This document shows positions 1 to 64,000 of a DNA stretch of 64,000 nucleotides, one piece after another. The notes under the pieces are model-generated. The model did not search any database and had not been told where the DNA came from. It saw only the letters and a program-made list of their open reading frames with translations. The first letter of the stretch is position 1, and the number at the start of each line of letters is the position of its first letter. A program made the position numbers and the translations under genes. This DNA is from an uncultured Mucilaginibacter sp. (GTDB lineage: Bacteria > Bacteroidota > Bacteroidia > Sphingobacteriales > Sphingobacteriaceae), in the NCBI RefSeq assembly GCF_937859865.1, contig NZ_CALMAT010000118.1, positions 1 through 64,000 of the forward strand. The letters are read 5' to 3'.

Positions 1-1215
1 GTCCACACTTTCGCCCACATATTCTGGCTTGTAGCCGAAACTGCGCAAAACCGTTTCCGATCCGCTGCCCATCACCCCAAATTTTACTTTTTTTGGTAAC
101 TGAGGCTGCAAATTGAAAAAATATTCGACACCGTTTTTACTGGTGAAAAATACCCAATCTACATTTCTCACAATGTAAGAATCCAGCTTGGTGATGATTG
201 GAACCGTACGGATGAGCGAACGTGCCTCTATCATAACGCCGTGTTTTTCGAGTGCTTTACGGAAATAACTTTGTGCCGATAAATCACGCGAGATAAAAAC
301 AGCACCAGGCAACTGGCGACCATTGTTAAATTTAGCCACAATTTTTTCGGGCAAACCTTCCGTGCTTTGCGCTTCGGTAAAATAACGGTCGGGCACTTTT
401 TCGTCTTCGGCATTTGCTTTAGAAGTAAAAACCTGGAAAACGCCATCTTCTTTTCGGCAATAACAGCCCAAAGGCAAATGGCAGCCGCCGCCAAACAAGC
501 GCAATACTTTGCGTTCAACGGCTAAAGCTTCGGCTACTTCGGGATGGTTTAAAACCTGCAAAATATCGAATAACTCTTTGTCGTTTTCACGGATTTGAAT
601 GGCTAAAACACCTTGTGCCGGCGCGGGGATAAATTCGGTCGGGCCGATTTCTTCTACATGCAAATCGCTCAAATCCAAACCTAAACGGCTTACGCCGGCT
701 TTGGCCAGCATGATGGCATCGTACTCTTCGTTCCGTAATTTTTGAATGCGTGTTGGCACGTTGCCGCGCAATTCGTCAATCTCCAAATCTGGGCGAACGG
801 CCAGCAATTGTGCTTTTCTTCTGTTGGAAGAAGTGCCTACCAAACCGCCAAATTTTACCGAAAGCTTTTGCCTCACGTCCACGCAATCTTTCAAAATCAA
901 CAACAATTCGGATGGGTCTTCGCGCTCAGAAACAGCGGCAACAATCAGTCCAGGCGGGTTTTCGGTCGGCAAATCTTTGTGCGAATGTACGGCCAGGTCA
1001 ATTGTTCCGGCCAGCAGTTCTTCTTCCAGTTCTTTGGTAAAAAAACCTTTGCCTTCCAGTTTATCAAAACTCAGGTTTAAAATACGGTCGCCTTGTGTTT
1101 TGATGATTTTAAGCGCTGCCTGAACATTAATTTCGGCCAAACGGTCTTTCACAAAGTTGGCTTGCCACAAAGCCAAATCGCTTCCGCGTGTTCCTATGGT
1201 GATTTTTCTGTTCAA
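1..1215 (-). CDS. hemC: HemC-HemD fusion (hydroxymethylbilane synthase / uroporphyrinogen-III synthase), 3' end outside window
   Basis: The reading frame is open from the TTG at 1213-1215 to the window edge (405 codons seen). Residues 1 to about 300 are porphobilinogen deaminase: GTRGSDLALWQ near the N-terminus, VHSHKDLPT (catalytic Asp), and GGGCHLPLG with Cys245 as dipyrromethane cofactor attachment site. From about residue 306 a second domain follows (VFISRDLSAQ, WVFFTSKNGVEYFF) that looks like uroporphyrinogen-III synthase, so one polypeptide would make linear tetrapyrrole and close it. No ATG lies between the upstream in-frame stop near 1261 and the conserved domain, so a TTG start is needed. 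It follows hemA in the same direction. The HemD call rests on pattern similarity of a partial domain. Confidence 0.9.
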   Translation of the reverse strand, partial: MNRKITIGTRGSDLALWQANFVKDRLAEINVQAALKIIKTQGDRILNLSFDKLEGKGFFTKELEEELLAGTIDLAVHSHKDLPTENPPGLIVAAVSEREDPSELLLILKDCVDVRQKLSVKFGGLVGTSSNRRKAQLLAVRPDLEIDELRGNVPTRIQKLRNEEYDAIMLAKAGVSRLGLDLSDLHVEEIGPTEFIPAPAQGVLAIQIRENDKELFDILQVLNHPEVAEALAVERKVLRLFGGGCHLPLGCYCRKEDGVFQVFTSKANAEDEKVPDRYFTEAQSTEGLPEKIVAKFNNGRQLPGAVFISRDLSAQSYFRKALEKHGVMIEARSLIRTVPIITKLDSYIVRNVDWVFFTSKNGVEYFFNLQPQLPKKVKFGVMGSGSETVLRSFGYKPEYVGESVD

Positions 1216-1344
1216 AGTTTTGCTGTTATAATGTGCGCAAAGGTAGCTGTTTAAGAAATTTTACGGGGATTTATCTGTAGAAATTGAAATTTTCTGACGA
1301 TAAATAAAGGGCTTGTTTAAAGTTGTTTGTTTGTGCTTTACACC

Positions 1345-1436
1345 ATGCTTCTTTTATCGCCTAAAAATTGGTGTGCCTGATTTTTGGTTTGTTCGAGCCT
1401 GTACATACACCAATTTTTATAGGGTAAAAGAAGCAT
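1345..1436. repeat. Inverted pair of 30-bp dispersed elements between hemA and hemC
   Basis: A minus-strand copy (1345-1374) and a plus-strand copy (1407-1436) face each other across a 32-base loop. Both have the full box ACACCAATTTTTA and core TAAAAGAAGCAT; only the five central bases differ, so 12- and 13-bp stems can form. It lies in the hemA-hemC spacer and could act as a terminator or attenuator. Confidence 0.85.
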
Positions 1437-1488
1437 CAGCCTAAAAAAGTTTAACCAACTTTAGCATCAGCACAAAAGCTTTTACAGT

Positions 1489-2745
1489 TCAGTTGTCATC
1501 GCGCAGCATAATTTCTTTTGCCATGCGCATCGGTACGCTAATGTATTTTTTTTCCATGTAGTTGATCACCTTTTCCAAAATTTCACGCGATTGCAAATCC
1601 ATCATTTCAATTTCATCTGCAAAAACACAGCTTACGGCCGTTTTACGGATTTCCTTAATCTTCTCTGGTACTTCGCGCATGGCCACTTCAATACGGCGTT
1701 GCTTTAAAACGGGCACAAATTCGATCAGGTTTTGCTCGATGATCTTTTCGGCATGGATCAATTCTTGGTAACGTTCCTGCAAATTACTTTTAGAAAGTTC
1801 GTTCAGCGTATGCACTTCAATGTAATTGACCGGAAATTGTTCAATCACTTCTGCAGCCGTATCGTTCGGCACGGCCAAATCAACAATCGTTTTGCGGCTG
1901 GTCTCGCCATTCAGCAAAACTTGGTAAATCTCTTTGGTGATGATCGGTTCAACCGAAGAAGTGCAAGTGATGATCACATCAAAACCTTCACGGTAATTAG
2001 CCAGATCGGCCAAGTTAAATGCCTTGCCTTTCAGTTCGCCTGCCAGTTCATTGGCTTTGGATTTTGTGCGGTTAAAAACAGCAAAGTTGGAATACTTGTG
2101 TTTTTGCAAATACTTGGAAATATTTTTATTGGTTTCACCGGCACCGATAATCAGGATGCGGGCGTTGGAAGTTAGGTTTAGTTCGCGCAATTTGCGGTAA
2201 GCTAAGGAAACCACCGAAATTGGGTTGCGCGAAATATTGGTATCGGTGTAAACTTCTTTTGCTGTTTTTACCACGTGGTTCATCACCATGCGCAAGTAAT
2301 CGCCGGTGAGTTGTGCAGCACGGCAGGTTTCGTAAGCTTTACGCATTTGCGCTAGGATTTCTTTTTCGCCCACCACCAAACTTTCCATCGAGCAAGAAGT
2401 GCGCAGCAAATGGTTTAAAGCCTCTTTTTCTTCGTAAATGGAAGCGCCGGAAATAAAAGTGTCTAAATAATGCGAACCAAGCCCGATTTCCATAAATTCG
2501 ATAAATTTGCGGGCAAACGCTTTATCTATTTCCTGCGCCGTGGCCATCACAAATTCTACCCGGTTGCAGGTAGCGAGGTAAAAAATTTCCGGGATATTAA
2601 AATGCTCTTTGGCCCGTTGCAGTTTCGACGTAATACTGTCTTGACAGATCACCAGTTTGCCCAGTTCCTTCAGTTCAATCTGTTTGTGTGTAAAGGCAAT
2701 AACTTTTAGATAATTCAAGGCTTCTGTTATAAAAGACAATGACAA
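1489..2745 (-). CDS. hemA: Glutamyl-tRNA reductase
   Basis: Reduces glutamyl-tRNA(Glu) to glutamate-1-semialdehyde, the first step of C5 haem synthesis. LATCNRVEF contains the catalytic Cys60, and a Rossmann motif ILIIGAGETN lies in the middle, followed by the helical dimerisation domain. The longest frame gives 418 residues, but family members usually begin near (M)xxLKVIAFTHK; the TTG at 2716-2718 (giving NYLKVIAFTH) may be the true start, because a Bacteroidota-type -7 element overlaps the ATG at 2745. It is the first gene of a hemA-hemCD unit. Confidence 0.93.
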   Translation of the reverse strand: MSLSFITEALNYLKVIAFTHKQIELKELGKLVICQDSITSKLQRAKEHFNIPEIFYLATCNRVEFVMATAQEIDKAFARKFIEFMEIGLGSHYLDTFISGASIYEEKEALNHLLRTSCSMESLVVGEKEILAQMRKAYETCRAAQLTGDYLRMVMNHVVKTAKEVYTDTNISRNPISVVSLAYRKLRELNLTSNARILIIGAGETNKNISKYLQKHKYSNFAVFNRTKSKANELAGELKGKAFNLADLANYREGFDVIITCTSSVEPIITKEIYQVLLNGETSRKTIVDLAVPNDTAAEVIEQFPVNYIEVHTLNELSKSNLQERYQELIHAEKIIEQNLIEFVPVLKQRRIEVAMREVPEKIKEIRKTAVSCVFADEIEMMDLQSREILEKVINYMEKKYISVPMRMAKEIMLRDDN

Positions 2746-2776
2746 AAGTACTAACAGCAGTTAGCAGCAGTGTCAA
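2743..2776 (-). promoter_or_regulatory. Possible hemA promoter
   Basis: On the minus strand TACTTTTG (2743-2750) matches the Bacteroidota -7 consensus TAnnTTTG, with ATTGAC 23 bases upstream as a -33 TTG element. Transcription would begin near 2736, after the upstream ATG and before the TTG start at 2718. Confidence 0.4.
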
Positions 2777-2892
2777 TGCTTTGTCAAACACTTTTATTTA
2801 GAATGCATTTAAATAGAAGCTAAACCGTATTATTTGCAAGTAAATTGCTATTTAATTTTTCCTGTTTCGGCTAAAATCCCGATACTGGTTTT

Positions 2893-3267
2893 ATGTCCAA
2901 ACTAAAAAAAACCAGCCTTTTTTTGCTCATTGCGTTGTACCTGGTTGGCGGCACAAACCATTTTGCAAACCCAAACGGGTATTTAAAACTGATACCGCCT
3001 TACCTGCCTTTTCCGAAGCTGTTAAATTTGCTGGCCGGTTTTTTTGAGCTGCTTTTTGGCCTGATGCTGATCTTTAAAACAACGCGCAAATACGCTGTTT
3101 GTGGTATCGTTTTAATGCTGGTTGCTTTTGTTCCGGCACATATTTACATGATCCAAATTGCGCCTTTTATGTTAGGAAAATGGCTGGTTACCAAAATTGT
3201 TGCTTGGATACGTTTGCCGTTGCAAGGGGTTTTAATTGCCTGGGCGCTTTGGCATTGGGAAGATTAG
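2893..3267 (+). CDS. DoxX-like small membrane protein
   Basis: A 124-residue, very hydrophobic protein with four predicted membrane helices and few charged residues. The start has the LxLYLVGGTNHFANP pattern and the third helix the VFVPAHIYM pattern seen in DoxX-family proteins of Bacteroidota. The family is loosely defined and the function is not established. It is divergently transcribed from hemA over a 147-bp spacer. Confidence 0.65.
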   Translation: MSKLKKTSLFLLIALYLVGGTNHFANPNGYLKLIPPYLPFPKLLNLLAGFFELLFGLMLIFKTTRKYAVCGIVLMLVAFVPAHIYMIQIAPFMLGKWLVTKIVAWIRLPLQGVLIAWALWHWED

Positions 3268-3288
3268 TTTTCAGTTGCGGGTTGTGAG

Positions 3289-3318
3289 TTGCGGGTTTTA
3301 GGTGGATAAAAGAAGCAT
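3289..3318 (+). repeat. 30-bp dispersed element, partial box 1
   Basis: Core TAAAAGAAGCAT at 3307-3318, preceded by a degenerate TTTTAGGTGGA. It lies 21 bases after the DoxX-like stop codon. Confidence 0.75.
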
Positions 3319-3345
3319 GATCCGTTTCTGTCATGTTGCATTTTC

Positions 3346-3441
3346 TTGTCATTTTGATCCGAAGGGAGAAATCTTCTTTCTATTAGAAGTGCTGAACATA
3401 TCGCTTTGATGAAGATTTCTCCCTTCGGATCGAAATGACAA
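3346..3441. repeat. Long imperfect palindrome (TGTCATTTCGAYCG family), copy A
   Basis: Two arms of about 31 bases (3346-3376 and 3411-3441), containing GATCCGAAGGGAGAAATC and its complement, flank a 34-base loop. Related palindromes lie at 48481 and 50236, so this is a dispersed MITE- or REP-like element able to form a long hairpin. Confidence 0.85.
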
Positions 3442-3486
3442 AGCACCAACGTTCATCCTGTATTTGCCGAAAGACTCTTCTCAACA

Positions 3487-3516
3487 ATAACTAATTTTAC
3501 CCGATAAAAGAAGCAT
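3487..3516 (+). repeat. 30-bp dispersed element upstream of hydrolase start
   Basis: CTAATTTTACCCGA then the core TAAAAGAAGCAT, ending four bases before the ATG at 3521. Confidence 0.8.
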
Positions 3517-3520
3517 TAAT

Positions 3521-4375
3521 ATGAACCAATACATCAAACAGGAAACTTTTTTAATCCCCGGTTCTTCCGGCAGAAATATGCTGGCCGACCTTACTTTTGA
3601 TAGTCGTAACCGGGAAGCCCCTTTGGTCATTTTTGCCCATGGTTTTAAAGGCTTTAAAGATTGGGGAACGCATAATTTAGTGGCGCATTATTTTGCCGAA
3701 CAAGGTTTCCGCTTCTTAAAGTTCAATTTTTCGCACAACGGCACCACGCCAGAACATCCTTTGGATTTTGTTGACCTGGAAGCTTTCAGCGACAATACTT
3801 TTTCCATCGAGCTGGAAGATTTAAAACTGGTGATTGATTTTGCCACAAACGGCGCCAATTTTATGCCGGTAAAAACAGTATCGCTGATTGGGCACAGCAT
3901 GGGCGGCGGCATCAGCATTATCAAAACTGCCGAAGATGCGCGTGTAGCAAAACTGGTTACCTGGGCTTCCGTTGCCGATTTTCATAATTTGTGGCCGAAA
4001 GAAGCAGAAGCGCAATGGCGGCTCACCAACGTGCTGCATTTTCCAAATTCACGCACCAACCAGCAAATGCCGGTAAAAGCTACTTTGCTAGACGACCTCG
4101 ACCAAAACGCCAAACGTTTAAATATTTTGTTAGCTGCCGCCGCAATTAAACAACCCTGGCTGCTAATTCATGGCGATGCTGACCCAACCGTAAACGTTAG
4201 CCATGCTTTGGAACTGAACAGAAAGCAGCCAAAATCCGACTTGGTTATTGCACCCCGCGCCAACCATACTTTTAATTCCAATCATCCATACTTGGATGCA
4301 AGTTTGCCTGCAAGTTTGGAACAGGTTTGCGAAGTTTCGGTTGGGTTTTTGAAGGAGAAAGCCGCTTACTTTTAA
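3521..4375 (+). CDS. Alpha/beta hydrolase
   Basis: A 284-residue serine hydrolase of the alpha/beta fold. The oxyanion region FAHGFKGFKDW comes first, then the nucleophile elbow GHSMGGG with Ser126, the acid strand LLIHGDADPTV and the catalytic His in RANHTF. There is no signal peptide, so it is probably cytoplasmic. The substrate cannot be told. A full copy of the 30-bp element lies in frame inside the gene (3852-3881), encoding ANFMPVKTV just before the nucleophile. It stands alone on the plus strand. Confidence 0.88.
   Translation: MNQYIKQETFLIPGSSGRNMLADLTFDSRNREAPLVIFAHGFKGFKDWGTHNLVAHYFAEQGFRFLKFNFSHNGTTPEHPLDFVDLEAFSDNTFSIELEDLKLVIDFATNGANFMPVKTVSLIGHSMGGGISIIKTAEDARVAKLVTWASVADFHNLWPKEAEAQWRLTNVLHFPNSRTNQQMPVKATLLDDLDQNAKRLNILLAAAAIKQPWLLIHGDADPTVNVSHALELNRKQPKSDLVIAPRANHTFNSNHPYLDASLPASLEQVCEVSVGFLKEKAAYF
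3852..3881 (+). repeat. 30-bp element inside hydrolase gene (ACAGTAT variant)
   Basis: CGCCAATTTTATGCCGG then TAAAAACAGTAT minus its overlap, read in frame as ANFMPVKTV. Both boxes are present, although the region is coding. Confidence 0.8.
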
Positions 4376-4400
4376 AAAAACTATTAGCGTTGTTTAAATT

Positions 4401-4580
4401 TTAGTTTTCAACTGAATTAATTGTAGCACTTTTATGCCGCTCTTTTAAAAACTCATCCATCACCTGTTTCAATTCCTCATGATAACGTTGTTTGTCTGAT
4501 TGATAAAGATCGGATAAATCATTACGGACTTCACGCATAAATTCAACCGCTTTAAACTTCTTTTTAATCTCCGTTTCCAT
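4401..4580 (-). CDS. Small charged protein downstream of PIN toxin (possible antitoxin), 59 aa
   Basis: A 59-residue ORF starting at ATG 4580 (METEIKKKFKAVEFM) and ending at 4401. It overlaps the 3' end of the PIN-domain gene by 17 bases. It is rich in Lys, Glu, Asp and Arg with predicted helix throughout, like small type II antitoxins or their accessory proteins. The tight overlap argues for translational coupling. No DNA-binding motif is obvious; the antitoxin role is an inference from position. Confidence 0.6.
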   Translation of the reverse strand: METEIKKKFKAVEFMREVRNDLSDLYQSDKQRYHEELKQVMDEFLKERHKSATINSVEN

Positions 4581-5022
4581 ATATTACTTCTTTTGGTGTT
4601 CTGATATCAATGGTTTGATAACCAAATTTAAGGTTGATTGAGTTGTACTGTTTAATACGAAAGAAATTTACCATGTGTTTAAAATTCCAACTTATCAAGC
4701 TATCTACTTTTAAAATAGTTGCCATAGCAATATGTTGGGCATCACTTTCAAACTTTTGAGTTAATACGCCTTCGTTAAGGTAAGCACTTGCAAGTGATTC
4801 TGCTTTTTCATTTAAAGAAATTACTTCCAAAAACTCGTCAGGGATTGTTTTAGTTAACTTTCTTACCCGCTCAGGTGCTGGTAAAAGTTCACGTAAAGTC
4901 AAATCTGAGATGACAATAACAAAATTGCCTTTTCTTGCCTGTTCAAAAAATGGCAGTGTCCATTCTTCAAACTCTTCATCTTCATGTCCGCCCCAAACTG
5001 ATGTATCTACATAAAACTTCAT
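4564..5022 (-). CDS. PIN-domain protein (VapC-like RNase)
   Basis: 152 residues beginning MKFYVDTSVWGG, the first acidic motif of PIN-fold ribonucleases; further acidic residues appear at DLTLREL and in SDAQHIAMATILKVDSLISWNFKHM, where a second Asp and the conserved SWN lie. The family cuts RNA with Mg2+. The gene overlaps the 59-residue ORF at 4401-4580, making a reverse-order (toxin first) toxin-antitoxin-like pair. The toxin role is inferred. Confidence 0.78.
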   Translation of the reverse strand: MKFYVDTSVWGGHEDEEFEEWTLPFFEQARKGNFVIVISDLTLRELLPAPERVRKLTKTIPDEFLEVISLNEKAESLASAYLNEGVLTQKFESDAQHIAMATILKVDSLISWNFKHMVNFFRIKQYNSINLKFGYQTIDIRTPKEVIYGNGD

Positions 5023-5039
5023 CTTCCCTATACGTTAGA

Positions 5040-5069
5040 ACACCAATTTTTACTCGATAAAAACAGTAT
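5040..5069 (+). repeat. 30-bp element, perfect box 1 with ACAGTAT core
   Basis: ACACCAATTTTTA, CTCGA, TAAAAACAGTAT. It shows that the GAAGCAT and ACAGTAT cores belong to one family. It overlaps the stop codon and last codons of the OstA-like gene (5050). Confidence 0.85.
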
Positions 5070-5391
5070 CGTTACCAACTGTATATTTTAAAGTTCGATT
5101 TTTTGAACCCTTGGCTACGTTTACTTTTTTATCAAAAGTATAACTGTTTAACCCTTTCGCTAAAACCTGGTGGTTCTTTTCATCAAAAAATACCTGATCA
5201 GCTTTCACAGTCAATCCGTTAATTTCAAATTTAACTTTTCCATACAAATTGATACTTTGATTATATTGATCGGTAACGATAGAATCTTGCGCACTGTATT
5301 TTGCTTTCGGCTGCTCCGGAAGTTTGTACAAACTTTGCGAATAACTTTTAAAAGCCATCAAAACAAACAGCACTGAAAATAAAGTTTTCAT
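5050..5391 (-). CDS. Small periplasmic OstA/LptA-like protein
   Basis: Started at the ATG at 5391 because MKTLFSVLFVLMAFKSYSQ is a clear signal peptide; a longer frame reaches 5421. The mature part of about 94 residues has NLYGKVKFEINGLTVKADQVFFDEKNHQVLAKG, the beta-jellyroll repeat style of OstA/LptA proteins that carry lipopolysaccharide. It is much shorter than LptA, so a role in LPS transport is only a possibility. It lies just downstream of poxB on the same strand (40 bases). Confidence 0.55.
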   Translation of the reverse strand: MKTLFSVLFVLMAFKSYSQSLYKLPEQPKAKYSAQDSIVTDQYNQSINLYGKVKFEINGLTVKADQVFFDEKNHQVLAKGLNSYTFDKKVNVAKGSKNRTLKYTVGNDTVFIE

Positions 5392-5431
5392 ACTAATAAA
5401 TTTAAGCACTAACCTAAACAAAATTTACAAT

Positions 5432-7171
5432 TTAAATCACATCCTTAATATGCTTATAATTCGCCTTAACCGTATCCAAAACTTCATCCACGTTTCCATC
5501 TAAAATCATTTTGCTCATGGATAAGGCCATGCCTTTTACCTGTTTAAATTCTATTTTGGGCGGCATGGCCAAAGCGTTCGGGTCGGTCATCACGTTTACC
5601 AATGCCGGCCCGTTAAAAGCAAAAGCCTGTTGGATGGCTTGTTCTAAATTTTCCGGTTCGTTCACGGTGATACCTTTCATTCCAAAGGCAGCGGCAACAG
5701 CGGCAAAATCAGGGTTGGCCATGTCGGTTTGCCAATCGGGCAGGCCGGCCACTTCCATTTCCAATTTCACCATGCCCAATGATTTGTTGTTGAAAACAAT
5801 CAGCTTAACAGGCAATTTATATTGAACGATGGTTGCCAAATCGCCCAGCAACATTGACAATCCGCCATCGCCGCAAAAAGCAATAACCTGGCGTTGCGGA
5901 CAAGCCAAAGCTGCACCAATCGCCTGCGGCATCGCATTGGCCATCGAGCCGTGATTAAACGAACCAATCATGCTTCTTTTACCGGTCGAATTTATGTATC
6001 GCGCCCCCCAAACGCAGCACATGCCTGTGTCCATCGTAAAAATGGCATCTTGGTTGGCCAGTTTATCAATGGTGGCTGCCACAAACTCCGGGTGGATGGC
6101 ATCTTTTTCACCACGGTCATCCACATAAGTCTGCATTCTCTCTTTCACTTTGCCGTAAAACTCCAACTGGCTTTGCAAAAAGCTGTCATCAGTTTTAGGG
6201 GCTAAAAGCGGCATCAGCGTTTTTAAGGTATGTTTGATATCGCCGCACAAGCCCATCGTTAATTTAGCGCGACGGCCTAAACGCTCTGGTTTTGTGTCAA
6301 TCTGCACAATCTTGTTTTTAGTTGGCATAAAATTAACGTAAGGAAAATCGGTGCCGAGAAGAATCACCAGATCCGATTCGTGCATGCTATGGTAAGCAGA
6401 AGGCAGGCCGAGCAAACCGGTCATGCCAACTTCGTAAGGGTTATCGTGCTGGATAAACATTTTGCCGCGGTAAGAAAAGCCAACCGTAGCTTTCAGCGTG
6501 GCGGCCAATTCTACCACTTCATCATGTGCACCGGCAACGCCAATTCCGCAAAAAATCGTGATTTTATGGTTTTCAGCAATAAGGGCTGCCAATTGCTGCA
6601 ACTCTTGGTCAGAAGGGCGGGTTAAAGGTTCCGGCTGGTAAAAGTGCATGGAAGTTTCGCTTTCTTCGGCATCTTGCGCGGTCAAATCGCCGGGCAAACC
6701 CAGTACGGAAACGCCTTTTTTGTTTGTAGCATATTGAATGCCAGCTTGCAACATGCGCGGCAATTGGTGCGGCGTAACGGCAATTTGGTTGTAATGGCTG
6801 CAATCGTCAAACAGTTTGATGGTATTGGTTTCCTGGAAATATTCGGTGCCAAACTCTTGCGACATGATGGTGGAAGCAATGGCCAAAACCGGCGCGCCCG
6901 AACGGTGCGCATCGTACAAACCGTTGATCAAATGCACATGGCCCGGCCCGCTGCTGCCTGCGCAACAAGCAAGTTCGCCGGTAAGTTGTGCTTCGGCACC
7001 TGCGGCGTACGCGCCTGCTTCTTCGTGCCGCACGTGTACCCATTGGATTTTGCCGCTGGTGCGCACGGCGTTGTTCACGTTGTTTAAACTGTCGCCGGTT
7101 ACGGCATATATGCGTTTAACGCCGGCCTCGGCCAGCATGTTTACGATTTGGTCTGCTACTGTTTTTGACAT
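5432..7171 (-). CDS. poxB: Pyruvate dehydrogenase (quinone) / pyruvate oxidase, PoxB-like
   Basis: A 579-residue thiamine-diphosphate enzyme close in length and sequence style to E. coli PoxB (572 residues): AGVKRIYAVTGDSLN, RHEEAGAYAAGAEAQL, GPGHVHLINGLYDAHR, EYFQETN and FDDCSHY in the N-terminal domain, and the ThDP/Mg motif GDGGLSMLLGDLATI in the C-terminal domain. The reaction is pyruvate to acetate and CO2 with electrons passed to quinone at the membrane. An in-gene copy of the 30-bp element lies at 5970-5999. Confidence 0.9.
   Translation of the reverse strand: MSKTVADQIVNMLAEAGVKRIYAVTGDSLNNVNNAVRTSGKIQWVHVRHEEAGAYAAGAEAQLTGELACCAGSSGPGHVHLINGLYDAHRSGAPVLAIASTIMSQEFGTEYFQETNTIKLFDDCSHYNQIAVTPHQLPRMLQAGIQYATNKKGVSVLGLPGDLTAQDAEESETSMHFYQPEPLTRPSDQELQQLAALIAENHKITIFCGIGVAGAHDEVVELAATLKATVGFSYRGKMFIQHDNPYEVGMTGLLGLPSAYHSMHESDLVILLGTDFPYVNFMPTKNKIVQIDTKPERLGRRAKLTMGLCGDIKHTLKTLMPLLAPKTDDSFLQSQLEFYGKVKERMQTYVDDRGEKDAIHPEFVAATIDKLANQDAIFTMDTGMCCVWGARYINSTGKRSMIGSFNHGSMANAMPQAIGAALACPQRQVIAFCGDGGLSMLLGDLATIVQYKLPVKLIVFNNKSLGMVKLEMEVAGLPDWQTDMANPDFAAVAAAFGMKGITVNEPENLEQAIQQAFAFNGPALVNVMTDPNALAMPPKIEFKQVKGMALSMSKMILDGNVDEVLDTVKANYKHIKDVI
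5970..5999 (-). repeat. 30-bp element inside poxB
   Basis: Core ATGCTTCTTTTA (complement of TAAAAGAAGCAT), read by the gene as GKRSMIG. Box 1 is weak (TCGAATTTATGTAT). Confidence 0.6.
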
Positions 7172-7267
7172 GGTGTTTTTTGTGTTAGATGATCGGATGG
7201 TTTCCTAAAGGATAACTGTATTATAGAAATTGGGTTTTAGGGAAAATGCAATTGGCAGGTAACGATT

Positions 7268-7373
7268 TTGCAGGTAGGCGCGCGGCCGCGTGAGGGATAG
7301 CAGCGGAAAGCCCACAGCGAGGCACGAGCGAGGACTTGCAGCGGATAGCCCGACCCGCAGGGGCACGCCCAAA
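7268..7373 (+). repeat. GC-rich repeat of about 105 bp, copy 1
   Basis: GTGAGGGATAGCAGCGGAAA, the GAGGCACGAGCGAGGACTT segment and CCCGCAGGGGCACGCCC match 33908-34012 almost base for base. It is far richer in G and C than its surroundings and has several small inverted repeats, suggesting a structured or mobile non-coding element. Confidence 0.85.
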
Positions 7374-7462
7374 TGTAAAAGAGCGGGGAGCGAAGAATTA
7401 AGCGGTAAAAAAGCGGGATTAAAACAGTCGCCCGTCTCCGATCTTCGCTCCCATATTAAATG

Positions 7463-7492
7463 ACACCAATTTTAGGTTGATAAAAGAAGTAT
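7463..7492 (+). repeat. 30-bp dispersed element (GAAGTAT core)
   Basis: ACACCAATTTTA, GGTTGA, TAAAAGAAGTAT. Intergenic. Confidence 0.85.
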
Positions 7493-7585
7493 GGCAACGA
7501 GAAAAATGGATCAGGGCAACAAGAATATTTTCTGTAATTTTGATACAAAAGCGATTAACTTTTATTAATTCAAAGACATTCAATT

Positions 7586-7771
7586 ATGAAAATACTGTTG
7601 GATATTGAAGAAGGCAAAGTTCCTGTTATGATGGAACTGTTAGAAAATTTACCTTTTGTTAAAGCCAAGTCACTTACCGCATACAAAGCTGAAGTTTTGG
7701 AAGGCGTGAAAGAAGCGGTAGATGAAGTGAACCTGATTAAACAAAGCAAGCTAAAAGGAGCGCCGGCATGA
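7586..7771 (+). pseudogene. Antitoxin-like protein, C-terminus cut by a stop codon
   Basis: A 61-residue protein (MKILLDIEEGKVPVMMELL, ending KLKGAPA) with the look of small antitoxins that precede RelE/ParE toxins in Bacteroidota. After the TGA at 7769-7771 the same frame goes on as TLLDEI and stops at 7790-7792, a typical end for this family, so the TGA looks like a nonsense mutation. The toxin start at 7782 overlaps this old end, as in intact pairs. Confidence 0.6.
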
Positions 7772-7781
7772 ACACTTTTGG

Positions 7782-7826
7782 ATGAAATTTGAAGTAATTG
7801 CAATCCCCTGTCGTAAAAATTTATAG
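7782..7826 (+). pseudogene. 5' remnant of a RelE/ParE-type toxin gene
   Basis: ATG at 7782 opens MKFEVIAIPCRKNL then TAG at 7824. MxxEVIxIPxF-like starts are typical of RelE/ParE toxins. The frame ends exactly at the border of a 30-bp element (7826-7855), and no continuation is seen beyond, so the toxin body seems deleted. The identification rests on 14 residues and on position. Confidence 0.45.
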
Positions 7827-7921
7827 TGCTTCTTTTATGCCTATAAATTTGGTGTATTAAGCTATTATACAGGTAAAAAAACTACAAAAAGACAATGAAT
7901 TTTATGTGGTAAAAGAAGCAT
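7826..7921. repeat. Inverted pair of 30-bp elements
   Basis: A minus copy (7826-7855; GTGCTTCTTTTA, CCAAATTTATAG on the complement) and a plus copy (7892-7921; GAATTTTATGTGG, TAAAAGAAGCAT) face each other over 36 bases. Confidence 0.75.
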
Positions 7922-8164
7922 GGAAAATATTTGAATAAAATTTAAATTCATTCTTAGTCTTTTGATCTGCAATTTACAATTTGGTTTGCTAAAATTTCGT
8001 CTTCCTGCCGCAAACCGCTTTACCCCTATCCAATTCTACCCATACATTTGAGAACATATTGTATATTTAACCACAAACAACAGCTTTGACTTAGGAAGGA
8101 AAAGATTTAATTTATTGTTTAAAATTGGATGCAATACATTCTAAAACCAAGGCAACAATTGTAC

Positions 8165-8194
8165 ATACTTCTTTTATGCCTACAAAATTAAAAA
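8165..8194 (-). repeat. 30-bp dispersed element (GAAGTAT core)
   Basis: ATACTTCTTTTATGCC followed by TACAAAATTA, a degenerate box 1. Confidence 0.7.
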
Positions 8195-8203
8195 AGATAA
8201 AAC

Positions 8204-8238
8204 ATAAAAAAAGTGCTAATCATACAATCAGCACTTTC
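8204..8238 (-). terminator. Intrinsic terminator of the glycosyltransferase gene
   Basis: On the minus strand AAAGTGCT, a 12-base loop, AGCACTTT and further T residues, 30 bases after the stop codon at 8268. Confidence 0.8.
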
Positions 8239-8267
8239 AAAATTTAAAATATTAAATTATACAAGTA

Positions 8268-9404
8268 TCAACTTGCAATAGAAATTTTGTGTTTGTCTTT
8301 GATTGAATTTTTAATACAAGTCAGCATACTTTCGCAAGTATTGTCCCATGAATTTTTTGCTAAGAAAGCATCAACTTTAGCCAACCATTCTTTTTTGTTT
8401 TTGTTGTTCAGTTCCAACTCAATTGCATCAATAAAATCTTCGGCCGTGTAACCAATATGCACCAATTTATTTTTGGCATAAGGATTAACTACATCGCGGA
8501 TTGCAGTTGATACAACCGGTTTGCCGGCCGATAAATATTCAGGTGTTTTTGTTGGGCTGATAAATTTAGTGGAATCATTCAACATAAACGGGATCAAAGC
8601 TACGTCCCAACCAGATAAATAGGCGGGCAATTGTTCGTAACTTTTTTGCCCTAAATAATGGATGTTTTTATTTTTTGGCAAATGCTCTCGGTTGATTTTT
8701 AAAACCGGTCCAATCAACATAAAATTCCATTCCGGCCTTGCATCTGCAACTGCTTTAATTAAATTAATATCAAACCGCTCATCAATCACCCCATAAAACC
8801 CAAGTTTGATGCCTTCAACTTGTGCCTGGTCTGCCGGCTGTACTTTGTTGGTCCGCGCTTTTACAAAATGGCTTTTATCTATGCTGCTTGGAAAAGGGAA
8901 CATATTGGCATGTTGTTGTTTTTTTGCTTCGTACAAAGACTGTCCGCCGGTAAACACAACATCAGATTTTGCAATCAACCTTTTTTCGAGGTCTTTCAAC
9001 TCTGCCGGTGCATTTTTAAACAAAGAAAGTTCGTCCATACAATCGTAAACGGTTAAAGCAGGGCTTAACTGCTCTGTAAAAGACAAAGCCATAGGTGTAT
9101 AATACCAGAAAAGAAAATCTTCGCTGTCTTCTTTTTCCATAAATTTATCCATCAATTGTTTCATCATTAGCTTTTCTTCAAGCTTAGATAAACCTTTTGG
9201 AATATGTGGCACAACTACCCACAAGTTGGGCAACCGGTTTGATAAATGTAAATACGCGCCATCTGTTGCGTCATGTATGGGTTCTTCTAAAAAATAAGTT
9301 TTAAACATTTCCGAAAACCTGGTTAACAAGTGTTGCGGACGCTGATAAACAAAATCCCATCTTAGATGTGAAAGACAAAGCAGTTTGGCGGGTAATTTTT
9401 TCAT
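8268..9404 (-). CDS. Glycosyltransferase (group 1 / GT4-like)
   Basis: 378 residues from ATG 9404; a longer frame reaches 9509 but starts outside homology with an unlikely N-terminus. It begins MKKLPAKLLCLSHLRWDFVYQRPQHL, the pattern of GT4-like transferases that follow WxxxxQRPQ. The second Rossmann half has LGFYGVIDERFD, LIGPV and SPTKTPEYLSAGKPVVST, the last being the nucleotide-sugar binding EX7E region. It probably builds surface polysaccharide. It stands alone with its own terminator. Confidence 0.82.
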   Translation of the reverse strand: MKKLPAKLLCLSHLRWDFVYQRPQHLLTRFSEMFKTYFLEEPIHDATDGAYLHLSNRLPNLWVVVPHIPKGLSKLEEKLMMKQLMDKFMEKEDSEDFLFWYYTPMALSFTEQLSPALTVYDCMDELSLFKNAPAELKDLEKRLIAKSDVVFTGGQSLYEAKKQQHANMFPFPSSIDKSHFVKARTNKVQPADQAQVEGIKLGFYGVIDERFDINLIKAVADARPEWNFMLIGPVLKINREHLPKNKNIHYLGQKSYEQLPAYLSGWDVALIPFMLNDSTKFISPTKTPEYLSAGKPVVSTAIRDVVNPYAKNKLVHIGYTAEDFIDAIELELNNKNKKEWLAKVDAFLAKNSWDNTCESMLTCIKNSIKDKHKISIAS

Positions 9405-9830
9405 GATGTGTATGGCAATAATTATAAGATTAACATATTTAAAATTCGATTGTTTGATGCCCGGCAAAAAAAATTTACAGGCTGATTTTAACCAACCCAA
9501 ACTACACAAAATGTATGCATTATTAAATATGCAAGTGAACCAGTTTGCGTACTGTTTTTAGCAATGAAAAATTTTTTTTGCGATATTAAAAACGCAAAAA
9601 TTACAGGGTGGAACAATATACAACTTTTTTTTGAATTGTCGTACTTTTAAAGGTTAGATATCTATAAAATTTGGATTTTTACAGCTATCCAATATTTGTA
9701 ATAATTTCAAGACAATTTTCAACGTTGTTTTGAGTTGAAAAAACTTGATTAATTATTTTTGAAGAAAAGAATTAAGTGTTGTGCAAAGGAAAAATTATTG
9801 GATTTATTTTTTCAACTTGTTTAAACAGTT
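9405..9830. other. 426-bp AT-rich spacer between a glycosyltransferase gene and mutS
   Basis: Both flanking genes are on the minus strand; this holds the glycosyltransferase leader. The only pattern is a degenerate 30-bp element at 9549-9578 (GTACTGTTTTTAGC). No ORF or clear promoter was identified. Confidence 0.5.
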
Positions 9831-12449
9831 TTAACTTTTGCCGCCTTTAATCAAACGTTGTATTTCATCCAATTTCATCAAAGCTTCTACCGGTGTAAGC
9901 GTGTTTACATCCAAAGCATTCAACACGTCCCGGATTTTTATCAACACCGGGTCATCTATCGAAAACATTTGCAATTGCATGGCTTGCTTTTGCACTTTTT
10001 TGATGCTCTCTTTGATGTTTTCGCCGCCCGTTCTTTCTGCTTCCAATTTCTTCAAAATCTCTTCGGCACGCAATAAAACTTTCGGCGGCATCCCGGCCAA
10101 TTTGGCCACATGGATTCCAAAACTATGCCCGCTTCCGCCTGGCACCAACTTCCGCAGAAAAATAATTTTTTGCCCGGTTTCTTTTACCGCAACGTTGTAG
10201 TTTTTGATGCGGTAAAAAGAGCTTGCCAATTCGTTCAGTTCGTGGTAATGTGTGGCAAACAAAGTTTTGGCTTTGGCCGAAGGATGGTTGTGTAAAAACT
10301 CGGCTATTGACCAGGCGATGGAAATGCCATCGTAAGTAGAAGTGCCGCGGCCAATTTCATCCAGCAAAACCAAACTGCGGTTAGAAATATTGTTGAGAAT
10401 GCTGGCCGTTTCGTTCATCTCCACCATAAAAGTAGATTCGCCGGAAGTGAGGTTATCCGAAGCGCCAACGCGGGTAAAAATTTTATCCACTAAACCGATG
10501 CGTGCTTCTTTTGCAGGTACAAAACAGCCGATCTGCGCCATCAAAACAATCAAGCCGGTTTGGCGGAGAATAGCAGATTTCCCGGCCATATTTGGGCCGG
10601 TTATCATGATGATTTGCTGACTGTCCGAATCCAAAAAAACATCGTTGGTGATGTATTCTTCGCCCAAAGGCAAATTGCGTTCAATAACCGGATGACGGCC
10701 ACCTTTGATGTCAATTTGCTCATCCAAACTAATTACAGGTTTGCAGTAGCTGTTTTTATGGGCAATTTTTGCGAAACAAAGCAGTACGTCTAATTTGGCC
10801 AGGATTCGCGCATTGAGTTGGATGGGTTTAATGTACGAACTGATGCCATGCAGCAAATCGTTGTACAAACGCGTTTCGATAGCGAAGATTTTTTCTTCGG
10901 CACCCAAAATCTGTTCTTCGTATGCCTTCAGTTCGGGCGTGATGTAGCGTTCGGCGTTCACCAAGGTTTGCTTTCGGATCCAGCCCGACGGGACTTTGTC
11001 TTTATGCGTGTGCGTAACTTCCAGATAATAACCAAAAACGCTGTTAAATGCTACTTTTAACGATGGAATTCCGGTTTCTTCGGCTTCGCGGCGTTGTATT
11101 TCTACCAAAAAATCTTTTCCGCCAAAAGCAATTTTACGCAGGTGGTCCAGTTCTTCGTCCACACCATCAGCAATTACTTCGCCTTTGGCCACTTGAACCG
11201 GCGGTTCCGGACGAAGTTGTTTTTCAATTTTTTCGCGGATCAACTGGCAAGGGTTTAACTGCTCGGCCAATTGCTGCAAAAACAAATTTTCGGTTTGGCC
11301 ACAAATTTTTTGAACTTCTGCCGTGGCCAGCAATGCTCTTTTTAGCTGTATAATTTCGCGCGGATTGGCTTTTTGCAAGGCAATCTTCGAAATCAGCCTT
11401 TCCAAATCGCCAATTTGTTTTACCTGGTGCAAAAGCTGTTCGGCTAATGCTTCTTTTACATGCAAAAAATCAACAACTTCCAGCCGTTCTTTAATCGGTT
11501 TCAATTCTTTCAGCGGCATCAAAATCCATTTCCGCAGCAAACGTGCGCCCATTGGCGAAGCGGTTTGATCGAGCACATGAAAAAGCGTAATGGCATTTTC
11601 GTTGGCCGAATCCAGCAGTTCCAAATTGCGCACCGTAAACCGATCGAGCCACATGTATTTTTGATGTTCGATCCGGCTCAAACCCGAAATATGCTGCAAG
11701 TTGCGGTGCTCCGTTTCGTTGATGTAATACAACGTTACACCGGCTGCAACAATCGCCAAAGGCAAACGGTCAACGCCGAAACCTTTTAAGTTTTTTACTT
11801 CAAAATGCTTGAGTAACGTTTCCGAAGCAAAATCAAACGTAAAAGCCCAATCATCCAACGTATAAGTGTAAAAACCGCTGCCGAAAGTTTCGGCAAATTC
11901 TTTTTGTTTTTGTTTGGAAAAAACCACTTCGTTGGGCCGGTAACTTTGCAGCAACTGGTCAATGTATTCGGCATCGCCCTGCGCAGCCAGAAACTCGCCG
12001 GTAGATATATCGAGCAAAGCCAGCCCGATCAGGTTTTTATCAAAATGCAGTGCGGCCACATAATTGTTGGCTTTTTGATTGAGGATGTTATCGTTGTAAG
12101 AAACGCCGGGCGTAACCAGTTCGGTAACGCCTCTTTTCACAATGGTTTTGGTGGCTTTTGGGTCTTCCAACTGATCGCAAATGGCCACACGCTGCCCGGC
12201 GCGAACTAATTTAGGCAGATAAGTATCTAAAGAATGGTGCGGAAAACCAGCCAGCTCGATGGAAGTGCCCGAACCATTTGCGCGTTTCGTCAAAATTATT
12301 CCCAAAATGCGGGCAGTGGTAACGGCATCTTCGCCAAAAGTTTCATAAAAATCGCCCACCCGAAACAACAGCAATGCGCCCGGATATTTGGCCTTGATTT
12401 GGCCGTGCTGCTGCATTAAAGGTGTTTCTGCCGAAGTTTTCTTTCCCAA
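9831..12449 (-). CDS. mutS: DNA mismatch repair protein MutS
   Basis: 872 residues. Domain I has [11 protein letters not shown] with the mismatch-wedging Phe34-Tyr-Glu36 motif; the ATPase has Walker [28 protein letters not shown], Walker [15 protein letters not shown] and FATHYHEL. It recognises mispairs and recruits MutL. Length and order match MutS1. A 30-bp element copy (11447-11476) lies in the connector region and is read as DFLHVKEAL. Upstream lie two tandem elements. Confidence 0.97.
11447..11476 (-). repeat. 30-bp element inside mutS
   Basis: On the coding strand GATTTTTTGCATG then TAAAAGAAGCAT, read in frame as DFLHVKEAL. Both boxes are recognisable. Confidence 0.75.
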
Positions 12450-12502
12450 ATTTCAATCCGATTAAGTTGTAAAGTTAAGCGATGAAAAGGTTTTTACGGC
12501 AG

Positions 12503-12582
12503 ATGTTAAAAAATAGGTGCTAAAAGAAGCATGGCCTGCACCTGGTTTAACCACACCAATTTTTACCCGGTAAAAGAAGCAT
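12503..12582 (+). repeat. Two tandem 30-bp elements in the mutS-galK spacer
   Basis: Direct copies at 12503-12532 (degenerate box 1, core TAAAAGAAGCAT) and 12553-12582 (perfect ACACCAATTTTTA, CCCGG, TAAAAGAAGCAT), 50 bases apart. They lie between divergently transcribed mutS and galK. Confidence 0.85.
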
Positions 12583-12666
12583 CCGATTTTTAAAAAGGAC
12601 AAAACATCAGCCAAGAAAAACAAATTAGCCATAAATTGAATCTATTATAATTATCATATTTGAACC

Positions 12667-13818
12667 ATGAAACCTGACCTTCAACAAAAATTTTCTGAGC
12701 TGTTTGGCCAACCCGCAACGGCTGCTTTTTTTGCGCCCGGACGTGTAAATTTAATCGGCGAACATATTGATTATAACGGCGGCCTGGTTTTGCCTTGTGC
12801 CATCACTTTTGGCACAGATTTGCTGGTTGCCGAAAACAAGGAGGGAATTTTCCGTTTCAGAAGCCTGGATTTTGACGAACAATTGGATATTCCGTTGTTG
12901 GAAGCTTACACCAAAAACGGAGGCGACTGGTTCAACTATCCGCTGGGCGTGATGCAGCAATTTTTAGGGCATAAAAAAAGCATCAAAGGTTTGGATATGC
13001 TGTTTAAAGGAGATGTGCCGGTTGCTTCCGGCCTTTCTTCTTCAGCTTCCATCGAAATTGTTACGGCTTTTGCTTTGAATGAAACTTTTAATTCCGGCTT
13101 TACCAAGTTGGAATTGGCGCAGTTGGGCAAAAAGGTAGAGAACGATTTTATCGGTGTAAACAGCGGCATTATGGACCAGTTTGCGGTTGCTTTTGGCGAA
13201 AAAGAAAAAGCCATTGAACTAAATTGCGATACGCTGAACTACAAAATTGTGGATTGCAAGTTGCAGGATTATGTGCTGGCGATCATCAACACCAACAAAC
13301 CGCGCCAACTATCCGAATCCAAATACAACGAGCGCGTGGCCGAGTGCCAAACGGCTTTAAAAGATCTACAAAAAGAACTCAAAATAGCTAATTTGTGCGC
13401 AATTGATACGGCAACTTTCAACAAATACGAACATTTGATTGAAAATGACGTGGTAAAAAAACGCGCCCGCCACGTAATTGAAGAAAATGACCGGGTAAAA
13501 GAAGCAACACAAGTTTTGGCCAGCGGCGATCTGACCCGTTTTGGCCAGTTGCTTTATGCTTCGCACGCTTCTTTAAAAGATTTGTACGAAGTAACCGGCG
13601 TGGAGCTGGACACGATCGTGGATTTCTGCAAAACGCAGCAAACGGTAGCCGGCGCACGGATGACGGGCGCAGGTTTTGGCGGTTGCGCCATTGCTTTGGT
13701 TAAGCACGATGCTTTTGATGAATTCTCTAAAAACCTCACAAAATTTTATACTGAAAAAGTAGGTTACGAATGTGCCGTTTATAATTCTTTAATCGGCAAT
13801 GGAGTGAAAAGGGTGTGA
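12667..13818 (+). CDS. galK: Galactokinase
   Basis: 383 residues of the GHMP kinase family. FFAPGRVNLIGEHIDYNGG is the galactokinase signature, GLSSSASIEI the ATP-binding glycine-rich motif, and GARMTGAGFGGCAIALV the C-terminal motif 3. It phosphorylates galactose to galactose-1-phosphate in the Leloir pathway. No galT or galE is near. The core of the 30-bp element without its last base occurs at 13494-13506, read VKEA. Confidence 0.95.
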   Translation: MKPDLQQKFSELFGQPATAAFFAPGRVNLIGEHIDYNGGLVLPCAITFGTDLLVAENKEGIFRFRSLDFDEQLDIPLLEAYTKNGGDWFNYPLGVMQQFLGHKKSIKGLDMLFKGDVPVASGLSSSASIEIVTAFALNETFNSGFTKLELAQLGKKVENDFIGVNSGIMDQFAVAFGEKEKAIELNCDTLNYKIVDCKLQDYVLAIINTNKPRQLSESKYNERVAECQTALKDLQKELKIANLCAIDTATFNKYEHLIENDVVKKRARHVIEENDRVKEATQVLASGDLTRFGQLLYASHASLKDLYEVTGVELDTIVDFCKTQQTVAGARMTGAGFGGCAIALVKHDAFDEFSKNLTKFYTEKVGYECAVYNSLIGNGVKRV

Positions 13819-13855
13819 GGGACGGCAATCAGCTTTTAGCGATTAGCCTTCAGCC

Positions 13856-14422
13856 ATGAATGATGAACTAAAACCCATGAACACTCCTTTTACCAAACTC
13901 AAACTGGAAGAATTAGGCCGGGTTGATGTTGAAACTTTTAAAGAACAGGAAAAACTGCCGGTAACGGTTGTGTTGGATAACATCCGAAGTATGCACAATG
14001 TTGGCTCGGTTTTTCGTACTTCGGATGGTTTTGCAGTAGAACAGGTGATACTTTGCGGGATAACGGCACAACCGCCGCACCGCGAAATCGAAAAAACAGC
14101 TTTAGGCGCCACGCAATCCATCAACTGGACTTATTTTAGTGGCATAAAAGAAGCATTGCAGCATTTGCGGAACGAAGGTTACCAAATCATCGCTGTAGAG
14201 CAGGCGGAGAACAGCATCAGCTTAAACCAATTTCAACCCAAAAACAACCAAAAGTACGCTTTGATTTTTGGCAATGAAGTAAACGGCGTAAGCGAAGAAG
14301 CGATGGAAATGATTGATGCCTGCATCGAAATCCCGCAGTTTGGCACCAAGCATTCTTTTAACATTGTGGTTTCGGCCGGCATTGTTTTGTGGGATTTTTT
14401 TGCGAAACTGAATTTACATTAG
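13856..14422 (+). CDS. TrmH/SpoU-family RNA 2'-O-methyltransferase
   Basis: 188 residues; a second ATG at 13877 is an equally good start. VVLDNIRSMHNVGSVFRTSDGF, IFGNEVNGVSEEAM and FNIVVSAGIVLWDF are motifs 1, 2 and 3 of SPOUT methylases with the knotted S-adenosylmethionine site. The target (tRNA or rRNA) is not evident. It follows galK by 37 bases. A full 30-bp element (14127-14156) lies in frame, read as YFSGIKEAL. Confidence 0.9.
   Translation: MNDELKPMNTPFTKLKLEELGRVDVETFKEQEKLPVTVVLDNIRSMHNVGSVFRTSDGFAVEQVILCGITAQPPHREIEKTALGATQSINWTYFSGIKEALQHLRNEGYQIIAVEQAENSISLNQFQPKNNQKYALIFGNEVNGVSEEAMEMIDACIEIPQFGTKHSFNIVVSAGIVLWDFFAKLNLH
14127..14156 (+). repeat. 30-bp element inside the SpoU methylase gene
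   Basis: ACTTATTTTAGTGGCA then TAAAAGAAGCAT; read YFSGIKEAL. Confidence 0.75.
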
Positions 14423-14450
14423 CTTTTTAATTCGCCCATAATTTTTTAGG

Positions 14451-15635
14451 TTACAGGTATTGAAGGATGCGATTGCCTCGGTGCTTTTGTTTATATTTTC
14501 CGTACCACTTGCAAATTGGAAATAAAAACAGCACCACAGCGATCCAGATTAGATAGACAGTTCCTAAATCAACGCCTGTACCTTCTGGCCTGCCGTTACG
14601 GAGCAACCCAAATTTTAGGTTAGTAAAAGTATGTCCCTCCACAAAAACCATCAGCAGCGTTAACAGATGGATGAGGTACAAGTGAAGGACAAAGTAAAAC
14701 AACGGCACCTTACCATAAACGCGAAGAACCTTAACTAACGGATTGTTTTTGCCTTCCGCAAGCCAAAGAACGATAAATAGCACGCTCAACATCAGCAATA
14801 TAAACAGCAACGAAGGCGGATATTTGGTTACGTTGATAAAAGACAGAAAAGTAAACAGCGCATTTTTTTGTACCGACCACGGTAAAGGATCGCCGTAAAA
14901 GTTTAAACCGCGTATCAGGATAAACAGGCAAAAAACGCTTGCTGCTATCTGCAAAAACCTTTTCTTTCGCACCAGTTCTGGCAACTTAAAAATTTGGCCA
15001 AAACTAAAACCCGTTAAAATAACACCGAGCCAGGGCAAAAGCGGATAAGCCGTGATAAAAGCAAAGCCGGGTTTAGGCGTAAAAAGGCTTTGGCGAAAAA
15101 ACACGGCGAAAATAAAATCCAGAACCGGGTTATTTTTGAAAGATACACCCTGCAAAAGGTTATGGCCAAAAATAATCAGGATACCTGCCAGGCCAATAGC
15201 ACGTACGGGCAGTTTTAGCAGCAAAGAAATCACCATTAAACCGAAACCGATGGCAAAAACCACTTCCATAATCACGGTATGTAGTTGTACATCAAACCAA
15301 AGCGCAAAATTGATAACGGTAAGGTCAATGAACATCAGCCATAAACCGCGGCTAAACAAAAACTTTTTCCGGGATGAACCCGGAGAGCTGTTGTAAAATA
15401 AATACGCCGAAACGCCCGATAAAAACACAAAAGTAGGCGCACATAAATGCGTAACCCACCGGGTGAGAAACAAAGCGGCGGTGGTGGTTTGTAAATTAGT
15501 TGGATCTTGGGTGAGTGAAGCAACGTGCATAAAATCACGAACGTGGTCTAAGGCCATCACAATCATTACCAATCCCCTGGCAGCATCAATACTGCTGATA
15601 CGGCTGTTGTTTTCTTTGGTTTGAAGTTCTGTCAT
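14451..15635 (-). CDS. DUF1624 / heparan-alpha-glucosaminide acetyltransferase-like membrane protein
   Basis: 394 residues with about ten hydrophobic segments. The N-terminus RISSIDAARGLVMIVMALDHVRDFMH is the signature of the DUF1624/HGSNAT-type family, with the conserved His in the first loop. APTFVFLSGVSAYLF follows. Such proteins are acyltransferases or are suspected to be; the substrate is unknown. It is divergent from the Rpn-like nuclease gene with an inverted pair of 30-bp elements between them. Confidence 0.8.
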   Translation of the reverse strand: MTELQTKENNSRISSIDAARGLVMIVMALDHVRDFMHVASLTQDPTNLQTTTAALFLTRWVTHLCAPTFVFLSGVSAYLFYNSSPGSSRKKFLFSRGLWLMFIDLTVINFALWFDVQLHTVIMEVVFAIGFGLMVISLLLKLPVRAIGLAGILIIFGHNLLQGVSFKNNPVLDFIFAVFFRQSLFTPKPGFAFITAYPLLPWLGVILTGFSFGQIFKLPELVRKKRFLQIAASVFCLFILIRGLNFYGDPLPWSVQKNALFTFLSFINVTKYPPSLLFILLMLSVLFIVLWLAEGKNNPLVKVLRVYGKVPLFYFVLHLYLIHLLTLLMVFVEGHTFTNLKFGLLRNGRPEGTGVDLGTVYLIWIAVVLFLFPICKWYGKYKQKHRGNRILQYL

Positions 15636-15692
15636 GTGTATTAATTTTGGTTTGTAAAAACAGTTGCAACTTCCTCTGCCTCTTTTTAAGCC

Positions 15693-15785
15693 ATGCTTCT
15701 TTTAGCACATAAAAATTAGTGCCAATTGTACTTTTTGTACTAATATAATGGCCAAGCACCAAATTTATAGGCATAAAAGAAGCAT
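15693..15785. repeat. Inverted pair of 30-bp elements
   Basis: A minus copy (15693-15722; ATGCTTCTTTTAGC, TAAAAATTAGTG) and a plus copy (15756-15785; GCACCAAATTTATAGG, TAAAAGAAGCAT) separated by 33 bases. They sit between divergent genes, so a terminator role is not required. Confidence 0.85.
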
Positions 15786-15891
15786 TATAAATTTTTATGA
15801 TCTAAACCCAAAACAGGCTCTTTACAGGAACCGTTAAACTACTGTTCCGTCTTTTAAAATTTGTAAATTTGCTACCGTTCCATCTTAAAAA

Positions 15892-16764
15892 ATGAAAGCA
15901 AAATACATTAATCCGTTTACCGATTTTGGCTTTAAAAAGATTTTTGGCGAAGAAGCCAGCAAGCCTTTGCTGATTGATTTTTTGAATGCGCTTTTGCCTT
16001 TGCACAACCAAATTGCCAGCCTTTCTTTTAAAAATACCGAACAGCTTGGGCAAACTGATTTGGACCGGAAAGCTATTTACGATATTTATTGCGAAACCGG
16101 TAAAGGCGAGAAATTTATTGTTGAACTGCAAAAGGCCAAGCAAAATTACTTTATCGAGCGCACGGTTTATTACTCTACTTTCCCCATCCGCGAACAGGCC
16201 GAAAAAGGCCAGTGGAACTACAACCTCAACGCAGTTTATTGTATCGGTATCCTGGATTTTACTTTTGATGATTACGAAAATGAATCCGAAAAAAACGAAG
16301 TGGTGCATACCATCAAATTGAAAAACCAGCACGGCAAGGTTTTTTATGACAAGCTGACCTACATTTATTTAGAGATGCCGAACTTTATTAAACCGGAAAA
16401 CGAACTGGCAACACGCTTAGACCAATGGCTGTACTTTATTAAAAACCTGGAAGATTTTCAAAACATACCCGCTATTTTTAAAGACGAAGTATTTGCCCAA
16501 GCCTTTGAAAAAGCCAAATTGGCCAACTTTAAACAAGACGAATTAGACCGGTACGAATACAGCTTGAAAGCCTTTCGGGACAACAAAGCAACTTATGATT
16601 ACGCCATTGAAACAGCGCGTGAAGAAGGAATATCCGAAGGGATAGCAAAAGGCATAAACGAAGGCATTTTAAAAGTTGTAAGATCCTTAAAAGAAAGCGG
16701 GCTGTCTACAGATTTAATTGTAAAAGCAACCGGCCTTTTGGCAGAGGATATTGAAAAACTTTAG
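15892..16764 (+). CDS. Rpn-family / PD-(D/E)XK nuclease family protein
   Basis: 290 residues starting KYINPFTDFGFKKIFGEE, the hallmark of the PDDEXK_2 (Rpn, 'putative transposase') family. The nuclease core follows: AIYDIYCETGKGEKFIVELQKAKQ supplies the Asp and E-x-Q/K residues. Related Rpn proteins promote recA-independent recombination and some act in phage defence. The C-terminus has an EGISEGIAKGINEGI repeat region typical of the family. TAAATTTG at 15864 could be its -7 element. Confidence 0.88.
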   Translation: MKAKYINPFTDFGFKKIFGEEASKPLLIDFLNALLPLHNQIASLSFKNTEQLGQTDLDRKAIYDIYCETGKGEKFIVELQKAKQNYFIERTVYYSTFPIREQAEKGQWNYNLNAVYCIGILDFTFDDYENESEKNEVVHTIKLKNQHGKVFYDKLTYIYLEMPNFIKPENELATRLDQWLYFIKNLEDFQNIPAIFKDEVFAQAFEKAKLANFKQDELDRYEYSLKAFRDNKATYDYAIETAREEGISEGIAKGINEGILKVVRSLKESGLSTDLIVKATGLLAEDIEKL

Positions 16765-16771
16765 TTAACGC

Positions 16772-16801
16772 ATACCGTTTTTTATGCCCTAAAAGAAGCA
16801 T
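16772..16801 (+). repeat. 30-bp dispersed element after the Rpn-like gene
   Basis: ATACCGTTTTTTATGCCC then TAAAAGAAGCAT minus the shared T. It begins 8 bases after the stop codon at 16764. Confidence 0.8.
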
Positions 16802-16833
16802 GCAAAACAGGCACGGCAAAACTTAAACGCTTT

Positions 16834-17231
16834 TTATTTTGCCATCAAATACTTAAACCGTTTAATCACTTCTTTGCCGCAGGTTGCCGTAAATTCCAAA
16901 GTAATCAAATCTTTGTTTTGCGTTGGCGTATAATCCAAACTTAAATCATGGCCGGTGTACCTTTCATCTATCGAGCCGGAAGTGATAACTATTGAACTGC
17001 TATTGGGGAAATATTCCCGTAAAGTATAAACCACCTTGGGCTTGTTTACTTTGCTGATGGTAACATAAAAGGTAATCTTTTGGTTCACCGAAAATTCTTC
17101 TTTAATGCCCGGGTTTGTTAAGGCATTTATCGTTTGCATTCCGCTTACCAAAAATTCACCTGGCTGGTTTTTTTGCAACTGGTTGTGAGTAAACTTATGA
17201 AGCAAAAAAATAAAACTACTTGTTTATTCAT
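16834..17231 (-). pseudogene. Lipoprotein with one-base frameshift at an A7 tract after the lipobox
   Basis: From ATG 17231 the frame reads MNKQVVLFFCFISLLTTSCK, a lipoprotein signal with Cys19 followed by KK. It then runs into TAA at 17145. The 123-residue body (QTINALTNPGIKEEFSVNQ, ending FKYLMAK) is in another frame. Seven A residues (T 17168-17174 on the plus strand) lie right after the Cys codon; eight would join the two frames. The intact paralogue at 19075-19467 has the same layout without the shift. It is a decayed gene, a switchable gene or a sequencing error. Confidence 0.75.
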
Positions 17232-17298
17232 GAGACGAAAATTATTAAATAATGAAAAAATATTAATATGATGTTGACAAAAATTAAAAATAATTTAC

Positions 17299-17964
17299 TT
17301 AAAACTTATAACCAACTTCAACACCTAAAGCATATATATATGGATTAACATTTTGTAAGTATTTTTGATAATTAACATAGGTAATCAAATTAAATTTCTT
17401 ACTTAAATCAAAATTATACCCTAAAATAAAATTGATACCATAGTCATAGCTCTTTTTAAACGTAGAATAGTTAGTGTATTCATAAACATAAGAACCATCA
17501 GGCTTAAATCCAATTTGTGAAAATCCATCTGTGTCTCTTACTTCAATTAAATAAGATACAGTTGGCCCAGCTTTAACAACAAAATTCCCTCTTTTAAATG
17601 GATAAATGTTGTAAACGTAATTTACATTGAACATAAAAAGGGAAGATTGATTGTTACTTTGGTTAAACCTTTTAATATCTTCTTCGGGCAAGTGCAAAGA
17701 AGGAAAAAACTTGGAAGATGAATATTTGGTATATGCGGCAAAGCCAAAACTCGTTGAAAAAGCAGAATACTTCGATATATCTTTTTGGTATTCTATTTTG
17801 AGGTAATCCAAGGCAAACTTGTCATCTTCGATGTTCATTAAATGAAAACCTATTTGTAAGTTATTAGAAGTTTGTGATAATGTAATATTTTTTTCGGGTC
17901 TTTGTGCCAATACAATCCCAACAATGTTAAATAAGCATAATAATAGTAGAAATAACCTTTTCAT
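17299..17964 (-). CDS. Outer-membrane beta-barrel-like protein
   Basis: 221 residues with signal peptide MKRLFLLLLCLFNIVGIVLA-Q. The mature part alternates polar and aromatic residues in short strands (NLQIGFHLMN, FVVKAGPTVSYLIEV, YDYGINFILGYNFD) and ends YALGVEVGYKF, the C-terminal aromatic signature of outer-membrane barrels. No specific function. It is six bases downstream of the 17971 gene, so probably co-transcribed. Confidence 0.7.
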   Translation of the reverse strand: MKRLFLLLLCLFNIVGIVLAQRPEKNITLSQTSNNLQIGFHLMNIEDDKFALDYLKIEYQKDISKYSAFSTSFGFAAYTKYSSSKFFPSLHLPEEDIKRFNQSNNQSSLFMFNVNYVYNIYPFKRGNFVVKAGPTVSYLIEVRDTDGFSQIGFKPDGSYVYEYTNYSTFKKSYDYGINFILGYNFDLSKKFNLITYVNYQKYLQNVNPYIYALGVEVGYKF

Positions 17965-17970
17965 AATCTG

Positions 17971-18561
17971 TTAAAAATTTATGCCAGTAAATACGCCGGA
18001 AGACAAAAAACTATTTTTACTAAACAATTGGTAGTTGCCATTTATACCAACAAACATTTTTTTTAAGTTGAATCGGGCTTTAAGCGATGTAATATCTCCT
18101 AACTGCCACATGGAACTATAAACTGTTTCACTAACAAGGCGCGGTGTTTGTTCTAAAGGAAATTGTTTGTAAAATACAGAAGCAAAAGCTTCGTTCCGTT
18201 TTCTTAAGGCAAGAGATGTGCTTACGGCAAAATCTAAATTTCCTACTTTAAAAATAGTTTTTTCTAATCCTACATCTATGCGTACATATGACAAGCTTTT
18301 GTTTGGATTGTAAACCCTCAAAACTACATCGTCCGGCTTTATAGACGATGCAAACATATATTCCACATTTACAATTCCATTTAATTTGGGAACAACCTGT
18401 ACAGCAACACCAGTATTAAAACCAACACCTGTTTTTAATTGAGGCTCGTTGATAAAAGAAAGGCTTGTCCCTAAGTGCCAGGAATCGAGTTTGATTGAGC
18501 TTTGAGAAAAAGCAGGACAACCAAAGGTTAGAAAAAATACGATCAGGTAGAAATTCTTCAT
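17971..18561 (-). CDS. Secreted protein, probable outer-membrane component
   Basis: 196 residues with signal peptide MKNFYLIVFFLTFGCPAFS-Q. Alternating beta-strand pattern (WHLGTSLSFI, LNGIVNVEYMF, LDFAVSTSLAL) and an aromatic end GVFTGINF suggest a small barrel. No family recognised. It is first in a two-gene unit with 17299-17964. Confidence 0.6.
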   Translation of the reverse strand: MKNFYLIVFFLTFGCPAFSQSSIKLDSWHLGTSLSFINEPQLKTGVGFNTGVAVQVVPKLNGIVNVEYMFASSIKPDDVVLRVYNPNKSLSYVRIDVGLEKTIFKVGNLDFAVSTSLALRKRNEAFASVFYKQFPLEQTPRLVSETVYSSMWQLGDITSLKARFNLKKMFVGINGNYQLFSKNSFLSSGVFTGINF

Positions 18562-18614
18562 TTAAAAAAGGATTGCATTTAAAAGTTAAATTGGCTTTAT
18601 TAAATATTCATGTT

Positions 18615-18644
18615 GCACCAATTTTACTATGGTAAAAGAAGTAT
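18615..18644 (+). repeat. 30-bp dispersed element (GAAGTAT core)
   Basis: GCACCAATTTTA, CTATGG, TAAAAGAAGTAT, intergenic between two genes of the surface-protein block. Confidence 0.85.
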
Positions 18645-18671
18645 TGCATATTTCCAAATTTTAGGTTAAGA

Positions 18672-19072
18672 TTAATGCAAATAAAATGATAAACCGATCA
18701 AAGCATATTCATAATGATGGTCGTTCTTGTACTCCAACTGCGCTTCCAGCAAATGGTAACGATAGCCAGTGCCAAAACTAAAACCGGTTAAGTTTACTTC
18801 GCGGTCGTTTGCGCGGTACAAGCGTTGCTCATAAGGTTTTAGACCAGGCGTGGCCGGTTTAGGGAAAACAGTTTTATCGCTTAAAATAAAGGATTGGTAC
18901 AAGCCTGCTGATACAAATAAGCTGTTTTCGGGCTTGTTAAAAAAGCAGTAACGAAAAGAAAGCAGAACGTCTAAGTAATCTTTTTTAATGTTACCAGATA
19001 AACTACCGGCTGAGGAATCGTTTATGCGCTTTTTTTTGTACCCTTTTTGGTTGCACAGCTGGAAAACAGCAT
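18672..19072 (-). pseudogene. Frameshifted lipoprotein/barrel gene with A8 tract
   Basis: ATG 19072 reads MLFSSCATKKGTKKSA then TAA; the body (NDSSAGSLSGNIKKDYLDVL, YRYHLLEAQLEYK, ending GLSFYLH) is in the next frame. Eight A residues (T 19030-19037 on the plus strand) mark the junction, and one more A would restore the frame. The signal part is only five residues before Cys, so the gene also seems cut at its 5' end. The ending looks like an outer-membrane strand. Confidence 0.55.
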
Positions 19073-19074
19073 AA

Positions 19075-19467
19075 TTATTTGGCTACAAAATCTTTAAAAC
19101 GATGGATAATCTCATTGCCGCAAACCACCCTCAATTGTAAAGTAGTTAGTACATTGCTTTGCGTTGGTGTATAATTTAAACTTAACGTTTTGCCAGACAT
19201 TACCTTGTCTATCGTTCCGGAAGCAATCAACAGATCGGGGTTGGCTTTGGTGGTTTCCTTTAAAGTATAAGTTACGGCAGGTTTATTCATTTTAACTACC
19301 TCTATATAAAAGGTAACCTGTTTGTTAACCGCTATTTCTTCTTTTGTACCGGGAGTAGTCAGTTCCTTTAAAGTATTTATTTCACTTACTGAAAATTCAG
19401 TTGGTGTTTTTTTACAGCTGCAGAACAGGATGAAGAGGCTAAAAACAAAAAGTAATATTTTTTTCAT
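19075..19467 (-). CDS. Small lipoprotein, intact paralogue of 16834-17231
   Basis: 130 residues. MKKILLFVFSLFILFCSC-KK is a lipoprotein signal with a Cys-Lys-Lys lipobox border. The body (INTLKELTTPGTKEEIAVNK, YTPTQSNVLTTLQLRVVCGNEIIHRFKDFVAK) matches that of the frameshifted gene at 16834 in order and motif, so the two are paralogues. An Ig-like beta fold is possible. It is probably anchored in the outer membrane. The next gene downstream begins two bases after its stop. Confidence 0.75.
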   Translation of the reverse strand: MKKILLFVFSLFILFCSCKKTPTEFSVSEINTLKELTTPGTKEEIAVNKQVTFYIEVVKMNKPAVTYTLKETTKANPDLLIASGTIDKVMSGKTLSLNYTPTQSNVLTTLQLRVVCGNEIIHRFKDFVAK

Positions 19468-19494
19468 AGAGATTAATTTAAAAATGTTAATAAT

Positions 19495-19524
19495 TGGCTA
19501 AATTTTATAATTTAAAAACAGCAT
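19495..19524 (+). repeat. 30-bp element overlapping the 3' end of a barrel gene
   Basis: CTAAATTTTATAATT then TAAAAACAGCAT; it covers the last codons and stop of the 19505-20137 gene. Confidence 0.6.
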
Positions 19525-20137
19525 TAATGCCAGCAAACCAATGTTCTATAGGAATAGCTTTTGAATAGGTATCTAAAACTATTCCCATTCTCAATTTCGA
19601 ATTAATTTTAGCACTCACACTTACAGCACTATATATCGATATATTGAATCCTTTTTCATAATAATATTGAATTGAGCTTTGTACTACTTCTTGGTGACCA
19701 TCAGGAAATTGATACTCATTAAATGTCTTTAAAATTTTATCATTTTGATATTTTAATGCAGGGCCTATTTTTATCGAGGTATTTATAAAAGATTCTTTGT
19801 TACCAAAAGTATAATTTGCATCCACAGGCAAAAACCATGCATTATAGTAACGGTCTTCACCCTGGAAACCAGTTGGTTTACGTTTATAGATGTTGTACAA
19901 ATCTGTAGTAAAGCGGGTTAAGCCAGCCTCTAAAAATATATGTTTGCTTATCGGTTTAGACAATGTTGCTCCTAAAAAAAAGCCTGTGTTGCCCCAGTTA
20001 TTTTCTGTGCCGTAACCGGCAAATGTGTTTAGGTATAAATCGTTTTTTTCAACAGTAGATGTAGTTTGTGCATACAAAAACATATTTGAACTAATGAATG
20101 ATGCGGTAATTAAAATTAGATAATTAAAAAACTTCAT
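19505..20137 (-). CDS. Outer-membrane beta-barrel-like protein
   Basis: 210 residues with signal peptide ending MFLYA-QTTST. Strand-like segments (DLYLNTFAGYGTENNWG, FLEAGLTRFTTDLY, NISIYSAVSVSAKINSKLRMGI) and a final HWFAGINAVFKL suggest a barrel of about eight strands. It resembles 17299-17964 in size and style and may be a distant paralogue. It is upstream of the lipoprotein at 19075 with 37 bases between. Confidence 0.65.
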   Translation of the reverse strand: MKFFNYLILITASFISSNMFLYAQTTSTVEKNDLYLNTFAGYGTENNWGNTGFFLGATLSKPISKHIFLEAGLTRFTTDLYNIYKRKPTGFQGEDRYYNAWFLPVDANYTFGNKESFINTSIKIGPALKYQNDKILKTFNEYQFPDGHQEVVQSSIQYYYEKGFNISIYSAVSVSAKINSKLRMGIVLDTYSKAIPIEHWFAGINAVFKL

Positions 20138-20189
20138 TGGTTTAGTATTAATTGATGAGAGAGAATAATCGAGGTTTTCCTAAAAAAGA

Positions 20190-20224
20190 TAACGGAGGTT
20201 TTCCTGCATGAAAAACCTCCGTTA
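20190..20224 (-). terminator. Terminator of the G-tract lipoprotein gene
   Basis: On the minus strand TAACGGAGGTTTT, a short loop, AAAACCTCCGTTA, then TCTTTTTT. It lies just after the stop at 20229, separating that gene from the rest of the block. Confidence 0.85.
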
Positions 20225-20228
20225 ATAA

Positions 20229-21652
20229 TTATTGGATAAATAATTTATCAGGTAAGGTAAAGCTTACCGTACTGTAATTATCAAAAATTAACCATCCGGC
20301 GTATGTTGGCTCTCCACCCTCGCCTCGGTTGAATGGGAAAAAAGATGCATACTTATGATTATTCTGCCGAATTATATCATCAAGGGATTTATAAGTAATT
20401 GTTCCGCCTACAGTGCCTGTTTGCTTTTGGCCACCAACGCTTACCGTTGTTGTTACAGACAAATTCAGAGTTGAAGAACTGGTATTGTCATCTTCATAAA
20501 TCGCCAGGTTCTGCTCTAAATTGTCTTGTTGCCAATCTGCATCCCAGGTAGCTGTCCAGTTTACCCATCTTGAATTCCTAATATCACCCCTACTAACATT
20601 GTAAGGGCCATTTACTAAAAACACATCCGCAGTTGGTTGTACCTGCCCATCAATTACTTTCAAGTAACCTGAAGCACGGGTAAAACGAATTTCAGACCCT
20701 CCTCCATTACCTGAAAAGCTAATAAAATGGTCATATTGATGTTTACTAACCCTAACATCACCAACAAAAACCTTTCTTACCGTCCTTGTTAATCCAAAGA
20801 TTGTAACAGGTGGTCCTGGAGGAAATGCTGCTTCGACTCCATTTGTAATAGTTTCGCTCAGGGGTTCTATACCATTAATACCAATAATAAGCGTAGGGTT
20901 TGCATAAGCATAATCATCATTGATTACTACCTGAGTATAGCCCATGTTGCCGTTGGAATCATAAATAGGTTGCCAGCCATAACCTTCATCAGCTTCCGCA
21001 GTAGCCGTCATTACAGAAGTTGAGGGCGAATAATTTCCGGAATTGTCAAAAGGGTTGATGTACTGTTCAGCATAAGGATAATAAAGGCTAACACCATCAG
21101 GAGGTAAACCCTGATATTGGTTGGGGTCGTAATCATTTGCTTTGAGGTTTTGAACCTTCTTTTGATTTAGCTTGTCTTTAGAATCGTTGCCGGGTTTTAA
21201 GGCAGTTAAAAAGCTGTTAAATTCAGTATCGTTTTTTTTGGCAACTTCCACCCAAAATGCTTTTGAAAACGTACCAGCTTGAATGTTCAGGTCTGAAGAT
21301 AGCTTTTTAAAAGATTTAGAAGTAGTTAATAATCCTTCACCCGGATAAATCATATCCTTTAACAGAATTGATTGGTCCGTATAAATTTTAGCAATAATGG
21401 CAGCATTCACCTCTTTTATTGCCTCTTTGTTTTTATACACCTCTTTTACAATTTCTGTAACTTTTTCCAAATTGGCAACCAATTTCTTTTCCTGGTCTGT
21501 AGAGGGTTTATAAAAAACTAATTTCGGGTCAACTGTTGTTTTTTTGGTAGAAATTGTTTCACCCCCCCCACTTTATTTTCTTTTTTACAAGAAGAAATAG
21601 AAAAAGCAAGCAATAGTGCCATCATGGTACCGGTAAAAATTTTAGATTTCAT
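20229..21652 (-). pseudogene. Large surface lipoprotein, out of frame at a G8 tract (possibly phase-variable)
   Basis: ATG 21652 reads MKSKIFTGTMMALLLAFSIS then SCKKENKVGG, a clear lipoprotein signal with Cys22. Eight G residues (C 21562-21569 on the plus strand) follow. The frame then stops at TAG, while the other frame continues without a stop as ETISTKKTTVDPKLVFY into the 417-residue body ending at 20229. Nine G would join them. The body is rich in Tyr, Asn and Gly and has no family I recognise. A poly-G run next to a surface-protein signal is the classic form of a phase-variation switch. Alternatives are gene decay or sequencing error. Confidence 0.75.
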
Positions 21653-21845
21653 GTTTTTAAAAATTTAGTAGATTTTTTAATACGTTCTTTAATTTTTTGT
21701 TGTGGTGTTTTAGTTTTCTTTTATGCCATATTTTCCCTCCTTTCTTTGGCAATATATAACAAGAAAGTTACATTTCAAATAAAAATTAAATAATTTTATC
21801 ATTTGTTAATAATTATTTTATCTACTTAAAATCAAACAATAATCT

Positions 21846-22502
21846 ATGGACATCGAACCAACAACCGCTGCCCAACTTGCCAAAAAACTACTGATAAAAA
21901 CAGCACAACATTGGTTGTTTATCCATGTGCCGGAAGGATTTGTTAAAGGCTTTGCTGCACTTTCAATCGAAGTAAAAACCTCAATTGCAAATGATGAAAC
22001 ATTTAACGGTGTTTTGTTTTTTGTTAAAAACAGCAACGGCTTACAAGTAGTTTTGCCCACAATTATTCCTGTTTTAAAACCGGAAACTATTTGCTGGGTT
22101 GCTTATCCCAAAAAAAGCTCGGGCGTGGTTTCTGATTTGGAAATGACGGGAAATTGGACGGAATTGGAAAAGTACAATTTAAGGGCCGTATCGGCAGCAT
22201 CCATTGATCAAACCTGGACGGCTTTGCGTTTGCGGCCAATAAATCAGGTTAAAAAATCTACTGTTTCTAATGCTGCAATCCGGGAAAACGAATTGAATGA
22301 ATTTATTGATACGAAAAACCGGATTGTGCATTTGCCGGATGACGTAAAGCAGGCGTTGGAACAGCAACCGGCCGCTTTTGCAAAATATCAACAGTTAGCC
22401 TATAGCCATCAAAAAGAATATTTGGTTTGGATATTAACGGCCAAACAAGAAAAGACCCGGACAGGCCGCGTTCAAAAAATGTTGGAAAAATTGCTGGATT
22501 GA
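21846..22502 (+). CDS. YdeI/OmdA-family protein
   Basis: 218 residues. The C-terminus, LPDDVKQALEQQPAAFAKYQ then LAYSHQKEYLVWI and AKQEKTRTGRVQKMLEKLL, is the signature of the YdeI/OmpD-associated family, whose role is poorly known. The N-terminal 130 residues look like a separate small domain (FIHVPEGF, ICWVAYPKKSSG). It is cytoplasmic, divergent from the surface-protein block and not in an evident operon. Confidence 0.75.
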   Translation: MDIEPTTAAQLAKKLLIKTAQHWLFIHVPEGFVKGFAALSIEVKTSIANDETFNGVLFFVKNSNGLQVVLPTIIPVLKPETICWVAYPKKSSGVVSDLEMTGNWTELEKYNLRAVSAASIDQTWTALRLRPINQVKKSTVSNAAIRENELNEFIDTKNRIVHLPDDVKQALEQQPAAFAKYQQLAYSHQKEYLVWILTAKQEKTRTGRVQKMLEKLLD

Positions 22503-22513
22503 AACGGGTTTAG

Positions 22514-22543
22514 ATGCTTCTTTTACCGGCATAAATTTGGGTT
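22514..22543 (-). repeat. 30-bp element after YdeI-like gene
   Basis: ATGCTTCTTTTACCGG then CATAAATTTGGGTT, 12 bases after the stop codon. Confidence 0.85.
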
Positions 22544-22628
22544 GAAGAAAGGAACACTTAACTCCTCTCGGAGACAGAAGCATGGCAGCCTACTTTTCTA
22601 CCATTAACCTTTTTGTTGTAAATTACAG

Positions 22629-22693
22629 GTGCTTCTTTTATCGGCATAGCTAAAACTATAAGAATACTTCTTTTACCGACTAAAATCTGTTCG
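22629..22693 (-). repeat. Two tandem 30-bp elements upstream of blaI
   Basis: Copies at 22629-22658 (GTGCTTCTTTTATCGG) and 22664-22693 (ATACTTCTTTTACCGAC), same orientation, with degenerate box 1. Confidence 0.7.
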
Positions 22694-22733
22694 CCCCTCT
22701 CCCAAAAAATTATTTTAAAAAATATTTGGATTA

Positions 22734-22749
22734 TACGAAACCCTTCGTA
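22734..22749. promoter_or_regulatory. BlaI-type operator 1
   Basis: A perfect dyad TACGAA-ACCC-TTCGTA. The same half-sites recur 25 bases downstream, so it is very probably the binding site of the adjacent BlaI-family repressor. Confidence 0.8.
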
Positions 22750-22758
22750 CATTAGCCC

Positions 22759-22774
22759 TACGAAAATATTCGTA
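22759..22774. promoter_or_regulatory. BlaI-type operator 2
   Basis: A perfect dyad TACGAA-AATA-TTCGTA, eight bases before the blaI start codon. Confidence 0.8.
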
Positions 22775-22782
22775 ATAGAAAG

Positions 22783-23160
22783 ATGAGTCTAAAACCAACG
22801 GAAAGCGAACTGGAGATTTTACAGATTTTGTGGCAGAAAAACTCGTGTACCGTTCGAGAAGTAAACGAAGAACTGAGCAAGCTAAAACAAACCGAAATTG
22901 GCTACACCACAACTTTGAAACTGATGCAGTTGATGCACGAAAAAGGCTTGGTAGAACGTGATGCCAGCAACCGCACCCATGTTTATAAAGCTTTATTAAA
23001 CCAAAAAAAGACACAAAAAAGTTTGGTGAACAAACTGATTGACACTGCTTTTAACGGATCAGCTTCGCAATTGGTCATGCCGGCTTTAAGCGACCATAAA
23101 TCATCGCCGGAAGAATTGGAAGCGATAAAAAAATACTTGGATCAACTTAACCAAAAATAA
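22783..23160 (+). CDS. blaI: BlaI/MecI/CopY-family transcriptional repressor
   Basis: 125 residues. The winged helix LKPTESELEILQILWQKNSCTVREVNEEL and IGYTTTLKLMQLMHEKGLVERD is typical of BlaI/MecI, followed by a dimerisation region. Such repressors are inactivated by cleavage triggered by a BlaR1-type protease. The blaR1 gene follows by 7 bases. Two dyads (TACGAA N4 TTCGTA) just upstream imply autorepression. No beta-lactamase gene is in the window, so the targets are unknown. Confidence 0.93.
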   Translation: MSLKPTESELEILQILWQKNSCTVREVNEELSKLKQTEIGYTTTLKLMQLMHEKGLVERDASNRTHVYKALLNQKKTQKSLVNKLIDTAFNGSASQLVMPALSDHKSSPEELEAIKKYLDQLNQK

Positions 23161-23167
23161 AAAACGT

Positions 23168-25063
23168 ATGGAAACCAGCCTGTTCATACTCGCTCTAAGT
23201 AAAACGCTGCCCGAATCGTGCCTGCAAGGTTTGCTCGTGTTTATCGCGCTCAAATTGTTGTTTTCTGTGTTTAAAAACAGCTCGCCGGCTTTTCGTTTCA
23301 ACTTGTATTATGGTGCATCGGTTTTGCTGTTTGCCGGCTTTTTGTTTACGCTGTTTCAACATTATGGTGAAGCAGAAAACGCTGTTTCAAACAGTTTTGT
23401 TGCTTCAAACCTGGTTCCGCCAAGCCAAAACATTCCCGCTTTAAAACCAAACTTTGCGCAAGCTTTAAGTTATTGGACGGGCCGTTACGCTTATACCATT
23501 ACCGGTTTGTATTTAATGGGTTTGGGTTTTTGTGTGTTGCGGTTAACGATCGGTTTAATTAACATCAATTGGTTCCGCAAAAACGAACAGCGGCAGGAAA
23601 GCCGTTGGGATAATCAGGTTGCACAATTGGCCAAACATTTTAACCTGGTAAAAACAGTATCGGTTTATTTATCGCACAAAATTCAGGTTCCGCTCACGAT
23701 TGGCTTTCTCAAACCGGTCATTGTTTTTCCGGTGGCACTGGTCAACCAACTTTCCCTCGCACAAACGGAAGCCATTTTACTGCACGAACTGGCGCATATC
23801 AAACGGGCGGATTATTTGCTCAATATTTTGCTTAGCATCATCCAGTCGTTCTTGTTTTTTAACCCGATAATTTGGTTGATGGGCCGCGAAATAAACCTGT
23901 ACCGCGAGCAATGTTGCGACGATTTAGTGCTCGATAAAACCCGCGATACGCTTGCTTATGCCCACGCTTTGCTTCAAATAGAAACTTTTAGAAACGCACA
24001 ATTATCGCTCGCTTTAGCCGCAAACGACAAAAAATACACTTTGTTAAACCGCATTAAAAGAATCACCAATATGGAAATCAACAACCCTTCGCCACAAAAC
24101 AAACTTATTGTTTTACTGCTGGCTATTGCTACAATTGGAATATCTGTTGCCTGGAATGTTCCGGCAAAGAAAGAAATTAAACGTACAATTGCCACAAATT
24201 TTATGGCGGTAAAAGAAGCATTGGATACAACTAAATCTAACTCGATTGTTGGCACCGCTACAATTACTGAAAACACCCAGAATGTTCAACCTAAAACAAA
24301 AACAGCCCAGGAAAAATTAGCATTTCAAGTTAAAAATTACACCAATAAAAACTCAGACATTATTGGTACAGCAACAGTTTTTAATGTAAAAGCTGATACT
24401 TCCATCAAAACTAAAAACAAGTTTAAAATTGTGTTGGAAGATTCTACAGGAAATAGAAAAGAATACAATTCACTAAATGATCTTCCTGCAGAATCAAGAA
24501 AAGAGTTTTTGAAAGAAAATGGAAATATTCATCAGATTCAAAGTTGGGAAAACTTTCAATTTATGAATGACACAAACAAGTTAGTTTTAAACGGTAAACT
24601 TTTAAGTCTTAATGGTAAACTTTTAAACAATCCTGCATTAAAAGAGCACTTGGAAAATCTTCGTAAACACCAGGAAGAAGTGCTTAAAGAATATAATAAC
24701 CGACCCGATTGGAAAAAACATTTAGAAGATATCCGCAAACAAGGCGAAGAAATCCAAAAGCAATTCAACAGCCCGGAATGGAAAAAGCAGATGGAAGATA
24801 TTAAGCTTCAGGGCGAAGAAATCCGTAAACAATTCAACAGCCCTGAATGGAAAAAGCAAATGGAAGATTTAAAGTTACAACCTAAACAAATGCGCAAACA
24901 AGGCGAGGAAATGCGCAAGTATTACCAAAGCCCGGAATGGCAAAAACAACAAGAAAAGATTCAAAAGGAGGTTGAAAAATCGCAAAAAGAATGGAAGAAA
25001 TCAATGGATAAGCAGCCTTTGCCCGTAGCGCCAACAAAACCAAACGCGCCGGAAGAATTATAA
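23168..25063 (+). CDS. BlaR1-like M56 peptidase with a repetitive C-terminal region
   Basis: 631 residues. Membrane helices in the first 300 residues enclose the zinc site HELAH (206-210) with EQCCDDLVL downstream as further ligand region. After a helix near residue 315 comes, instead of a penicillin-binding sensor, a charged periplasmic region with a repeat of about 25 residues: WKKxxEDIRxQGEEIxKQFNSPE occurs three to four times near residues 510-600 and predicts coiled coil. It must sense something else, perhaps envelope stress. Two copies of the 30-bp element lie inside. It forms an operon with blaI. Confidence 0.9.
   Translation: METSLFILALSKTLPESCLQGLLVFIALKLLFSVFKNSSPAFRFNLYYGASVLLFAGFLFTLFQHYGEAENAVSNSFVASNLVPPSQNIPALKPNFAQALSYWTGRYAYTITGLYLMGLGFCVLRLTIGLININWFRKNEQRQESRWDNQVAQLAKHFNLVKTVSVYLSHKIQVPLTIGFLKPVIVFPVALVNQLSLAQTEAILLHELAHIKRADYLLNILLSIIQSFLFFNPIIWLMGREINLYREQCCDDLVLDKTRDTLAYAHALLQIETFRNAQLSLALAANDKKYTLLNRIKRITNMEINNPSPQNKLIVLLLAIATIGISVAWNVPAKKEIKRTIATNFMAVKEALDTTKSNSIVGTATITENTQNVQPKTKTAQEKLAFQVKNYTNKNSDIIGTATVFNVKADTSIKTKNKFKIVLEDSTGNRKEYNSLNDLPAESRKEFLKENGNIHQIQSWENFQFMNDTNKLVLNGKLLSLNGKLLNNPALKEHLENLRKHQEEVLKEYNNRPDWKKHLEDIRKQGEEIQKQFNSPEWKKQMEDIKLQGEEIRKQFNSPEWKKQMEDLKLQPKQMRKQGEEMRKYYQSPEWQKQQEKIQKEVEKSQKEWKKSMDKQPLPVAPTKPNAPEEL
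23631..23660 (+). repeat. 30-bp element inside blaR1-like gene, copy 1
   Basis: CCAAACATTTTAACCTGG then TAAAAACAGTAT, read in frame as HFNLVKTVSV. Confidence 0.7.
24192..24221 (+). repeat. 30-bp element inside blaR1-like gene, copy 2
   Basis: CCACAAATTTTATGGCGG then TAAAAGAAGCAT, read as TNFMAVKEAL; the same FMxVK pattern as in the hydrolase and in the 45603 glycosyltransferase. Confidence 0.8.
24741..24870 (+). repeat. In-gene tandem repeat encoding coiled-coil units
   Basis: Roughly 75-base units encode QGEEIxKQFNSPEWKKQMED two to three times in a row. The DNA copies are nearly identical, pointing to recent duplication. Confidence 0.75.
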
Positions 25064-25072
25064 AATCATCAC

Positions 25073-25109
25073 AAAAAAAATCCCAATCAAAACTGACCGG
25101 GATTTTTTA
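25073..25109 (+). terminator. Terminator of blaI-blaR1
   Basis: AAAAATCCC, 14-base loop, GGGATTTTTT, ten bases after the stop codon. Confidence 0.85.
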
Positions 25110-25110
25110 T

Positions 25111-25140
25111 ACACCAATTTTTATATGCTAAAAGAAGCAT
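25111..25140 (+). repeat. 30-bp dispersed element, perfect
   Basis: ACACCAATTTTTA, TATGC, TAAAAGAAGCAT, between convergent blaR1 and FKBP genes. Confidence 0.9.
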
Positions 25141-25149
25141 TCGGTTTTT

Positions 25150-25650
25150 TTAATGACCAGAATGTCCGTCAGCACCATGCGCATGGCCGTGCGATAATTC
25201 TTCTTCGTTTGCCGGGCGAACGTTTAAAATTTCGCCTTTAAAATGTAACGCCTGGCCGGCCATCGGGTGGTTTAAATCTACAATAACAGCATCTTCAGCT
25301 ATAGAAACTACCTGGCCCTGCAAGCGGTTCCCCTGGTTGTCCTGCAAAGGCAGCATCGTTCCCACTGCCGGAATTTCTTCGGTGCCAAACATTTCTTTTG
25401 GCAAACTGGCAACGGCTTCATTGTCGTATTCGCCGTAAGCATCATCGGCGGTTAACCGAAATTCGTACTGGTCGCCGGTGCTTAAACCGCTTAAATGCTC
25501 TTCAAACTTAGGCAGCATCTGGCCTGCGCCGTATATAAATGTTAAGGGCTGCTCCTGGGTGGCACTTTCTACCAAACCCTCTTCGCCGTTTTCCTGATCT
25601 ACGTATAAATCATACGTTAATGATACTACGTGTTGTGGTTCAATTTTCAT
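25150..25650 (-). CDS. FKBP-type peptidyl-prolyl isomerase, SlyD-like
   Basis: 166 residues from ATG 25650 (MKIEPQHVVSLTYDLYVD). VVSLTYDL, FIYGAGQMLPKFEEHLSGLS, FRLTADDAYGEYDNEAVASL and VDLNHPMAGQALHFKGEIL are the SlyD order of FKBP core, inserted IF domain and core return. The His-rich tail (SHGHAHGADGHSGH) suggests nickel or zinc binding as in SlyD. It helps protein folding and metal delivery. A frame extends to 25695 but adds no conserved sequence. Confidence 0.9.
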   Translation of the reverse strand: MKIEPQHVVSLTYDLYVDQENGEEGLVESATQEQPLTFIYGAGQMLPKFEEHLSGLSTGDQYEFRLTADDAYGEYDNEAVASLPKEMFGTEEIPAVGTMLPLQDNQGNRLQGQVVSIAEDAVIVDLNHPMAGQALHFKGEILNVRPANEEELSHGHAHGADGHSGH

Positions 25651-25737
25651 GTTTTTAGGTTTCAGGAATGAGGTATGAGGTATCAGCCCGGGCAACGTTT
25701 ATTGCCTCAAACCTGATACCCCCGCACCTCAAACCTA

Positions 25738-27732
25738 TTAATCAATTTGTTTAAACGCTTCGGATACTTCGTTCACCGGAAGCTGGCAGGTTTTGTCTTT
25801 ACAAACAAAAATGCTGTTTTTACTACCGGTTTTATCCTGCAACAAAGGTAAAGTTCCTTTTGTTCCGCCCAAGATAATTTTGTTGGGAAGATATTTTTGC
25901 TCGAAAGCCTTGCGTTTTTCTTCGGCTTCATCGCCAACAAGTACAATTTCGTAAATGCCAAAAACCTCGTCTAAAAGCAGCATGGCCCAATTGGAGAACG
26001 ACGAACCGTACGGCGCCATGTTTTTTTCCACGTTCCGTAAAAGCTGTGCTGAAAGTTCGAGGTATTCAGAATGATCGAAAAACAAACCTAACTTTTTCAG
26101 GTTTCGGGCCATGACGGAATTGGAAGCCGGAATCACGTTATCCATCACTTCTGTTTTTCGGGCGATGAGTTGCGCGTCTTCATCGGAAGTGTAAAAGAAC
26201 ATGCCGCTCGACAGATCGTAGAAATGATCCAGCGCATAATCGTTGATTTTTCGGGCTTCCTGCAACCAGTTTTCTTCAAAAGTAACTTCGTATAAACTGA
26301 TCAAAGCTTCGGCAACCAACGTATAATCATCCAGAAAAGCAGGCGAATCGTTGCCAAAAACACGTTTCAGTTTTCCGTTTCCGTTGGATAAATTTTGCAG
26401 GATAAAAGAAGCATTACGTTTGGCGGTTTCCAAATATTGCGGCTCGTTTAAAGCGCGGTAAGCATCGCAATAACCTTTTAACATCAAACCGTTCCAACCA
26501 GCCAAAATTTTATGATCTAAACCCGGACGAACGCGCATGCTTCTTTTATCCAGTATTTTTTGTCGTGCTTGATTGATTTTGGTTTGAAGTTCATCTGCAG
26601 AAAGTCCTAAACGTTCGTCCAGTTCATCTGCGTCATCTTTTCGGAAAAAAATATTGGTTTGCTCCTCTTCCCAGTTTCCTTCTTCGGTTACGTGGAAATA
26701 AGTGCAAAACAGTTCGGCATCTTCACCCAAAATCGCTTCTACTTCGGCTTTGGTAAAGGTGTAAAATTTGCCTTCCACGCCTTCGCTGTCGGCATCCAAA
26801 GCCGAATAAAAACCTCCTTCGGGAGAAGTGAGTTCGCGTTCGATAAAAGTCAGCGTTTCTTCAATAATTTTTGGATAAAGCGGATCAACGGCCCAGGTAA
26901 AAGCCTCCGCATAAAGACTAACCAACTGCGCGTTATCGTACAACATTTTTTCGAAGTGCGGCACGTGCCATTTTCCATCCACAGAATATCGTGCAAAACC
27001 GCCGCCAATCTGATCGTAAATGCCGCCGAAAGCCATTTTTTCCAGCGTTACCCGGACACTCATGTTCACGGCTTCGTCTTTCATCAAATGCGCGTAACGC
27101 ATCAAAAACTGCCAGTTGTTGGGCATTGGGAATTTTGGCGCACGTTTTAAACCGCCATCTACCATATCAAAATTGCGTTTCCAGGGCGTTACAATGGCTT
27201 CCAGATCGGATTTTGAATATTCCTTTGCTTCTTTTACCAACTCAAATTGTTCATATTGATGGATGCCTTCAATCAGGCGAACGGCATAATCTTCGGCTTC
27301 TTTTGGTTTTTCGTTCCAAAAATCAGTCAGATTAAGCAACACGTTCAGCCAGTCTTTTTTTGGGAAATACGTACCGCCGTAAACCGGCCGCTGATCGGGC
27401 AAACAGATGCAATTTAACGGCCAGCCGCCGCGGTTTGTCATCAGTTGTACAGCGCTCATGTAGATTTGGTCAACATCCGGCCTTTCTTCCCGATCAACTT
27501 TAATACACACAAAAAACCGGTTCATTATTTCAGCAACTTCTTGTTTTTCAAAGCTTTCGTGCTCCATCACATGGCACCAGTGGCAGGCCGAATAACCGAT
27601 GCTAATCAACAATAATTTATTTTCATCCTTTGCTTTTTGCAACGCTTCCTGTCCCCAGGGAAACCAATCTACCGGGTTATTAGCGTGTTGTTGTAAATAT
27701 GGCGAAGTGGAATTGGCGAGGCGATTTGGCAT
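25738..27732 (-). CDS. YyaL-family thioredoxin-domain protein (DUF255)
   Basis: 664 residues. The N-terminal thioredoxin-like domain starts [23 protein letters not shown] and has the unusual active site Cys50-His-Trp-Cys53. A long (alpha/alpha)6 glycosidase-like part follows ([42 protein letters not shown]). Family members (SPATA20/YyaL) are widespread but of unsettled function. Three copies of the 30-bp core lie inside. A full element ends one base before its ATG. Confidence 0.88.
25811..25840 (-). repeat. 30-bp element core inside yyaL-like gene (ACAGCAT variant)
   Basis: Plus-strand ATGCTGTTTTTA; box 1 is not recognisable. Read by the gene as SKNSIF. Confidence 0.45.
26385..26414 (+). repeat. 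30-bp element inside yyaL-like gene
   Basis: ATAAATTTTGCAGGA then TAAAAGAAGCAT; antisense to the gene, which reads RNASFILQN. Confidence 0.7.
26537..26566 (-). repeat. 30-bp element inside yyaL-like gene, second exact core
   Basis: ATGCTTCTTTTATCC; read in sense as LDKRSMR. It is inverted relative to the copy at 26385, 122 bases away. Confidence 0.65.
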
Positions 27733-27733
27733 G

Positions 27734-27763
27734 ATGCTGTTTTTATCGGTATAAAATTGGTGT
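27734..27763 (-). repeat. 30-bp element touching the yyaL-like start (ACAGCAT core)
   Basis: On the minus strand ACACCAATTTTA, TACCGA, TAAAAACAGCAT, then one base and the ATG at 27732. Perfect box 1 with a variant core. Confidence 0.85.
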
Positions 27764-27867
27764 TGTAGATACTACCAGAAAAGCAGGCGTTTGGTTTGCC
27801 TCTGAGGCTTTTGACTTTCCCTAAACAATAAAAGCCCGATACTTGTTGCAACACTAAAAACAAGTAT

Positions 27868-28914
27868 ATGACAGAAGTTAAAGCATACGCGGCCGAAAAA
27901 GCCGATCAACCATTAGGCCCGTTTCAGATAGACCGGCGGGAACCTGGCAATGATGATGTAGAAATCAAAATTTTATATTGCGGCGTTTGCCACTCTGATA
28001 TCCACACGGCGCGGAACGAATGGCAGGGAACACAATATCCGGTTGTGCCAGGACACGAAATTGTAGGAAAAGTTACCCGCGTTGGTCAAAATGTTACCCG
28101 TTTTAAAGCAGGCGATACCGTTGGCGTGGGTTGTTTTGTAGATAGTTGCGGCCATTGCAACAATTGTAAAGAAGACTTGGAGCAATATTGCGAAAACGGA
28201 AACACACAGACCTACAATTCGCAATCTCAAGATAAAAAAACGATTACTTACGGCGGCTATTCTTCGCACATTGTGGTTACCCAACATTTTGTGCTAAATG
28301 TTTCGGATCAGTTACCGTTGGAAAAAGTTGCGCCGTTGTTGTGCGCCGGCATCACCACTTATTCGCCGTTAAAACATTGGGGCGTAAAAGAAGGCGATAA
28401 AGTTGCCGTAGTTGGTTTGGGCGGATTAGGGCACATGGCCGTAAAATTAGCTGCATCAATGGGTGCCGAAGTTACCATGTTGAGCCGTTCTCCTAAAAAA
28501 GAAAAAGATGCGCAGGAATTGGGCGCGCACCATTTTGAGCTGACGACCGACCCGGAAAATATGAAGAAGCTGGCCAACACGTTTAACTTTATCATTGATA
28601 CAGTTTCTGCCGAACACGATTACAACGAGTACCTGGCTTTATTAAAAACCGATGGTGTGATGATTTTGTTGGGCGCCCCGCCAAAACCGGCTGACGTTAG
28701 TGCTTTTAATTTGATCGGTGGCCGCCGCAGTTTGGTTGGTTCTTTGGTTGGCGGAATTAAAGAAACGCAGGAAATGTTGGATTACTGCGCCGAAAAGGGC
28801 ATTACTTCGGATGTGGAAATGATCAAAATTGACCAAATCAACGAAGCTTACGAACGCACGTTGAAAGGCGATGTGCATTACCGCTTTGTGATTGATATGG
28901 CTTCATTAAATTAA
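27868..28914 (+). CDS. Zinc-dependent NAD(P) alcohol dehydrogenase (YahK/cinnamyl-type)
   Basis: 348 residues of the medium-chain family. The catalytic zinc site is ILYCGVCHSDIH and GHEIVGKV; the structural zinc site is CGHCNNCKEDLEQYC; the cofactor site is VVGLGGLGHMAVKLA. Motifs and length match YahK-type broad aldehyde reductases. It is alone on its strand, divergent from the yyaL-like gene and closed by a strong palindromic terminator. Confidence 0.93.
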   Translation: MTEVKAYAAEKADQPLGPFQIDRREPGNDDVEIKILYCGVCHSDIHTARNEWQGTQYPVVPGHEIVGKVTRVGQNVTRFKAGDTVGVGCFVDSCGHCNNCKEDLEQYCENGNTQTYNSQSQDKKTITYGGYSSHIVVTQHFVLNVSDQLPLEKVAPLLCAGITTYSPLKHWGVKEGDKVAVVGLGGLGHMAVKLAASMGAEVTMLSRSPKKEKDAQELGAHHFELTTDPENMKKLANTFNFIIDTVSAEHDYNEYLALLKTDGVMILLGAPPKPADVSAFNLIGGRRSLVGSLVGGIKETQEMLDYCAEKGITSDVEMIKIDQINEAYERTLKGDVHYRFVIDMASLN

Positions 28915-28932
28915 AAACCAAAAAATAGGCAT

Positions 28933-28967
28933 AAAAAAAGCATGTTCAAGTTGAACATGCTTTTTTT
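28933..28967. terminator. Bidirectional terminator between alcohol dehydrogenase and glycine-zipper genes
   Basis: Seven A, GCATGTTCAA, G, TTGAACATGC, seven T: a perfect palindrome working for both convergent genes. Its GCAT and A-runs resemble, but do not match, the 30-bp element core. Confidence 0.9.
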
Positions 28968-28984
28968 ATAAGGTAAAAATCAGG

Positions 28985-29326
28985 TTATTGAACCACTTTG
29001 CGTTTGTACACTGTATGCGTTCCGGCACGCGATTTTCCTTTATCAGTCTCGTTGCCAACAACATAACCGGCACCGGCACCAAGCGCACCGCCAATTAATG
29101 CGCCTTTAACACCATGGCCAATTAATGCGCCGCCCAATGCACCGGCTCCACCGCCAATCAACGCACCTTTTGCGCGTTTAGACATTCCCCTGCGGTTTTT
29201 AGTGGTGTAAACATACTTTTTACCATGCTTGTAATAAGTGTGCTTAACGGTTTGGGCCTGTACAAAAGTTCCGGTAACAGCAGATAGCGTAAAAAATACG
29301 GCAAAAATCAAAATTAGTTTTTTCAT
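28985..29326 (-). CDS. Glycine-zipper protein (YMGG/OmpA-like membrane-spanning)
   Basis: 113 residues from ATG 29326, chosen because MKKLILIFAVFFTLSAVTGT is a signal peptide; the frame extends to 29413. The mature protein has GALIGGGAGALGGALIGHGV and GALIGGALGAGAGYVVGNET, a paired glycine zipper that inserts in membranes, followed by a basic tail. Similar proteins are common envelope components of unknown role. Confidence 0.75.
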   Translation of the reverse strand: MKKLILIFAVFFTLSAVTGTFVQAQTVKHTYYKHGKKYVYTTKNRRGMSKRAKGALIGGGAGALGGALIGHGVKGALIGGALGAGAGYVVGNETDKGKSRAGTHTVYKRKVVQ

Positions 29327-29447
29327 GAGTTGAGTTGTAATTTTTTTATAATGATAACAGGATAAACAAATACTTTGCCTGTTTAACGTAAAGTATTTGT
29401 TAAGGTTTAGCACTTGTGCTGCAAATAGCTTAACTCCTAAAAATAAC

Positions 29448-29477
29448 CCAACAATTTTTGATAGATAAAAACAGTAT
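29448..29477 (+). repeat. 30-bp element (ACAGTAT core)
   Basis: CAACAATTTTTGATAGA then TAAAAACAGTAT; in the leader of the HAD gene. Confidence 0.8.
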
Positions 29478-29515
29478 CCAAGCCAAGGAGTTCCTTAACC
29501 ATAAATCCTTTATCC

Positions 29516-30199
29516 ATGCTTTTTACACCGTCCAAACCTAAACTGTTAATTTTTGATGTTAACGGCACTTTGCTAAATATGGAAAGCATCAAAGAAGCTA
29601 TCAACCATGCTTACAAACATCCTGGTACTTTTACACAATGGTTTTCCTGGTTGTTGCAGTATTCTTTGGTTGATACCGTTACAAAATCTTACCATCCTTT
29701 TAGCGATATTGCAAAAGCATCTTTACAAATGACAGCTGTTTCATTGCAAGTTGATGCAGATGAAACTTTTATGGAAGATATTTTAAAATCCATGCAGCAG
29801 TTGCCGCCTTACCCGGAAGTTGTTGAAGGATTAGAAATGTTGAAGAAAGCAGGCTACAAAATGGCAACGCTTACCAATTCTGCACCTGCTGCGCAGGAAA
29901 AGCAATTGCAATTTTCCCGGCTGAAAGATTTTTTTGAAGATACTTATAGTGTGGATAAAGTAAAACTGTACAAGCCGCATCCGGAAACTTATGAATACGT
30001 TTTGAATAAAATGGACCTTAAACCAAAGGAAGCCATGCTGATTGCCGCACATGGCTGGGATATTGCCGGTGCTGTTGGTGCAGGTTTGCAAGCTGCTTTT
30101 ATTGCCCGAAAAGAACAAGCTTTGTATTCGCTGGCTGAAAAGCCCCGTTTTATTTGTGCCAATCTTTTAACTTTAGCTCAAGAGTTAGTTAAACTTTAA
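29516..30199 (+). CDS. HAD hydrolase, haloacid dehalogenase type II-like
   Basis: 227 residues. LLIFDVNGTLLNM carries the nucleophilic Asp, TLTNSAP the motif II Ser/Thr, KPHPETYEYV the Lys and MLIAAHGWDIAGAVGAGLQ motif III. DVNGT in place of DxDGT is typical of 2-haloacid dehalogenases, but the substrate cannot be known. It is alone on its strand, followed after 12 bases by a 30-bp element. Confidence 0.85.
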   Translation: MLFTPSKPKLLIFDVNGTLLNMESIKEAINHAYKHPGTFTQWFSWLLQYSLVDTVTKSYHPFSDIAKASLQMTAVSLQVDADETFMEDILKSMQQLPPYPEVVEGLEMLKKAGYKMATLTNSAPAAQEKQLQFSRLKDFFEDTYSVDKVKLYKPHPETYEYVLNKMDLKPKEAMLIAAHGWDIAGAVGAGLQAAFIARKEQALYSLAEKPRFICANLLTLAQELVKL

Positions 30200-30211
30200 T
30201 TTCAATATCGA

Positions 30212-30241
30212 ACACCAATTTTATGCCAATAAAAGAAGCAT
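30212..30241 (+). repeat. 30-bp dispersed element after the HAD gene
   Basis: ACACCAATTTTA, TGCCAA, TAAAAGAAGCAT. Confidence 0.9.
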
Positions 30242-30367
30242 CAACCTAAACCTGCCAGCCTGTATTTTGCAATCCGTTTCAAAAACACAAACATCAAAGC
30301 TGTTGCTATTGATGTTGCATTTTCGGTTGTCCGTTTTTGGTTTGAAGTTACAATTTGCCTTTCGCCC

Positions 30368-31087
30368 CTAAAGCTTCATCTTCTGTATAAAAAATTCCAG
30401 TGTTAAGCCCCAGGCCAGTTCGGCGGCATCGGCATTAAAACTGGCGCGTTCATCACAAAAGAAACCATGGTCGGCATCAGAAAATTCTACATTGATAAAT
30501 TGTTTGCCAACTTTGGTCAGTTCGCTTTTAACGGTTTCAATCTGTTCTTTCGGGATGTGCTGGTCTTTTCCTCCCCAAAAAAACAAATGTGGCGCGTTGA
30601 TGGCAGCAGCCCTTTTAATCAGGTCAGGCGCAATCCCAGCACCATAATAGGAAGCAACAGCTTTAAACGGCAGCATGGTATTGGCCAAAAAACCAACACG
30701 GCCGCCCAGGCAATAGCCGGTTGCCACAATTTTTCCGTTTTCTACCTGCGAATGATTTTCCAGCCAGTCCCAGGTTGCCTGAATATCAGCTTCCAGTCCT
30801 TCCACAGTAATCGCCTGCATGTGCGGCATTGCCGACTGGAAATCGGTATAATCAATTTCAATTCCGGGTTTGGCAGAACGGTGAAAAAGTTCGGGTGCAA
30901 TCACAAAATAGCCTTCATCGGCAAAGCGGTCGGCCAGTTTGCGGATGTGGTGGTTGACGCCATAAGCTTCCTGAAATAAAATTAAACCCGGGAACGGGCT
31001 TTTGCCATGCGCCGGAATGGAAGTATAAGCTTGCATGGTTGTTCCGTCGGCAACCGGTAACTGCACAAAATTTTGTAATCCTGACAT
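30368..31087 (-). CDS. Dienelactone hydrolase family protein
   Basis: 239 residues of the alpha/beta fold. ILFQEAYGVNHHIRKLADR is the family's N-terminal motif with the active-site Glu; ATGYCLGGRVGFL holds the catalytic Cys; FWGGKDQHIP and DADHGFF supply Asp and His. It hydrolyses dienelactones or related esters. No aromatic degradation genes are near, so it is probably a general hydrolase. Its start codon is overlapped by an opposite-strand 30-bp element. Confidence 0.88.
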   Translation of the reverse strand: MSGLQNFVQLPVADGTTMQAYTSIPAHGKSPFPGLILFQEAYGVNHHIRKLADRFADEGYFVIAPELFHRSAKPGIEIDYTDFQSAMPHMQAITVEGLEADIQATWDWLENHSQVENGKIVATGYCLGGRVGFLANTMLPFKAVASYYGAGIAPDLIKRAAAINAPHLFFWGGKDQHIPKEQIETVKSELTKVGKQFINVEFSDADHGFFCDERASFNADAAELAWGLTLEFFIQKMKL

Positions 31088-31113
31088 TGTTTTTTTATTG
31101 ATAAAAGAAGTAT
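31084..31113 (+). repeat. 30-bp element over dienelactone hydrolase start (GAAGTAT core)
   Basis: ACATTGTTTTTTTATTGA then TAAAAGAAGTAT; antisense to the gene and covering its start codon. Confidence 0.7.
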
Positions 31114-31428
31114 CAAAGGCAAAAAGTTTTACAGGCAGGATGCTTTTTTTAAGGGCAGAAAAAATAGAATCAGGAAAAATTACAAGTATAGTTTTAAGAC
31201 ATTGTTTAGCTGTTCGATAGCTTGCTAAACTTTTTCTTTTGTAACAGGTGTTTTTATTTCAATAGTCATAATTAAATTCAATACAAATTAAACCTTCCAA
31301 TCTTATTATTAAACCTAATTCCCCTCAACCACAAAAAATTATTTCCTTTCCTCTTTTTAATATTTACATTGCCGTAACATTTCTACCTCCAACCTCCTCT
31401 AACCCAAAAAAACACCGATAAAAGAAGC
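31088..31428. other. 341-bp spacer between divergent genes
   Basis: Contains two 30-bp element copies at its ends and a terminator-like hairpin at 31204-31240. No ORF with coding pattern was seen. Confidence 0.55.
31204..31240 (+). terminator. Orphan terminator-like hairpin
   Basis: GTTTAGC, 13-base loop, GCTAAAC, then TTTTTCTTTT. No gene ends here on the plus strand, so it might end a small RNA or a leader transcript. Confidence 0.35.
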
Positions 31429-31430
31429 AT
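31401..31430 (+). repeat. 30-bp element supplying the start codon region of the ABC ATPase
   Basis: The core TAAAAGAAGCAT (31419-31430) ends in the AT of the first ATG (31429). Box 1 is degenerate. Confidence 0.65.
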
Positions 31431-32337
31431 GATGCTAAGTATCCGTAACATTGTGAAACAGTACGCCGGGCACCGGGCGTTGGACAATGTAAGCCTGGAA
31501 GTTGAAACAGGAATCATCTTTGGTTTGCTTGGCCCAAACGGTGCCGGCAAAACTTCGCTGATCCGCATCATCAACCAGATTACGGCACCAGATTCGGGCG
31601 AGGTTTATTTTAACGGCGAGAAATTAAACCAGTCGCACATTGAACGCATTGGCTACATGCCCGAAGAGCGCGGTTTGTACAAAAAAATGGAGATCGGCGA
31701 GCAGTTGGTTTACCTGGCGCGGTTAAAAGGTTTGGAAAAAACCAATGCCGAACGACGCATCAAAGCCTGGTTTGAAAAGTTGGGCATGGGCGATTGGTGG
31801 GGCAAAAAAATTGAAGACCTTTCTAAAGGGATGCAGCAAAAAGTGCAGTTTGTAAGCACCGTTTTGCACAACCCGGAACTGATTATTTTGGACGAACCTT
31901 TCAGCGGTTTTGATCCGGTAAATGCAGAAATTATCAAAGATGAAATATTGGAACTGAACCGAAAAGGTGCCACCATTATTTTTTCGACCCACCGGATGGA
32001 ATCGGTGGAGGAATTGTGCGACTCGATTGCGTTGCTCAACTTGTCGCATAAAATTTTAGATGGGCCGGTGAAATCCATCCGCAATTCGTACCGCAACAAT
32101 ACTTTTAAAGTAGAATTTTCGGGGAAACTGGATTTTAACGGAACAGAACCTTTTGAATTGTTGCAACACACTCCCGGTGAGGAAACTGAATTAATCCAAA
32201 TCAAGCTCAAAGAAAATCATACGGTAAACGAAGTATTGCAGTATTTGATACCGAAAGTAAGCATCCAAAAACTGGAAGAAACAATCCCGACGATGAACGA
32301 AATTTTTATCCGAAAAGTTAACCAAAACCGCAAATAG
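31429..32337 (+). CDS. ABC transporter ATP-binding protein
   Basis: 302 residues. Walker A GPNGAGKTS, Q-loop, signature LSKGMQQKVQ, Walker B LIILDEPFSGFD and switch FSTHRME are all present; the C-terminal 80 residues form the DUF4162-like extension of NatA-type exporters. ATG at 31429 or 31432 gives MMLSIRN or MLSIRN. The permease gene follows by 11 bases, forming an ABC-2 exporter of unknown cargo. Confidence 0.93.
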   Translation: MMLSIRNIVKQYAGHRALDNVSLEVETGIIFGLLGPNGAGKTSLIRIINQITAPDSGEVYFNGEKLNQSHIERIGYMPEERGLYKKMEIGEQLVYLARLKGLEKTNAERRIKAWFEKLGMGDWWGKKIEDLSKGMQQKVQFVSTVLHNPELIILDEPFSGFDPVNAEIIKDEILELNRKGATIIFSTHRMESVEELCDSIALLNLSHKILDGPVKSIRNSYRNNTFKVEFSGKLDFNGTEPFELLQHTPGEETELIQIKLKENHTVNEVLQYLIPKVSIQKLEETIPTMNEIFIRKVNQNRK

Positions 32338-32348
32338 CAATTATCGCC

Positions 32349-33677
32349 ATGAACAAAACTTTACTTATCATCCAGCGTGAATATTTGGCGCGGGTAAAAA
32401 AGAAATCGTTTATCCTGATGACTTTTTTGGTCCCGGGGTTGATTTTGGCGATGTATGCCATCACCTACTTAATTGCAGCCAACAGCGACAGCTTAAATAA
32501 AACCCGCGAAATTAAAGTGATTGACGAAAGCGGCGTTTTTGCGGGGAAATTGAAAGACCATAAAAACATCCATTTTAGTTCGTTAAGCCAATCGTTGCCT
32601 GAAGCCAAAAAAGCAGCAAACAAGAACGAAGATTTATTTATCCTCTCGATACCAAAAAATTTTACCGATAAAAACAGCGTCCAAATCTTCTCCAAAAAGA
32701 AACCCAATTTTGCCTTGGTAAACGAAGTAGAAACGCAACTGAACACGATCGCAACCGGCAATAACATGGCGGCGGCGGGTATTGATGTGGTTAAGTTAAG
32801 CGGCTTGAAAAGCAATATCTCCGCAGAAACCAAACAATTAACGGACGAGGGCGAGAAAGACAGCAACCTGGCTTCGGCTTACGGCATCGGCGTTGCTTCG
32901 GCCATCCTGATTTATCTTTCGCTGTTTATTTATGGCGCCCAAGTGATGCGTGGCGTAATCGAAGAAAAAACCAACCGGATTATTGAAGTCATTGTGTCTT
33001 CGGTAAAACCATTTCAACTGATGCTGGGCAAAATTCTGGGCGTTGGCTTGGTTGGCTTAACGCAGTTTTTGTTGTGGATCGTCCTTTCCACCACGGTTAC
33101 CAACATCGCCGAAAAAGCTTTTACCAAACACGAAACCGCTGTTGAACAAAGCAATCAAACCCAAATAAAAGGTGGTAAAAACAGCACGGGGCAAACGCAG
33201 CCGCCCATTGGCAACCCGGTGATGAGTTTTATGAAGAGTTTAGAAGGCGTTAATTACCCGTACATCATCGGCTGTTTTATCTTTTATTTTTTGTCGGGCT
33301 ATTTGCTTTACAGTGCCTTGTTTGCGGCCGTTGGTTCGGCTGTGGATAGCGAAACGGAAACGCAGCAGTTTATGTTCCCCATCACGTTGCCGCTTTTGTT
33401 CACCTACATTTTATCGTTTGCTTTTTTGGTTAACAACCCGGATAGTTCGCTGGCGTTTTGGCTTTCGGTTATCCCGTTTACGGCACCCATTGCCATGATG
33501 GTGCGCGTTCCGTTTGGCGTGCCGGGTTGGCAACTGGCTTTATCTATGGTGATGATGGTTGCCGGGTTTTTGTTTACCACCTGGGTTGCCGCCCGCATTT
33601 ACCGTGTTGGCGTGCTGATGTATGGCAAGAAAGCAAGTTATAAAGAGCTGGCCAAATGGTTTTTTTATAAAGAGTGA
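32349..33677 (+). CDS. ABC-2 type permease (NatB-like)
   Basis: 442 residues. One membrane helix near residues 22-44, a periplasmic region of about 130 residues, then five helices in the C-terminal half with GVIEEKTNRIIEVIVSSVKPFQLMLGKILG, the hallmark loop of NatB/ABC-2 permeases. It forms the exporter with the ATPase just upstream. Two degenerate 30-bp cores lie inside (32669-32680 and near 33175). Confidence 0.9.
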   Translation: MNKTLLIIQREYLARVKKKSFILMTFLVPGLILAMYAITYLIAANSDSLNKTREIKVIDESGVFAGKLKDHKNIHFSSLSQSLPEAKKAANKNEDLFILSIPKNFTDKNSVQIFSKKKPNFALVNEVETQLNTIATGNNMAAAGIDVVKLSGLKSNISAETKQLTDEGEKDSNLASAYGIGVASAILIYLSLFIYGAQVMRGVIEEKTNRIIEVIVSSVKPFQLMLGKILGVGLVGLTQFLLWIVLSTTVTNIAEKAFTKHETAVEQSNQTQIKGGKNSTGQTQPPIGNPVMSFMKSLEGVNYPYIIGCFIFYFLSGYLLYSALFAAVGSAVDSETETQQFMFPITLPLLFTYILSFAFLVNNPDSSLAFWLSVIPFTAPIAMMVRVPFGVPGWQLALSMVMMVAGFLFTTWVAARIYRVGVLMYGKKASYKELAKWFFYKE

Positions 33678-33700
33678 TTTTAGGTTGATAAAAGAAGTAT
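33671..33700 (+). repeat. 30-bp element at the permease stop codon (GAAGTAT core)
   Basis: GTGATTTTAGGTTGA then TAAAAGAAGTAT; it overlaps the stop at 33675-33677. Confidence 0.8.
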
Positions 33701-33832
33701 CACTAATTGTATTTAACTTTCTTTTTCCTTGATGAAAAAGAACCAACGAAATCAAGACAAACCCGCTCCCTCCGGGCGTTTTGTCCAGCCTTTGCGCGCC
33801 TGGGCGCAGACCTGCCGCTTCTGAATGTCTAA

Positions 33833-33862
33833 ATGCTTCTTTTATCGGTATAAATTTGGTCT
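33833..33862 (-). repeat. 30-bp dispersed element
   Basis: ATGCTTCTTTTATCGG then TATAAATTTGGTCT, intergenic. Confidence 0.85.
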
Positions 33863-33907
33863 GTTGAAAAATTGATTCTTGTTTTTCTTACGATAGCAAG
33901 GGCCGTT

Positions 33908-34012
33908 TGCAAGGTAGCCGCCATGCGCGTGAGGGATTGCAGCGGAAAGCCCACAGCGAGGCACGAGCGAGGACTTGGAGCGGAAAGCCCGACCCGCAGG
34001 GGCACGCCCAAA
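33908..34012 (+). repeat. GC-rich repeat of about 105 bp, copy 2
   Basis: Matches 7268-7373 with few changes, same orientation; shared blocks include AGCCCACAGCGAGGCACG and CCCGCAGGGGCACGCCC. Confidence 0.85.
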
Positions 34013-34117
34013 ACAAAAAGTCGGAAAATTCAGAAAGACCAAAAGTCAGAAAGTTAGAAAGCCCGAAAGTTTAAGTTCCGTTTTTAAAGGATCAATTTAT
34101 TTCAGCATCTTCGGTTT

Positions 34118-35044
34118 ATGAACCAACGCATCGCCGTAATGGACCTCGGAACCAACACTTTCCATTTGCTGATTGCCGAAAAAGCGGAAAACGGATTTAA
34201 AGAAATTTTGCACCTAACAGAAGCGGTAAAGCTGGGCGAAGGCGGCATGAAAAACGGCTTGATTACTGCCGAAGCTTTTGACCGCGGCCTGAAAACCATG
34301 CAGCTTTTTGCCGAAAAAATAGCGGTAAAAGAAGCATCACAAGTTCGTGCCGTAGCAACTTCTGCTGTTAGAAGTACCAAAAACGGACAGGATTTTATCC
34401 GCGAAGTAAAAACCAAAACCGGGATTGAAATTGAAGTGATTGACGGTTTGCAGGAAGCTGGGTTGATTTACAAAGGCGTAAAAAGTTCGGGTATTTTATC
34501 GGCAGAAAAAGCACTGATTTTGGATATTGGCGGCGGCAGTGTGGAGTTTATTTTGTGCGATGAACGGGAGATTTATTGGAAACAAAGTTTTGAAATTGGC
34601 GCACAACGGCTGCGACAACTTTTCCATCAAACCGATCCGATGACGGAGGAAAATATTCAGAAGCTGAACAATTATTTAGAAGAACAATTGCAGCTACTGT
34701 TTTTATCGGTTAAAAATTGGGATGTGCAGCAACTGATTGGTTCTGCCGGTTCTTTTGAAACTTATGCAGAAATGATTGAGGTTGAAAAAGGAAACCCATT
34801 CAACATTCAAAACATCAAAACCTATGATTTTGAAATGGATGAATTTAATGCCATTGCGGATTGGTTAAAGCAATCCAGCCACCAAAAAAGGATGGCTAAA
34901 AGAAGCATTATTCCGTTGCGTGTGGATATGATTGTGGTGGCTTCTTTGGTTACGCAGTTTGTACTGCAAAAGCTGCAAATTAAAAAGTTGGCGATGACGA
35001 CTTATTCGTTGAAAGAAGGAGTTTTGGCGGAAGAAGGCTTTTAG
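34118..35044 (+). CDS. Ppx/GppA-family phosphatase
   Basis: 308 residues. MDLGTNTFHLLIAE is the first phosphate-binding loop of the ASKHA fold and ILDIGGGSVEFIL the second. It contains only the catalytic domain, like short Ppx/GppA proteins that act on polyphosphate or pppGpp. Three copies of the 30-bp element lie inside, the most of any gene here. It converges with maf on a shared hairpin. Confidence 0.9.
   Translation: MNQRIAVMDLGTNTFHLLIAEKAENGFKEILHLTEAVKLGEGGMKNGLITAEAFDRGLKTMQLFAEKIAVKEASQVRAVATSAVRSTKNGQDFIREVKTKTGIEIEVIDGLQEAGLIYKGVKSSGILSAEKALILDIGGGSVEFILCDEREIYWKQSFEIGAQRLRQLFHQTDPMTEENIQKLNNYLEEQLQLLFLSVKNWDVQQLIGSAGSFETYAEMIEVEKGNPFNIQNIKTYDFEMDEFNAIADWLKQSSHQKRMAKRSIIPLRVDMIVVASLVTQFVLQKLQIKKLAMTTYSLKEGVLAEEGF
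34308..34337 (+). repeat. 30-bp element inside ppx, copy 1
   Basis: GCCGAAAAAATAGCGG then TAAAAGAAGCAT, read as EKIAVKEAS. Confidence 0.65.
34694..34723 (-). repeat. 30-bp element inside ppx, copy 2 (ACAGTAG core)
   Basis: Complement reads ATCCCAATTTTTA, ACCGA, TAAAAACAGTAG: near-perfect box 1 inside a coding region, read in sense as LFLSVKNWD. Confidence 0.75.
34879..34908 (+). repeat. 30-bp element inside ppx, copy 3
   Basis: ACCAAAAAAGGATGGC then TAAAAGAAGCAT, read as QKRMAKRSI. Confidence 0.65.
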
Positions 35045-35050
35045 CTGTCG

Positions 35051-35129
35051 GCTTTCAGCTTTCAGCAAATAGCTGATTTCAAGCTTTCGAGCAAAATAAC
35101 CAATAGAAAGGTAGCTGAAAGCTGAAAGC
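35051..35129. terminator. Inverted repeat between convergent ppx and maf
   Basis: GCTTTCAGCTTTCAGC (35051-35066) and its exact complement (35114-35129), a 16-bp stem with a 47-base loop, itself made of a duplicated GCTTTCA unit. Confidence 0.65.
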
Positions 35130-35701
35130 TAATGGCTGATTGCTATCAACTGCTGATACAATTTCTCCGTTGGCAAACCAACCACATTAGTATAAGAACC
35201 TTCGATGCGTTGAATACCAACCAAACCAATCCATTCCTGGATGCCGTAAGAACCGGCTTTATCAAAGGGATTAAAATTTTCTACATAATACCGGATTTCT
35301 TCATCTAATAACGGGCGAAAAAGCACTTCGGAAACATCAAAAAAAGTATTTTGCTGCTGCTTGTACAACAAACTTACACCGGTAATAACTTTGTGTTTTC
35401 TCCCTGAAAGCAGTTGCAACATAGCAATCGCATGTTCCGGTGTTTCCGGTTTTCCCAGGATTTGATCATCTATAGAAACAATGGTATCTGCGGTAATCAC
35501 AATTTCATCTTCGATCATTTCATCAAAAGCGGCTGCCTTTTTTTGGGCGATAAAAACAGCAATCTCTTCCGGTTTTAAATTTTCCGGATAAGATTCATCC
35601 ACTTCTTTTAAAACAACGCGGAAATTGAAATTCATCAAGCGTAATAACTCTTGCCTTCGTGGCGATTTGGAAGCGAGAATGATGGGTGGGAATTGTTGCA
35701 T
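35129..35701 (-). CDS. maf: Maf-like nucleotide pyrophosphatase
   Basis: 190 residues. ILASKSPRRQELL is the Maf signature loop; ITADTIVSIDDQILGKP and DKAGSYGIQEWIGLVGIQRIEGSYTNVVGLP are the further conserved blocks. The family hydrolyses dTTP, UTP or modified nucleotides to limit misincorporation. It lies in the same direction as the kdsC-like gene upstream. A variant 30-bp core (TAAAAACAGCAA) is at 35551. Confidence 0.93.
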   Translation of the reverse strand: MQQFPPIILASKSPRRQELLRLMNFNFRVVLKEVDESYPENLKPEEIAVFIAQKKAAAFDEMIEDEIVITADTIVSIDDQILGKPETPEHAIAMLQLLSGRKHKVITGVSLLYKQQQNTFFDVSEVLFRPLLDEEIRYYVENFNPFDKAGSYGIQEWIGLVGIQRIEGSYTNVVGLPTEKLYQQLIAISH

Positions 35702-35792
35702 GATAGATTTTCCTCTTTTAGTTGGATTTTTGGCTGTTTGTTGTTCTCATCCCAAAACCCATTTTTAATTAAGCAAGGAATTTTTTACCAAT

Positions 35793-35826
35793 AAAAAAGG
35801 TGCCTAAATAAATAAGCACCTTTTTT
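35793..35826 (-). terminator. Terminator after the 75-residue coiled-coil gene
   Basis: On the minus strand GGTGC, loop of 12, GCACC then TTTTTT with matching A-run upstream. Confidence 0.85.
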
Positions 35827-35845
35827 ATTAAGCTTATAGCAAACT

Positions 35846-36073
35846 TTATATCGCTGTTAAATTACTGCTTCTAACTACAGTATCCAGCTTTGTATCAATT
35901 TTAGCTACTCTTTCTTCTAATTTGTATAACCTGTTGTTAATAGAATCTACATGTATTCTAATCGCATGTACATCGGTTTTCAAGGCTGATAAATCATTTT
36001 TTATTGGTTCAAGCTTTGAATCTAATTTTGAATCTAACAGATCAGATATTTCTTGTATGTTCATGATAGTCAA
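35846..36073 (-). CDS. Small coiled-coil protein of unknown function
   Basis: 75 residues (or 72 from the second ATG, giving MNIQEISDLLDSKLDSKLEP). Heptad-like spacing runs through LSALKTDVHAIRIHVDSINNRLYKLEERVAKIDTKLD. The terminator at 35793 supports a real transcript. Such proteins occur as phage- or toxin-associated tethers, but nothing here decides the role. Confidence 0.55.
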   Translation of the reverse strand: MTIMNIQEISDLLDSKLDSKLEPIKNDLSALKTDVHAIRIHVDSINNRLYKLEERVAKIDTKLDTVVRSSNLTAI

Positions 36074-36273
36074 TTTTTAACAGTTTTATAATGGTTGGTT
36101 GTTTTACGTAGGACAAAAATGTTAGTTAATTAAACTGGACATTTTGGTAATAATTAATTTGGCATCTTCAAATTTAACAAATAAAAATCTTATTGTTTGT
36201 TAATAGAAACTTTTTATAATTCTTTTTAAGAAAAAAATTAAACTTTTTATTAATAATAAGCTTTTTTGATTCA

Positions 36274-36789
36274 TTAAAAGCTCGTCGCGTTTTCCTTCAT
36301 CCATTTATCCTGGATTTTCAAAACTTTTTCGATCACATCGCGCACGCAACCTTTTCCACCTATAACTGGCGAAATATATTCGGCAACAGCTTTCACTTCT
36401 TCACAAGCATCAGCCGGACAAGTTGGCAAACCTACTTTTTTCAGGATATCTAAATCCGGGATGTCATCGCCCATGTACAAAATTTCTTCCGGGTTCAGTT
36501 TCATGTCTGCTACAACGCGCTCAAAAACTTCCAATTTATGGCTGATCCCCAAAAAAACATCTTTCACACCCAAACCATTTAAGCGCGATATAACGCCTTG
36601 CGAACGTCCGCCAGAAATACAGGCGATATAATAACCAGACTTAACCGCATGGCTAACTGCATAACCATCTTTTACATTAAAATGCCGCATTTGGTCGCCG
36701 TTCTCGGCCACAGTAACATCGCCGTTCGTTAAAACGCCATCCACATCGAAGATAAACGCTTTGATATTTTTTAGTTTTTCGAGGTACAT
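36274..36789 (-). CDS. kdsC: KdsC-like HAD phosphatase (3-deoxy-manno-octulosonate-8-phosphatase)
   Basis: 171 residues from ATG 36789 (MYLEKLKNIKAFIFDVDGVL); the frame goes on to 36876 without conserved sequence. FDVDGVLTNGDV has the catalytic Asp pair, CISGGRSQGV motif II and YMGDDIPDLDILKKVGL motif III. The small uncapped HAD length fits KdsC, which makes Kdo for lipid A-core. It is last of four minus-strand genes with iscX, ferredoxin and DUF2520. Confidence 0.88.
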   Translation of the reverse strand: MYLEKLKNIKAFIFDVDGVLTNGDVTVAENGDQMRHFNVKDGYAVSHAVKSGYYIACISGGRSQGVISRLNGLGVKDVFLGISHKLEVFERVVADMKLNPEEILYMGDDIPDLDILKKVGLPTCPADACEEVKAVAEYISPVIGGKGCVRDVIEKVLKIQDKWMKENATSF

Positions 36790-36881
36790 TTGAGGAAGTT
36801 GTGGGTTTTCAGGTACGAGGTTTGAGGTGCGAGTTTCTGAGCATTGAACCGGCAACAGAAAACCCAAAACCGGCAACCGGT

Positions 36882-37124
36882 TTACTGGTTATCGCGCCAT
36901 TCGTAAGCCCAGGCAGTTTGGATTTGCTCCAGATGGCCTTCGTTGCTTTCTTCTCGTTTGCCAACAAAGTTTGGCAACGTAAGCACCCATTCTAAAAGAT
37001 CGGTAAAGCGTACACGGTAAATTTTAGAATCGTTAAAATCATCGCCAAATTTTTCGTACAAACTCATGGCAATGTCTTCGTAATCGTTCCAATGAATGGG
37101 CAGGGCAAAATCTTTATCCAACAT
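36882..37124 (-). CDS. iscX: IscX-like Fe-S assembly protein
   Basis: 80 residues. HWNDYEDIAMSLYEKFGDDF, YRVRFTDLLEWVLTLPNF and ESNEGHLEQIQTAWAYEW match the IscX pattern of W-x-D-x-x-x-I-A and VRFTDL. The family binds IscS and iron to tune cluster assembly. It lies 14 bases after the ferredoxin gene, repeating the usual fdx-iscX order without the rest of the isc operon. Confidence 0.85.
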   Translation of the reverse strand: MLDKDFALPIHWNDYEDIAMSLYEKFGDDFNDSKIYRVRFTDLLEWVLTLPNFVGKREESNEGHLEQIQTAWAYEWRDNQ

Positions 37125-37138
37125 AATTAATTTGAGTT

Positions 37139-37471
37139 TTAATGACCCAGAAATTGAGACTGGTCAGGAATGGTTACTTCAATGTCGCCATCAATCATCA
37201 CACATTGGCAACCTAAACGGGAAGTGATGCGCGGGTTTACGGCGCGGTCTATAAAATCTTCTTCTTTGTCGGATATTTCCTGCACATTGTCCATGCCTTT
37301 GTTCACGTAAATGTGGCATGTGCTGCAACCGCAAACGCCGCCGCAGTTATGCTGCAGGTCAATACCGTTTTCCAAACAAACATCCAATACAGATTCTCCT
37401 TCGGCAATCGGCAGCACAACGGATTGCACTCCTGCTTCTTCAAAGTTAATCTTGACGTTATAAATTTCCAT
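37139..37471 (-). CDS. fdx: [2Fe-2S] ferredoxin, adrenodoxin/ISC type
   Basis: 110 residues from ATG 37471. HNCGGVCGCSTCHIYV supplies three ligands in C-x5-C-x2-C spacing, plus an extra Cys, and RLGCQCV the fourth. It passes electrons during iron-sulphur cluster assembly. It sits between DUF2520 and iscX in one direction with short gaps. Confidence 0.92.
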   Translation of the reverse strand: MEIYNVKINFEEAGVQSVVLPIAEGESVLDVCLENGIDLQHNCGGVCGCSTCHIYVNKGMDNVQEISDKEEDFIDRAVNPRITSRLGCQCVMIDGDIEVTIPDQSQFLGH

Positions 37472-37496
37472 TGCACGCAAAAGTAATAATTTTAGT

Positions 37497-38273
37497 TCAG
37501 GCTAAAGGCGGTTCGTCCATTTTGATAATACCCTGACTGAGCAACGTGTACAACTGCTGCCACTCGGGCTGTTGCTGCAACAATTCCAAATGAGCAGCCA
37601 TCGTTTGCATGTCTCGCCTTTTGGCTGGCCCGGTTTGTACTTCAGCCGGTAAAAAAGATTGCACTTTGGATGCGGTTTCGAGGATCAGCGGTTTGATCAA
37701 ATTAAAATCCATTTGCTGTTCAGAAAGTAAATCGGCAGCAATGGCGTACAAAAAGTTTGGAAAATTACAGGCAAAAACAGCAGCCAAGTGCAAGGTTTTA
37801 CGTTGTGCCGAATCAATATAAGTTACATTATTGCTGATGGTTTGGCCGAGGCCGAGCAACAACGCCATACTGTTTTTATCGGTACTTTCTATGCAGAGCG
37901 GCACGGAACGGAAATCCAATTCACGCATCTTGGAAAAGGTTTGCAGCGGATAAAAAACGCCACAAGTATCAAAATACTTTTCCAAAGTTTGCATACTTAC
38001 GCTACCACAAGTATGCACCACCAATACATTTTTTAGGTGGATAAAAGAAGCAACGGTTTCCACCGCATCGTCTTTTACTGAAATGATAATTAAGTCAGTT
38101 TCTGGACAAATTTCACTTAAATCATCAACCGGTTCGGCTTTTAAATAATAAGCCAGCAAAGCCGCATTTTGCAGATTACGGCTCCAAACTTGGATAATTT
38201 GATGGCCGGCATTTTTAAGCGCAGCGCCTAAATGTGTGGCCACATTGCCCGAACCAATTAAAGTGATGCGCAT
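37497..38273 (-). CDS. DUF2520 Rossmann-fold protein
   Basis: 258 residues. MRITLIGSGNVATHLGAALKNAG is an NAD(P)-binding loop; the C-terminal half (HLAAVFACNFPNFLYAIAADLL) is the DUF2520 helical domain. It resembles F420-dependent NADP reductases and ketopantoate reductase-type folds, but the substrate is unknown. First gene of the DUF2520-fdx-iscX-kdsC unit. Two element copies lie inside and one covers its start. Confidence 0.85.
   Translation of the reverse strand: MRITLIGSGNVATHLGAALKNAGHQIIQVWSRNLQNAALLAYYLKAEPVDDLSEICPETDLIIISVKDDAVETVASFIHLKNVLVVHTCGSVSMQTLEKYFDTCGVFYPLQTFSKMRELDFRSVPLCIESTDKNSMALLLGLGQTISNNVTYIDSAQRKTLHLAAVFACNFPNFLYAIAADLLSEQQMDFNLIKPLILETASKVQSFLPAEVQTGPAKRRDMQTMAAHLELLQQQPEWQQLYTLLSQGIIKMDEPPLA
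37867..37896 (-). repeat. 30-bp core inside DUF2520 gene (ACAGTAT)
   Basis: ATACTGTTTTTATCGG, with no clear box 1. A further core lacking its last base is at 38041-38052 in the other orientation, preceded by CACCAATACATTTTTTA, a near-consensus box 1. Confidence 0.55.
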
Positions 38274-38296
38274 TTTTTATATGGTAAAAGAAGCAT
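38267..38296 (+). repeat. 30-bp element bridging RES stop and DUF2520 start
   Basis: GCGCATTTTTTATATGG then TAAAAGAAGCAT. It covers the start of DUF2520 and touches the RES stop codon at 38296. Confidence 0.8.
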
Positions 38297-38745
38297 TACA
38301 GTTTGATCCTTTTATCAAAAACAAAAGGATCTATTTTAATAAGTTTAACAAAATTAAAATCAGGATGCTTAGGATTGATTAAATAATTTACCTCTTCTTC
38401 TACAATAGATGACGGTACTTGCATTATTGCCGAACGGTTTTCACTTATCCATCTTTCTCCTAAAGCTTGTGTAAACGGCATTCGGTTAAATTCTTTCCAA
38501 TCTTCCGGCAGTTCGTTCAAACTTATTTTTTCCTTTTTAATTTTATCATCTACGTTGATGGCCATGATGCTGAAAATCTGACTCAAACCTAACTGGCCAC
38601 GGTGGACAACGTTTTCCAAACAAGCCAAAGAACGATTAGAAGCTGTATAGATCACCTCCGTTTTATTGGGGTTCCATCTTGCCGCCCTGCCCGATGCTTT
38701 CAATTTATCCGAATAAACACTCAACGTAATCCTGTAAACAAACAT
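38296..38745 (-). CDS. RES-domain toxin (NAD+ phosphorylase/ADP-ribosylation type)
   Basis: 149 residues. MFVYRITLSVYSDKLKASGRAARWNP and EVIYTASNRSLACLENVVH are the RES-domain core with its conserved Arg, Tyr and Glu; a second basic block and the C-terminus follow. RES toxins degrade NAD+ or modify proteins and are held by Xre/MbcA/ParS antitoxins. The antitoxin gene lies just upstream with two bases between. Confidence 0.92.
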   Translation of the reverse strand: MFVYRITLSVYSDKLKASGRAARWNPNKTEVIYTASNRSLACLENVVHRGQLGLSQIFSIMAINVDDKIKKEKISLNELPEDWKEFNRMPFTQALGERWISENRSAIMQVPSSIVEEEVNYLINPKHPDFNFVKLIKIDPFVFDKRIKL

Positions 38746-38747
38746 TT

Positions 38748-39269
38748 TTAAGCTAAATCGCCGTATGCGATGCGGATCAATTCTTCTTCAATCAAACCAA
38801 TACCGGTTATGGTGTCCATCATTTCAACCGGAACCTGGTTTCCTAAACCGTAAGCTGATACGTGAAGCCAATCATTAAATGCTTCTGCCGAACCAAACAA
38901 TTCGATACCTTTTTCAAACAGGGCAAAAGATTTAAGCAGTTTCTCACTCAAAGAAGCATCCAGTTTCAGTTCCTGGCGGTCATAATTCTGAATTGTTTTG
39001 ATCGTGGTTTTAAAAGTATCCTGAAACTGTTCCTGCGTAAAACCAGACAGATTAATAAAATCTAAAGCGGCTTTGGCATCCAATCCTTTTTTAGAACTGT
39101 TTAACAGGCTAATTGGGTTGGCGTATAAAGATTGATAAACAACTGCCTGCTCGTTAAATAAATTTTTATTGCCAACGCTGGTTTTTCTATAAGTTGTGGC
39201 AGCTTTTTCGTTCGATGAAGTGCTTCCAGAAACTACACTTTTTTTAGTTGATACTTCTTTTTTAGCCAT
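38748..39269 (-). CDS. Xre/MbcA/ParS-family antitoxin
   Basis: 173 residues from ATG 39269 (MAKKEVSTKKSVVSGSTSSN); a frame extends to 39314 across the operator. The middle has a helix-turn-helix region (LDFINLSGFTQEQFQDTF) and the C-terminal DUF2384 toxin-binding domain (SAEAFNDWLHVSAYGLGNQVPVEMMDTITG) with the usual SxxAxxWL-like layout. It should neutralise the RES toxin and repress the operon through the large palindrome at 39294. Confidence 0.88.
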   Translation of the reverse strand: MAKKEVSTKKSVVSGSTSSNEKAATTYRKTSVGNKNLFNEQAVVYQSLYANPISLLNSSKKGLDAKAALDFINLSGFTQEQFQDTFKTTIKTIQNYDRQELKLDASLSEKLLKSFALFEKGIELFGSAEAFNDWLHVSAYGLGNQVPVEMMDTITGIGLIEEELIRIAYGDLA

Positions 39270-39293
39270 AACCTTTTGTTGTATAAACAAAAG

Positions 39294-39330
39294 TAGGAAA
39301 ATTTTCTGATTCAATCAGAAAATTTTCCTA
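39294..39330. promoter_or_regulatory. 37-bp perfect palindrome, probable Xre-RES operator
   Basis: TAGGAAAATTTTCTGATT, C, AATCAGAAAATTTTCCTA: two 18-base arms around one base, 25 bases before the antitoxin start. Size and place fit an autoregulation site. Confidence 0.8.
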
Positions 39331-39357
39331 CAAATAAAAATCAATCTTTTGGCTTGT

Positions 39358-39789
39358 TTACAACTTAAAAGCTTGCCGGCCTAACAATTTCCAGTTGCCT
39401 TTTTCTTTCACCCAAACCAACATTACGCCTAAGTTTACGTTTCCTGGTTTTCCGCCGTCGTTGGTTTGTGCCGAAAGTGTGTGCCGAACGATGGCGGTTT
39501 TATCTTTGATAACAATGGTTTGCCCGGTTAAATCAATCGTTACAAAATCTGATTGCCCGCTTACGATGGTTTCTACAAAAGCCGCTTTATCCTGAACTTT
39601 TCCACTGGAATGGCCGTAACTTAATTGATCAGAACTTATGTTTTCTAAAGCGGTTTTGTTGCCGTCAATCATTGCTTTCTTTAATGTTTCCACCGCCGCG
39701 GCAACCTGCTTTTCTTCTTTGCTTTGTGCTTTTACAGAAATGGAGAAAACACTTAGAAATAGTAAAATCAGGCCCACTGTTTTTTGCAT
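39358..39789 (-). CDS. Secreted SnoaL/NTF2-like (DUF4440) protein
   Basis: 143 residues from ATG 39789, chosen because MQKTVGLILLFLSVFSISVKA-Q is a signal peptide; a frame runs to 39888 into ccmF. EEKQVAAAVETLKKAMIDGN, LSYGHSSGKVQDKAAFVE and WVKEKGNWKLLGRQAFKL show the cone-shaped NTF2/DUF4440 fold. Periplasmic, function unknown. It is downstream of ccmF in the same direction. Confidence 0.8.
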   Translation of the reverse strand: MQKTVGLILLFLSVFSISVKAQSKEEKQVAAAVETLKKAMIDGNKTALENISSDQLSYGHSSGKVQDKAAFVETIVSGQSDFVTIDLTGQTIVIKDKTAIVRHTLSAQTNDGGKPGNVNLGVMLVWVKEKGNWKLLGRQAFKL

Positions 39790-39803
39790 GGTAAAAGAAG
39801 TAT
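39774..39803 (+). repeat. 30-bp element between ccmF stop and DUF4440 start (GAAGTAT core)
   Basis: CCACTGTTTTTTGCATGG then TAAAAGAAGTAT; it contains the complement of the ATG at 39789 and ends 6 bases before the ccmF stop. Confidence 0.65.
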
Positions 39804-39809
39804 TGCCGT

Positions 39810-42272
39810 TTACGCCGTTTTCAATTCTTTGTTTCTGCGGAAAATAGAAAGCAAAAAGCCAATTACCATAATAATTGTTCCAGACCAAAAGAAATTGATG
39901 GAAGGAAACTCAATCGCTTTTATCACGATATATGGTTTTTCGCCTTCGGGTTTTACATAAGTAGTGATTTCCAGCTTGCCTTTTTCAGGCAAAATGTTAG
40001 AGAAGCGCACTTTCAAATCGGCGCTGTCTACCTTTTTACTGAAATCAAACTTGTTGCCGCCTTTGATCATAAAAACCGGTTCTGTGGTAAATACTTTGCC
40101 ATTGCTTTGCACTTCCAACTGCGCACCAACAGAAACATCGTTTTTAGCCAACGGAATATCGCGCACTTTGGCATCTTTATTTAAAGCTTTTAAAATGATC
40201 AAACCGGCACGGTAACGGATGGTATCGCCGATGTTCATTTCGTGGGCAACCGGTTTGGCGTATTCTTTATCTTCGTTGGCTTCGGTGTGGCCTTCGTTTT
40301 CGGCGGTCTGGTCGTCCTGAAATTTCATTGGCCAGGCAATGCTCACGTAAGAATACATGTCTTTAAAAACATAGTGGCGTGTATCCGGGGAAGATACCAA
40401 ACCCATTTTACGGTTAGCTTGCGCATTTGGAAGCAAGGTAAAATTCTCCTTTACTTTACCAGTTTTATCGTCAATGCGTTTGTAATTAACTTTGAAATAA
40501 TGGTTTGGCCCGTTTAAGGAATCGCCGACATAAGTTGCCGTATAAACGCCGATTTTGGTTGGCGTATTAAAATCCAAACGCAGATTTTCGCGCGAATTTC
40601 CAACCTTTTCAAACTCGGTTCCAAAACCAACACCACTGTTGTTGATGGTAATCACGCGGCTCGTTCCCGTAGAAATTACCGCACCAACCAGCAACAAAGC
40701 AAAACCAATATGTGCCACTGCCGAACCAACCAGCTTTGTTTTGCCTTTAAAAATATCGGCCAAATATTTGGTATTGGCCAGAACGGCGTAAACCGAACCG
40801 AAAATAACCAGCATATAAACCAAATGCGTGTGGTAAAGGCCGGACAAAACGATGATAACGGCGCTGATTAAAGCTGCAAAAAACAGGTAAACCAAAGAAC
40901 GGATGAGGAAAGTGGTTGCATCCGAACGTTTGTATTTAAGAAATTGCGCGAAACCCATCAGCAGCGTAATTACGACGGCAAAGGAAGATTGCACGATGTT
41001 GTACAACCTTACAGGTTCCGTTGGCGGTGCAGTTTTTGTTCCGAAAATAGCATTCCAAACCGGTATGGAAGTTACGATAACCAATTGCAAACAAGACAAA
41101 GCCAGGAAGACAGCCCCAACAAACATCCAAAATTCGCGCGAGTAGGTTTCTTCATCTTTTTTGGTGATGGGCAGTTCTTTCCAACGGGTAACAAATAGCC
41201 AAACCGAAATCGCGATGAAAGCAAACAGGAAAACCAACAATTGCCAGGTCATGCCTAAATCGGTAAAAGCGTGGACAGATGTACTGCCTAAAATCCCGCT
41301 TCGCGTTAAAAAAGAAGCATATAAAACCAGTATAAAACTGATAATGACCAGGAACGCTGCCGTAAAATAAGAATGACCGGTATTTTTATAAACGATCAAC
41401 ACATGTACGCCGCCAATCAGCGTTAACCAGGGGATAAAAGAAGCATTTTCCACGGGATCCCAAGCCCAAAAACCTCCAAAATTTAGCGATTCGTAAGCCC
41501 AGAAAGAACCCATGATAATACCGGTCCCTAAAACCATCACTGCAAAAAGTGAATAAGAAATAGCTGGTTTGATCCATTCTTTGTACCGGCGTTGCCACAA
41601 TCCGGCAATGGCGTAAGCAAAAGGGACAACCATCGAAGCAAAACCCAAAAACAACGTTGGCGGATGAATGACCATCCAATAATTTTGCAGCAAAGGGTTT
41701 AACCCGTTTCCGTCTTTAATGTAGTTTAAATAATCCGGTCTACTAAAAACCGGACCTTCAATCGCGTTACGCAGTAAAATAAATGGCGAACTGCCCACAC
41801 GCGTGCCAAACATCTCAATGCCGATCAGCATCGAAGCCAAAAATGCCTGCGATAAAGCTACCACAGCCATTACCGGGTTTTCCCAAGATTTCGCTTTCCA
41901 GATCAGGATGTTTCCCAGCACGGCCTGCCAAAATCCCCAAAGCCAAAAACTTCCCTCCTGCCCTTCCCAATAACTGGAAATGATATAATAAACCGGCAGC
42001 GTACGCGAAGAATGCGCCCAGGCATAATGGTACTCGAACAGGTTGGTGTAAATGATGTAAAACAAACAGGCACCAATACCAACAACCGAAAGTGTGTTGA
42101 TAAAATAGCCGTAACGCGCCAGGTTTCTCCAACTATTATCAAGCTGGTTTTTATTTACGGTTGCAAAATAATAACTGATGGCAGAAAAAAGTGCCGAGCC
42201 GAATGCCAGTATAACAAATAACTGGCCGAGCTGCCCCGGCAAAAGGTGCTCTCCTTTATATTGAATATCCAT
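39810..42272 (-). CDS. ccmF: Cytochrome c maturation protein CcmF
   Basis: 820 residues, about 15 membrane helices. WAWDPVENASFIPWL (around residues 271-283) is the WWD haem-handling signature of CcmF/CcsA proteins. A large periplasmic part follows near the C-terminus. It joins haem to apocytochrome c. It lies 9 bases after ccmE. The coding strand of the signature spells the complement of the 30-bp element core (41435-41446). Confidence 0.93.
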   Translation of the reverse strand: MDIQYKGEHLLPGQLGQLFVILAFGSALFSAISYYFATVNKNQLDNSWRNLARYGYFINTLSVVGIGACLFYIIYTNLFEYHYAWAHSSRTLPVYYIISSYWEGQEGSFWLWGFWQAVLGNILIWKAKSWENPVMAVVALSQAFLASMLIGIEMFGTRVGSSPFILLRNAIEGPVFSRPDYLNYIKDGNGLNPLLQNYWMVIHPPTLFLGFASMVVPFAYAIAGLWQRRYKEWIKPAISYSLFAVMVLGTGIIMGSFWAYESLNFGGFWAWDPVENASFIPWLTLIGGVHVLIVYKNTGHSYFTAAFLVIISFILVLYASFLTRSGILGSTSVHAFTDLGMTWQLLVFLFAFIAISVWLFVTRWKELPITKKDEETYSREFWMFVGAVFLALSCLQLVIVTSIPVWNAIFGTKTAPPTEPVRLYNIVQSSFAVVITLLMGFAQFLKYKRSDATTFLIRSLVYLFFAALISAVIIVLSGLYHTHLVYMLVIFGSVYAVLANTKYLADIFKGKTKLVGSAVAHIGFALLLVGAVISTGTSRVITINNSGVGFGTEFEKVGNSRENLRLDFNTPTKIGVYTATYVGDSLNGPNHYFKVNYKRIDDKTGKVKENFTLLPNAQANRKMGLVSSPDTRHYVFKDMYSYVSIAWPMKFQDDQTAENEGHTEANEDKEYAKPVAHEMNIGDTIRYRAGLIILKALNKDAKVRDIPLAKNDVSVGAQLEVQSNGKVFTTEPVFMIKGGNKFDFSKKVDSADLKVRFSNILPEKGKLEITTYVKPEGEKPYIVIKAIEFPSINFFWSGTIIMVIGFLLSIFRRNKELKTA
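41417..41446 (+). repeat. Element core inside the CcmF signature
   Basis: TAAAAGAAGCAT is antisense to codons for ENASFI in the conserved WDPVENASF motif. A near-core (AAAAAGAAGCAT) occurs 126 bases away at 41309-41320. Confidence 0.6.
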
Positions 42273-42281
42273 TAAAGAAAT

Positions 42282-42695
42282 TTAAATTGAAGCTTGTTTG
42301 GTTGCGTTTGCCTCGGTAACTTCCACTTTGTCTTGTATGTATTTGGAAGGGCATTTCATCAGAATTTTTGAGGCATGAAATTCGTTGCCCACCATTTGCC
42401 CGGTCAGCACAATTTGTTCCGATCGTTCAAAATCCTGCGGTTTGGTGCCGGTAAATACAATTTTGCACTCCTCACCTTTGTTGTCTTTCATAAAGAAAGA
42501 AAAATAGTTGGCGTCTTTTTTAGCGTCGTAAATCAGTTGTTTATCTTTATTTAAATGGCCGACTACGTGCAGTTCGCTATGTGTGTTTTTGGCTTCATTA
42601 AAAGAACCGTATGTGCTTGTATCTGCATAAGTGCTGATGATGATACAAATAGCAACGGCAATAATAACGATACCTAATATTGAACTTTTTTTCAT
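42282..42695 (-). CDS. ccmE: Cytochrome c maturation haem chaperone CcmE
   Basis: 137 residues from ATG 42695 (MKKSSILGIVIIAVAICIII, a membrane anchor); a frame runs on to 42740. The OB-fold part has ELHVVGHLNKDKQLIY, CKIVFTGTKPQDFERSEQIVLTGQ and ILMKCPSKYIQ. The haem-binding motif is CPSKY, with Cys in place of the His of E. coli HxxxY. It passes haem to CcmF, whose gene follows at once. Confidence 0.9.
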   Translation of the reverse strand: MKKSSILGIVIIAVAICIIISTYADTSTYGSFNEAKNTHSELHVVGHLNKDKQLIYDAKKDANYFSFFMKDNKGEECKIVFTGTKPQDFERSEQIVLTGQMVGNEFHASKILMKCPSKYIQDKVEVTEANATKQASI

Positions 42696-42794
42696 CTGGA
42701 TAATTCTTGGTTTTAATAAGCATACAAAAATACAAAACAAAGTTCGTAATCTTTTTTTTAGGGTTTCTATCTCGAATTTAGAATCGTTCTAAAC

Positions 42795-42835
42795 AAAAAG
42801 AAGCATTTTCCATAGAAATAGAAAATGCTTCTTTT
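42795..42835 (-). terminator. Terminator of gdh built from an element and an inverted partial copy
   Basis: On the minus strand AAAAGAAGCATTTTC, 11-base loop, GAAAATGCTTCTTTT then TTTGTTT. One arm is the core of the element at 42825-42854. Confidence 0.85.
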
Positions 42836-42854
42836 ACCGCATAAAAATTAGTGC
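42825..42854 (-). repeat. 30-bp element immediately after gdh stop
   Basis: Complement: GCACTAATTTTTA, TGCGG, TAAAAGAAGCAT. It abuts the stop codon at 42855. Confidence 0.9.
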
Positions 42855-44291
42855 TTATGGCCAGATGCCCAGGTTTTTGTAGGAAACTGCAATCTTATTG
42901 ATGGCAACCACAAAAGCGGCAGTTCTTAACGTATCTATTTTTGGTGTTTGTACAAAAGTTTCGCGGATTTCGTGGTACGAACGAATCATGGTATCTTCCA
43001 ATCCGGAGTTTACCAGTTCCAGTTCTGATGCTCCTTTTACAATGGTAGAACGCTGCATGGGTGTTAAGGCCACGCCTGTAATTCCTTCTACCATATTTAC
43101 TAAGTTCATATTGGCGGTTTCTTCAAAACGACGGTTGATACGGCCAAAAGAAACGTGAGACAGGTTTTTTAACCATTCAAAGTAAGAAACCGTTACACCG
43201 CCGGCATTGGCGTACATATCCGGGATGATGATGCCGCCACGTTCTGTAAAAATAGCTTCCGCCTCCGGTGTGGTTGGGCCGTTGGCTCCTTCGGTAATGA
43301 TTTTTGCCTGGATACGGCGGATATTGTCCACTGTAATTTGGTTTTCCAAAGCTGCCGGAACCAGAATATCGCAGGGCTGCTCCAAGCCTTCCATCGAGTT
43401 TTTAAACTCTTTGGTGGCCAAAGGATAGCCTAAAATTGAACCGGTCGCTTTCCTATGCTCAAAAACAGTATTTACGTCCAGGCCGTCTTCGTTGTAAATT
43501 GCGCCTTCGTATTCGCAAATGCCAACAATCAATGCGCCAAATTCTGCCAAAAATTTAGCCGAATAAAAGCCTACGTTTCCAAGCCCTTGTACAATTACGC
43601 GTTTGCCTGAAATGCCCGGCAGCAAACCTAACTTTTTCATGTCTTCTGCCACGCTTACACATTCGCGTGTGGCAATCGCAACGCCACGGCCAGTTGCCTC
43701 ACGCCTTCCGGCAATACCGTGCAAAGCAATCGGTTTTCCGGTAACGCAACCTAAAGCATCACCCTGGCCGGGGTTCATAGTAGCGTAAGTATCTGCAATC
43801 CAACTCATTTCGCGTTCTCCGGAACCATAATCGGGTGCTGGGACATCAATACTGGGCCCAATGAAATTCTTTTTTATCAACTCTACGGTGTAGCGGCGGG
43901 TGATGTTCTCCAGTTCCTGCTCGGTATAATTTTTCGGGTTGATTTTGATGCCGCCTTTTGCGCCGCCAAACGGCACGTTTACGATCGCACATTTATAAGT
44001 CATCAAAGCGGCCAAAGCCATCACTTCGTCTTCGTTCACCATTTCGCTGTAGCGGATACCGCCTTTAGTTGGCGATTGGTGGTGCGAATGTTCTACGCGC
44101 CAGGCATCAATTACTTCAAACCCTTTGCCTTTGCGGATGGGGAAACGGAAACGGAAAACGCTGTTGCAGGATTTTATTTGGTCCAGCAAACCGGCATCGT
44201 GATTGGTAAATTGGGCTGCGTGATCAAAAAACTGACAAACATCACCAAAAAAGTGATTCTCCACTTCGGAGAGAACAAGTGAATTACTCAT
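42855..44291 (-). CDS. gdhA: Glutamate dehydrogenase (Glu/Leu/Phe/Val family)
   Basis: 478 residues. [14 protein letters not shown] holds the glutamate-binding Lys, [19 protein letters not shown] the hinge and [20 protein letters not shown] the NAD(P) loop. It interconverts glutamate and 2-oxoglutarate. It separates ccmCD from ccmEF, and its own terminator shows it is not simply part of one ccm transcript. Confidence 0.92.
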
Positions 44292-44429
44292 AATAAAAAT
44301 TGTTACGTTAACTGGTTTTATAAAAGGTATGCAAAGTTGAATGAAATTATTTCAATTACACAAATTCTTTATAGCCAGTGTATACGTCTTATCATTCGGT
44401 AGGGTTGATTGAATTGAGGTTTAGGGCGG

Positions 44430-44642
44430 TTAATTTTCGCGTTCGATCTTTTTTAAGCGGCGGTCAATGGTGAAAAGATAAATGGCCAGGCCGATAAAAA
44501 CGATCACGATGGTGGCAATCACCACATAAATTTTTCCCGAACTGCGCATCTGGTCGGCCATTTCTACACCAGTAGTTTGCTGTGCGAACGAAAAAAAGGT
44601 GGATAAAAACAGCATTAAAAACGACAACAATATTTTTTTCAT
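44430..44642 (-). CDS. ccmD: CcmD-like small membrane protein
   Basis: 70 residues: an N-terminal signal or helix, then KIYVVIATIVIVFIGLAIYLF and the basic tail DRRLKKIEREN, the usual CcmD shape. It begins nine bases after ccmC. It would help release holo-CcmE from the CcmABC haem exporter. A 30-bp core (44604-44615) lies at its signal sequence. Confidence 0.8.
   Translation of the reverse strand: MKKILLSFLMLFLSTFFSFAQQTTGVEMADQMRSSGKIYVVIATIVIVFIGLAIYLFTIDRRLKKIEREN
44586..44615 (+). repeat. Element core inside ccmD (ACAGCAT)
   Basis: AAAAAAAGGTGGA then TAAAAACAGCAT, antisense to codons LMLFLST. Confidence 0.5.
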
Positions 44643-44651
44643 CGGGAGGAT

Positions 44652-45323
44652 TTATAAAGTATTTCTTTTGTTTTCGATCAGGCGGATGCGGTAACGCAGG
44701 GTTGCAATCCAAACCGCAATCAACGGCCAGGCAATAAAAGCAGGATAAAGTACTACGCGCATCCTGCTATCTAAGTCATATTTGCCAAAAGCCGGGTTTC
44801 CGCCGTTTCCAGGATGGAGCGAATCGGTTAAACGCGGCAAAATAAAGATCAGCACGATCATGATCGGGAAAGCAAAGATGTTGTACACAGCGGAGATTTT
44901 CGCACGCCTTTGTTCTTCATCAATCGAATTTCGCAACACTAAATAAGCGCAATACAACAAGAAAGCGATGGCTGCACTGTTTTGCTTCGGGTCGTTGCTC
45001 CAATATTCGCCCCAAGTATATTTTGCCCAGATCATGCCGGTTACCAACCCAAATATAAAAAACACGACACCGGTGTTTACACATTCAACCGCAATTAAAT
45101 CGTACGCTTCTTGCCCGGTTCTTAAATATTTGATACTGTACCAAACCGATATGCTGAAGATAACCAGCATCGCCATCCACATCGGCACATGAAAATAAAG
45201 GTTCCGAATGGTTTCGTGCAAAATTGGCAGCGTAGGTACATGGAACGTTAAACCCGCAACCAGCGTGTAAATAATGGTAACAACAGCCAGTACTTTCCAC
45301 CAGCTTTGATAAATAAATTTCAT
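44652..45323 (-). CDS. ccmC: Haem exporter subunit CcmC / CcsA-type protein
   Basis: 223 residues with six membrane helices. YFHVPMWMAML carries one haem-ligand His, and MIWAKYTWGEYWSNDPKQN is the WWD motif. It loads haem on CcmE. ccmD follows; ccmA and ccmB are not near, so the system is split in this genome. Confidence 0.9.
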   Translation of the reverse strand: MKFIYQSWWKVLAVVTIIYTLVAGLTFHVPTLPILHETIRNLYFHVPMWMAMLVIFSISVWYSIKYLRTGQEAYDLIAVECVNTGVVFFIFGLVTGMIWAKYTWGEYWSNDPKQNSAAIAFLLYCAYLVLRNSIDEEQRRAKISAVYNIFAFPIMIVLIFILPRLTDSLHPGNGGNPAFGKYDLDSRMRVVLYPAFIAWPLIAVWIATLRYRIRLIENKRNTL

Positions 45324-45385
45324 TTTAAAAATTGTTGCGCAAAGGTAGCACTTATCCGCATTTCTAAATAATTTACTATTTTACG

Positions 45386-45445
45386 TGCCTTAATTTTGCC
45401 TGGTAAAAGAAGCATTACTGTTTTTAGCGGCAATAAATTATGCAC
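45386..45445. repeat. Two 30-bp elements abutting head to head
   Basis: A plus copy (45386-45415; TTAATTTTGCCTGG, TAAAAGAAGCAT) is followed with no gap by a minus copy (45416-45445; TTACTGTTTTTAGCGG, CAATAAATTATGC) with the ACAG core. The joined cores make a nearly palindromic block with different half types. Confidence 0.8.
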
Positions 45446-45602
45446 ATCGCAAACCAAATAAAATAATATAGTGTTAGCAATTACAAAAAAACAAAGCGCG
45501 CGCTTTACAAATTATCAACATTTTATTTAAAGCTTGGCTTTTGATTAAAATAATTAATTACTAAAAGATAATTTAGCCGATAATTTGAACCAATAATTTT
45601 AC

Positions 45603-46535
45603 ATGGACCAACAATATAAAATCTTTACGTGGCCGGTGCAACAACAATATTTGTTGGAGCTGGCGCAGGGAGATTTTGAAATTTATATTCCCGAAGGCCA
45701 AAACGAAAGCTTCAGGAACTTTTTTTCTGCTCAAAAAAATGTGGTTGAAACAAATGTTGCGGAGATAAAAGATTTGCAATTGGATTGTATTTTGTTTCAG
45801 GACGAACACAGCTACCAAACCGCGCAATACGAGGTTTTATCGCCGCAGCAACGCGAGCTCCCAAAGGTTTATTTAGAACATAATCCGCCGAAACAACATC
45901 CAACCAACACCAAACACTGGGTAGAAGATGTTGACGTTCAGCTTGTCCATGTTAATCATTACAACGCTTTAATGTGGGACAATAACAGCGTTCCTGTTTC
46001 GGTAATCGAAAACGGCGTACCGGAAAACCATGCTTCTTTTACCGGTGAAAAGTTATGCGGTGTGGTGGTTTTAGAAGAAAACCCTGCCGATAACCGTGTA
46101 ACCGGGATGGACATTTTTATGCAGGTAAAAGAAGCATTGCCGCTGGAAATTATCCAAATCGGAAAAAAAGATATAACTTACCAAAATTTAGCCGAAAAAC
46201 TCAGCCCTTACCGTTTCCTGTTTTGCCCTGATCGTTATGCCAGTCCCAGTTTTGCCGTGCAGCAGGCTATGATGATCGGAATGCCTGTTGTTGGATTAGC
46301 GACGACCGATTTACCGACGATCATCAGCAATGAAGTTTCCGGTTTTGTACATTCTGATTTGCAATACCTTATCGGGAAAATGCAGCAATTAATAGCAGAT
46401 CCGCAATCAGCCGCTTCTTTAGGTGCCAATGCGCGTTCGTTCGCAATAAAAATTTTTAGCTCAAAACGTTTTTTAGCCGATTGGAAGCAGTTGATCCAAA
46501 AAACTGTAACCGGCCCCTTACTTACCAAAATTTAG
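45603..46535 (+). CDS. Glycosyltransferase (GT4-like)
   Basis: 310 residues. The N-terminal half is divergent (KVYLEHNPPKQHPTNTKHW); the C-terminal half has FLFCPDRYASPSFAVQQAMMIGMPVVGLATTDLP, the nucleotide-sugar region of GT4 enzymes. No signal peptide. First gene of a four-gene plus-strand cluster for heptose-type surface sugar. Two 30-bp element copies lie inside. Confidence 0.78.
   Translation: MDQQYKIFTWPVQQQYLLELAQGDFEIYIPEGQNESFRNFFSAQKNVVETNVAEIKDLQLDCILFQDEHSYQTAQYEVLSPQQRELPKVYLEHNPPKQHPTNTKHWVEDVDVQLVHVNHYNALMWDNNSVPVSVIENGVPENHASFTGEKLCGVVVLEENPADNRVTGMDIFMQVKEALPLEIIQIGKKDITYQNLAEKLSPYRFLFCPDRYASPSFAVQQAMMIGMPVVGLATTDLPTIISNEVSGFVHSDLQYLIGKMQQLIADPQSAASLGANARSFAIKIFSSKRFLADWKQLIQKTVTGPLLTKI
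46030..46059 (-). repeat. Element inside glycosyltransferase gene, copy 1
   Basis: ATGCTTCTTTTACCGG, read as HASFTGE. Confidence 0.6.
46108..46137 (+). repeat. Element inside glycosyltransferase gene, copy 2
   Basis: GACATTTTTATGCAGG then TAAAAGAAGCAT, read as DIFMQVKEAL. It forms an inverted pair with 46030-46059. Confidence 0.8.
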
Positions 46536-46558
46536 CTCATTGAACCAAAAACCTAAAT

Positions 46559-48433
46559 ATGAAAAACAGGATAGCCTTTATCAGTGAACATGCTTCTCCG
46601 CTGGCTATGCTGGGCGGTGTAGATAGCGGCGGACAGAATGTTTATGTGGGAGAACTGGCCAAGCATATTGCGCAATCCGGCTACGAAGTTGATATTTTTA
46701 CCCGCCGCGATGATACGCGTTTTCCCGAAATTGTTAGCTGGGTGCAGGGCGTCCGCATCATCCATGTTACGGCCGGCCCGGAAAGTTTTATCCCGAAGGA
46801 AAGCCTGCTGCAGTACATGCCCGATTTTACTTCGGAAATGATTGCTTTTATTGCCCGCGAAAAAATAGATTATGCTTTGGTCCACGCCAACTTCTGGATG
46901 TCGGGCCTGGTGGCCTGCAATCTCAAAGCAAAACTGAAACTGCCTTTTGTCATTACCTATCATGCGTTGGGCCGAGTTCGGCAAATCCATCAGGGCGACC
47001 AGGACAAGTTTCCAAAAGAACGAATTTTAATTGAAGAAGAAATTGCCCGGCAAGCTGATCAGATTGTGGCCGAATGCCCGCAAGACCAGGAAGACCTGAT
47101 CAATTATTACAACGCCGACCCGGCAAATATCACGATCATTCCTTGCGGTTTTTGCCCGACCGAGTTTTATCCGATTGATAAAAAGCTGGCGCGGATGATC
47201 CTCAACTTTGAATCGAACGAAAACATTATTCTGCAATTGGGCCGTATGGTTCCGAGAAAAGGGATTGACAATGTGATCCGTGCTTTGGTTAAAGTGAAAA
47301 AGACCGACACACCATTGCGATTGGTGGTTGTGGGCGGCGAAGCCGATAACCCGGACACCGACCAAAACCCGGAAATGCTGCGCCTAAAAAAACTGGCAGC
47401 AGATCATGGCGTTTCTGCCGATGTTACTTTTGTTGGCCGCAAAAACCGTGATATTTTAAAATACTATTACGCTGCCGCCGATATTTTTATTACTACGCCC
47501 TGGTACGAGCCTTTTGGTATTACGCCTTTGGAAGCAATGGCGTGCGGCACGCCGGTTATCGGTGCCGATGTTGGCGGCATTAAACACAGTGTGGCTGATA
47601 AAAAAACAGGTTTTTTAGTTCCGCCGAATGATCCTGACGTGCTGGCACAACGCGTTTTTCAGTTGATCAGCAATAAAAAATTGCTGAACGATATGCGCGA
47701 TAACGCCATCCGTCGTGTAAATGCTTTGTTTACCTGGCATAAAATCTCGGAAATGGCCATTAGTATGTACGAGAAAATTATTCACGTAAACGAATTCGGC
47801 AATGAAGAAGACAACGAGCTGATGTTGATTGACCAAGCTTTTGATAAAGCTGCCGATACTTTTTTGCGTGCAAAAAGAGCATTGCGCATTCCGGTTGCAC
47901 AAGCAGCAACGCTCATTAGCAATGCTTTGGCAGCAGATAAAAAGCTATTGGTTTGCGGTAACGGCGGCAGCGCTGCGGGAAGTTTGCACTTTACATCAGA
48001 AATGATGAATTACTTTGAAAGTTCGGAACGGCAAGGTTTGCCGGTAATTTCGCTTGCTGCGGATACTTCTGTGCTTACCGGTTTTGCCAACGATATTGGT
48101 TTTGATGATGTTTTTTCCAGACAGATAGAAACTTATGGCAAAAAAGGCGATATTTTGCTTTGCATGAGCACCAGCGGCCAATCGGTAAATATTGTAAATG
48201 CGATAAAAGTTGCCCATAAAAAACACATGACCTGCATTGCTTTGCTTGGAAAAGGCGGCGGCGATGCAGCAACTTATGCGCACTTAAACATCATCGTGCC
48301 TTCCAACAGCCCGCATCGAATTCAGGAAATCCATTTGCACCTTTTACATACCATTTCCCGTTTGGTAGAAAATCATTTATCTACCAGAAAAAGCAAAACA
48401 ACTAAAATTACGAAAACCGCTTCGGTAAAATAA
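46559..48433 (+). CDS. Glycosyltransferase fused to a GmhA-like SIS isomerase domain
   Basis: 624 residues in two parts. Residues 1 to about 415 are a GT4 enzyme (GGVDSGGQNVYVGELAKHIA, GRMVPRKGIDNVIRAL, WYEPFGITPLEAMACGTPVIG). Residues about 420-610 are a SIS domain of phosphoheptose isomerase type (LLVCGNGGSAAGSLHFTSEM, MSTSGQSVNIVNAI, HRIQEIHLHLLHTI), the enzyme that turns sedoheptulose-7-phosphate to D-glycero-D-manno-heptose-7-phosphate. The gmhB-like gene follows, so precursor synthesis and sugar transfer seem coupled. Confidence 0.88.
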   Translation: MKNRIAFISEHASPLAMLGGVDSGGQNVYVGELAKHIAQSGYEVDIFTRRDDTRFPEIVSWVQGVRIIHVTAGPESFIPKESLLQYMPDFTSEMIAFIAREKIDYALVHANFWMSGLVACNLKAKLKLPFVITYHALGRVRQIHQGDQDKFPKERILIEEEIARQADQIVAECPQDQEDLINYYNADPANITIIPCGFCPTEFYPIDKKLARMILNFESNENIILQLGRMVPRKGIDNVIRALVKVKKTDTPLRLVVVGGEADNPDTDQNPEMLRLKKLAADHGVSADVTFVGRKNRDILKYYYAAADIFITTPWYEPFGITPLEAMACGTPVIGADVGGIKHSVADKKTGFLVPPNDPDVLAQRVFQLISNKKLLNDMRDNAIRRVNALFTWHKISEMAISMYEKIIHVNEFGNEEDNELMLIDQAFDKAADTFLRAKRALRIPVAQAATLISNALAADKKLLVCGNGGSAAGSLHFTSEMMNYFESSERQGLPVISLAADTSVLTGFANDIGFDDVFSRQIETYGKKGDILLCMSTSGQSVNIVNAIKVAHKKHMTCIALLGKGGGDAATYAHLNIIVPSNSPHRIQEIHLHLLHTISRLVENHLSTRKSKTTKITKTASVK

Positions 48434-48463
48434 ACACTGATTTTATAGGGATAAAAGAAGCAT
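48434..48463 (+). repeat. 30-bp element touching the fusion gene stop
   Basis: ACACTGATTTTA, TAGGGA, TAAAAGAAGCAT, starting one base after the stop codon. Confidence 0.85.
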
Positions 48464-48480
48464 TGCTGATATTAAGCACG

Positions 48481-48573
48481 CTGTCATTTCGACCGTAGGG
48501 AGAAATCTTCATCGAACATTATTAATCCACAAACTGCTTTGAAGAAGATTCCTCCTATCGTCGGAATGACAGC
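48481..48573. repeat. Long imperfect palindrome, copy B
   Basis: Arms CTGTCATTTCGACCGTAGGG with AGAAATCTTC (48481-48510) and their imperfect complement (48541-48573) around a 30-base loop; same family as 3346 and 50236. Confidence 0.85.
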
Positions 48574-48606
48574 GCACAGAAATGGCAAAATACTGAAAAC
48601 GACATA

Positions 48607-49182
48607 ATGAACAAAGCCATTTTTATTGATAAAGACGGAACACTGATCCCGGATATTCCTTACAACGTTGACCCTGAAAAGATTACCTTGCAGGAAGGCG
48701 TGGTTGAAGGCTTGAAACTGTTAAAAGCGCAAGGTTATATCTTTATCATGATCTCCAATCAATCCGGTGTGGCGCGTGGTTTTTTTGAGGAAGAAGCTTT
48801 AACCGGCGTAAAAAATAAAATACAGGTTTTGCTGGAAAAAGACGAAATCCGGTTTCAGGGTTTTTACTGGAGCTTTAACCATCCGCAGGGAACAGTTGAA
48901 AAATATGCAGTGGAATGCAACTTTCGCAAACCAAAACCCGGCATGATTTTGCAAGCGGCGGCAGAACATCAGATTGATTTGCAGCAATCCTGGATGATCG
49001 GTGATATTTTAAATGACGTAGAAGCCGGAAAAAGAGCGGGCTGCCAAACCGTTTTGATTGATAACGGCAACGAAACAGAATGGGTTCCAGGTGAATACCG
49101 CACACCAGACTACAAAGCGAAAAACTTTTTTCAGGCCGCTGCTTTTATCACCGATGTTCATTCTACCGATCTGGGAATTTAG
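48607..49182 (+). CDS. gmhB: D-glycero-D-manno-heptose-1,7-bisphosphate phosphatase (GmhB-like HAD)
   Basis: 191 residues. IFIDKDGTLIPDIPYNVDP has the nucleophile and acid Asp pair, MISNQSGVARGFF motif II, CNFRKPKPGMIL the Lys, and WMIGDILNDVEAGKRAGC motif III; a Cys cluster weakly resembles the GmhB zinc loop. It removes the C7 phosphate in ADP-heptose synthesis. It lies between the GmhA-fusion gene and a family 9 glycosyltransferase. Confidence 0.9.
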   Translation: MNKAIFIDKDGTLIPDIPYNVDPEKITLQEGVVEGLKLLKAQGYIFIMISNQSGVARGFFEEEALTGVKNKIQVLLEKDEIRFQGFYWSFNHPQGTVEKYAVECNFRKPKPGMILQAAAEHQIDLQQSWMIGDILNDVEAGKRAGCQTVLIDNGNETEWVPGEYRTPDYKAKNFFQAAAFITDVHSTDLGI

Positions 49183-49185
49183 CCG

Positions 49186-50253
49186 ATGGATAATCTCTGG
49201 CAAAACTGTAAAAATATTTTAGTTGTCCGGTTGGATAACATGGGCGATTTGCTGATGTCAACCCCAGCCATTCGTGCTTTGAAAAAAACTTTTAACAGCC
49301 GGATTACCGTTTTAACTTCTTCCATGGCCGCCGGGATCGCCAAAAATATTCCCGAAATTGATGAAACTTTAACGTTTGATGTTCCCTGGGTAAAAACCCA
49401 AAATGCTTCTTTTAGCACTACTTTTTTGACTTTGGCGGAAGTGTTGAGGCAAAAACATTTTGATGCGGCGGTTATTTTTACGGTTTTCAGTCAGAACCCA
49501 ATGCCGGCCGTGATGCTTGCTTATCTCGCTGATATTCCTTTGCGTTTGGCTTATTGCCGGGAAAACTCTTATCAATTATTAACAAATTGGGTTCCGGACG
49601 AAGAGCCTTATACGTTGATCAAACATCAGGTAGAACGCGATTTGGATTTGGTTGCCACTATTGGCGCAAAAACTTCGGATGACCGTTTAAGCCTTCAAAT
49701 CCCTGATGCCTGGCAATCAACTCAAAAAAAGCTTGATAAAAACAGTATTGACTTGCAAAAACCCTGGCTCGTTTTACATCCGGGCGTAAGCGAATTGAAA
49801 CGGCAATATCCAACCGAAAAATGGATTGAGTTGGGAAAATGTTTGGTTAAAGATTTTGGTTACCAGATTTTGCTTACAGGTTCGGCTGCTGAGAAACAAC
49901 TGACGGACGAAATACAGCAAGGCATTGGCACAAACGCTTTTTCTATTGCGGGTTTGTTTACTTTGGATGAATTTATTTGCCTGATAAAAGAAGCACCACT
50001 CCTACTTTCGGTAAATACTGGCCCAGTGCATATTGCATCTGCAACGCAAACTCCAGTTGTGGTTTTGTATGCGCAAACCAATCCGCAGCATACACCTTGG
50101 AAAACGCCTAATAAAGTTTTGTTTTTTGAAGTTCCAGAAGCGTTGCGAAGTAAAAACGAAGTCTTAAAATTTGTGCAGCAGCATCAGGAAAAAGCACCGG
50201 AAACAGTTGCTGTAGAAGCTATTTTAGAGGCGGTTTTGTCATTTCGACCGTAG
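49186..50253 (+). CDS. Heptosyltransferase-like glycosyltransferase (GT9)
   Basis: 355 residues. NILVVRLDNMGDLLMSTPAIRALKKTF is the GT9 N-terminus; LVLHPGVSELKRQYPTEKWIELGKCL and LLSVNTGPVHIASATQTPVVVLYAQTNP form the ADP-heptose site. It transfers heptose to the core oligosaccharide. It starts 3 bases after gmhB. Its last residues SFRP and stop codon come from the left arm of palindrome copy C. Element cores at 49403, 49737 and 49983 lie inside. Confidence 0.9.
   Translation: MDNLWQNCKNILVVRLDNMGDLLMSTPAIRALKKTFNSRITVLTSSMAAGIAKNIPEIDETLTFDVPWVKTQNASFSTTFLTLAEVLRQKHFDAAVIFTVFSQNPMPAVMLAYLADIPLRLAYCRENSYQLLTNWVPDEEPYTLIKHQVERDLDLVATIGAKTSDDRLSLQIPDAWQSTQKKLDKNSIDLQKPWLVLHPGVSELKRQYPTEKWIELGKCLVKDFGYQILLTGSAAEKQLTDEIQQGIGTNAFSIAGLFTLDEFICLIKEAPLLLSVNTGPVHIASATQTPVVVLYAQTNPQHTPWKTPNKVLFFEVPEALRSKNEVLKFVQQHQEKAPETVAVEAILEAVLSFRP
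49403..49432 (-). repeat. Element inside GT9 gene, copy 1
   Basis: ATGCTTCTTTTAGC, read as NASFSTT. Confidence 0.55.
49719..49748 (+). repeat. Element inside GT9 gene, copy 2 (ACAGTAT)
   Basis: AAAAAAGCTTGA then TAAAAACAGTAT, read as KLDKNSID. A third core lacking the final AT is at 49985-49995, read LIKEAP. Confidence 0.55.
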
Positions 50254-50353
50254 GGAGAAATCTACTTCAAAGAGAAATTATTTGATGATTTTATGCCGAT
50301 AAAAGAAGCATTAACAATTTGAATAAGATTTCTCCCTACGGTCGAAATGGCAG
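50236..50353. repeat. Long palindrome copy C with a 30-bp element in its loop
   Basis: Arms TTGTCATTTCGACCGTAGGG with AGAAATCT (50236-50263) and its near-perfect complement (50326-50353). The loop contains a full 30-bp element (50282-50311), and the left arm covers the GT9 stop codon. Confidence 0.88.
50282..50311 (+). repeat. 30-bp element nested in palindrome loop
   Basis: TTGATGATTTTATGCCGA then TAAAAGAAGCAT. Confidence 0.85.
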
Positions 50354-50426
50354 CGATACTTTCAACAACAACGCGGACAATCAAACCAAAACTGGCAGCA
50401 GAAAACCCGCAACCGGCAACGGAAAA

Positions 50427-50738
50427 TTAATGCCCTTGCTTGGCCAACGCTTCATAAATCTCGGCACTTAACAAACCGCTTCCTCCACCATAATGCTGTA
50501 AAAAAATTGGCGACGGATTTTGTGTACTAAAAATAGCTTTTAGTTTTTCTTCGCTGGTTTCATCAATCCCAGCACAAAATAAAACGATACCAACAGGTTG
50601 TTGATGAAACATTTCGACCGCTTCTTCATCCGAAGTAGAACCGATCCCGTTCCAATTTTCGTTCGTATTGATCAACCTTAAAACAGTTGCCAAAATTTTG
50701 GTGTCGCGGTGGATGGCCAGGATATTTAAACGGTGCAT
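50427..50738 (-). CDS. Small protein with a receiver-like fold, function unknown
   Basis: 103 residues. MHRLNILAIHRDTKILATVLRLIN and VGIVLFCAGIDETSEEKL follow the beta-alpha pattern of response-regulator receivers, but the acidic pair after strand 1 and the phospho-acceptor Asp at the end of strand 3 are missing. It may be a non-phosphorylated relative. It is alone, with pirin further upstream on the same strand. Confidence 0.55.
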   Translation of the reverse strand: MHRLNILAIHRDTKILATVLRLINTNENWNGIGSTSDEEAVEMFHQQPVGIVLFCAGIDETSEEKLKAIFSTQNPSPIFLQHYGGGSGLLSAEIYEALAKQGH

Positions 50739-50813
50739 AATTTTAAAAACTAAGGAAGCCGGAAGATGTTTTTCGACAAGTTTTCCGGCTTCGGTAACTA
50801 ATTGATTAAAAAA

Positions 50814-51533
50814 TTAAAATTTCATCGGCACATCCATCAATAAAACTTCGGCACCGGCAGAATCCGCTTTAAAATTAAGCTGATCGGTATCCCAAATACC
50901 AAAACCATCGCGGCGGTGCAAAGCTTGTCCGTTTATCGTTACATCACCTTCTAAAACAAAAGCGTAAACACCGTTTCCCGGTTTTTTAATTTGATAAGTT
51001 GTTTGAAATCCTTCGTCGAATTTGCCCAAACTAAACCAAGCATCCTGCTGCACCCAAACGCCTTCATCAGTTGGGTTTGGCGACAAAATTTGCTGGAAAT
51101 TATTATGCCGGTCTTTCACATCCAACGAAACCTGATCGTAACGCGGCGCACCATTTAACTTATTCGGGTACAACCAAATTTGCAAAAACTGGACTTGCTG
51201 GTTCGGGTTTTTATTTTTTTCGCTGTGAAAAACGCCTGTCCCAGCGCTGATAATCTGCACATCGCCTTTTTTAATTACGGCAACATTTCCCAAATTATCT
51301 TCGTGTTCCAAATCGCCTTCCAACGGAATGCTGATGATTTCCATGTTATCGTGCGGATGGCTGCCAAAACCCCGGCCACCGGCAACCGTATCGTCGTTTA
51401 AAACGCGCAATACGCCAAAATTCATCCTTTCGGGATTATAATAATTTGCAAAACTGAAGCTGTGATAACTGTCCAGCCAACCATGGTTTGCGTGTCCGCG
51501 GCTTTCTGCTTTGTGAAGAATTGAATTTGCCAT
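50814..51533 (-). CDS. Pirin family protein (YhhW-like)
   Basis: 239 residues, bicupin. SRGHANHGWLDSYHSFSFANYYNPERMNFG is the pirin signature; GFGSHPHDNMEIISIPLEGDLEHED holds the metal-binding His and Glu residues. Relatives have quercetinase activity or regulate transcription. The upstream gene codes for a Crp-like regulator in the same direction. Its start codon ATG is shared with a 30-bp element core. Confidence 0.92.
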   Translation of the reverse strand: MANSILHKAESRGHANHGWLDSYHSFSFANYYNPERMNFGVLRVLNDDTVAGGRGFGSHPHDNMEIISIPLEGDLEHEDNLGNVAVIKKGDVQIISAGTGVFHSEKNKNPNQQVQFLQIWLYPNKLNGAPRYDQVSLDVKDRHNNFQQILSPNPTDEGVWVQQDAWFSLGKFDEGFQTTYQIKKPGNGVYAFVLEGDVTINGQALHRRDGFGIWDTDQLNFKADSAGAEVLLMDVPMKF

Positions 51534-51561
51534 ACTGTTTTTACCCTTAGTTTTTTAATGT
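51532..51561 (-). repeat. 30-bp core at pirin start (ACAGTAT)
   Basis: On the minus strand CTAAGGG then TAAAAACAGTAT, whose last AT begins the start codon. Confidence 0.6.
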
Positions 51562-51647
51562 CCGTCAGCCTTAAAATTAATGGGCTAACAGTACAAATAT
51601 CGGCAACAATTACAGCGTTTTAGGTTGATGCAGGTTAAGAAATCCAA

Positions 51648-52229
51648 CTACTTTTTTCGGGAAAGTGTTGCTTTGATGCGGCTAAGCGCTTCGGGCGTAA
51701 TGCCGAGATAAGAAGCAATTTGATATTGCGGCACACGTTGCAACAGGCCGGGATATTTTTTGATAAATTCGAGATAACGGTCTTCCGCAGGATCGGTAAT
51801 CCCCGTAAAAAAACGGTTTTCTAAAACCGCATAAGCACGTTGCACTAGCAGCCTGAAAACGCGTTCCAGCTTCGGCACTTCCTTAAAAAGCAGTTCTTTG
51901 TTTTGATAATTGATTTGCAACAGCTCGGTTTCTTCCATCGTTTCAACATAAAACCGGGAAGGAAGTTGCTGGCAAAAACTGGCAATATCGCTCACCCACC
52001 AATCTTCAACCGCAAATTGCAAAATGGTTTCATCACCGTTTTGATCAATGTAATATCTTTTGATACAGCCTTTTAACAAATAAGCCTCAAAATTGCAAAC
52101 CTGGCCGGCTTTCAATAAAAGTGTTTTCTTCGGATAAGTTTTATGCTGAAAATGCTGATGGACGATTTCCAATTCCTGCTGCGAAAGGCCAACATGCAGT
52201 TTTAGGTTTTTATCGAAAGCCTGAAACAT
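51648..52229 (-). CDS. Crp/Fnr-family transcriptional regulator
   Basis: 193 residues. A cyclic-nucleotide-type beta roll (KTLLLKAGQVCNFEAYLLKGCIKRYY) without cAMP-contact residues, a dimer helix, then a short helix-turn-helix YQIASYLGITPEALSRIKATL. Typical Bacteroidota Crp-like regulators of oxidative or solvent stress look like this. It lies upstream of pirin in the same direction and may control it. Confidence 0.88.
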   Translation of the reverse strand: MFQAFDKNLKLHVGLSQQELEIVHQHFQHKTYPKKTLLLKAGQVCNFEAYLLKGCIKRYYIDQNGDETILQFAVEDWWVSDIASFCQQLPSRFYVETMEETELLQINYQNKELLFKEVPKLERVFRLLVQRAYAVLENRFFTGITDPAEDRYLEFIKKYPGLLQRVPQYQIASYLGITPEALSRIKATLSRKK

Positions 52230-52260
52230 AAAGCGCTGTTTAAGTTTGCAAAAAATGCCG

Positions 52261-52348
52261 ATGCTTCTTTTACCGCATAGAAATTGGTGTCCATATCAAT
52301 TTAAATAAAATCAAATATACACTGATTTTTAGCCGATAAAAGAAGCAT
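52261..52348. repeat. Inverted pair of 30-bp elements
   Basis: A minus copy (52261-52290; complement ACACCAATTTCTA, TGCGG, core) and a plus copy (52319-52348; ACACTGATTTTTA, GCCGA, core) separated by 28 bases between the GNAT stop and the Crp start. Confidence 0.9.
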
Positions 52349-52378
52349 CAGGCTTACCAAACAAATTTTAAGCAGGTT

Positions 52379-52660
52379 TTACGGCTTCACAATCAAATCC
52401 TGGTATTCGGGGTGGCGATGCAGAAAAACCTGCACAAAACGGCAATAGTTTTTCACTTTCATTTGGTTTTCGCGGGCGTAATCCAATGCAAACTTTGCCA
52501 AATCCGAAGCAATCCCTTGTCCTTCCATCGCTTCCGGGACTTCGGTGTGCATAATATTCATTACGTTCGAGTCCATTTCATAAGCAATTAAAGCTAAACC
52601 TTCCGGCGTTTGCATTTCAAACTGGTGGCTTTCTTCGTTTACTGTAATTTTATTTTCCAT
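52379..52660 (-). CDS. GNAT-like N-acetyltransferase (YjdJ type)
   Basis: 93 residues from the second ATG (MENKITVNEESHQFEMQTPE). It is a short GCN5-related form: LALIAYEMDSNVMNIMHTEVPEAMEGQGIASDLAKFALDYARENQMKV contains the acetyl-CoA loop EGQGIA, and CRFVQVFLHRHPEY the final block. The substrate is unknown. The longest frame starts 9 bases earlier. Confidence 0.88.
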   Translation of the reverse strand: MENKITVNEESHQFEMQTPEGLALIAYEMDSNVMNIMHTEVPEAMEGQGIASDLAKFALDYARENQMKVKNYCRFVQVFLHRHPEYQDLIVKP

Positions 52661-52713
52661 AATTTTCAATTAAAATAATACTGTAAACGAAGCATAAAGT
52701 TTGCTTGGTGGGA

Positions 52714-53580
52714 TTAGTTTTTGTTGAGCAGTTTTAAAAGATAGCTGCCGTAACCACTTTTTCGATAACGTTCGGCCATCACGCGCAATTGTTCTTCGTT
52801 CATAAAACCTCTGCGAAAAGCAACTTCTTCAATACAACCAATTTTGGTATCCTGGCGTTTTTCAATCACGCGCACAAACTCGGTTGCATCACTTAACGAA
52901 TCAAAAGTTCCGGTATCCAGCCAGGCCGTTCCGCGGTCCATCACGCCCACATGCAGCTTTTTACGCTTCAGATATACTTTGTTTACATCGGTAATTTCAT
53001 ATTCGCCGCGCGGCGAAAGCGGAATATCTTTGGCAATCTGCACTACATTATTATCATAAAAATACAATCCCGGAACGGCGTAATTAGATTTAGGCTGCAA
53101 CGGTTTTTCTTCGATCGAAAGCGCTTTAAAATCATCATCAAACTCCACCACGCCATAACGTTCCGGGTCTGAAACTTGGTACGCAAAAATGGCAGCGCCA
53201 TCCACTTCGTTATATTTCCGCATCAATCGGCCAAAACCTGTTCCGTAAAAAATGTTATCGCCTAAAATTAAAGCAACTTTATCCTGGCCAATAAATTCTT
53301 CGCCGATGACAAAAGCCTGCGCCAACCCATTTGGTTTTTCCTGAACGGCAAATTCAAAACGGCAGCCCAATTCGCTTCCGTCGCCCAGCAAACGTTTAAA
53401 ACTGCTGCTGTCTTCTGGCGTGGTGATGATCAAAATTTCGCGGATGTCCGAATGGATCAAAACCGAAAGCGGATAATAGATCATCGGTTTATCGTAAATC
53501 GGCATCAATTGTTTACTGATGGCTTTGGTGATTGGGTAAAGGCGCGTGCCGGAACCGCCGGCGAGGATAATTCCTTTCAT
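52714..53580 (-). CDS. rmlA: Glucose-1-phosphate thymidylyltransferase
   Basis: 288 residues from ATG 53580 ([20 protein letters not shown]); the open frame extends to 53646 inside rml[10 protein letters not shown] binds the nucleotide; LGDNIFYG and [19 protein letters not shown] are typical of RmlA. It makes dTDP-glucose, the first step to dTDP-rhamnose. It follows rmlD with 35 bases between. Confidence 0.95.
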
Positions 53581-53615
53581 GTATGTTTTTGTGTTGATAG
53601 AGGTTGAAGTAGATT

Positions 53616-54479
53616 TTATGGATTTTGGGCAAGAGCCTGAATACATCTTTCCAAACTGTGGCGCCAGTAAGGGATTTCGATGCCAAAAGTCTTTTTAATT
53701 TTGGCTTTGTCCATAACAGAATAAGCCGGGCGTGTGGCTTTGGTTGGATATTCGGAAGTGCGGATGGGCAATGCTTTTACCTCCGTTTTGCTGATGTCGA
53801 AAATGCCTTGCGCAAAATCGTACCAGGAAGTAACGCCCTCGTTGCTGTAATGATAGATGCCGTAAGCCTGGCTGCCCGATTCGATGATTTGCAAAATAGC
53901 CGAAGCCAGGTCAATGGCGTAAGTTGGCGTACCAACCTGATCGGCAATGATTTTAAGTTCGTCTCTTTCTTTGCCCAGCTTTAACATGGTTTTTACAAAG
54001 TTGTTGCCGTGCTCAGAGTAAAGCCAGCTCGTCCTCAATATAAAATATTTTTCGGTATGTTGCGGAATTACATGCTCGCCTTCCAATTTAGTCAAACCGT
54101 AAACGCTGATTGGTTCGGCCGGATCGGTTTCTATTAAAGGATGCGGCGTGCTGCCTGCAAAAATAAAGTCGGTAGAAACCTGAACCAAAGCGGCATCAAA
54201 TACTTTGCACAAAGCGGCAATGTTATCAACGCCAGTTTTATTGATTTTTCGGGCCAACTCCAGTTCGTCTTCCGCTTTATCAACAGCCGTATAAGCTGCA
54301 CAATTGATAGCGTATTTAGGCTGATGTTTGTCAAAAAGTTCCTGCAAAGCATCAGGGTTCAAAATATTGGCTTCCGTTTCGTTGGGGAAAGCAATATCGG
54401 TGATATCCATTTCGGCAGCAACCTGCTTTAAACACTGACCCAACTGGCCGGAAGCGCCAAACACAATTATTTTACTCAT
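53616..54479 (-). CDS. rmlD: dTDP-4-dehydrorhamnose reductase
   Basis: 287 residues. [18 protein letters not shown] is the NADPH loop, [14 protein letters not shown] the RmlD signature, and YGLTKLEGE the catalytic YxxxK. It makes dTDP-L-rhamnose for surface polysaccharide. Together with rmlA it is half of the rml pathway; rmlB and rmlC are outside the window. Confidence 0.94.
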
Positions 54480-54549
54480 TGATTTAGATTAAAGGTTTTA
54501 TTTGTAACGGCATTACGTTAATTTGGGTTACCTGAAAAGGTTAAAAAGG

Positions 54550-54579
54550 ACACCAATTTTTGCATGGTAAAAGAAGCAT
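54550..54579 (+). repeat. 30-bp element, perfect, after the dipeptidase gene
   Basis: ACACCAATTTTTG, CATGG, TAAAAGAAGCAT, nine bases beyond the dipeptidase stop. Confidence 0.9.
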
Positions 54580-54588
54580 CAGCCAATT

Positions 54589-55968
54589 TTAGCTTTCTGC
54601 GGATAAAGCTGCAAAATATTTATAAAACAACGGAATGGTTTCGATGCCTTTGTAATAATTAAAAATATCGTACTTCTCGTTGGGCGAGTGCAGGGCGTCG
54701 CTGTCCAGGCCGAAACCCATCAATACTGTTTTTATGCCCAATTCTTTCTCAAACAAAGCCACAATCGGGATGCTGCCGCCACCACGTGTCGGGATTGGTT
54801 TTTTACCGAAAGACTCTTCAATTGCTTTTTCTGCTGCTTTAAAAGCTGCGCTTGAAGTTGGTGTTACCACTGGTTCTCCGCCGTGGTGCGGCGTAACTTT
54901 TACCTTGACATAAGGCGGCGCTATGCTTTCAAAATGTTTGGTAAACAGTTCGGTAATTTTTGCTGAAGTTTGGTTTGGCACCAGCCGCATCGAAATTTTT
55001 GCAGAAGCTTTGGATGGCAAAACTGTTTTTGCGCCTTCGCCAATGTAACCGCCCCAAATTCCGTTTACTTCTAAAGTTGGCCGTGTGCCGGTCCGCTCGA
55101 TAGTGCTGTAGTCTTTTTCGCCCCAAAGTTCATCAATTGCCAAATCTTTTTTGTACGCTTCTGCATCAAACGGTGCTTCGTTTAAGGCATGTTTTTCTTC
55201 GTTTGAAAGCTTGATCACATCATCATAAAAACCGGGAATGGTGATGTGGTTATTTTCATCATGAAAAGAAGCGATCATTTTTGAAAGTATGGTGATCGGG
55301 TTGGCAACCGCGCCGCCGTAAACACCGGAATGCAAATCGCGCGACGGCCCGGTTACTTCTACTTCCAAATAAGAAAGCCCGCGCAAACCGGTTTCCAACG
55401 ATGGGTTTTCCATGCTCAACATTGAAGTATCCGAAATCAAAATCACATCCGCTTTGAGTTTTTCTTTGTTTTGCTGAACGAAAATGCCCAGGTTATCCGA
55501 ACCAACTTCTTCTTCTCCTTCGATCATAAATTTGATGTTGCAAGGCAAAGTTTCGGTTTGCATCATCAGTTCGAAGGCTTTAACGTGCATGTAAAACTGG
55601 CCTTTGTCATCGCAGGCGCCGCGGGCATAAATTTTACCATCTCGAACGGTGGGTTCAAAAGGAGGCGTTTTCCAAAGTTCTAAAGGATCGGGCGGCTGCA
55701 CATCGTAATGACCGTAAACTAAAACAGTTGGTTTTGTTGGATCAATAATTTTCTCGCCATAAACCACCGGATAACCTGCTGTTGGGCAAACTGCTACGTT
55801 TTCGGCGCCTGCTTCGCGCAGCTTCTGGGCAACAAAATTGGCCGCGTTTAAAACATCGTTTTTATATTTTGGGTCGGCACTCACCGAAGGAAAACGGAGC
55901 AGGGCAAAGAGCTCGTCCAAAAAACGGTCTTTGTTGGCTGCCACGTAGTTTTTAATTTCTTGCATCAA
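54589..55968 (-). CDS. M20-family dipeptidase
   Basis: 459 residues (ATG at 55968 or 55965). VYGHYDVQPPDPLELW gives the first zinc His and catalytic Asp, ARGACDDKGQFYMHVKA the bridging Asp, IEGEEEVGS the catalytic Glu, and RGGGSIPIV the C-terminal block with the last His in ALHSPNE. The domain order fits the CNDP/PepV-like branch. Cytoplasmic; cuts dipeptides. A core copy lies at 54723. Confidence 0.93.
   Translation of the reverse strand: MMQEIKNYVAANKDRFLDELFALLRFPSVSADPKYKNDVLNAANFVAQKLREAGAENVAVCPTAGYPVVYGEKIIDPTKPTVLVYGHYDVQPPDPLELWKTPPFEPTVRDGKIYARGACDDKGQFYMHVKAFELMMQTETLPCNIKFMIEGEEEVGSDNLGIFVQQNKEKLKADVILISDTSMLSMENPSLETGLRGLSYLEVEVTGPSRDLHSGVYGGAVANPITILSKMIASFHDENNHITIPGFYDDVIKLSNEEKHALNEAPFDAEAYKKDLAIDELWGEKDYSTIERTGTRPTLEVNGIWGGYIGEGAKTVLPSKASAKISMRLVPNQTSAKITELFTKHFESIAPPYVKVKVTPHHGGEPVVTPTSSAAFKAAEKAIEESFGKKPIPTRGGGSIPIVALFEKELGIKTVLMGFGLDSDALHSPNEKYDIFNYYKGIETIPLFYKYFAALSAES
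54723..54752 (-). repeat. Element inside dipeptidase gene (ACAGTAT)
   Basis: On the coding strand GAATTGGGCA then TAAAAACAGTAT, read as ELGIKTVLM. Confidence 0.6.
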
Positions 55969-56027
55969 TTGTCAGTTTGAAACAAATATAGAATTTTTGA
56001 TGCAGCAGGAAAGAGTGTGGCAAGAGC

Positions 56028-56057
56028 ATACTGTTTTTAGCGGTCATATCTAGGTGT
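56028..56057 (-). repeat. 30-bp element (ACAGTAT core)
   Basis: ATACTGTTTTTAGCGG followed by TCATATCTAGGTGT, degenerate box 1. Confidence 0.7.
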
Positions 56058-56447
56058 CTAGAAAAAATGAACGTTAAAAAAAAGGACGTTAAAAATTATT
56101 ATTAAACAGGTTTAATTCCTCGAAAAACAACTTTTGTCAAACTTTGTCTGTTATTGTTTTTTTCTTTAAAAAAACATTGAAATTTTATCCAGTCTGTGTT
56201 TGAGGCTTATTTTATTCCATAAAACATAATCCATGTACTTTTATGTATGATCAATAATGACTGACAGCGATACGTTAGGCTACCTATCTTGGATTGTGTG
56301 TGTTTGCTTTTTTTGAATCAGTTTTATATACTTATTTATAAAGGGATGAAAAAGTATATTGTTTAAGGTTGTGCATGGTGAGTGTAGGGTGCAATATATA
56401 ACAACATGACCAAATTTCTTAATCGTAAAATACTCTTTTGTTTAGTA

Positions 56448-56483
56448 AAAAAACGCTAATTGATTAATCAATTAGCGTTTTTT
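56448..56483. terminator. Perfect palindromic terminator after small lipoprotein A
   Basis: Six A, CGCTAATTGATT, AATCAATTAGCG, six T; 29 bases after the small gene's stop. Confidence 0.9.
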
Positions 56484-56511
56484 AATTGAAGATGAGGCTT
56501 ACCAACGTGGT

Positions 56512-56661
56512 TCAGTCGTAAGTACCAGTTGGTCGTTTGTCCCCGCCACCAGACATTGTTTTGGAATTCTTTAGCGAAGAAGATACTGGCTTGACATCAT
56601 TTTGCTTCGTACAGGCAGTAACACATACGCCCAATGCAGCGATAAATATTAATTTTTTCAT
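56512..56661 (-). CDS. Small lipoprotein A with SGGGDKRPTGTYD tail, 49 aa
   Basis: Start ATG 56661, MKKLIFIAALGVCVTAC: a lipoprotein signal with Cys17. The mature part is 33 residues and ends MSGGGDKRPTGTYD. A second small gene at 57771-57923 ends SGGGDKRPSGTMD, so the tail is conserved between otherwise different sequences. It has its own perfect terminator. The T9SS hydrolase gene starts 104 bases away on the other strand. The function is unknown; a peptide signal released from a lipoprotein is one idea. Confidence 0.8.
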   Translation of the reverse strand: MKKLIFIAALGVCVTACTKQNDVKPVSSSLKNSKTMSGGGDKRPTGTYD

Positions 56662-56765
56662 ATGGCTAATATATGTTAAATTTAAATCTTTTCTATAAAA
56701 ACAAATAATTTAATTATATATTCGTTAAAAAATTTTAATCTCTTTTCAATAAAAATCAGCGTTAA

Positions 56766-57725
56766 ATGGCTCATAGGTCGGTAAGTTTTTTGCTGCTGCT
56801 TACGGTATGTTTAACATCTGCCATTGCTTTCGGGCAAAAACCAAGTTGTTCTTTATCCTCAAAACTGTATGCTAAAGACAGTATCGAGATCACGACGTTT
56901 GGCGCAAGCACGGTTGCCGGCATCAACGGGCTGCAATTTCAGCCGTATTTAAAGGCCGATTTTGAAGCCTGCTACCCGGGAAAAACGGTTATTGTTGACA
57001 ATTATGGCATTCCCAGCCAAACTACGACACAAGGCTTGGCACGTTTTGAACAAACCATCAAAAACAAGAAAGGCTTTGTATTGATTTTAATGGGGCTAAA
57101 CGATGCACTGGCCATTGTGGACGGCAAAATGAAAATTGCCGAAACACAAAGCAACATGAACAAAATGGTTGAACTTGCTTTGGCTTACAAGCTTACCCCG
57201 GTTATCGGGACCATCCAATTTTTAAACCCCGCCAACAACAAGCGTAACCAAAATGCCAATTACGTAATCAGGCAGATTAATAGGATCTATAAAATGATTG
57301 CGATTAATAGAAAAGTTTATTCTACAGATATCAATGCGGTTTTAGGCCGTGATTTCGCTACTTTATATCAGGACGCTACACATCCCAATGCACAAGGCAA
57401 TATGCGTATTGCCTATGCCTGGTTTGATACCATCAACCTAATCATTGACGAAAAGCTGCTACTGTCCGGTTTAAGCCAAAACTATCCCAATCCTGCTACC
57501 GGTAGCACCACCATCGGGTTTAGTTTATCAAAATCAAATAAAGTTGTTTTAACCTTGTACAATACAGCAGGTGCTGTGGTAAAAACACTGACCAATTCTT
57601 ATTTTAATTCCGGCTATCATGAAATTTTATTTTCAACCACTGATCTTGCGCCCGGCATTTATATTTACGCCATGCAAACGCCAACTGAGCAATATGTAAA
57701 AAAAATGGTTGTTGTAGGCCGGTAA
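56766..57725 (+). CDS. Secreted SGNH/GDSL-type hydrolase with type IX secretion signal
   Basis: 319 residues. Signal peptide up to FGQKPS. SGNH motifs: ITTFGAST with the nucleophile Ser, LILMGLND (block III Asn) and DATHPNAQG (Asp-x-x-His). The C-terminal 75 residues (LSQNYPNPATGSTTIGFSLS, TLYNTAGAVVKTL, LAPGIYIYAMQT, VKKMVVVG) are a type A T9SS sorting domain, so the enzyme is exported to the surface. It may deacylate carbohydrates. It lies between two small lipoprotein genes on the opposite strand. Confidence 0.9.
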   Translation: MAHRSVSFLLLLTVCLTSAIAFGQKPSCSLSSKLYAKDSIEITTFGASTVAGINGLQFQPYLKADFEACYPGKTVIVDNYGIPSQTTTQGLARFEQTIKNKKGFVLILMGLNDALAIVDGKMKIAETQSNMNKMVELALAYKLTPVIGTIQFLNPANNKRNQNANYVIRQINRIYKMIAINRKVYSTDINAVLGRDFATLYQDATHPNAQGNMRIAYAWFDTINLIIDEKLLLSGLSQNYPNPATGSTTIGFSLSKSNKVVLTLYNTAGAVVKTLTNSYFNSGYHEILFSTTDLAPGIYIYAMQTPTEQYVKKMVVVGR

Positions 57726-57770
57726 AAAAATTGTTTGTTGTATAATTGTGCCATATTTGCTAATTATCGG

Positions 57771-57923
57771 TTAATCCATAGTTCCACTTGGCCTTTTATC
57801 CCCACCACCGCTTTTCATAAATTCTTTTTTAATAATTTGAGCTTCCGGGTTTATATTTTCTTTTTTACAAGATACAGTACAAAGCGTTGCCACAGCAACT
57901 ACTAAAAGTGCTAATTTTTTCAT
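57771..57923 (-). CDS. Small lipoprotein B with SGGGDKRPSGTMD tail, 50 aa
   Basis: Start ATG 57923, MKKLALLVVAVATLCTVSC-KK: lipoprotein signal with Cys19. The mature part is 32 residues and ends KSGGGDKRPSGTMD. Apart from the signal, only the GGGDKRPxGTxD tail is shared with 56512-56661. It is divergent from the TPR-HisKA gene, whose start is 138 bases away. Confidence 0.8.
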   Translation of the reverse strand: MKKLALLVVAVATLCTVSCKKENINPEAQIIKKEFMKSGGGDKRPSGTMD

Positions 57924-58061
57924 TTTTTTTAAACTTTAATAGGTTTTCATGCCGGTTTACGTTAAATTTATAGCTTGGGTTACGTGGTAAAACTTTATAT
58001 AGCTATTAACCTCTTTTTAATTAAAAAAAAACGTCCTTACTTCTATTAAAACCCGTACAGC

Positions 58062-59513
58062 ATGATGCTTAAAGTTTTAATTATTAATGCTTTGATGCTG
58101 CTTCTCTTTAAAAGCACAACTTTTGCATTATGGCAACCTGTTGCAGAGCCAGCATTGCAGCATGATGTAGATTCTGTAAACAAACTGGCTTATAATTACC
58201 GTTTAAAGAATCCTGAACAAACTATTAAATATGCAACAACAGCATTTACTTTGGCCAAAAAAATAAACTATTTGAACGGTCAGGGAGAAGCATGCCGTGT
58301 AACAGGGATTGGACAATCTTATATAAGTAAATACGATGAAGCCCTGGATAAATACCTAGAAGCAATTTCATATTTTGAACAAAACAATAATTTTAAAGGG
58401 GTAGGCAAAGTTTATAATAATATTGGTAATCTCTATTCAGCAAATGATTATAATAAAGCTTTAGAATATTACAATAAATCTCTTCTAATTGCAAAAAAGT
58501 TCAATGCTAAACCAGAAATTGCGTCATTATATGTAAACATCGGCATTATTCAGAGGAAGAAAAAAAACTTTAAGGCGGCTTTAGAAAAATTTCAAATCAG
58601 CATGAAGTTATTCCAGCAGTTAGGGAACCAGGAATTAATTATCCAATGCCTGCAGAGTTTGGGAGAAGTTTATAACGATTTAAAACAATACCAAAACGCA
58701 GAAAATGTACTTAATGAGGCTTTTATAAAAGCAAAGGCGAGAGATATGAACTTTACAATTGCCAGCATAGAATTGACCTTGACAAACCTATATCTTAACC
58801 AAAACAAATTTGAGCAGGCAAAAGAAGCATTAAAAAAAGGTTTTGAATATACCAAAACATTAAACAACAGAGATTTGCAGAATGATTATAATTATGCATT
58901 GTATCAGTTGGAATATAAAAGGCAAAACTATCGTGAGGCTTTGAATTATTTAAAAAAGAATTTCAGCCAGGACAGTGCTTATTACCGGCAATCTTTTTCT
59001 AATCGGATTACGCTTGCTTCAGATTTGTTTGAACAATTGGAAAACAGAAGAAAAAATGAACGTACCATTGCCCAGCAAAAATACGCAACTACGCTATTTT
59101 GGTCGAGCACAGCAGTGGCAGCTTTGTTATTTGCCTTAGTTTTTTTACTGGTAATCAACGTCAAAAGAACAAACAAAAATAATAAGGAACTTACCCGGTT
59201 GAACAAAGAAGTTTCCAGGAAAAAAGAAGACCTGGACCGCGTTAACCAAAATTTAGAAGATATTATCGAAACGCGTACGCAGGATTTGAAGGTTAAAAAC
59301 AAACGCCTTTCTGATTATTCTTTGCATCTGTCGCACGAGATACGCGGCCCGATCGCTACTTTAAAAGGCATCGTTTACATTCAGGAAAACAACCTGATTG
59401 ATAAGGATGAATGTATTGAATTGATAAAAAAATGTGTTTTTAATATTGATGACGAAATTATCAACATGAGTAAAATGCTGAACGAGAGCGTTGAGCCAAA
59501 CCCGAAAAAATAA
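58062..59513 (+). CDS. TPR sensor protein with HisKA domain but no kinase ATPase
   Basis: 483 residues. Signal peptide or first helix to about residue 22; six or more tetratricopeptide units at residues 60-320 (YNNIGNLYSANDYNKALEYYNKSL, VNIGIIQRKKKNFKAALEKF); a membrane helix near 345-368; coiled coil; then LSDYSLHLSHEIRGPIATLKGIV, an H-box with His425. The protein stops 60 residues later, so the HATPase_c domain is absent. It could accept phosphate from another kinase. Next to the small lipoproteins it might be their receptor, which is inference. Confidence 0.85.
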   Translation: MMLKVLIINALMLLLFKSTTFALWQPVAEPALQHDVDSVNKLAYNYRLKNPEQTIKYATTAFTLAKKINYLNGQGEACRVTGIGQSYISKYDEALDKYLEAISYFEQNNNFKGVGKVYNNIGNLYSANDYNKALEYYNKSLLIAKKFNAKPEIASLYVNIGIIQRKKKNFKAALEKFQISMKLFQQLGNQELIIQCLQSLGEVYNDLKQYQNAENVLNEAFIKAKARDMNFTIASIELTLTNLYLNQNKFEQAKEALKKGFEYTKTLNNRDLQNDYNYALYQLEYKRQNYREALNYLKKNFSQDSAYYRQSFSNRITLASDLFEQLENRRKNERTIAQQKYATTLFWSSTAVAALLFALVFLLVINVKRTNKNNKELTRLNKEVSRKKEDLDRVNQNLEDIIETRTQDLKVKNKRLSDYSLHLSHEIRGPIATLKGIVYIQENNLIDKDECIELIKKCVFNIDDEIINMSKMLNESVEPNPKK

Positions 59514-59536
59514 TTTTAGGCAGATAAAAGAAGCAT
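59507..59536 (+). repeat. 30-bp element over the TPR-HisKA stop codon
   Basis: AATAATTTTAGGCAGA then TAAAAGAAGCAT; covers the stop at 59511-59513. Confidence 0.8.
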
Positions 59537-59595
59537 TGCTGCGCTAACTCAGCTTAGGATTTTTAATTTTGCATTTCAACTAAGAGGAGAACATT

Positions 59596-61869
59596 TTGGA
59601 ATATTTACAAGGGCTAAACCCTTCGCAGCGGGCAGCGGTAGAATGTGTAAAAGGGCCGGTGATGATTATTGCCGGCGCGGGTTCGGGCAAAACACGCGTC
59701 ATTACTTATCGGGTGGCGCATTTGATCCGCAAAGGTGTTGATGCTTTTAATATTTTGGTTTTAACTTTTACCAACAAAGCCGCACGCGAAATGCGCGACC
59801 GGATTGTAACTGTTGTCGGCACAGAAGCTAAAAACATCTGGATGGGAACATTCCACTCCGTGTTTGCTAAATTGCTGCGTGTTGAAGCTGCTAAAATTGG
59901 CTACCCTTCCAACTTTACTATTTATGATACCGACGACAGCAAAAGTTTGTTGCGCGCCATTTTAAAAGAAATGAATCTGGACGATAAGCTGTACAGCGCC
60001 AACTTCGTTTACAACCGAATCTCTGCTGCCAAAAACAATCTGATTTCGTGGCAGGAATACCAGCAAAACGACCAGATTCAAGCCGATGATTTTTCGGGCG
60101 GACGCGGACAATTAGGCAAAATCTACGAAACTTATGCCGTTCGTTGTTTCCGTGCCGGCGCTATGGATTTTGACGATTTGCTTTTCAAAACCAACGAACT
60201 CCTGAAAAAAAACCCGGAAGTTTTGTACAAATACCAGAACAAGTTTAAATATTTGATGGTGGATGAGTATCAGGATACCAACTATTCGCAATACCTGATT
60301 GTCAAAAAACTGGCTGCCATCAACGAAAATATTTGCGTAGTTGGCGATGATGCGCAAAGTATTTATGCTTTTCGCGGCGCCAACATCCAAAACATTTTAA
60401 ATTTTGAATAAGATTATCCTGACCTCAATGTTTTCAAACTGGAGCAAAACTATCGTTCTACCCAAAATATTGTAAACGTTGCCAACAGCATCATCGCCAA
60501 CAATAAAGACCAGCTTAAAAAAACGGTTTATTCGGAGAAAGAACACGGCGAAAAGATAAAAGTGATGCGTGCCTTCAGTGATAACGAAGAAGGTAAAATG
60601 GTGGCCGAAGCCATCCATCAGGAACACGCCAACAAAGGTTTACGCTGGAAAGATTTTGCCATTTTGTATCGAACCAACGCACAATCTCGGGCGATGGAAG
60701 AAGCTTTGCGCAAATTGAACATTCCTTACAAAATCTATGGCGGCTTGTCTTTTTATCAGCGTAAAGAAATCAAAGATTTGATTGCTTATTTCCGCCTCAC
60801 TTATAACCCGCATGATGAAGCTGCTTTAAAACGCGTAATTAACTACCCTAAAAGAGGCATCGGCGATACCACGATTGATCGTTTAATTGTAAGTGCCAAC
60901 CAGCACCAGGTAAGTTTGTGGGAAGCATTGACCGAGCCGGGCAAATATCTGGATGGCAAAACAGCTTCTACCGTAAACAACTTTGTAACGATGGTTCAGA
61001 GTTTTCAGGTCATCACCCAAACCATGACGGCTTACGATGCCGCTTTGCATATTGCCCAGCATTCAGGTTTGTTAAAAGATTTGTATGAAGATAAATCGGT
61101 GGAAGGTTTAAACCGCCACGAAAACATTCAGGAATTATTGAACGGTATCAAAGAGTTTTCGGAACGGGAAGATATTGAAGAAAAAACACTGGATGTTTTT
61201 TTACAAGATATTGCCCTGCTCACTAATGATGATAACGACAAAAACCTGGATGCAGATACCGTTTCAATGATGACGATCCATTCCTCAAAAGGCTTGGAAT
61301 TTCCGCATGTTTTTGTAGTTGGATTGGAAGAAAACCTTTTTCCTTCGCAGTTATCGTTAAATTCGAGGACGGATTTGGAAGAAGAACGCCGCTTGTTTTA
61401 TGTTGGTGTAACGCGGACAGAACATAAGCTGACTTTAAGTTACGCAACTTCTCGGTTTAAATTTGGTACGTTAATTAACTGCGAACCGAGCCGGTTTTTA
61501 GACGAAATTGATGCCAAATTTCTGGAATTGGATTATAGCGCAAAACCGACAGGAAGCGGCAATCCGTTTTTTGATGACGATCAGTTTTCGGGCAAAAACA
61601 AAGATGCTTTCTCCAAACCAAAACCGGCAGCTACCACTGTTAAAACAACTTCTGTTTTGGCCAAAGCACATGTGCCTACGCCTGGCTTCGCCCCTTCTGA
61701 CATGAACAAACTGCAGGTTGGTATGGAAGTGGAGCATGAGCGTTTTGGATTTGGCAAAGTTATCAACCTGGAAGGCAACAAACCGGATATAAAAGCAACA
61801 ATATTTTTTAAAGAGCTTGGCCAGAAGCAATTGTTGCTTAAATTTGCCAAACTTCGCATTGTAGAATAG
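59596..61869 (+). pseudogene. pcrA: UvrD/PcrA-type DNA helicase, interrupted by an in-frame TAA
   Basis: 758 codons in one frame. The TTG start at 59596 is supported by AGGAGA seven bases upstream (59584-59589), a rare clear Shine-Dalgarno here. Motifs: LNPSQRAAVE, AGAGSGKTRV (Walker A), VLTFTNKAAREMRDRI, VDEYQDTN, VVGDDAQSIYAFRGA, LEQNYRST, MTIHSSKGLEFPHVFVVGLEE and VGVTRTEHKL. Codon 272 is TAA (60409-60411), between LNFE and DYPDLNVFK, where a Lys is usual. One substitution would restore it. Either the gene is broken or the base is wrong. Confidence 0.9.
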
Positions 61870-61895
61870 CTTCTTTTATGCTATATTTTTTACAA
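61866..61895 (-). repeat. Degenerate 30-bp element at the uvrD stop codon
   Basis: TAGCTTCTTTTATGC then TATATTTTTTAC; the stop codon TAG is its first bases. Confidence 0.5.
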
Positions 61896-61967
61896 TTTAA
61901 AGTATTTTAACGCTTTAAATGCAGTTCGTTCGTACAAGAACGTTATTATCTTTTTTTAATTTGAAAC

Positions 61968-62681
61968 ATGACTTTTGATTATAATACTTCCCGCAACAAA
62001 TTAATCCTTTCTGAGTACGGCCGCAACGTACAAAACATGGTTAAATATATTGTTGCACTGCCAACCAAGGAAGAACGCAACCGGTATGCCCAGGTGGTGA
62101 TTGATTTGATGGGATTTTTGAACCCGCATTTGCGCGATGTGGCCGATTTTAAACATAAATTGTGGGACCATTTAAATATCATTTCTGATTTTAAGATTGA
62201 TGTAGATTCTCCTTATCCGAAACCTACGCCGGAAATGATCCATTTTAAACCTGCACCGCTAAAATATCCACAGGACAAAATTAGCTTTAAACATTACGGC
62301 AAAACGATCGAACTGATGATCGAAAAAGCCAAAACGATTGAAGACGAACCTCGCCGTCAGCATATGGTTCAGGCCATTGCCAACTTTATGAAAATGGCTT
62401 ACGTAACCTGGAACAAAGATTCTGTTGCGGATGAAACGATTTTGAATGATTTGAAAATCTTATCGCGCGGTACATTGCAATTGGAAGAAAACATCAACCT
62501 TAACCGTGTAGAATACCGCACGCCGGTTGCGCAAAACAACAATAACAACCGTGCGCGCAACGGGACTAATAACAACCAGAACAACAAAGGCCGCCAAAAC
62601 AACAACAACAATCCGCGGCACGCGCAAAACAACAATAACCGAAACCGAACCAACAATAATAATCCCGGCAGAAAATTCTGA
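61968..62681 (+). CDS. DUF4290 protein with Asn-rich tail
   Basis: 237 residues. The first 175 (YNTSRNKLILSEYGRNVQNMVKYI, LPTKEERNRYAQVVIDLMGFLNPHLRDVADFKHKLWDHL) are the DUF4290 domain found across Bacteroidota. The tail is almost all Asn, Arg and Gln (NNNNNRARN, NNQNNKGRQNNNN), low complexity and probably disordered. It is cytoplasmic. The next gene, murA, starts 29 bases on; this pairing suggests a link to cell-wall growth, but the role is unknown. Confidence 0.9.
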   Translation: MTFDYNTSRNKLILSEYGRNVQNMVKYIVALPTKEERNRYAQVVIDLMGFLNPHLRDVADFKHKLWDHLNIISDFKIDVDSPYPKPTPEMIHFKPAPLKYPQDKISFKHYGKTIELMIEKAKTIEDEPRRQHMVQAIANFMKMAYVTWNKDSVADETILNDLKILSRGTLQLEENINLNRVEYRTPVAQNNNNNRARNGTNNNQNNKGRQNNNNNPRHAQNNNNRNRTNNNNPGRKF

Positions 62682-62710
62682 TGCTTCTTTTACCGGGCAA
62701 AAATTAATTT
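62681..62710 (-). repeat. 30-bp element filling the DUF4290-murA gap
   Basis: ATGCTTCTTTTACCGG then GCAAAAATTAATTT. It starts on the last base of the DUF4290 stop and ends one base before the murA ATG. Confidence 0.85.
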
Positions 62711-64000
62711 ATGAGCGCATTTGAAATTTGGGGCGGCAAACCCTTAAAGGGAGAGATTATACCCCAAGGTGCCAAAAACGAAGCTTTACAAGTGATTTCG
62801 GCCGTGTTGCTAACGGAAGAAAAAGTTACGATCAGCAACATCCCCAATATTGTTGATGTAAATAAACTGATTGAGCTTTTAGGCGATATGGGCGTAAAAG
62901 TTGAACAAACTGCACCTGATACTTACGTTTTTCAGGCCGATGATATCAACCAAGATTTTTTTAAATCGGATGCTTTTAAACAAAAAGGCGGAAGTTTAAG
63001 AGGTTCCATCATGATTGTTGGTCCGCTTTTGGTGCGGTTCGGAAAAGCATCCATCCCAAAACCAGGCGGCGATAAAATCGGCAGAAGAAGGTTAGACACA
63101 CATTTTTTAGGTTTTGAAAAATTAGGTGCCCGTTTTGAATACAGTGCCAGTGAAGAGTTTTTTGATGTAGATGCCACCAATTTACAAGGAACCGATATTC
63201 TGCTGGAAGAAGCATCCGTAACCGGAACGGCAAACGTGGTAATGGCCGCGGTTTTGGCCAAAGGAACGACCACCATTTACAACGCTGCCTGCGAACCTTA
63301 TTTGCAGCAACTTTGCAAAATGCTAAACCGCATGGGCGCAAAAATCTCAGGCATCAAATCTAATTTGTTAACGATTGAAGGCGTGGAACAATTAGGCGGA
63401 ACAGAACATCGTTTGTTGCCAGACATGATCGAGATCGGTTCTTTCATAGGTTTGGCCGCCATGACGGAATCAGAAATCACGATAAAAAATGTTCAGTTTC
63501 AGGAGCTCGGTATTATCCCAAATACTTTTTCGCGTTTGGGCATTCAGTTTGAACTGCGCGGAGACGATATTTACATTCCCGCCCAAAAACATTACGAAAT
63601 TGATACTTTTATTGATGGCTCCATCCTAACCATTGCCGATGCACCCTGGCCAGGTTTTACGCCCGATTTGCTGAGTATTGTTTTGGTGATTGCCACACAA
63701 GCCAAAGGTTCCGTTTTGATCCATCAAAAAATGTTCGAAAGCCGTTTGTTTTTTGTGGATAAATTGATTGATATGGGCGCACAAATTATCCTTTGCGATC
63801 CGCACCGTGCAACGGTAATTGGTTTGGATAAAAAAGTACAGTTACGCGGAATTGAAATGACTTCCCCGGATATCCGTGCCGGCGTTTCCCTGTTAATCGC
63901 GGCTTTATCTGCAAAAGGAAAATCTGTCATTAGCAATATTGAACAGATAGAACGCGGTTATCAGCATATTGATAAACGCTTGATTGCTTTAGGCGCTGAT
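62711..64000 (+). CDS. murA: UDP-N-acetylglucosamine 1-carboxyvinyltransferase, 3' end outside window
   Basis: 430 codons seen from ATG 62711. FEIWGGKPLKGEIIPQGAKNEAL contains the PEP-binding Lys-Asn pair; KPGGDKIGRRRLDTHF is the active-site loop; SPDIRAGVSLLIAAL is the final signature. It makes the first committed step of peptidoglycan synthesis. Residue 121 is Asp where E. coli has Cys115; Asp at this place is known to give fosfomycin resistance in other bacteria. Confidence 0.95.
   Translation, partial: MSAFEIWGGKPLKGEIIPQGAKNEALQVISAVLLTEEKVTISNIPNIVDVNKLIELLGDMGVKVEQTAPDTYVFQADDINQDFFKSDAFKQKGGSLRGSIMIVGPLLVRFGKASIPKPGGDKIGRRRLDTHFLGFEKLGARFEYSASEEFFDVDATNLQGTDILLEEASVTGTANVVMAAVLAKGTTTIYNAACEPYLQQLCKMLNRMGAKISGIKSNLLTIEGVEQLGGTEHRLLPDMIEIGSFIGLAAMTESEITIKNVQFQELGIIPNTFSRLGIQFELRGDDIYIPAQKHYEIDTFIDGSILTIADAPWPGFTPDLLSIVLVIATQAKGSVLIHQKMFESRLFFVDKLIDMGAQIILCDPHRATVIGLDKKVQLRGIEMTSPDIRAGVSLLIAALSAKGKSVISNIEQIERGYQHIDKRLIALGAD

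Follow-up and report, generated by a model that had tools for sequence, protein, structure and literature searches.

Two very small lipoproteins, of 49 and 50 residues, differ over most of their length and end in nearly the same tail, which raises the question of what such a tail is for. Their genes (lipoA and lipoB; table 1) lie in a 64,000-nucleotide stretch from an uncultured Mucilaginibacter, this whole stretch being referred to here as the window. The reading favoured here, with a probability of roughly two in three, is that the products of lipoA and lipoB are precursors of a short peptide exported as a signal, and that the gene divergent to lipoB, a TPR/DHp membrane protein overlooked in the first-pass annotation, encodes its receptor.

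The lipoprotein pair and its putative receptor

The first-pass annotation had proposed two lipobox open reading frames with a common tail, and codon comparison bears this out. The lipobox is VTAC in lipoA and TVSC in lipoB; 11 of the 13 tail residues are identical, while six tail codons differ silently and two by replacement. The full-length proteins align at 43% only. Taken together, these figures show that the likeness of the tails is not due to chance. The string SGGGDKRP is invariant in four aligned sequences. The first-pass annotation had named, as what would overturn it, a lack of homologues, or a lack of transcription together with a neutral codon pattern in relatives. Each of the two congeneric genomes has an orthologue of lipoB in synteny (60% and 66% identity), and dN (about 0.26-0.29) is below dS (about 0.5-0.9). 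No counterpart of lipoA is present in the homologous M20-SGNH interval of these two genomes. From the predicted lipidated Cys onwards the sequence reads CKKEN in lipoB, CTKQN in lipoA and CKKEE or CKKDE in many relatives; the surface lipoprotein signal (LES; PMC5080379) is C-x-K-(D/E)2, in which K-(D/E)2 follows the Cys that carries the lipid.

Table 1. Features of the locus (window coordinates) and of the second locus in Mucilaginibacter (coordinates within the loci named).
Feature	Coordinates	Strand	Basis
lipoA, 49-aa lipoprotein precursor (MKKLIFIAALGVCVTACTKQNDVKPVSSSLKNSKTMSGGGDKRPTGTYD)	56512..56661	-	extra copy, window genome only, far side of SGNH gene
lipoA peptide-bearing tail SGGGDKRPTGTYD (core KRPTGTYD)	56515..56553	-	invariant SGGGDKRP; silent codon changes vs lipoB
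SGNH/GDSL hydrolase with type IX secretion tail, probably outside module	56766..57725	+	only some module-bearing genera
lipoB, 50-aa lipoprotein precursor (MKKLALLVVAVATLCTVSCKKENINPEAQIIKKEFMKSGGGDKRPSGTMD)	57771..57923	-	conserved module member; syntenic orthologues, dN/dS <1
lipoB peptide-bearing tail SGGGDKRPSGTMD (core KRPSGTMD)	57774..57812	-	invariant SGGGDKRP; silent codon changes vs lipoA
Divergent intergenic region lipoB/receptor gene, 138 bp (shared promoter region)	57924..58061	.	
Putative receptor, 483 aa	58062..59513	+	Pfam, alignments, AlphaFold model, Foldseek
Exported TPR superhelix, residues 30-307, proposed peptide-binding part	58149..58982	+	AlphaFold, Foldseek, co-divergence
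DHp segment, residues 412-475	59295..59486	+	His425 invariant in 64/64
Second TPR/HisKA gene and divergent KDTTPP-type repeat lipoprotein	L080 6927-8812; L096 3679-5571; L305-L308; L313		

In the putative receptor, a signal peptide precedes an eight-repeat-like TPR superhelix; next come a transmembrane helix with basic residues behind it, a coiled coil and, last, a DHp (HisKA-like) helix pair. By the positive-inside rule, the TPR part would lie outside the cytoplasm. Pfam recognizes TPR_12 (4e-19) and, weakly, HisKA (0.02), and Arg428, Pro430 and Gly436 of the DHp segment are, like His425, invariant in 64 sequences. A HATPase domain is absent: all aligned members end after the DHp segment, and the AlphaFold model (mean pLDDT 85, above 90 in the TPR blocks) shows no further domain. 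Since the DHp segment has the phospho-accepting His and no ATPase, it probably depends for its output on a partner kinase or response regulator with a gene at another site. Foldseek matches the model to LGN/Pins, kinesin light chain and Rap with Phr-type pheromone; most of the matches are peptide-binding TPRs, yet TPR superhelices resemble one another generally.

The window genome and its two congeners share the gene order rfbD, M20 peptidase, SGNH hydrolase, lipoB, TPR gene, uvrD and DUF4290-like gene. M20 and SGNH were considered as parts of the module and rejected: genomes that lack the module still have M20, separated from uvrD by a single gene in one of them, and in two such genomes SGNH adjoins M20. 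The two genes are thus more likely to be neighbours of long standing. At about 60409-60411 the uvrD/pcrA-like helicase gene of the window (59596-61869) has a TAA codon in frame, in a place where its two congeners encode Lys; either the gene is broken or the assembly is wrong at this point. In some Daejeonella-like genomes (L068 9180-9593, L069, L085) a conserved open reading frame of about 135 residues with weak HTH similarity lies between the array of precursor genes and the TPR gene. As to regulation, a search for a shared promoter or operator found the canonical Bacteroidota -33/-7 motif in front of 9% of the first genes of arrays and in front of no later gene; apart from the coding end of the copy before, no further upstream motif stood out.

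From the exact tail to a repeated core

The exact tail GGGDKRPxGTxD is confined to the small Sphingobacteriaceae genus of the window, no other occurrence being found among 401 genomes of the family; further GGDKRP or GGDKSP matches were rejected as out of frame or in unrelated open reading frames. A protein search of a large genome collection with lipoB alone gave nothing that could be confirmed. A profile of four lipoproteins, on the other hand, retrieves short lipoproteins in many genera, often in tandem arrays, which share one place: between M20 and the divergent TPR gene, behind which lies uvrD, often directly. With the search re-anchored on the TPR gene, the strand upstream of it being read, and with 80 loci added from a named collection, 446 precursors were collected at 113 non-redundant loci (1-12 per locus, duplicates removed), from Mucilaginibacter, Daejeonella, Hufsiella, Arcticibacter, Paradesertivirga and some Pedobacter. 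Against Pfam and NCBIfam, none of the precursors finds a family above cut-off, in agreement with the initial remark that no described family is known.

Judged by the TPR/DHp profile alone, the receptor gene is present in single copy in 84 of 201 family genomes and 11 of 25 genera, and the module is missing from many genera, including the two largest of the sample (g13 and g16). Candidate precursors lie divergent to the TPR/DHp gene at almost all loci with sufficient sequence: at 74 of the 78 loci scanned and, in total, at 139 of 158. Contig ends cut several of the loci without a precursor; a few receptor loci have no recognized precursor nearby. Outside the family, no lipopeptide array was found within about 450 bp of the TPR/DHp relatives in three groups (f40, f17 and f15). 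One genome (G070) carries on contig 11 (L079) a second, partial array and M20 region with no TPR gene and with identical precursors, by duplication or as an assembly effect.

What the precursors have in common is an eight-residue core of the approximate form K-[KR]-D-[LIV]-[GAS]-[TS]-[AWGYM]-D, of which the window tail is one variant, P replacing D in both of its cores. In an alignment anchored at the final Asp, which together with the residue before it had itself served as selection criterion, the tail positions are occupied by K at -7 (59%), K/R at -6 (61%), D at -5 (63%), L/I/V at -4 (85%), G/A/S at -3 (94%), T/S at -2 (75%) and A/W/G at -1 (94%). Relatives retain K-x-D-[LIV]-G-T-x-D without the GGG. 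A lipobox is present in 191 of the 446 precursors and absent from 255 (lipobox and repeat counts stem from regular expressions and are approximate), and two predicted export forms can thus be distinguished, i.e. lipoproteins and plain Sec-exported proteins with up to 18 tandem cores. Therefore, lipid anchoring is inessential, the conserved element being the core and not the anchor, and a family definition by lipoprotein form and GGGDKRP string, as given initially, proved too narrow.

Many precursors contain 2-18 tandem copies of the core within a single chain, e.g. (SDKKSTGSADL)x13, (AKQDVGQADL)x17, (DKRTVGTGDLN)x11 and (NKKDVGTAD)x8, and one chain (L254) has 18 copies of DLGQAD; in Mucilaginibacter, the core is often repeated inside one protein with a Sec signal and no lipobox. 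Most arrays include one distal non-lipobox precursor, the ending of which mirrors those of its neighbours (GSFD with ASFD, GSYD with ASYD). Some copies run beyond the final Asp (into GNPNLN or GTPPPQ), so that a free C-terminal Asp is not universal unless the chain is cleaved. The idea that this Asp is the ligand of a carboxylate clamp, of the Hsp70/90 EEVD type, was dropped as a general rule because many copies continue past it. Cys-containing variants (CRGCGDWD, CGGCGQWD, CTGCGAGWD) occur in some Daejeonella lipoproteins (L171, L174, L185, L199, L203, L205), and a further copy of this type, ECRKCTETWD, is found elsewhere in one genome (G065, L103).

A second, unlinked TPR/HisKA protein is encoded in 11 of 151 family genomes, all of them Mucilaginibacter, its gene adjoining a pseudouridine synthase and an Rrf2 regulator in several members. 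In several members, too, the divergent gene encodes a lipoprotein in which another peptide occurs two or three times (KKDTTPPDF x3, RDTVPPDP x2, KKDTTPPP x3; also KDTTTPR and KDTVPPVP). Given that a repeated short peptide is again paired with a divergent, predicted exported TPR/DHp protein, the plan recurs with a different peptide.

Evidence for recognition and competing readings

To see whether the core is the part under selection, scaffold classes of the same locus were compared. The classes were lipobox, multi-repeat and single non-lipobox precursors, with one representative per 85% TPR identity. In the three comparisons, agreement of the core 8-mer between classes was 0.73 within loci v 0.57 between loci, 0.60 v 0.39 and 0.60 v 0.50, a value reached by 0/5000 shuffles in each case. 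The eight residues before the core hardly differ in this respect (0.15 within v 0.09 between loci, 0.10 v 0.08 and 0.12 v 0.10). Cores match across scaffolds, then, and linkers hardly do. The view that function resides in the constant tail and not in the varying stalk, the tail being most likely a ligand or exported peptide, is supported. Gene conversion could contribute to the matching, but it would need to stop at the core. A pure sorting signal, which had also been considered, is unlikely because the core is repeated many times in one protein and matches that of unrelated neighbouring precursors.

Core divergence also follows that of the receptor. In a distance-based test, not fully tree-corrected, with species divergence measured by M20 and removed, core divergence correlates with TPR-ectodomain divergence at a partial r of 0.32 (0/2000 permutations) and more weakly with the cytoplasmic part (0.20, 10/2000 permutations); given the cytoplasmic part, the value for the ectodomain is 0.34.

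A scheme may be drawn from these observations. The precursors would leave the cytoplasm via Sec, some in lipoprotein form through signal peptidase II and others in soluble form through signal peptidase I. They would then display or set free the core K-x-D-[LIV]-G-[TS]-x-D, i.e. KRPSGTMD or KRPTGTYD in the window; repetition of the core within chains and across tandem genes would raise the peptide dose. The peptide would be bound in the concave groove of the exported TPR superhelix, and the binding change relayed through the membrane helix and the coiled coil to the cytoplasmic DHp domain, which would probably act on a partner kinase or response regulator from another locus. The signalling logic follows from the exported propeptides, the multi-copy units, the neighbouring receptor of peptide-binding type and the lineage-specific matching. 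Counted against it are the cognate regulator and processing protease, neither of which was found, the lack of an ATPase domain in the receptor, and the fair conservation of the core (K..D.G.xD) across genera, which makes it less hypervariable than many pheromones. The copies that run on past the final Asp, the few receptor loci that lack a recognized precursor and the incomplete tree correction of the covariation tests count against it as well.

Receptor and precursor would, by topology, share the periplasm, and their genes are paired. The same facts, with the lipobox found in the window pair and in somewhat less than half of all precursors, would suit sentinel lipoproteins, the tail of which reports export or envelope state to a TPR receptor of the same cell (as in NlpE-CpxA or RcsF-IgaA) with no intercellular signalling; this is unlikely, as a trafficking sentinel has no need of the many precursors that lack a lipobox, often soluble multi-repeat chains. 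High copy number, repeats and a charged low-complexity character could also describe structural surface peptides, either small repetitive lipoproteins or secreted repeat proteins, which are amplified for dosage and serve as a cell coat, as binders of a surface polymer or as a scaffold for the TPR protein. Here, lineage-specific matching of the core, and hardly of the linker, across unrelated scaffolds and its covariation with the TPR ectodomain point instead to a specific recognition partner and leave such a role very improbable.

Multi-core precursors with a conserved core are typical of RiPPs as well, and one precursor weakly resembles the chryseobasin-related MNIO peptide NF050125 (20.4 bits vs a cut-off of 40), so that an antimicrobial or metal-related role might be imagined, with the TPR protein as regulator, immunity or maturation factor. 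The resemblance, however, sits in the signal sequence, and among the neighbouring open reading frames that were annotated no modifying enzyme recurs beside the arrays: the recurrent genes are M20, the TPR receptor and uvrD only, and M20 is kept in genomes that lack the module. A precursor of the NF050125 kind would be expected beside an MNIO (DUF692) enzyme. RiPP precursors are accordingly considered improbable. That lipoA and lipoB are unrelated small lipoproteins, similar in signal peptide and lipobox only, with a tail shared by local duplication, would account for the restriction of the exact GGGDKRP to one genus; this last proposal is refuted by tails kept despite silent codon divergence and by the family-wide synteny of the loci and conservation of the core, and retains next to no probability.

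Peptide precursors and their receptor thus remain the preferred reading. Whether they amount to a form of Bacteroidota peptide communication unlike any described, with arrays of multi-copy propeptides (some lipidated, some soluble), a TPR receptor in the periplasm, a kinase-less DHp output, lineage dialects in which receptor and peptide co-evolve, and two independent loci with different peptides, is a wider claim for which the odds are taken to be even. Gram-positive bacteria are well known to signal from cell to cell by peptides, and a search of an open literature library for Bacteroidota peptide signalling, Mucilaginibacter repeats and NVEALA returned nothing on this or a comparable system. 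The precursors form a large, previously unnamed bacterial family, and what they belong to looks like an undescribed signalling system. If so, many Bacteroidota of soil, plants and lichens, a large group, have a system that lends itself to direct testing, as its peptides can be read from the genome; the repeats and the within-locus matching of cores would record in nature, to an unusual degree, how ligand and receptor co-evolve; and a TPR sensor on an ATPase-less DHp raises the question of how half-kinases signal. Furthermore, very short open reading frames, easily left uncalled, can encode the ligand half of a system.

Relation to known systems

The lipoproteins and the receptor each recall known Bacteroidota proteins. 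PG1828 family lipoproteins (NF050142) are likewise very short and have a similar signal sequence, but the similarity (22.9 bits vs a cut-off of 50) is limited to residues 1-27, the tail being unrelated. Membrane histidine kinases with a TPR sensor (FimS type, NF053520) share the combination of TPR, transmembrane helix and HisKA, with a partial profile match of 61 v 600 bits at cut-off, whereas the receptor described here has no HATPase; compared with sensor histidine kinases in general, it has the DHp His425 (64/64, with weak Pfam HisKA scores) and lacks HATPase.

Pheromone precursors of the yeast alpha-factor type contain several peptide copies in one secreted precursor and act on a GPCR; the multi-copy secreted precursor is the point of likeness, but there is no homology, and host (a eukaryote) and receptor type differ. 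As to the binding mode, the concave groove of the kinesin light chain TPR binds short W-acidic or Y-acidic linear peptides, with an aromatic beside an acidic residue (PMC6214655). Many tails here end in WD or YD, and KLC-TPR structures are among the Foldseek matches; as kinesin light chain serves cargo recognition in the eukaryotic cytosol, the resemblance may be taken as an analogy of binding mode only.

A close parallel is with the RRNPPA systems of Bacillota (Rap-Phr, PlcR-PapR, NprR, AimR), the propeptides of which are short, exported via Sec by SPI or SPII, often multi-copy, and encoded next to the TPR receptor (PMC9765709). Neighbouring Sec-type multi-copy propeptides are predicted here, from sequence alone, and the TPR superhelix (the RRNPPA criterion being 5-9 TPR motifs) has a model that matches Rap-pheromone structures. 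There are also differences. RRNPPA peptides are re-imported and bound in the cytoplasm, against which the receptor topology argues here; the propeptide gene lies downstream in RRNPPA, whereas gene order here is divergent, arrays reach 12 genes and the host is a member of the Bacteroidota. As the receptor is a predicted exported, membrane-anchored protein with DHp output, and not a cytoplasmic protein with HTH or 3-helix bundle, the system is not a member of RRNPPA; it is best read as an RRNPPA-like analogue in Bacteroidota.
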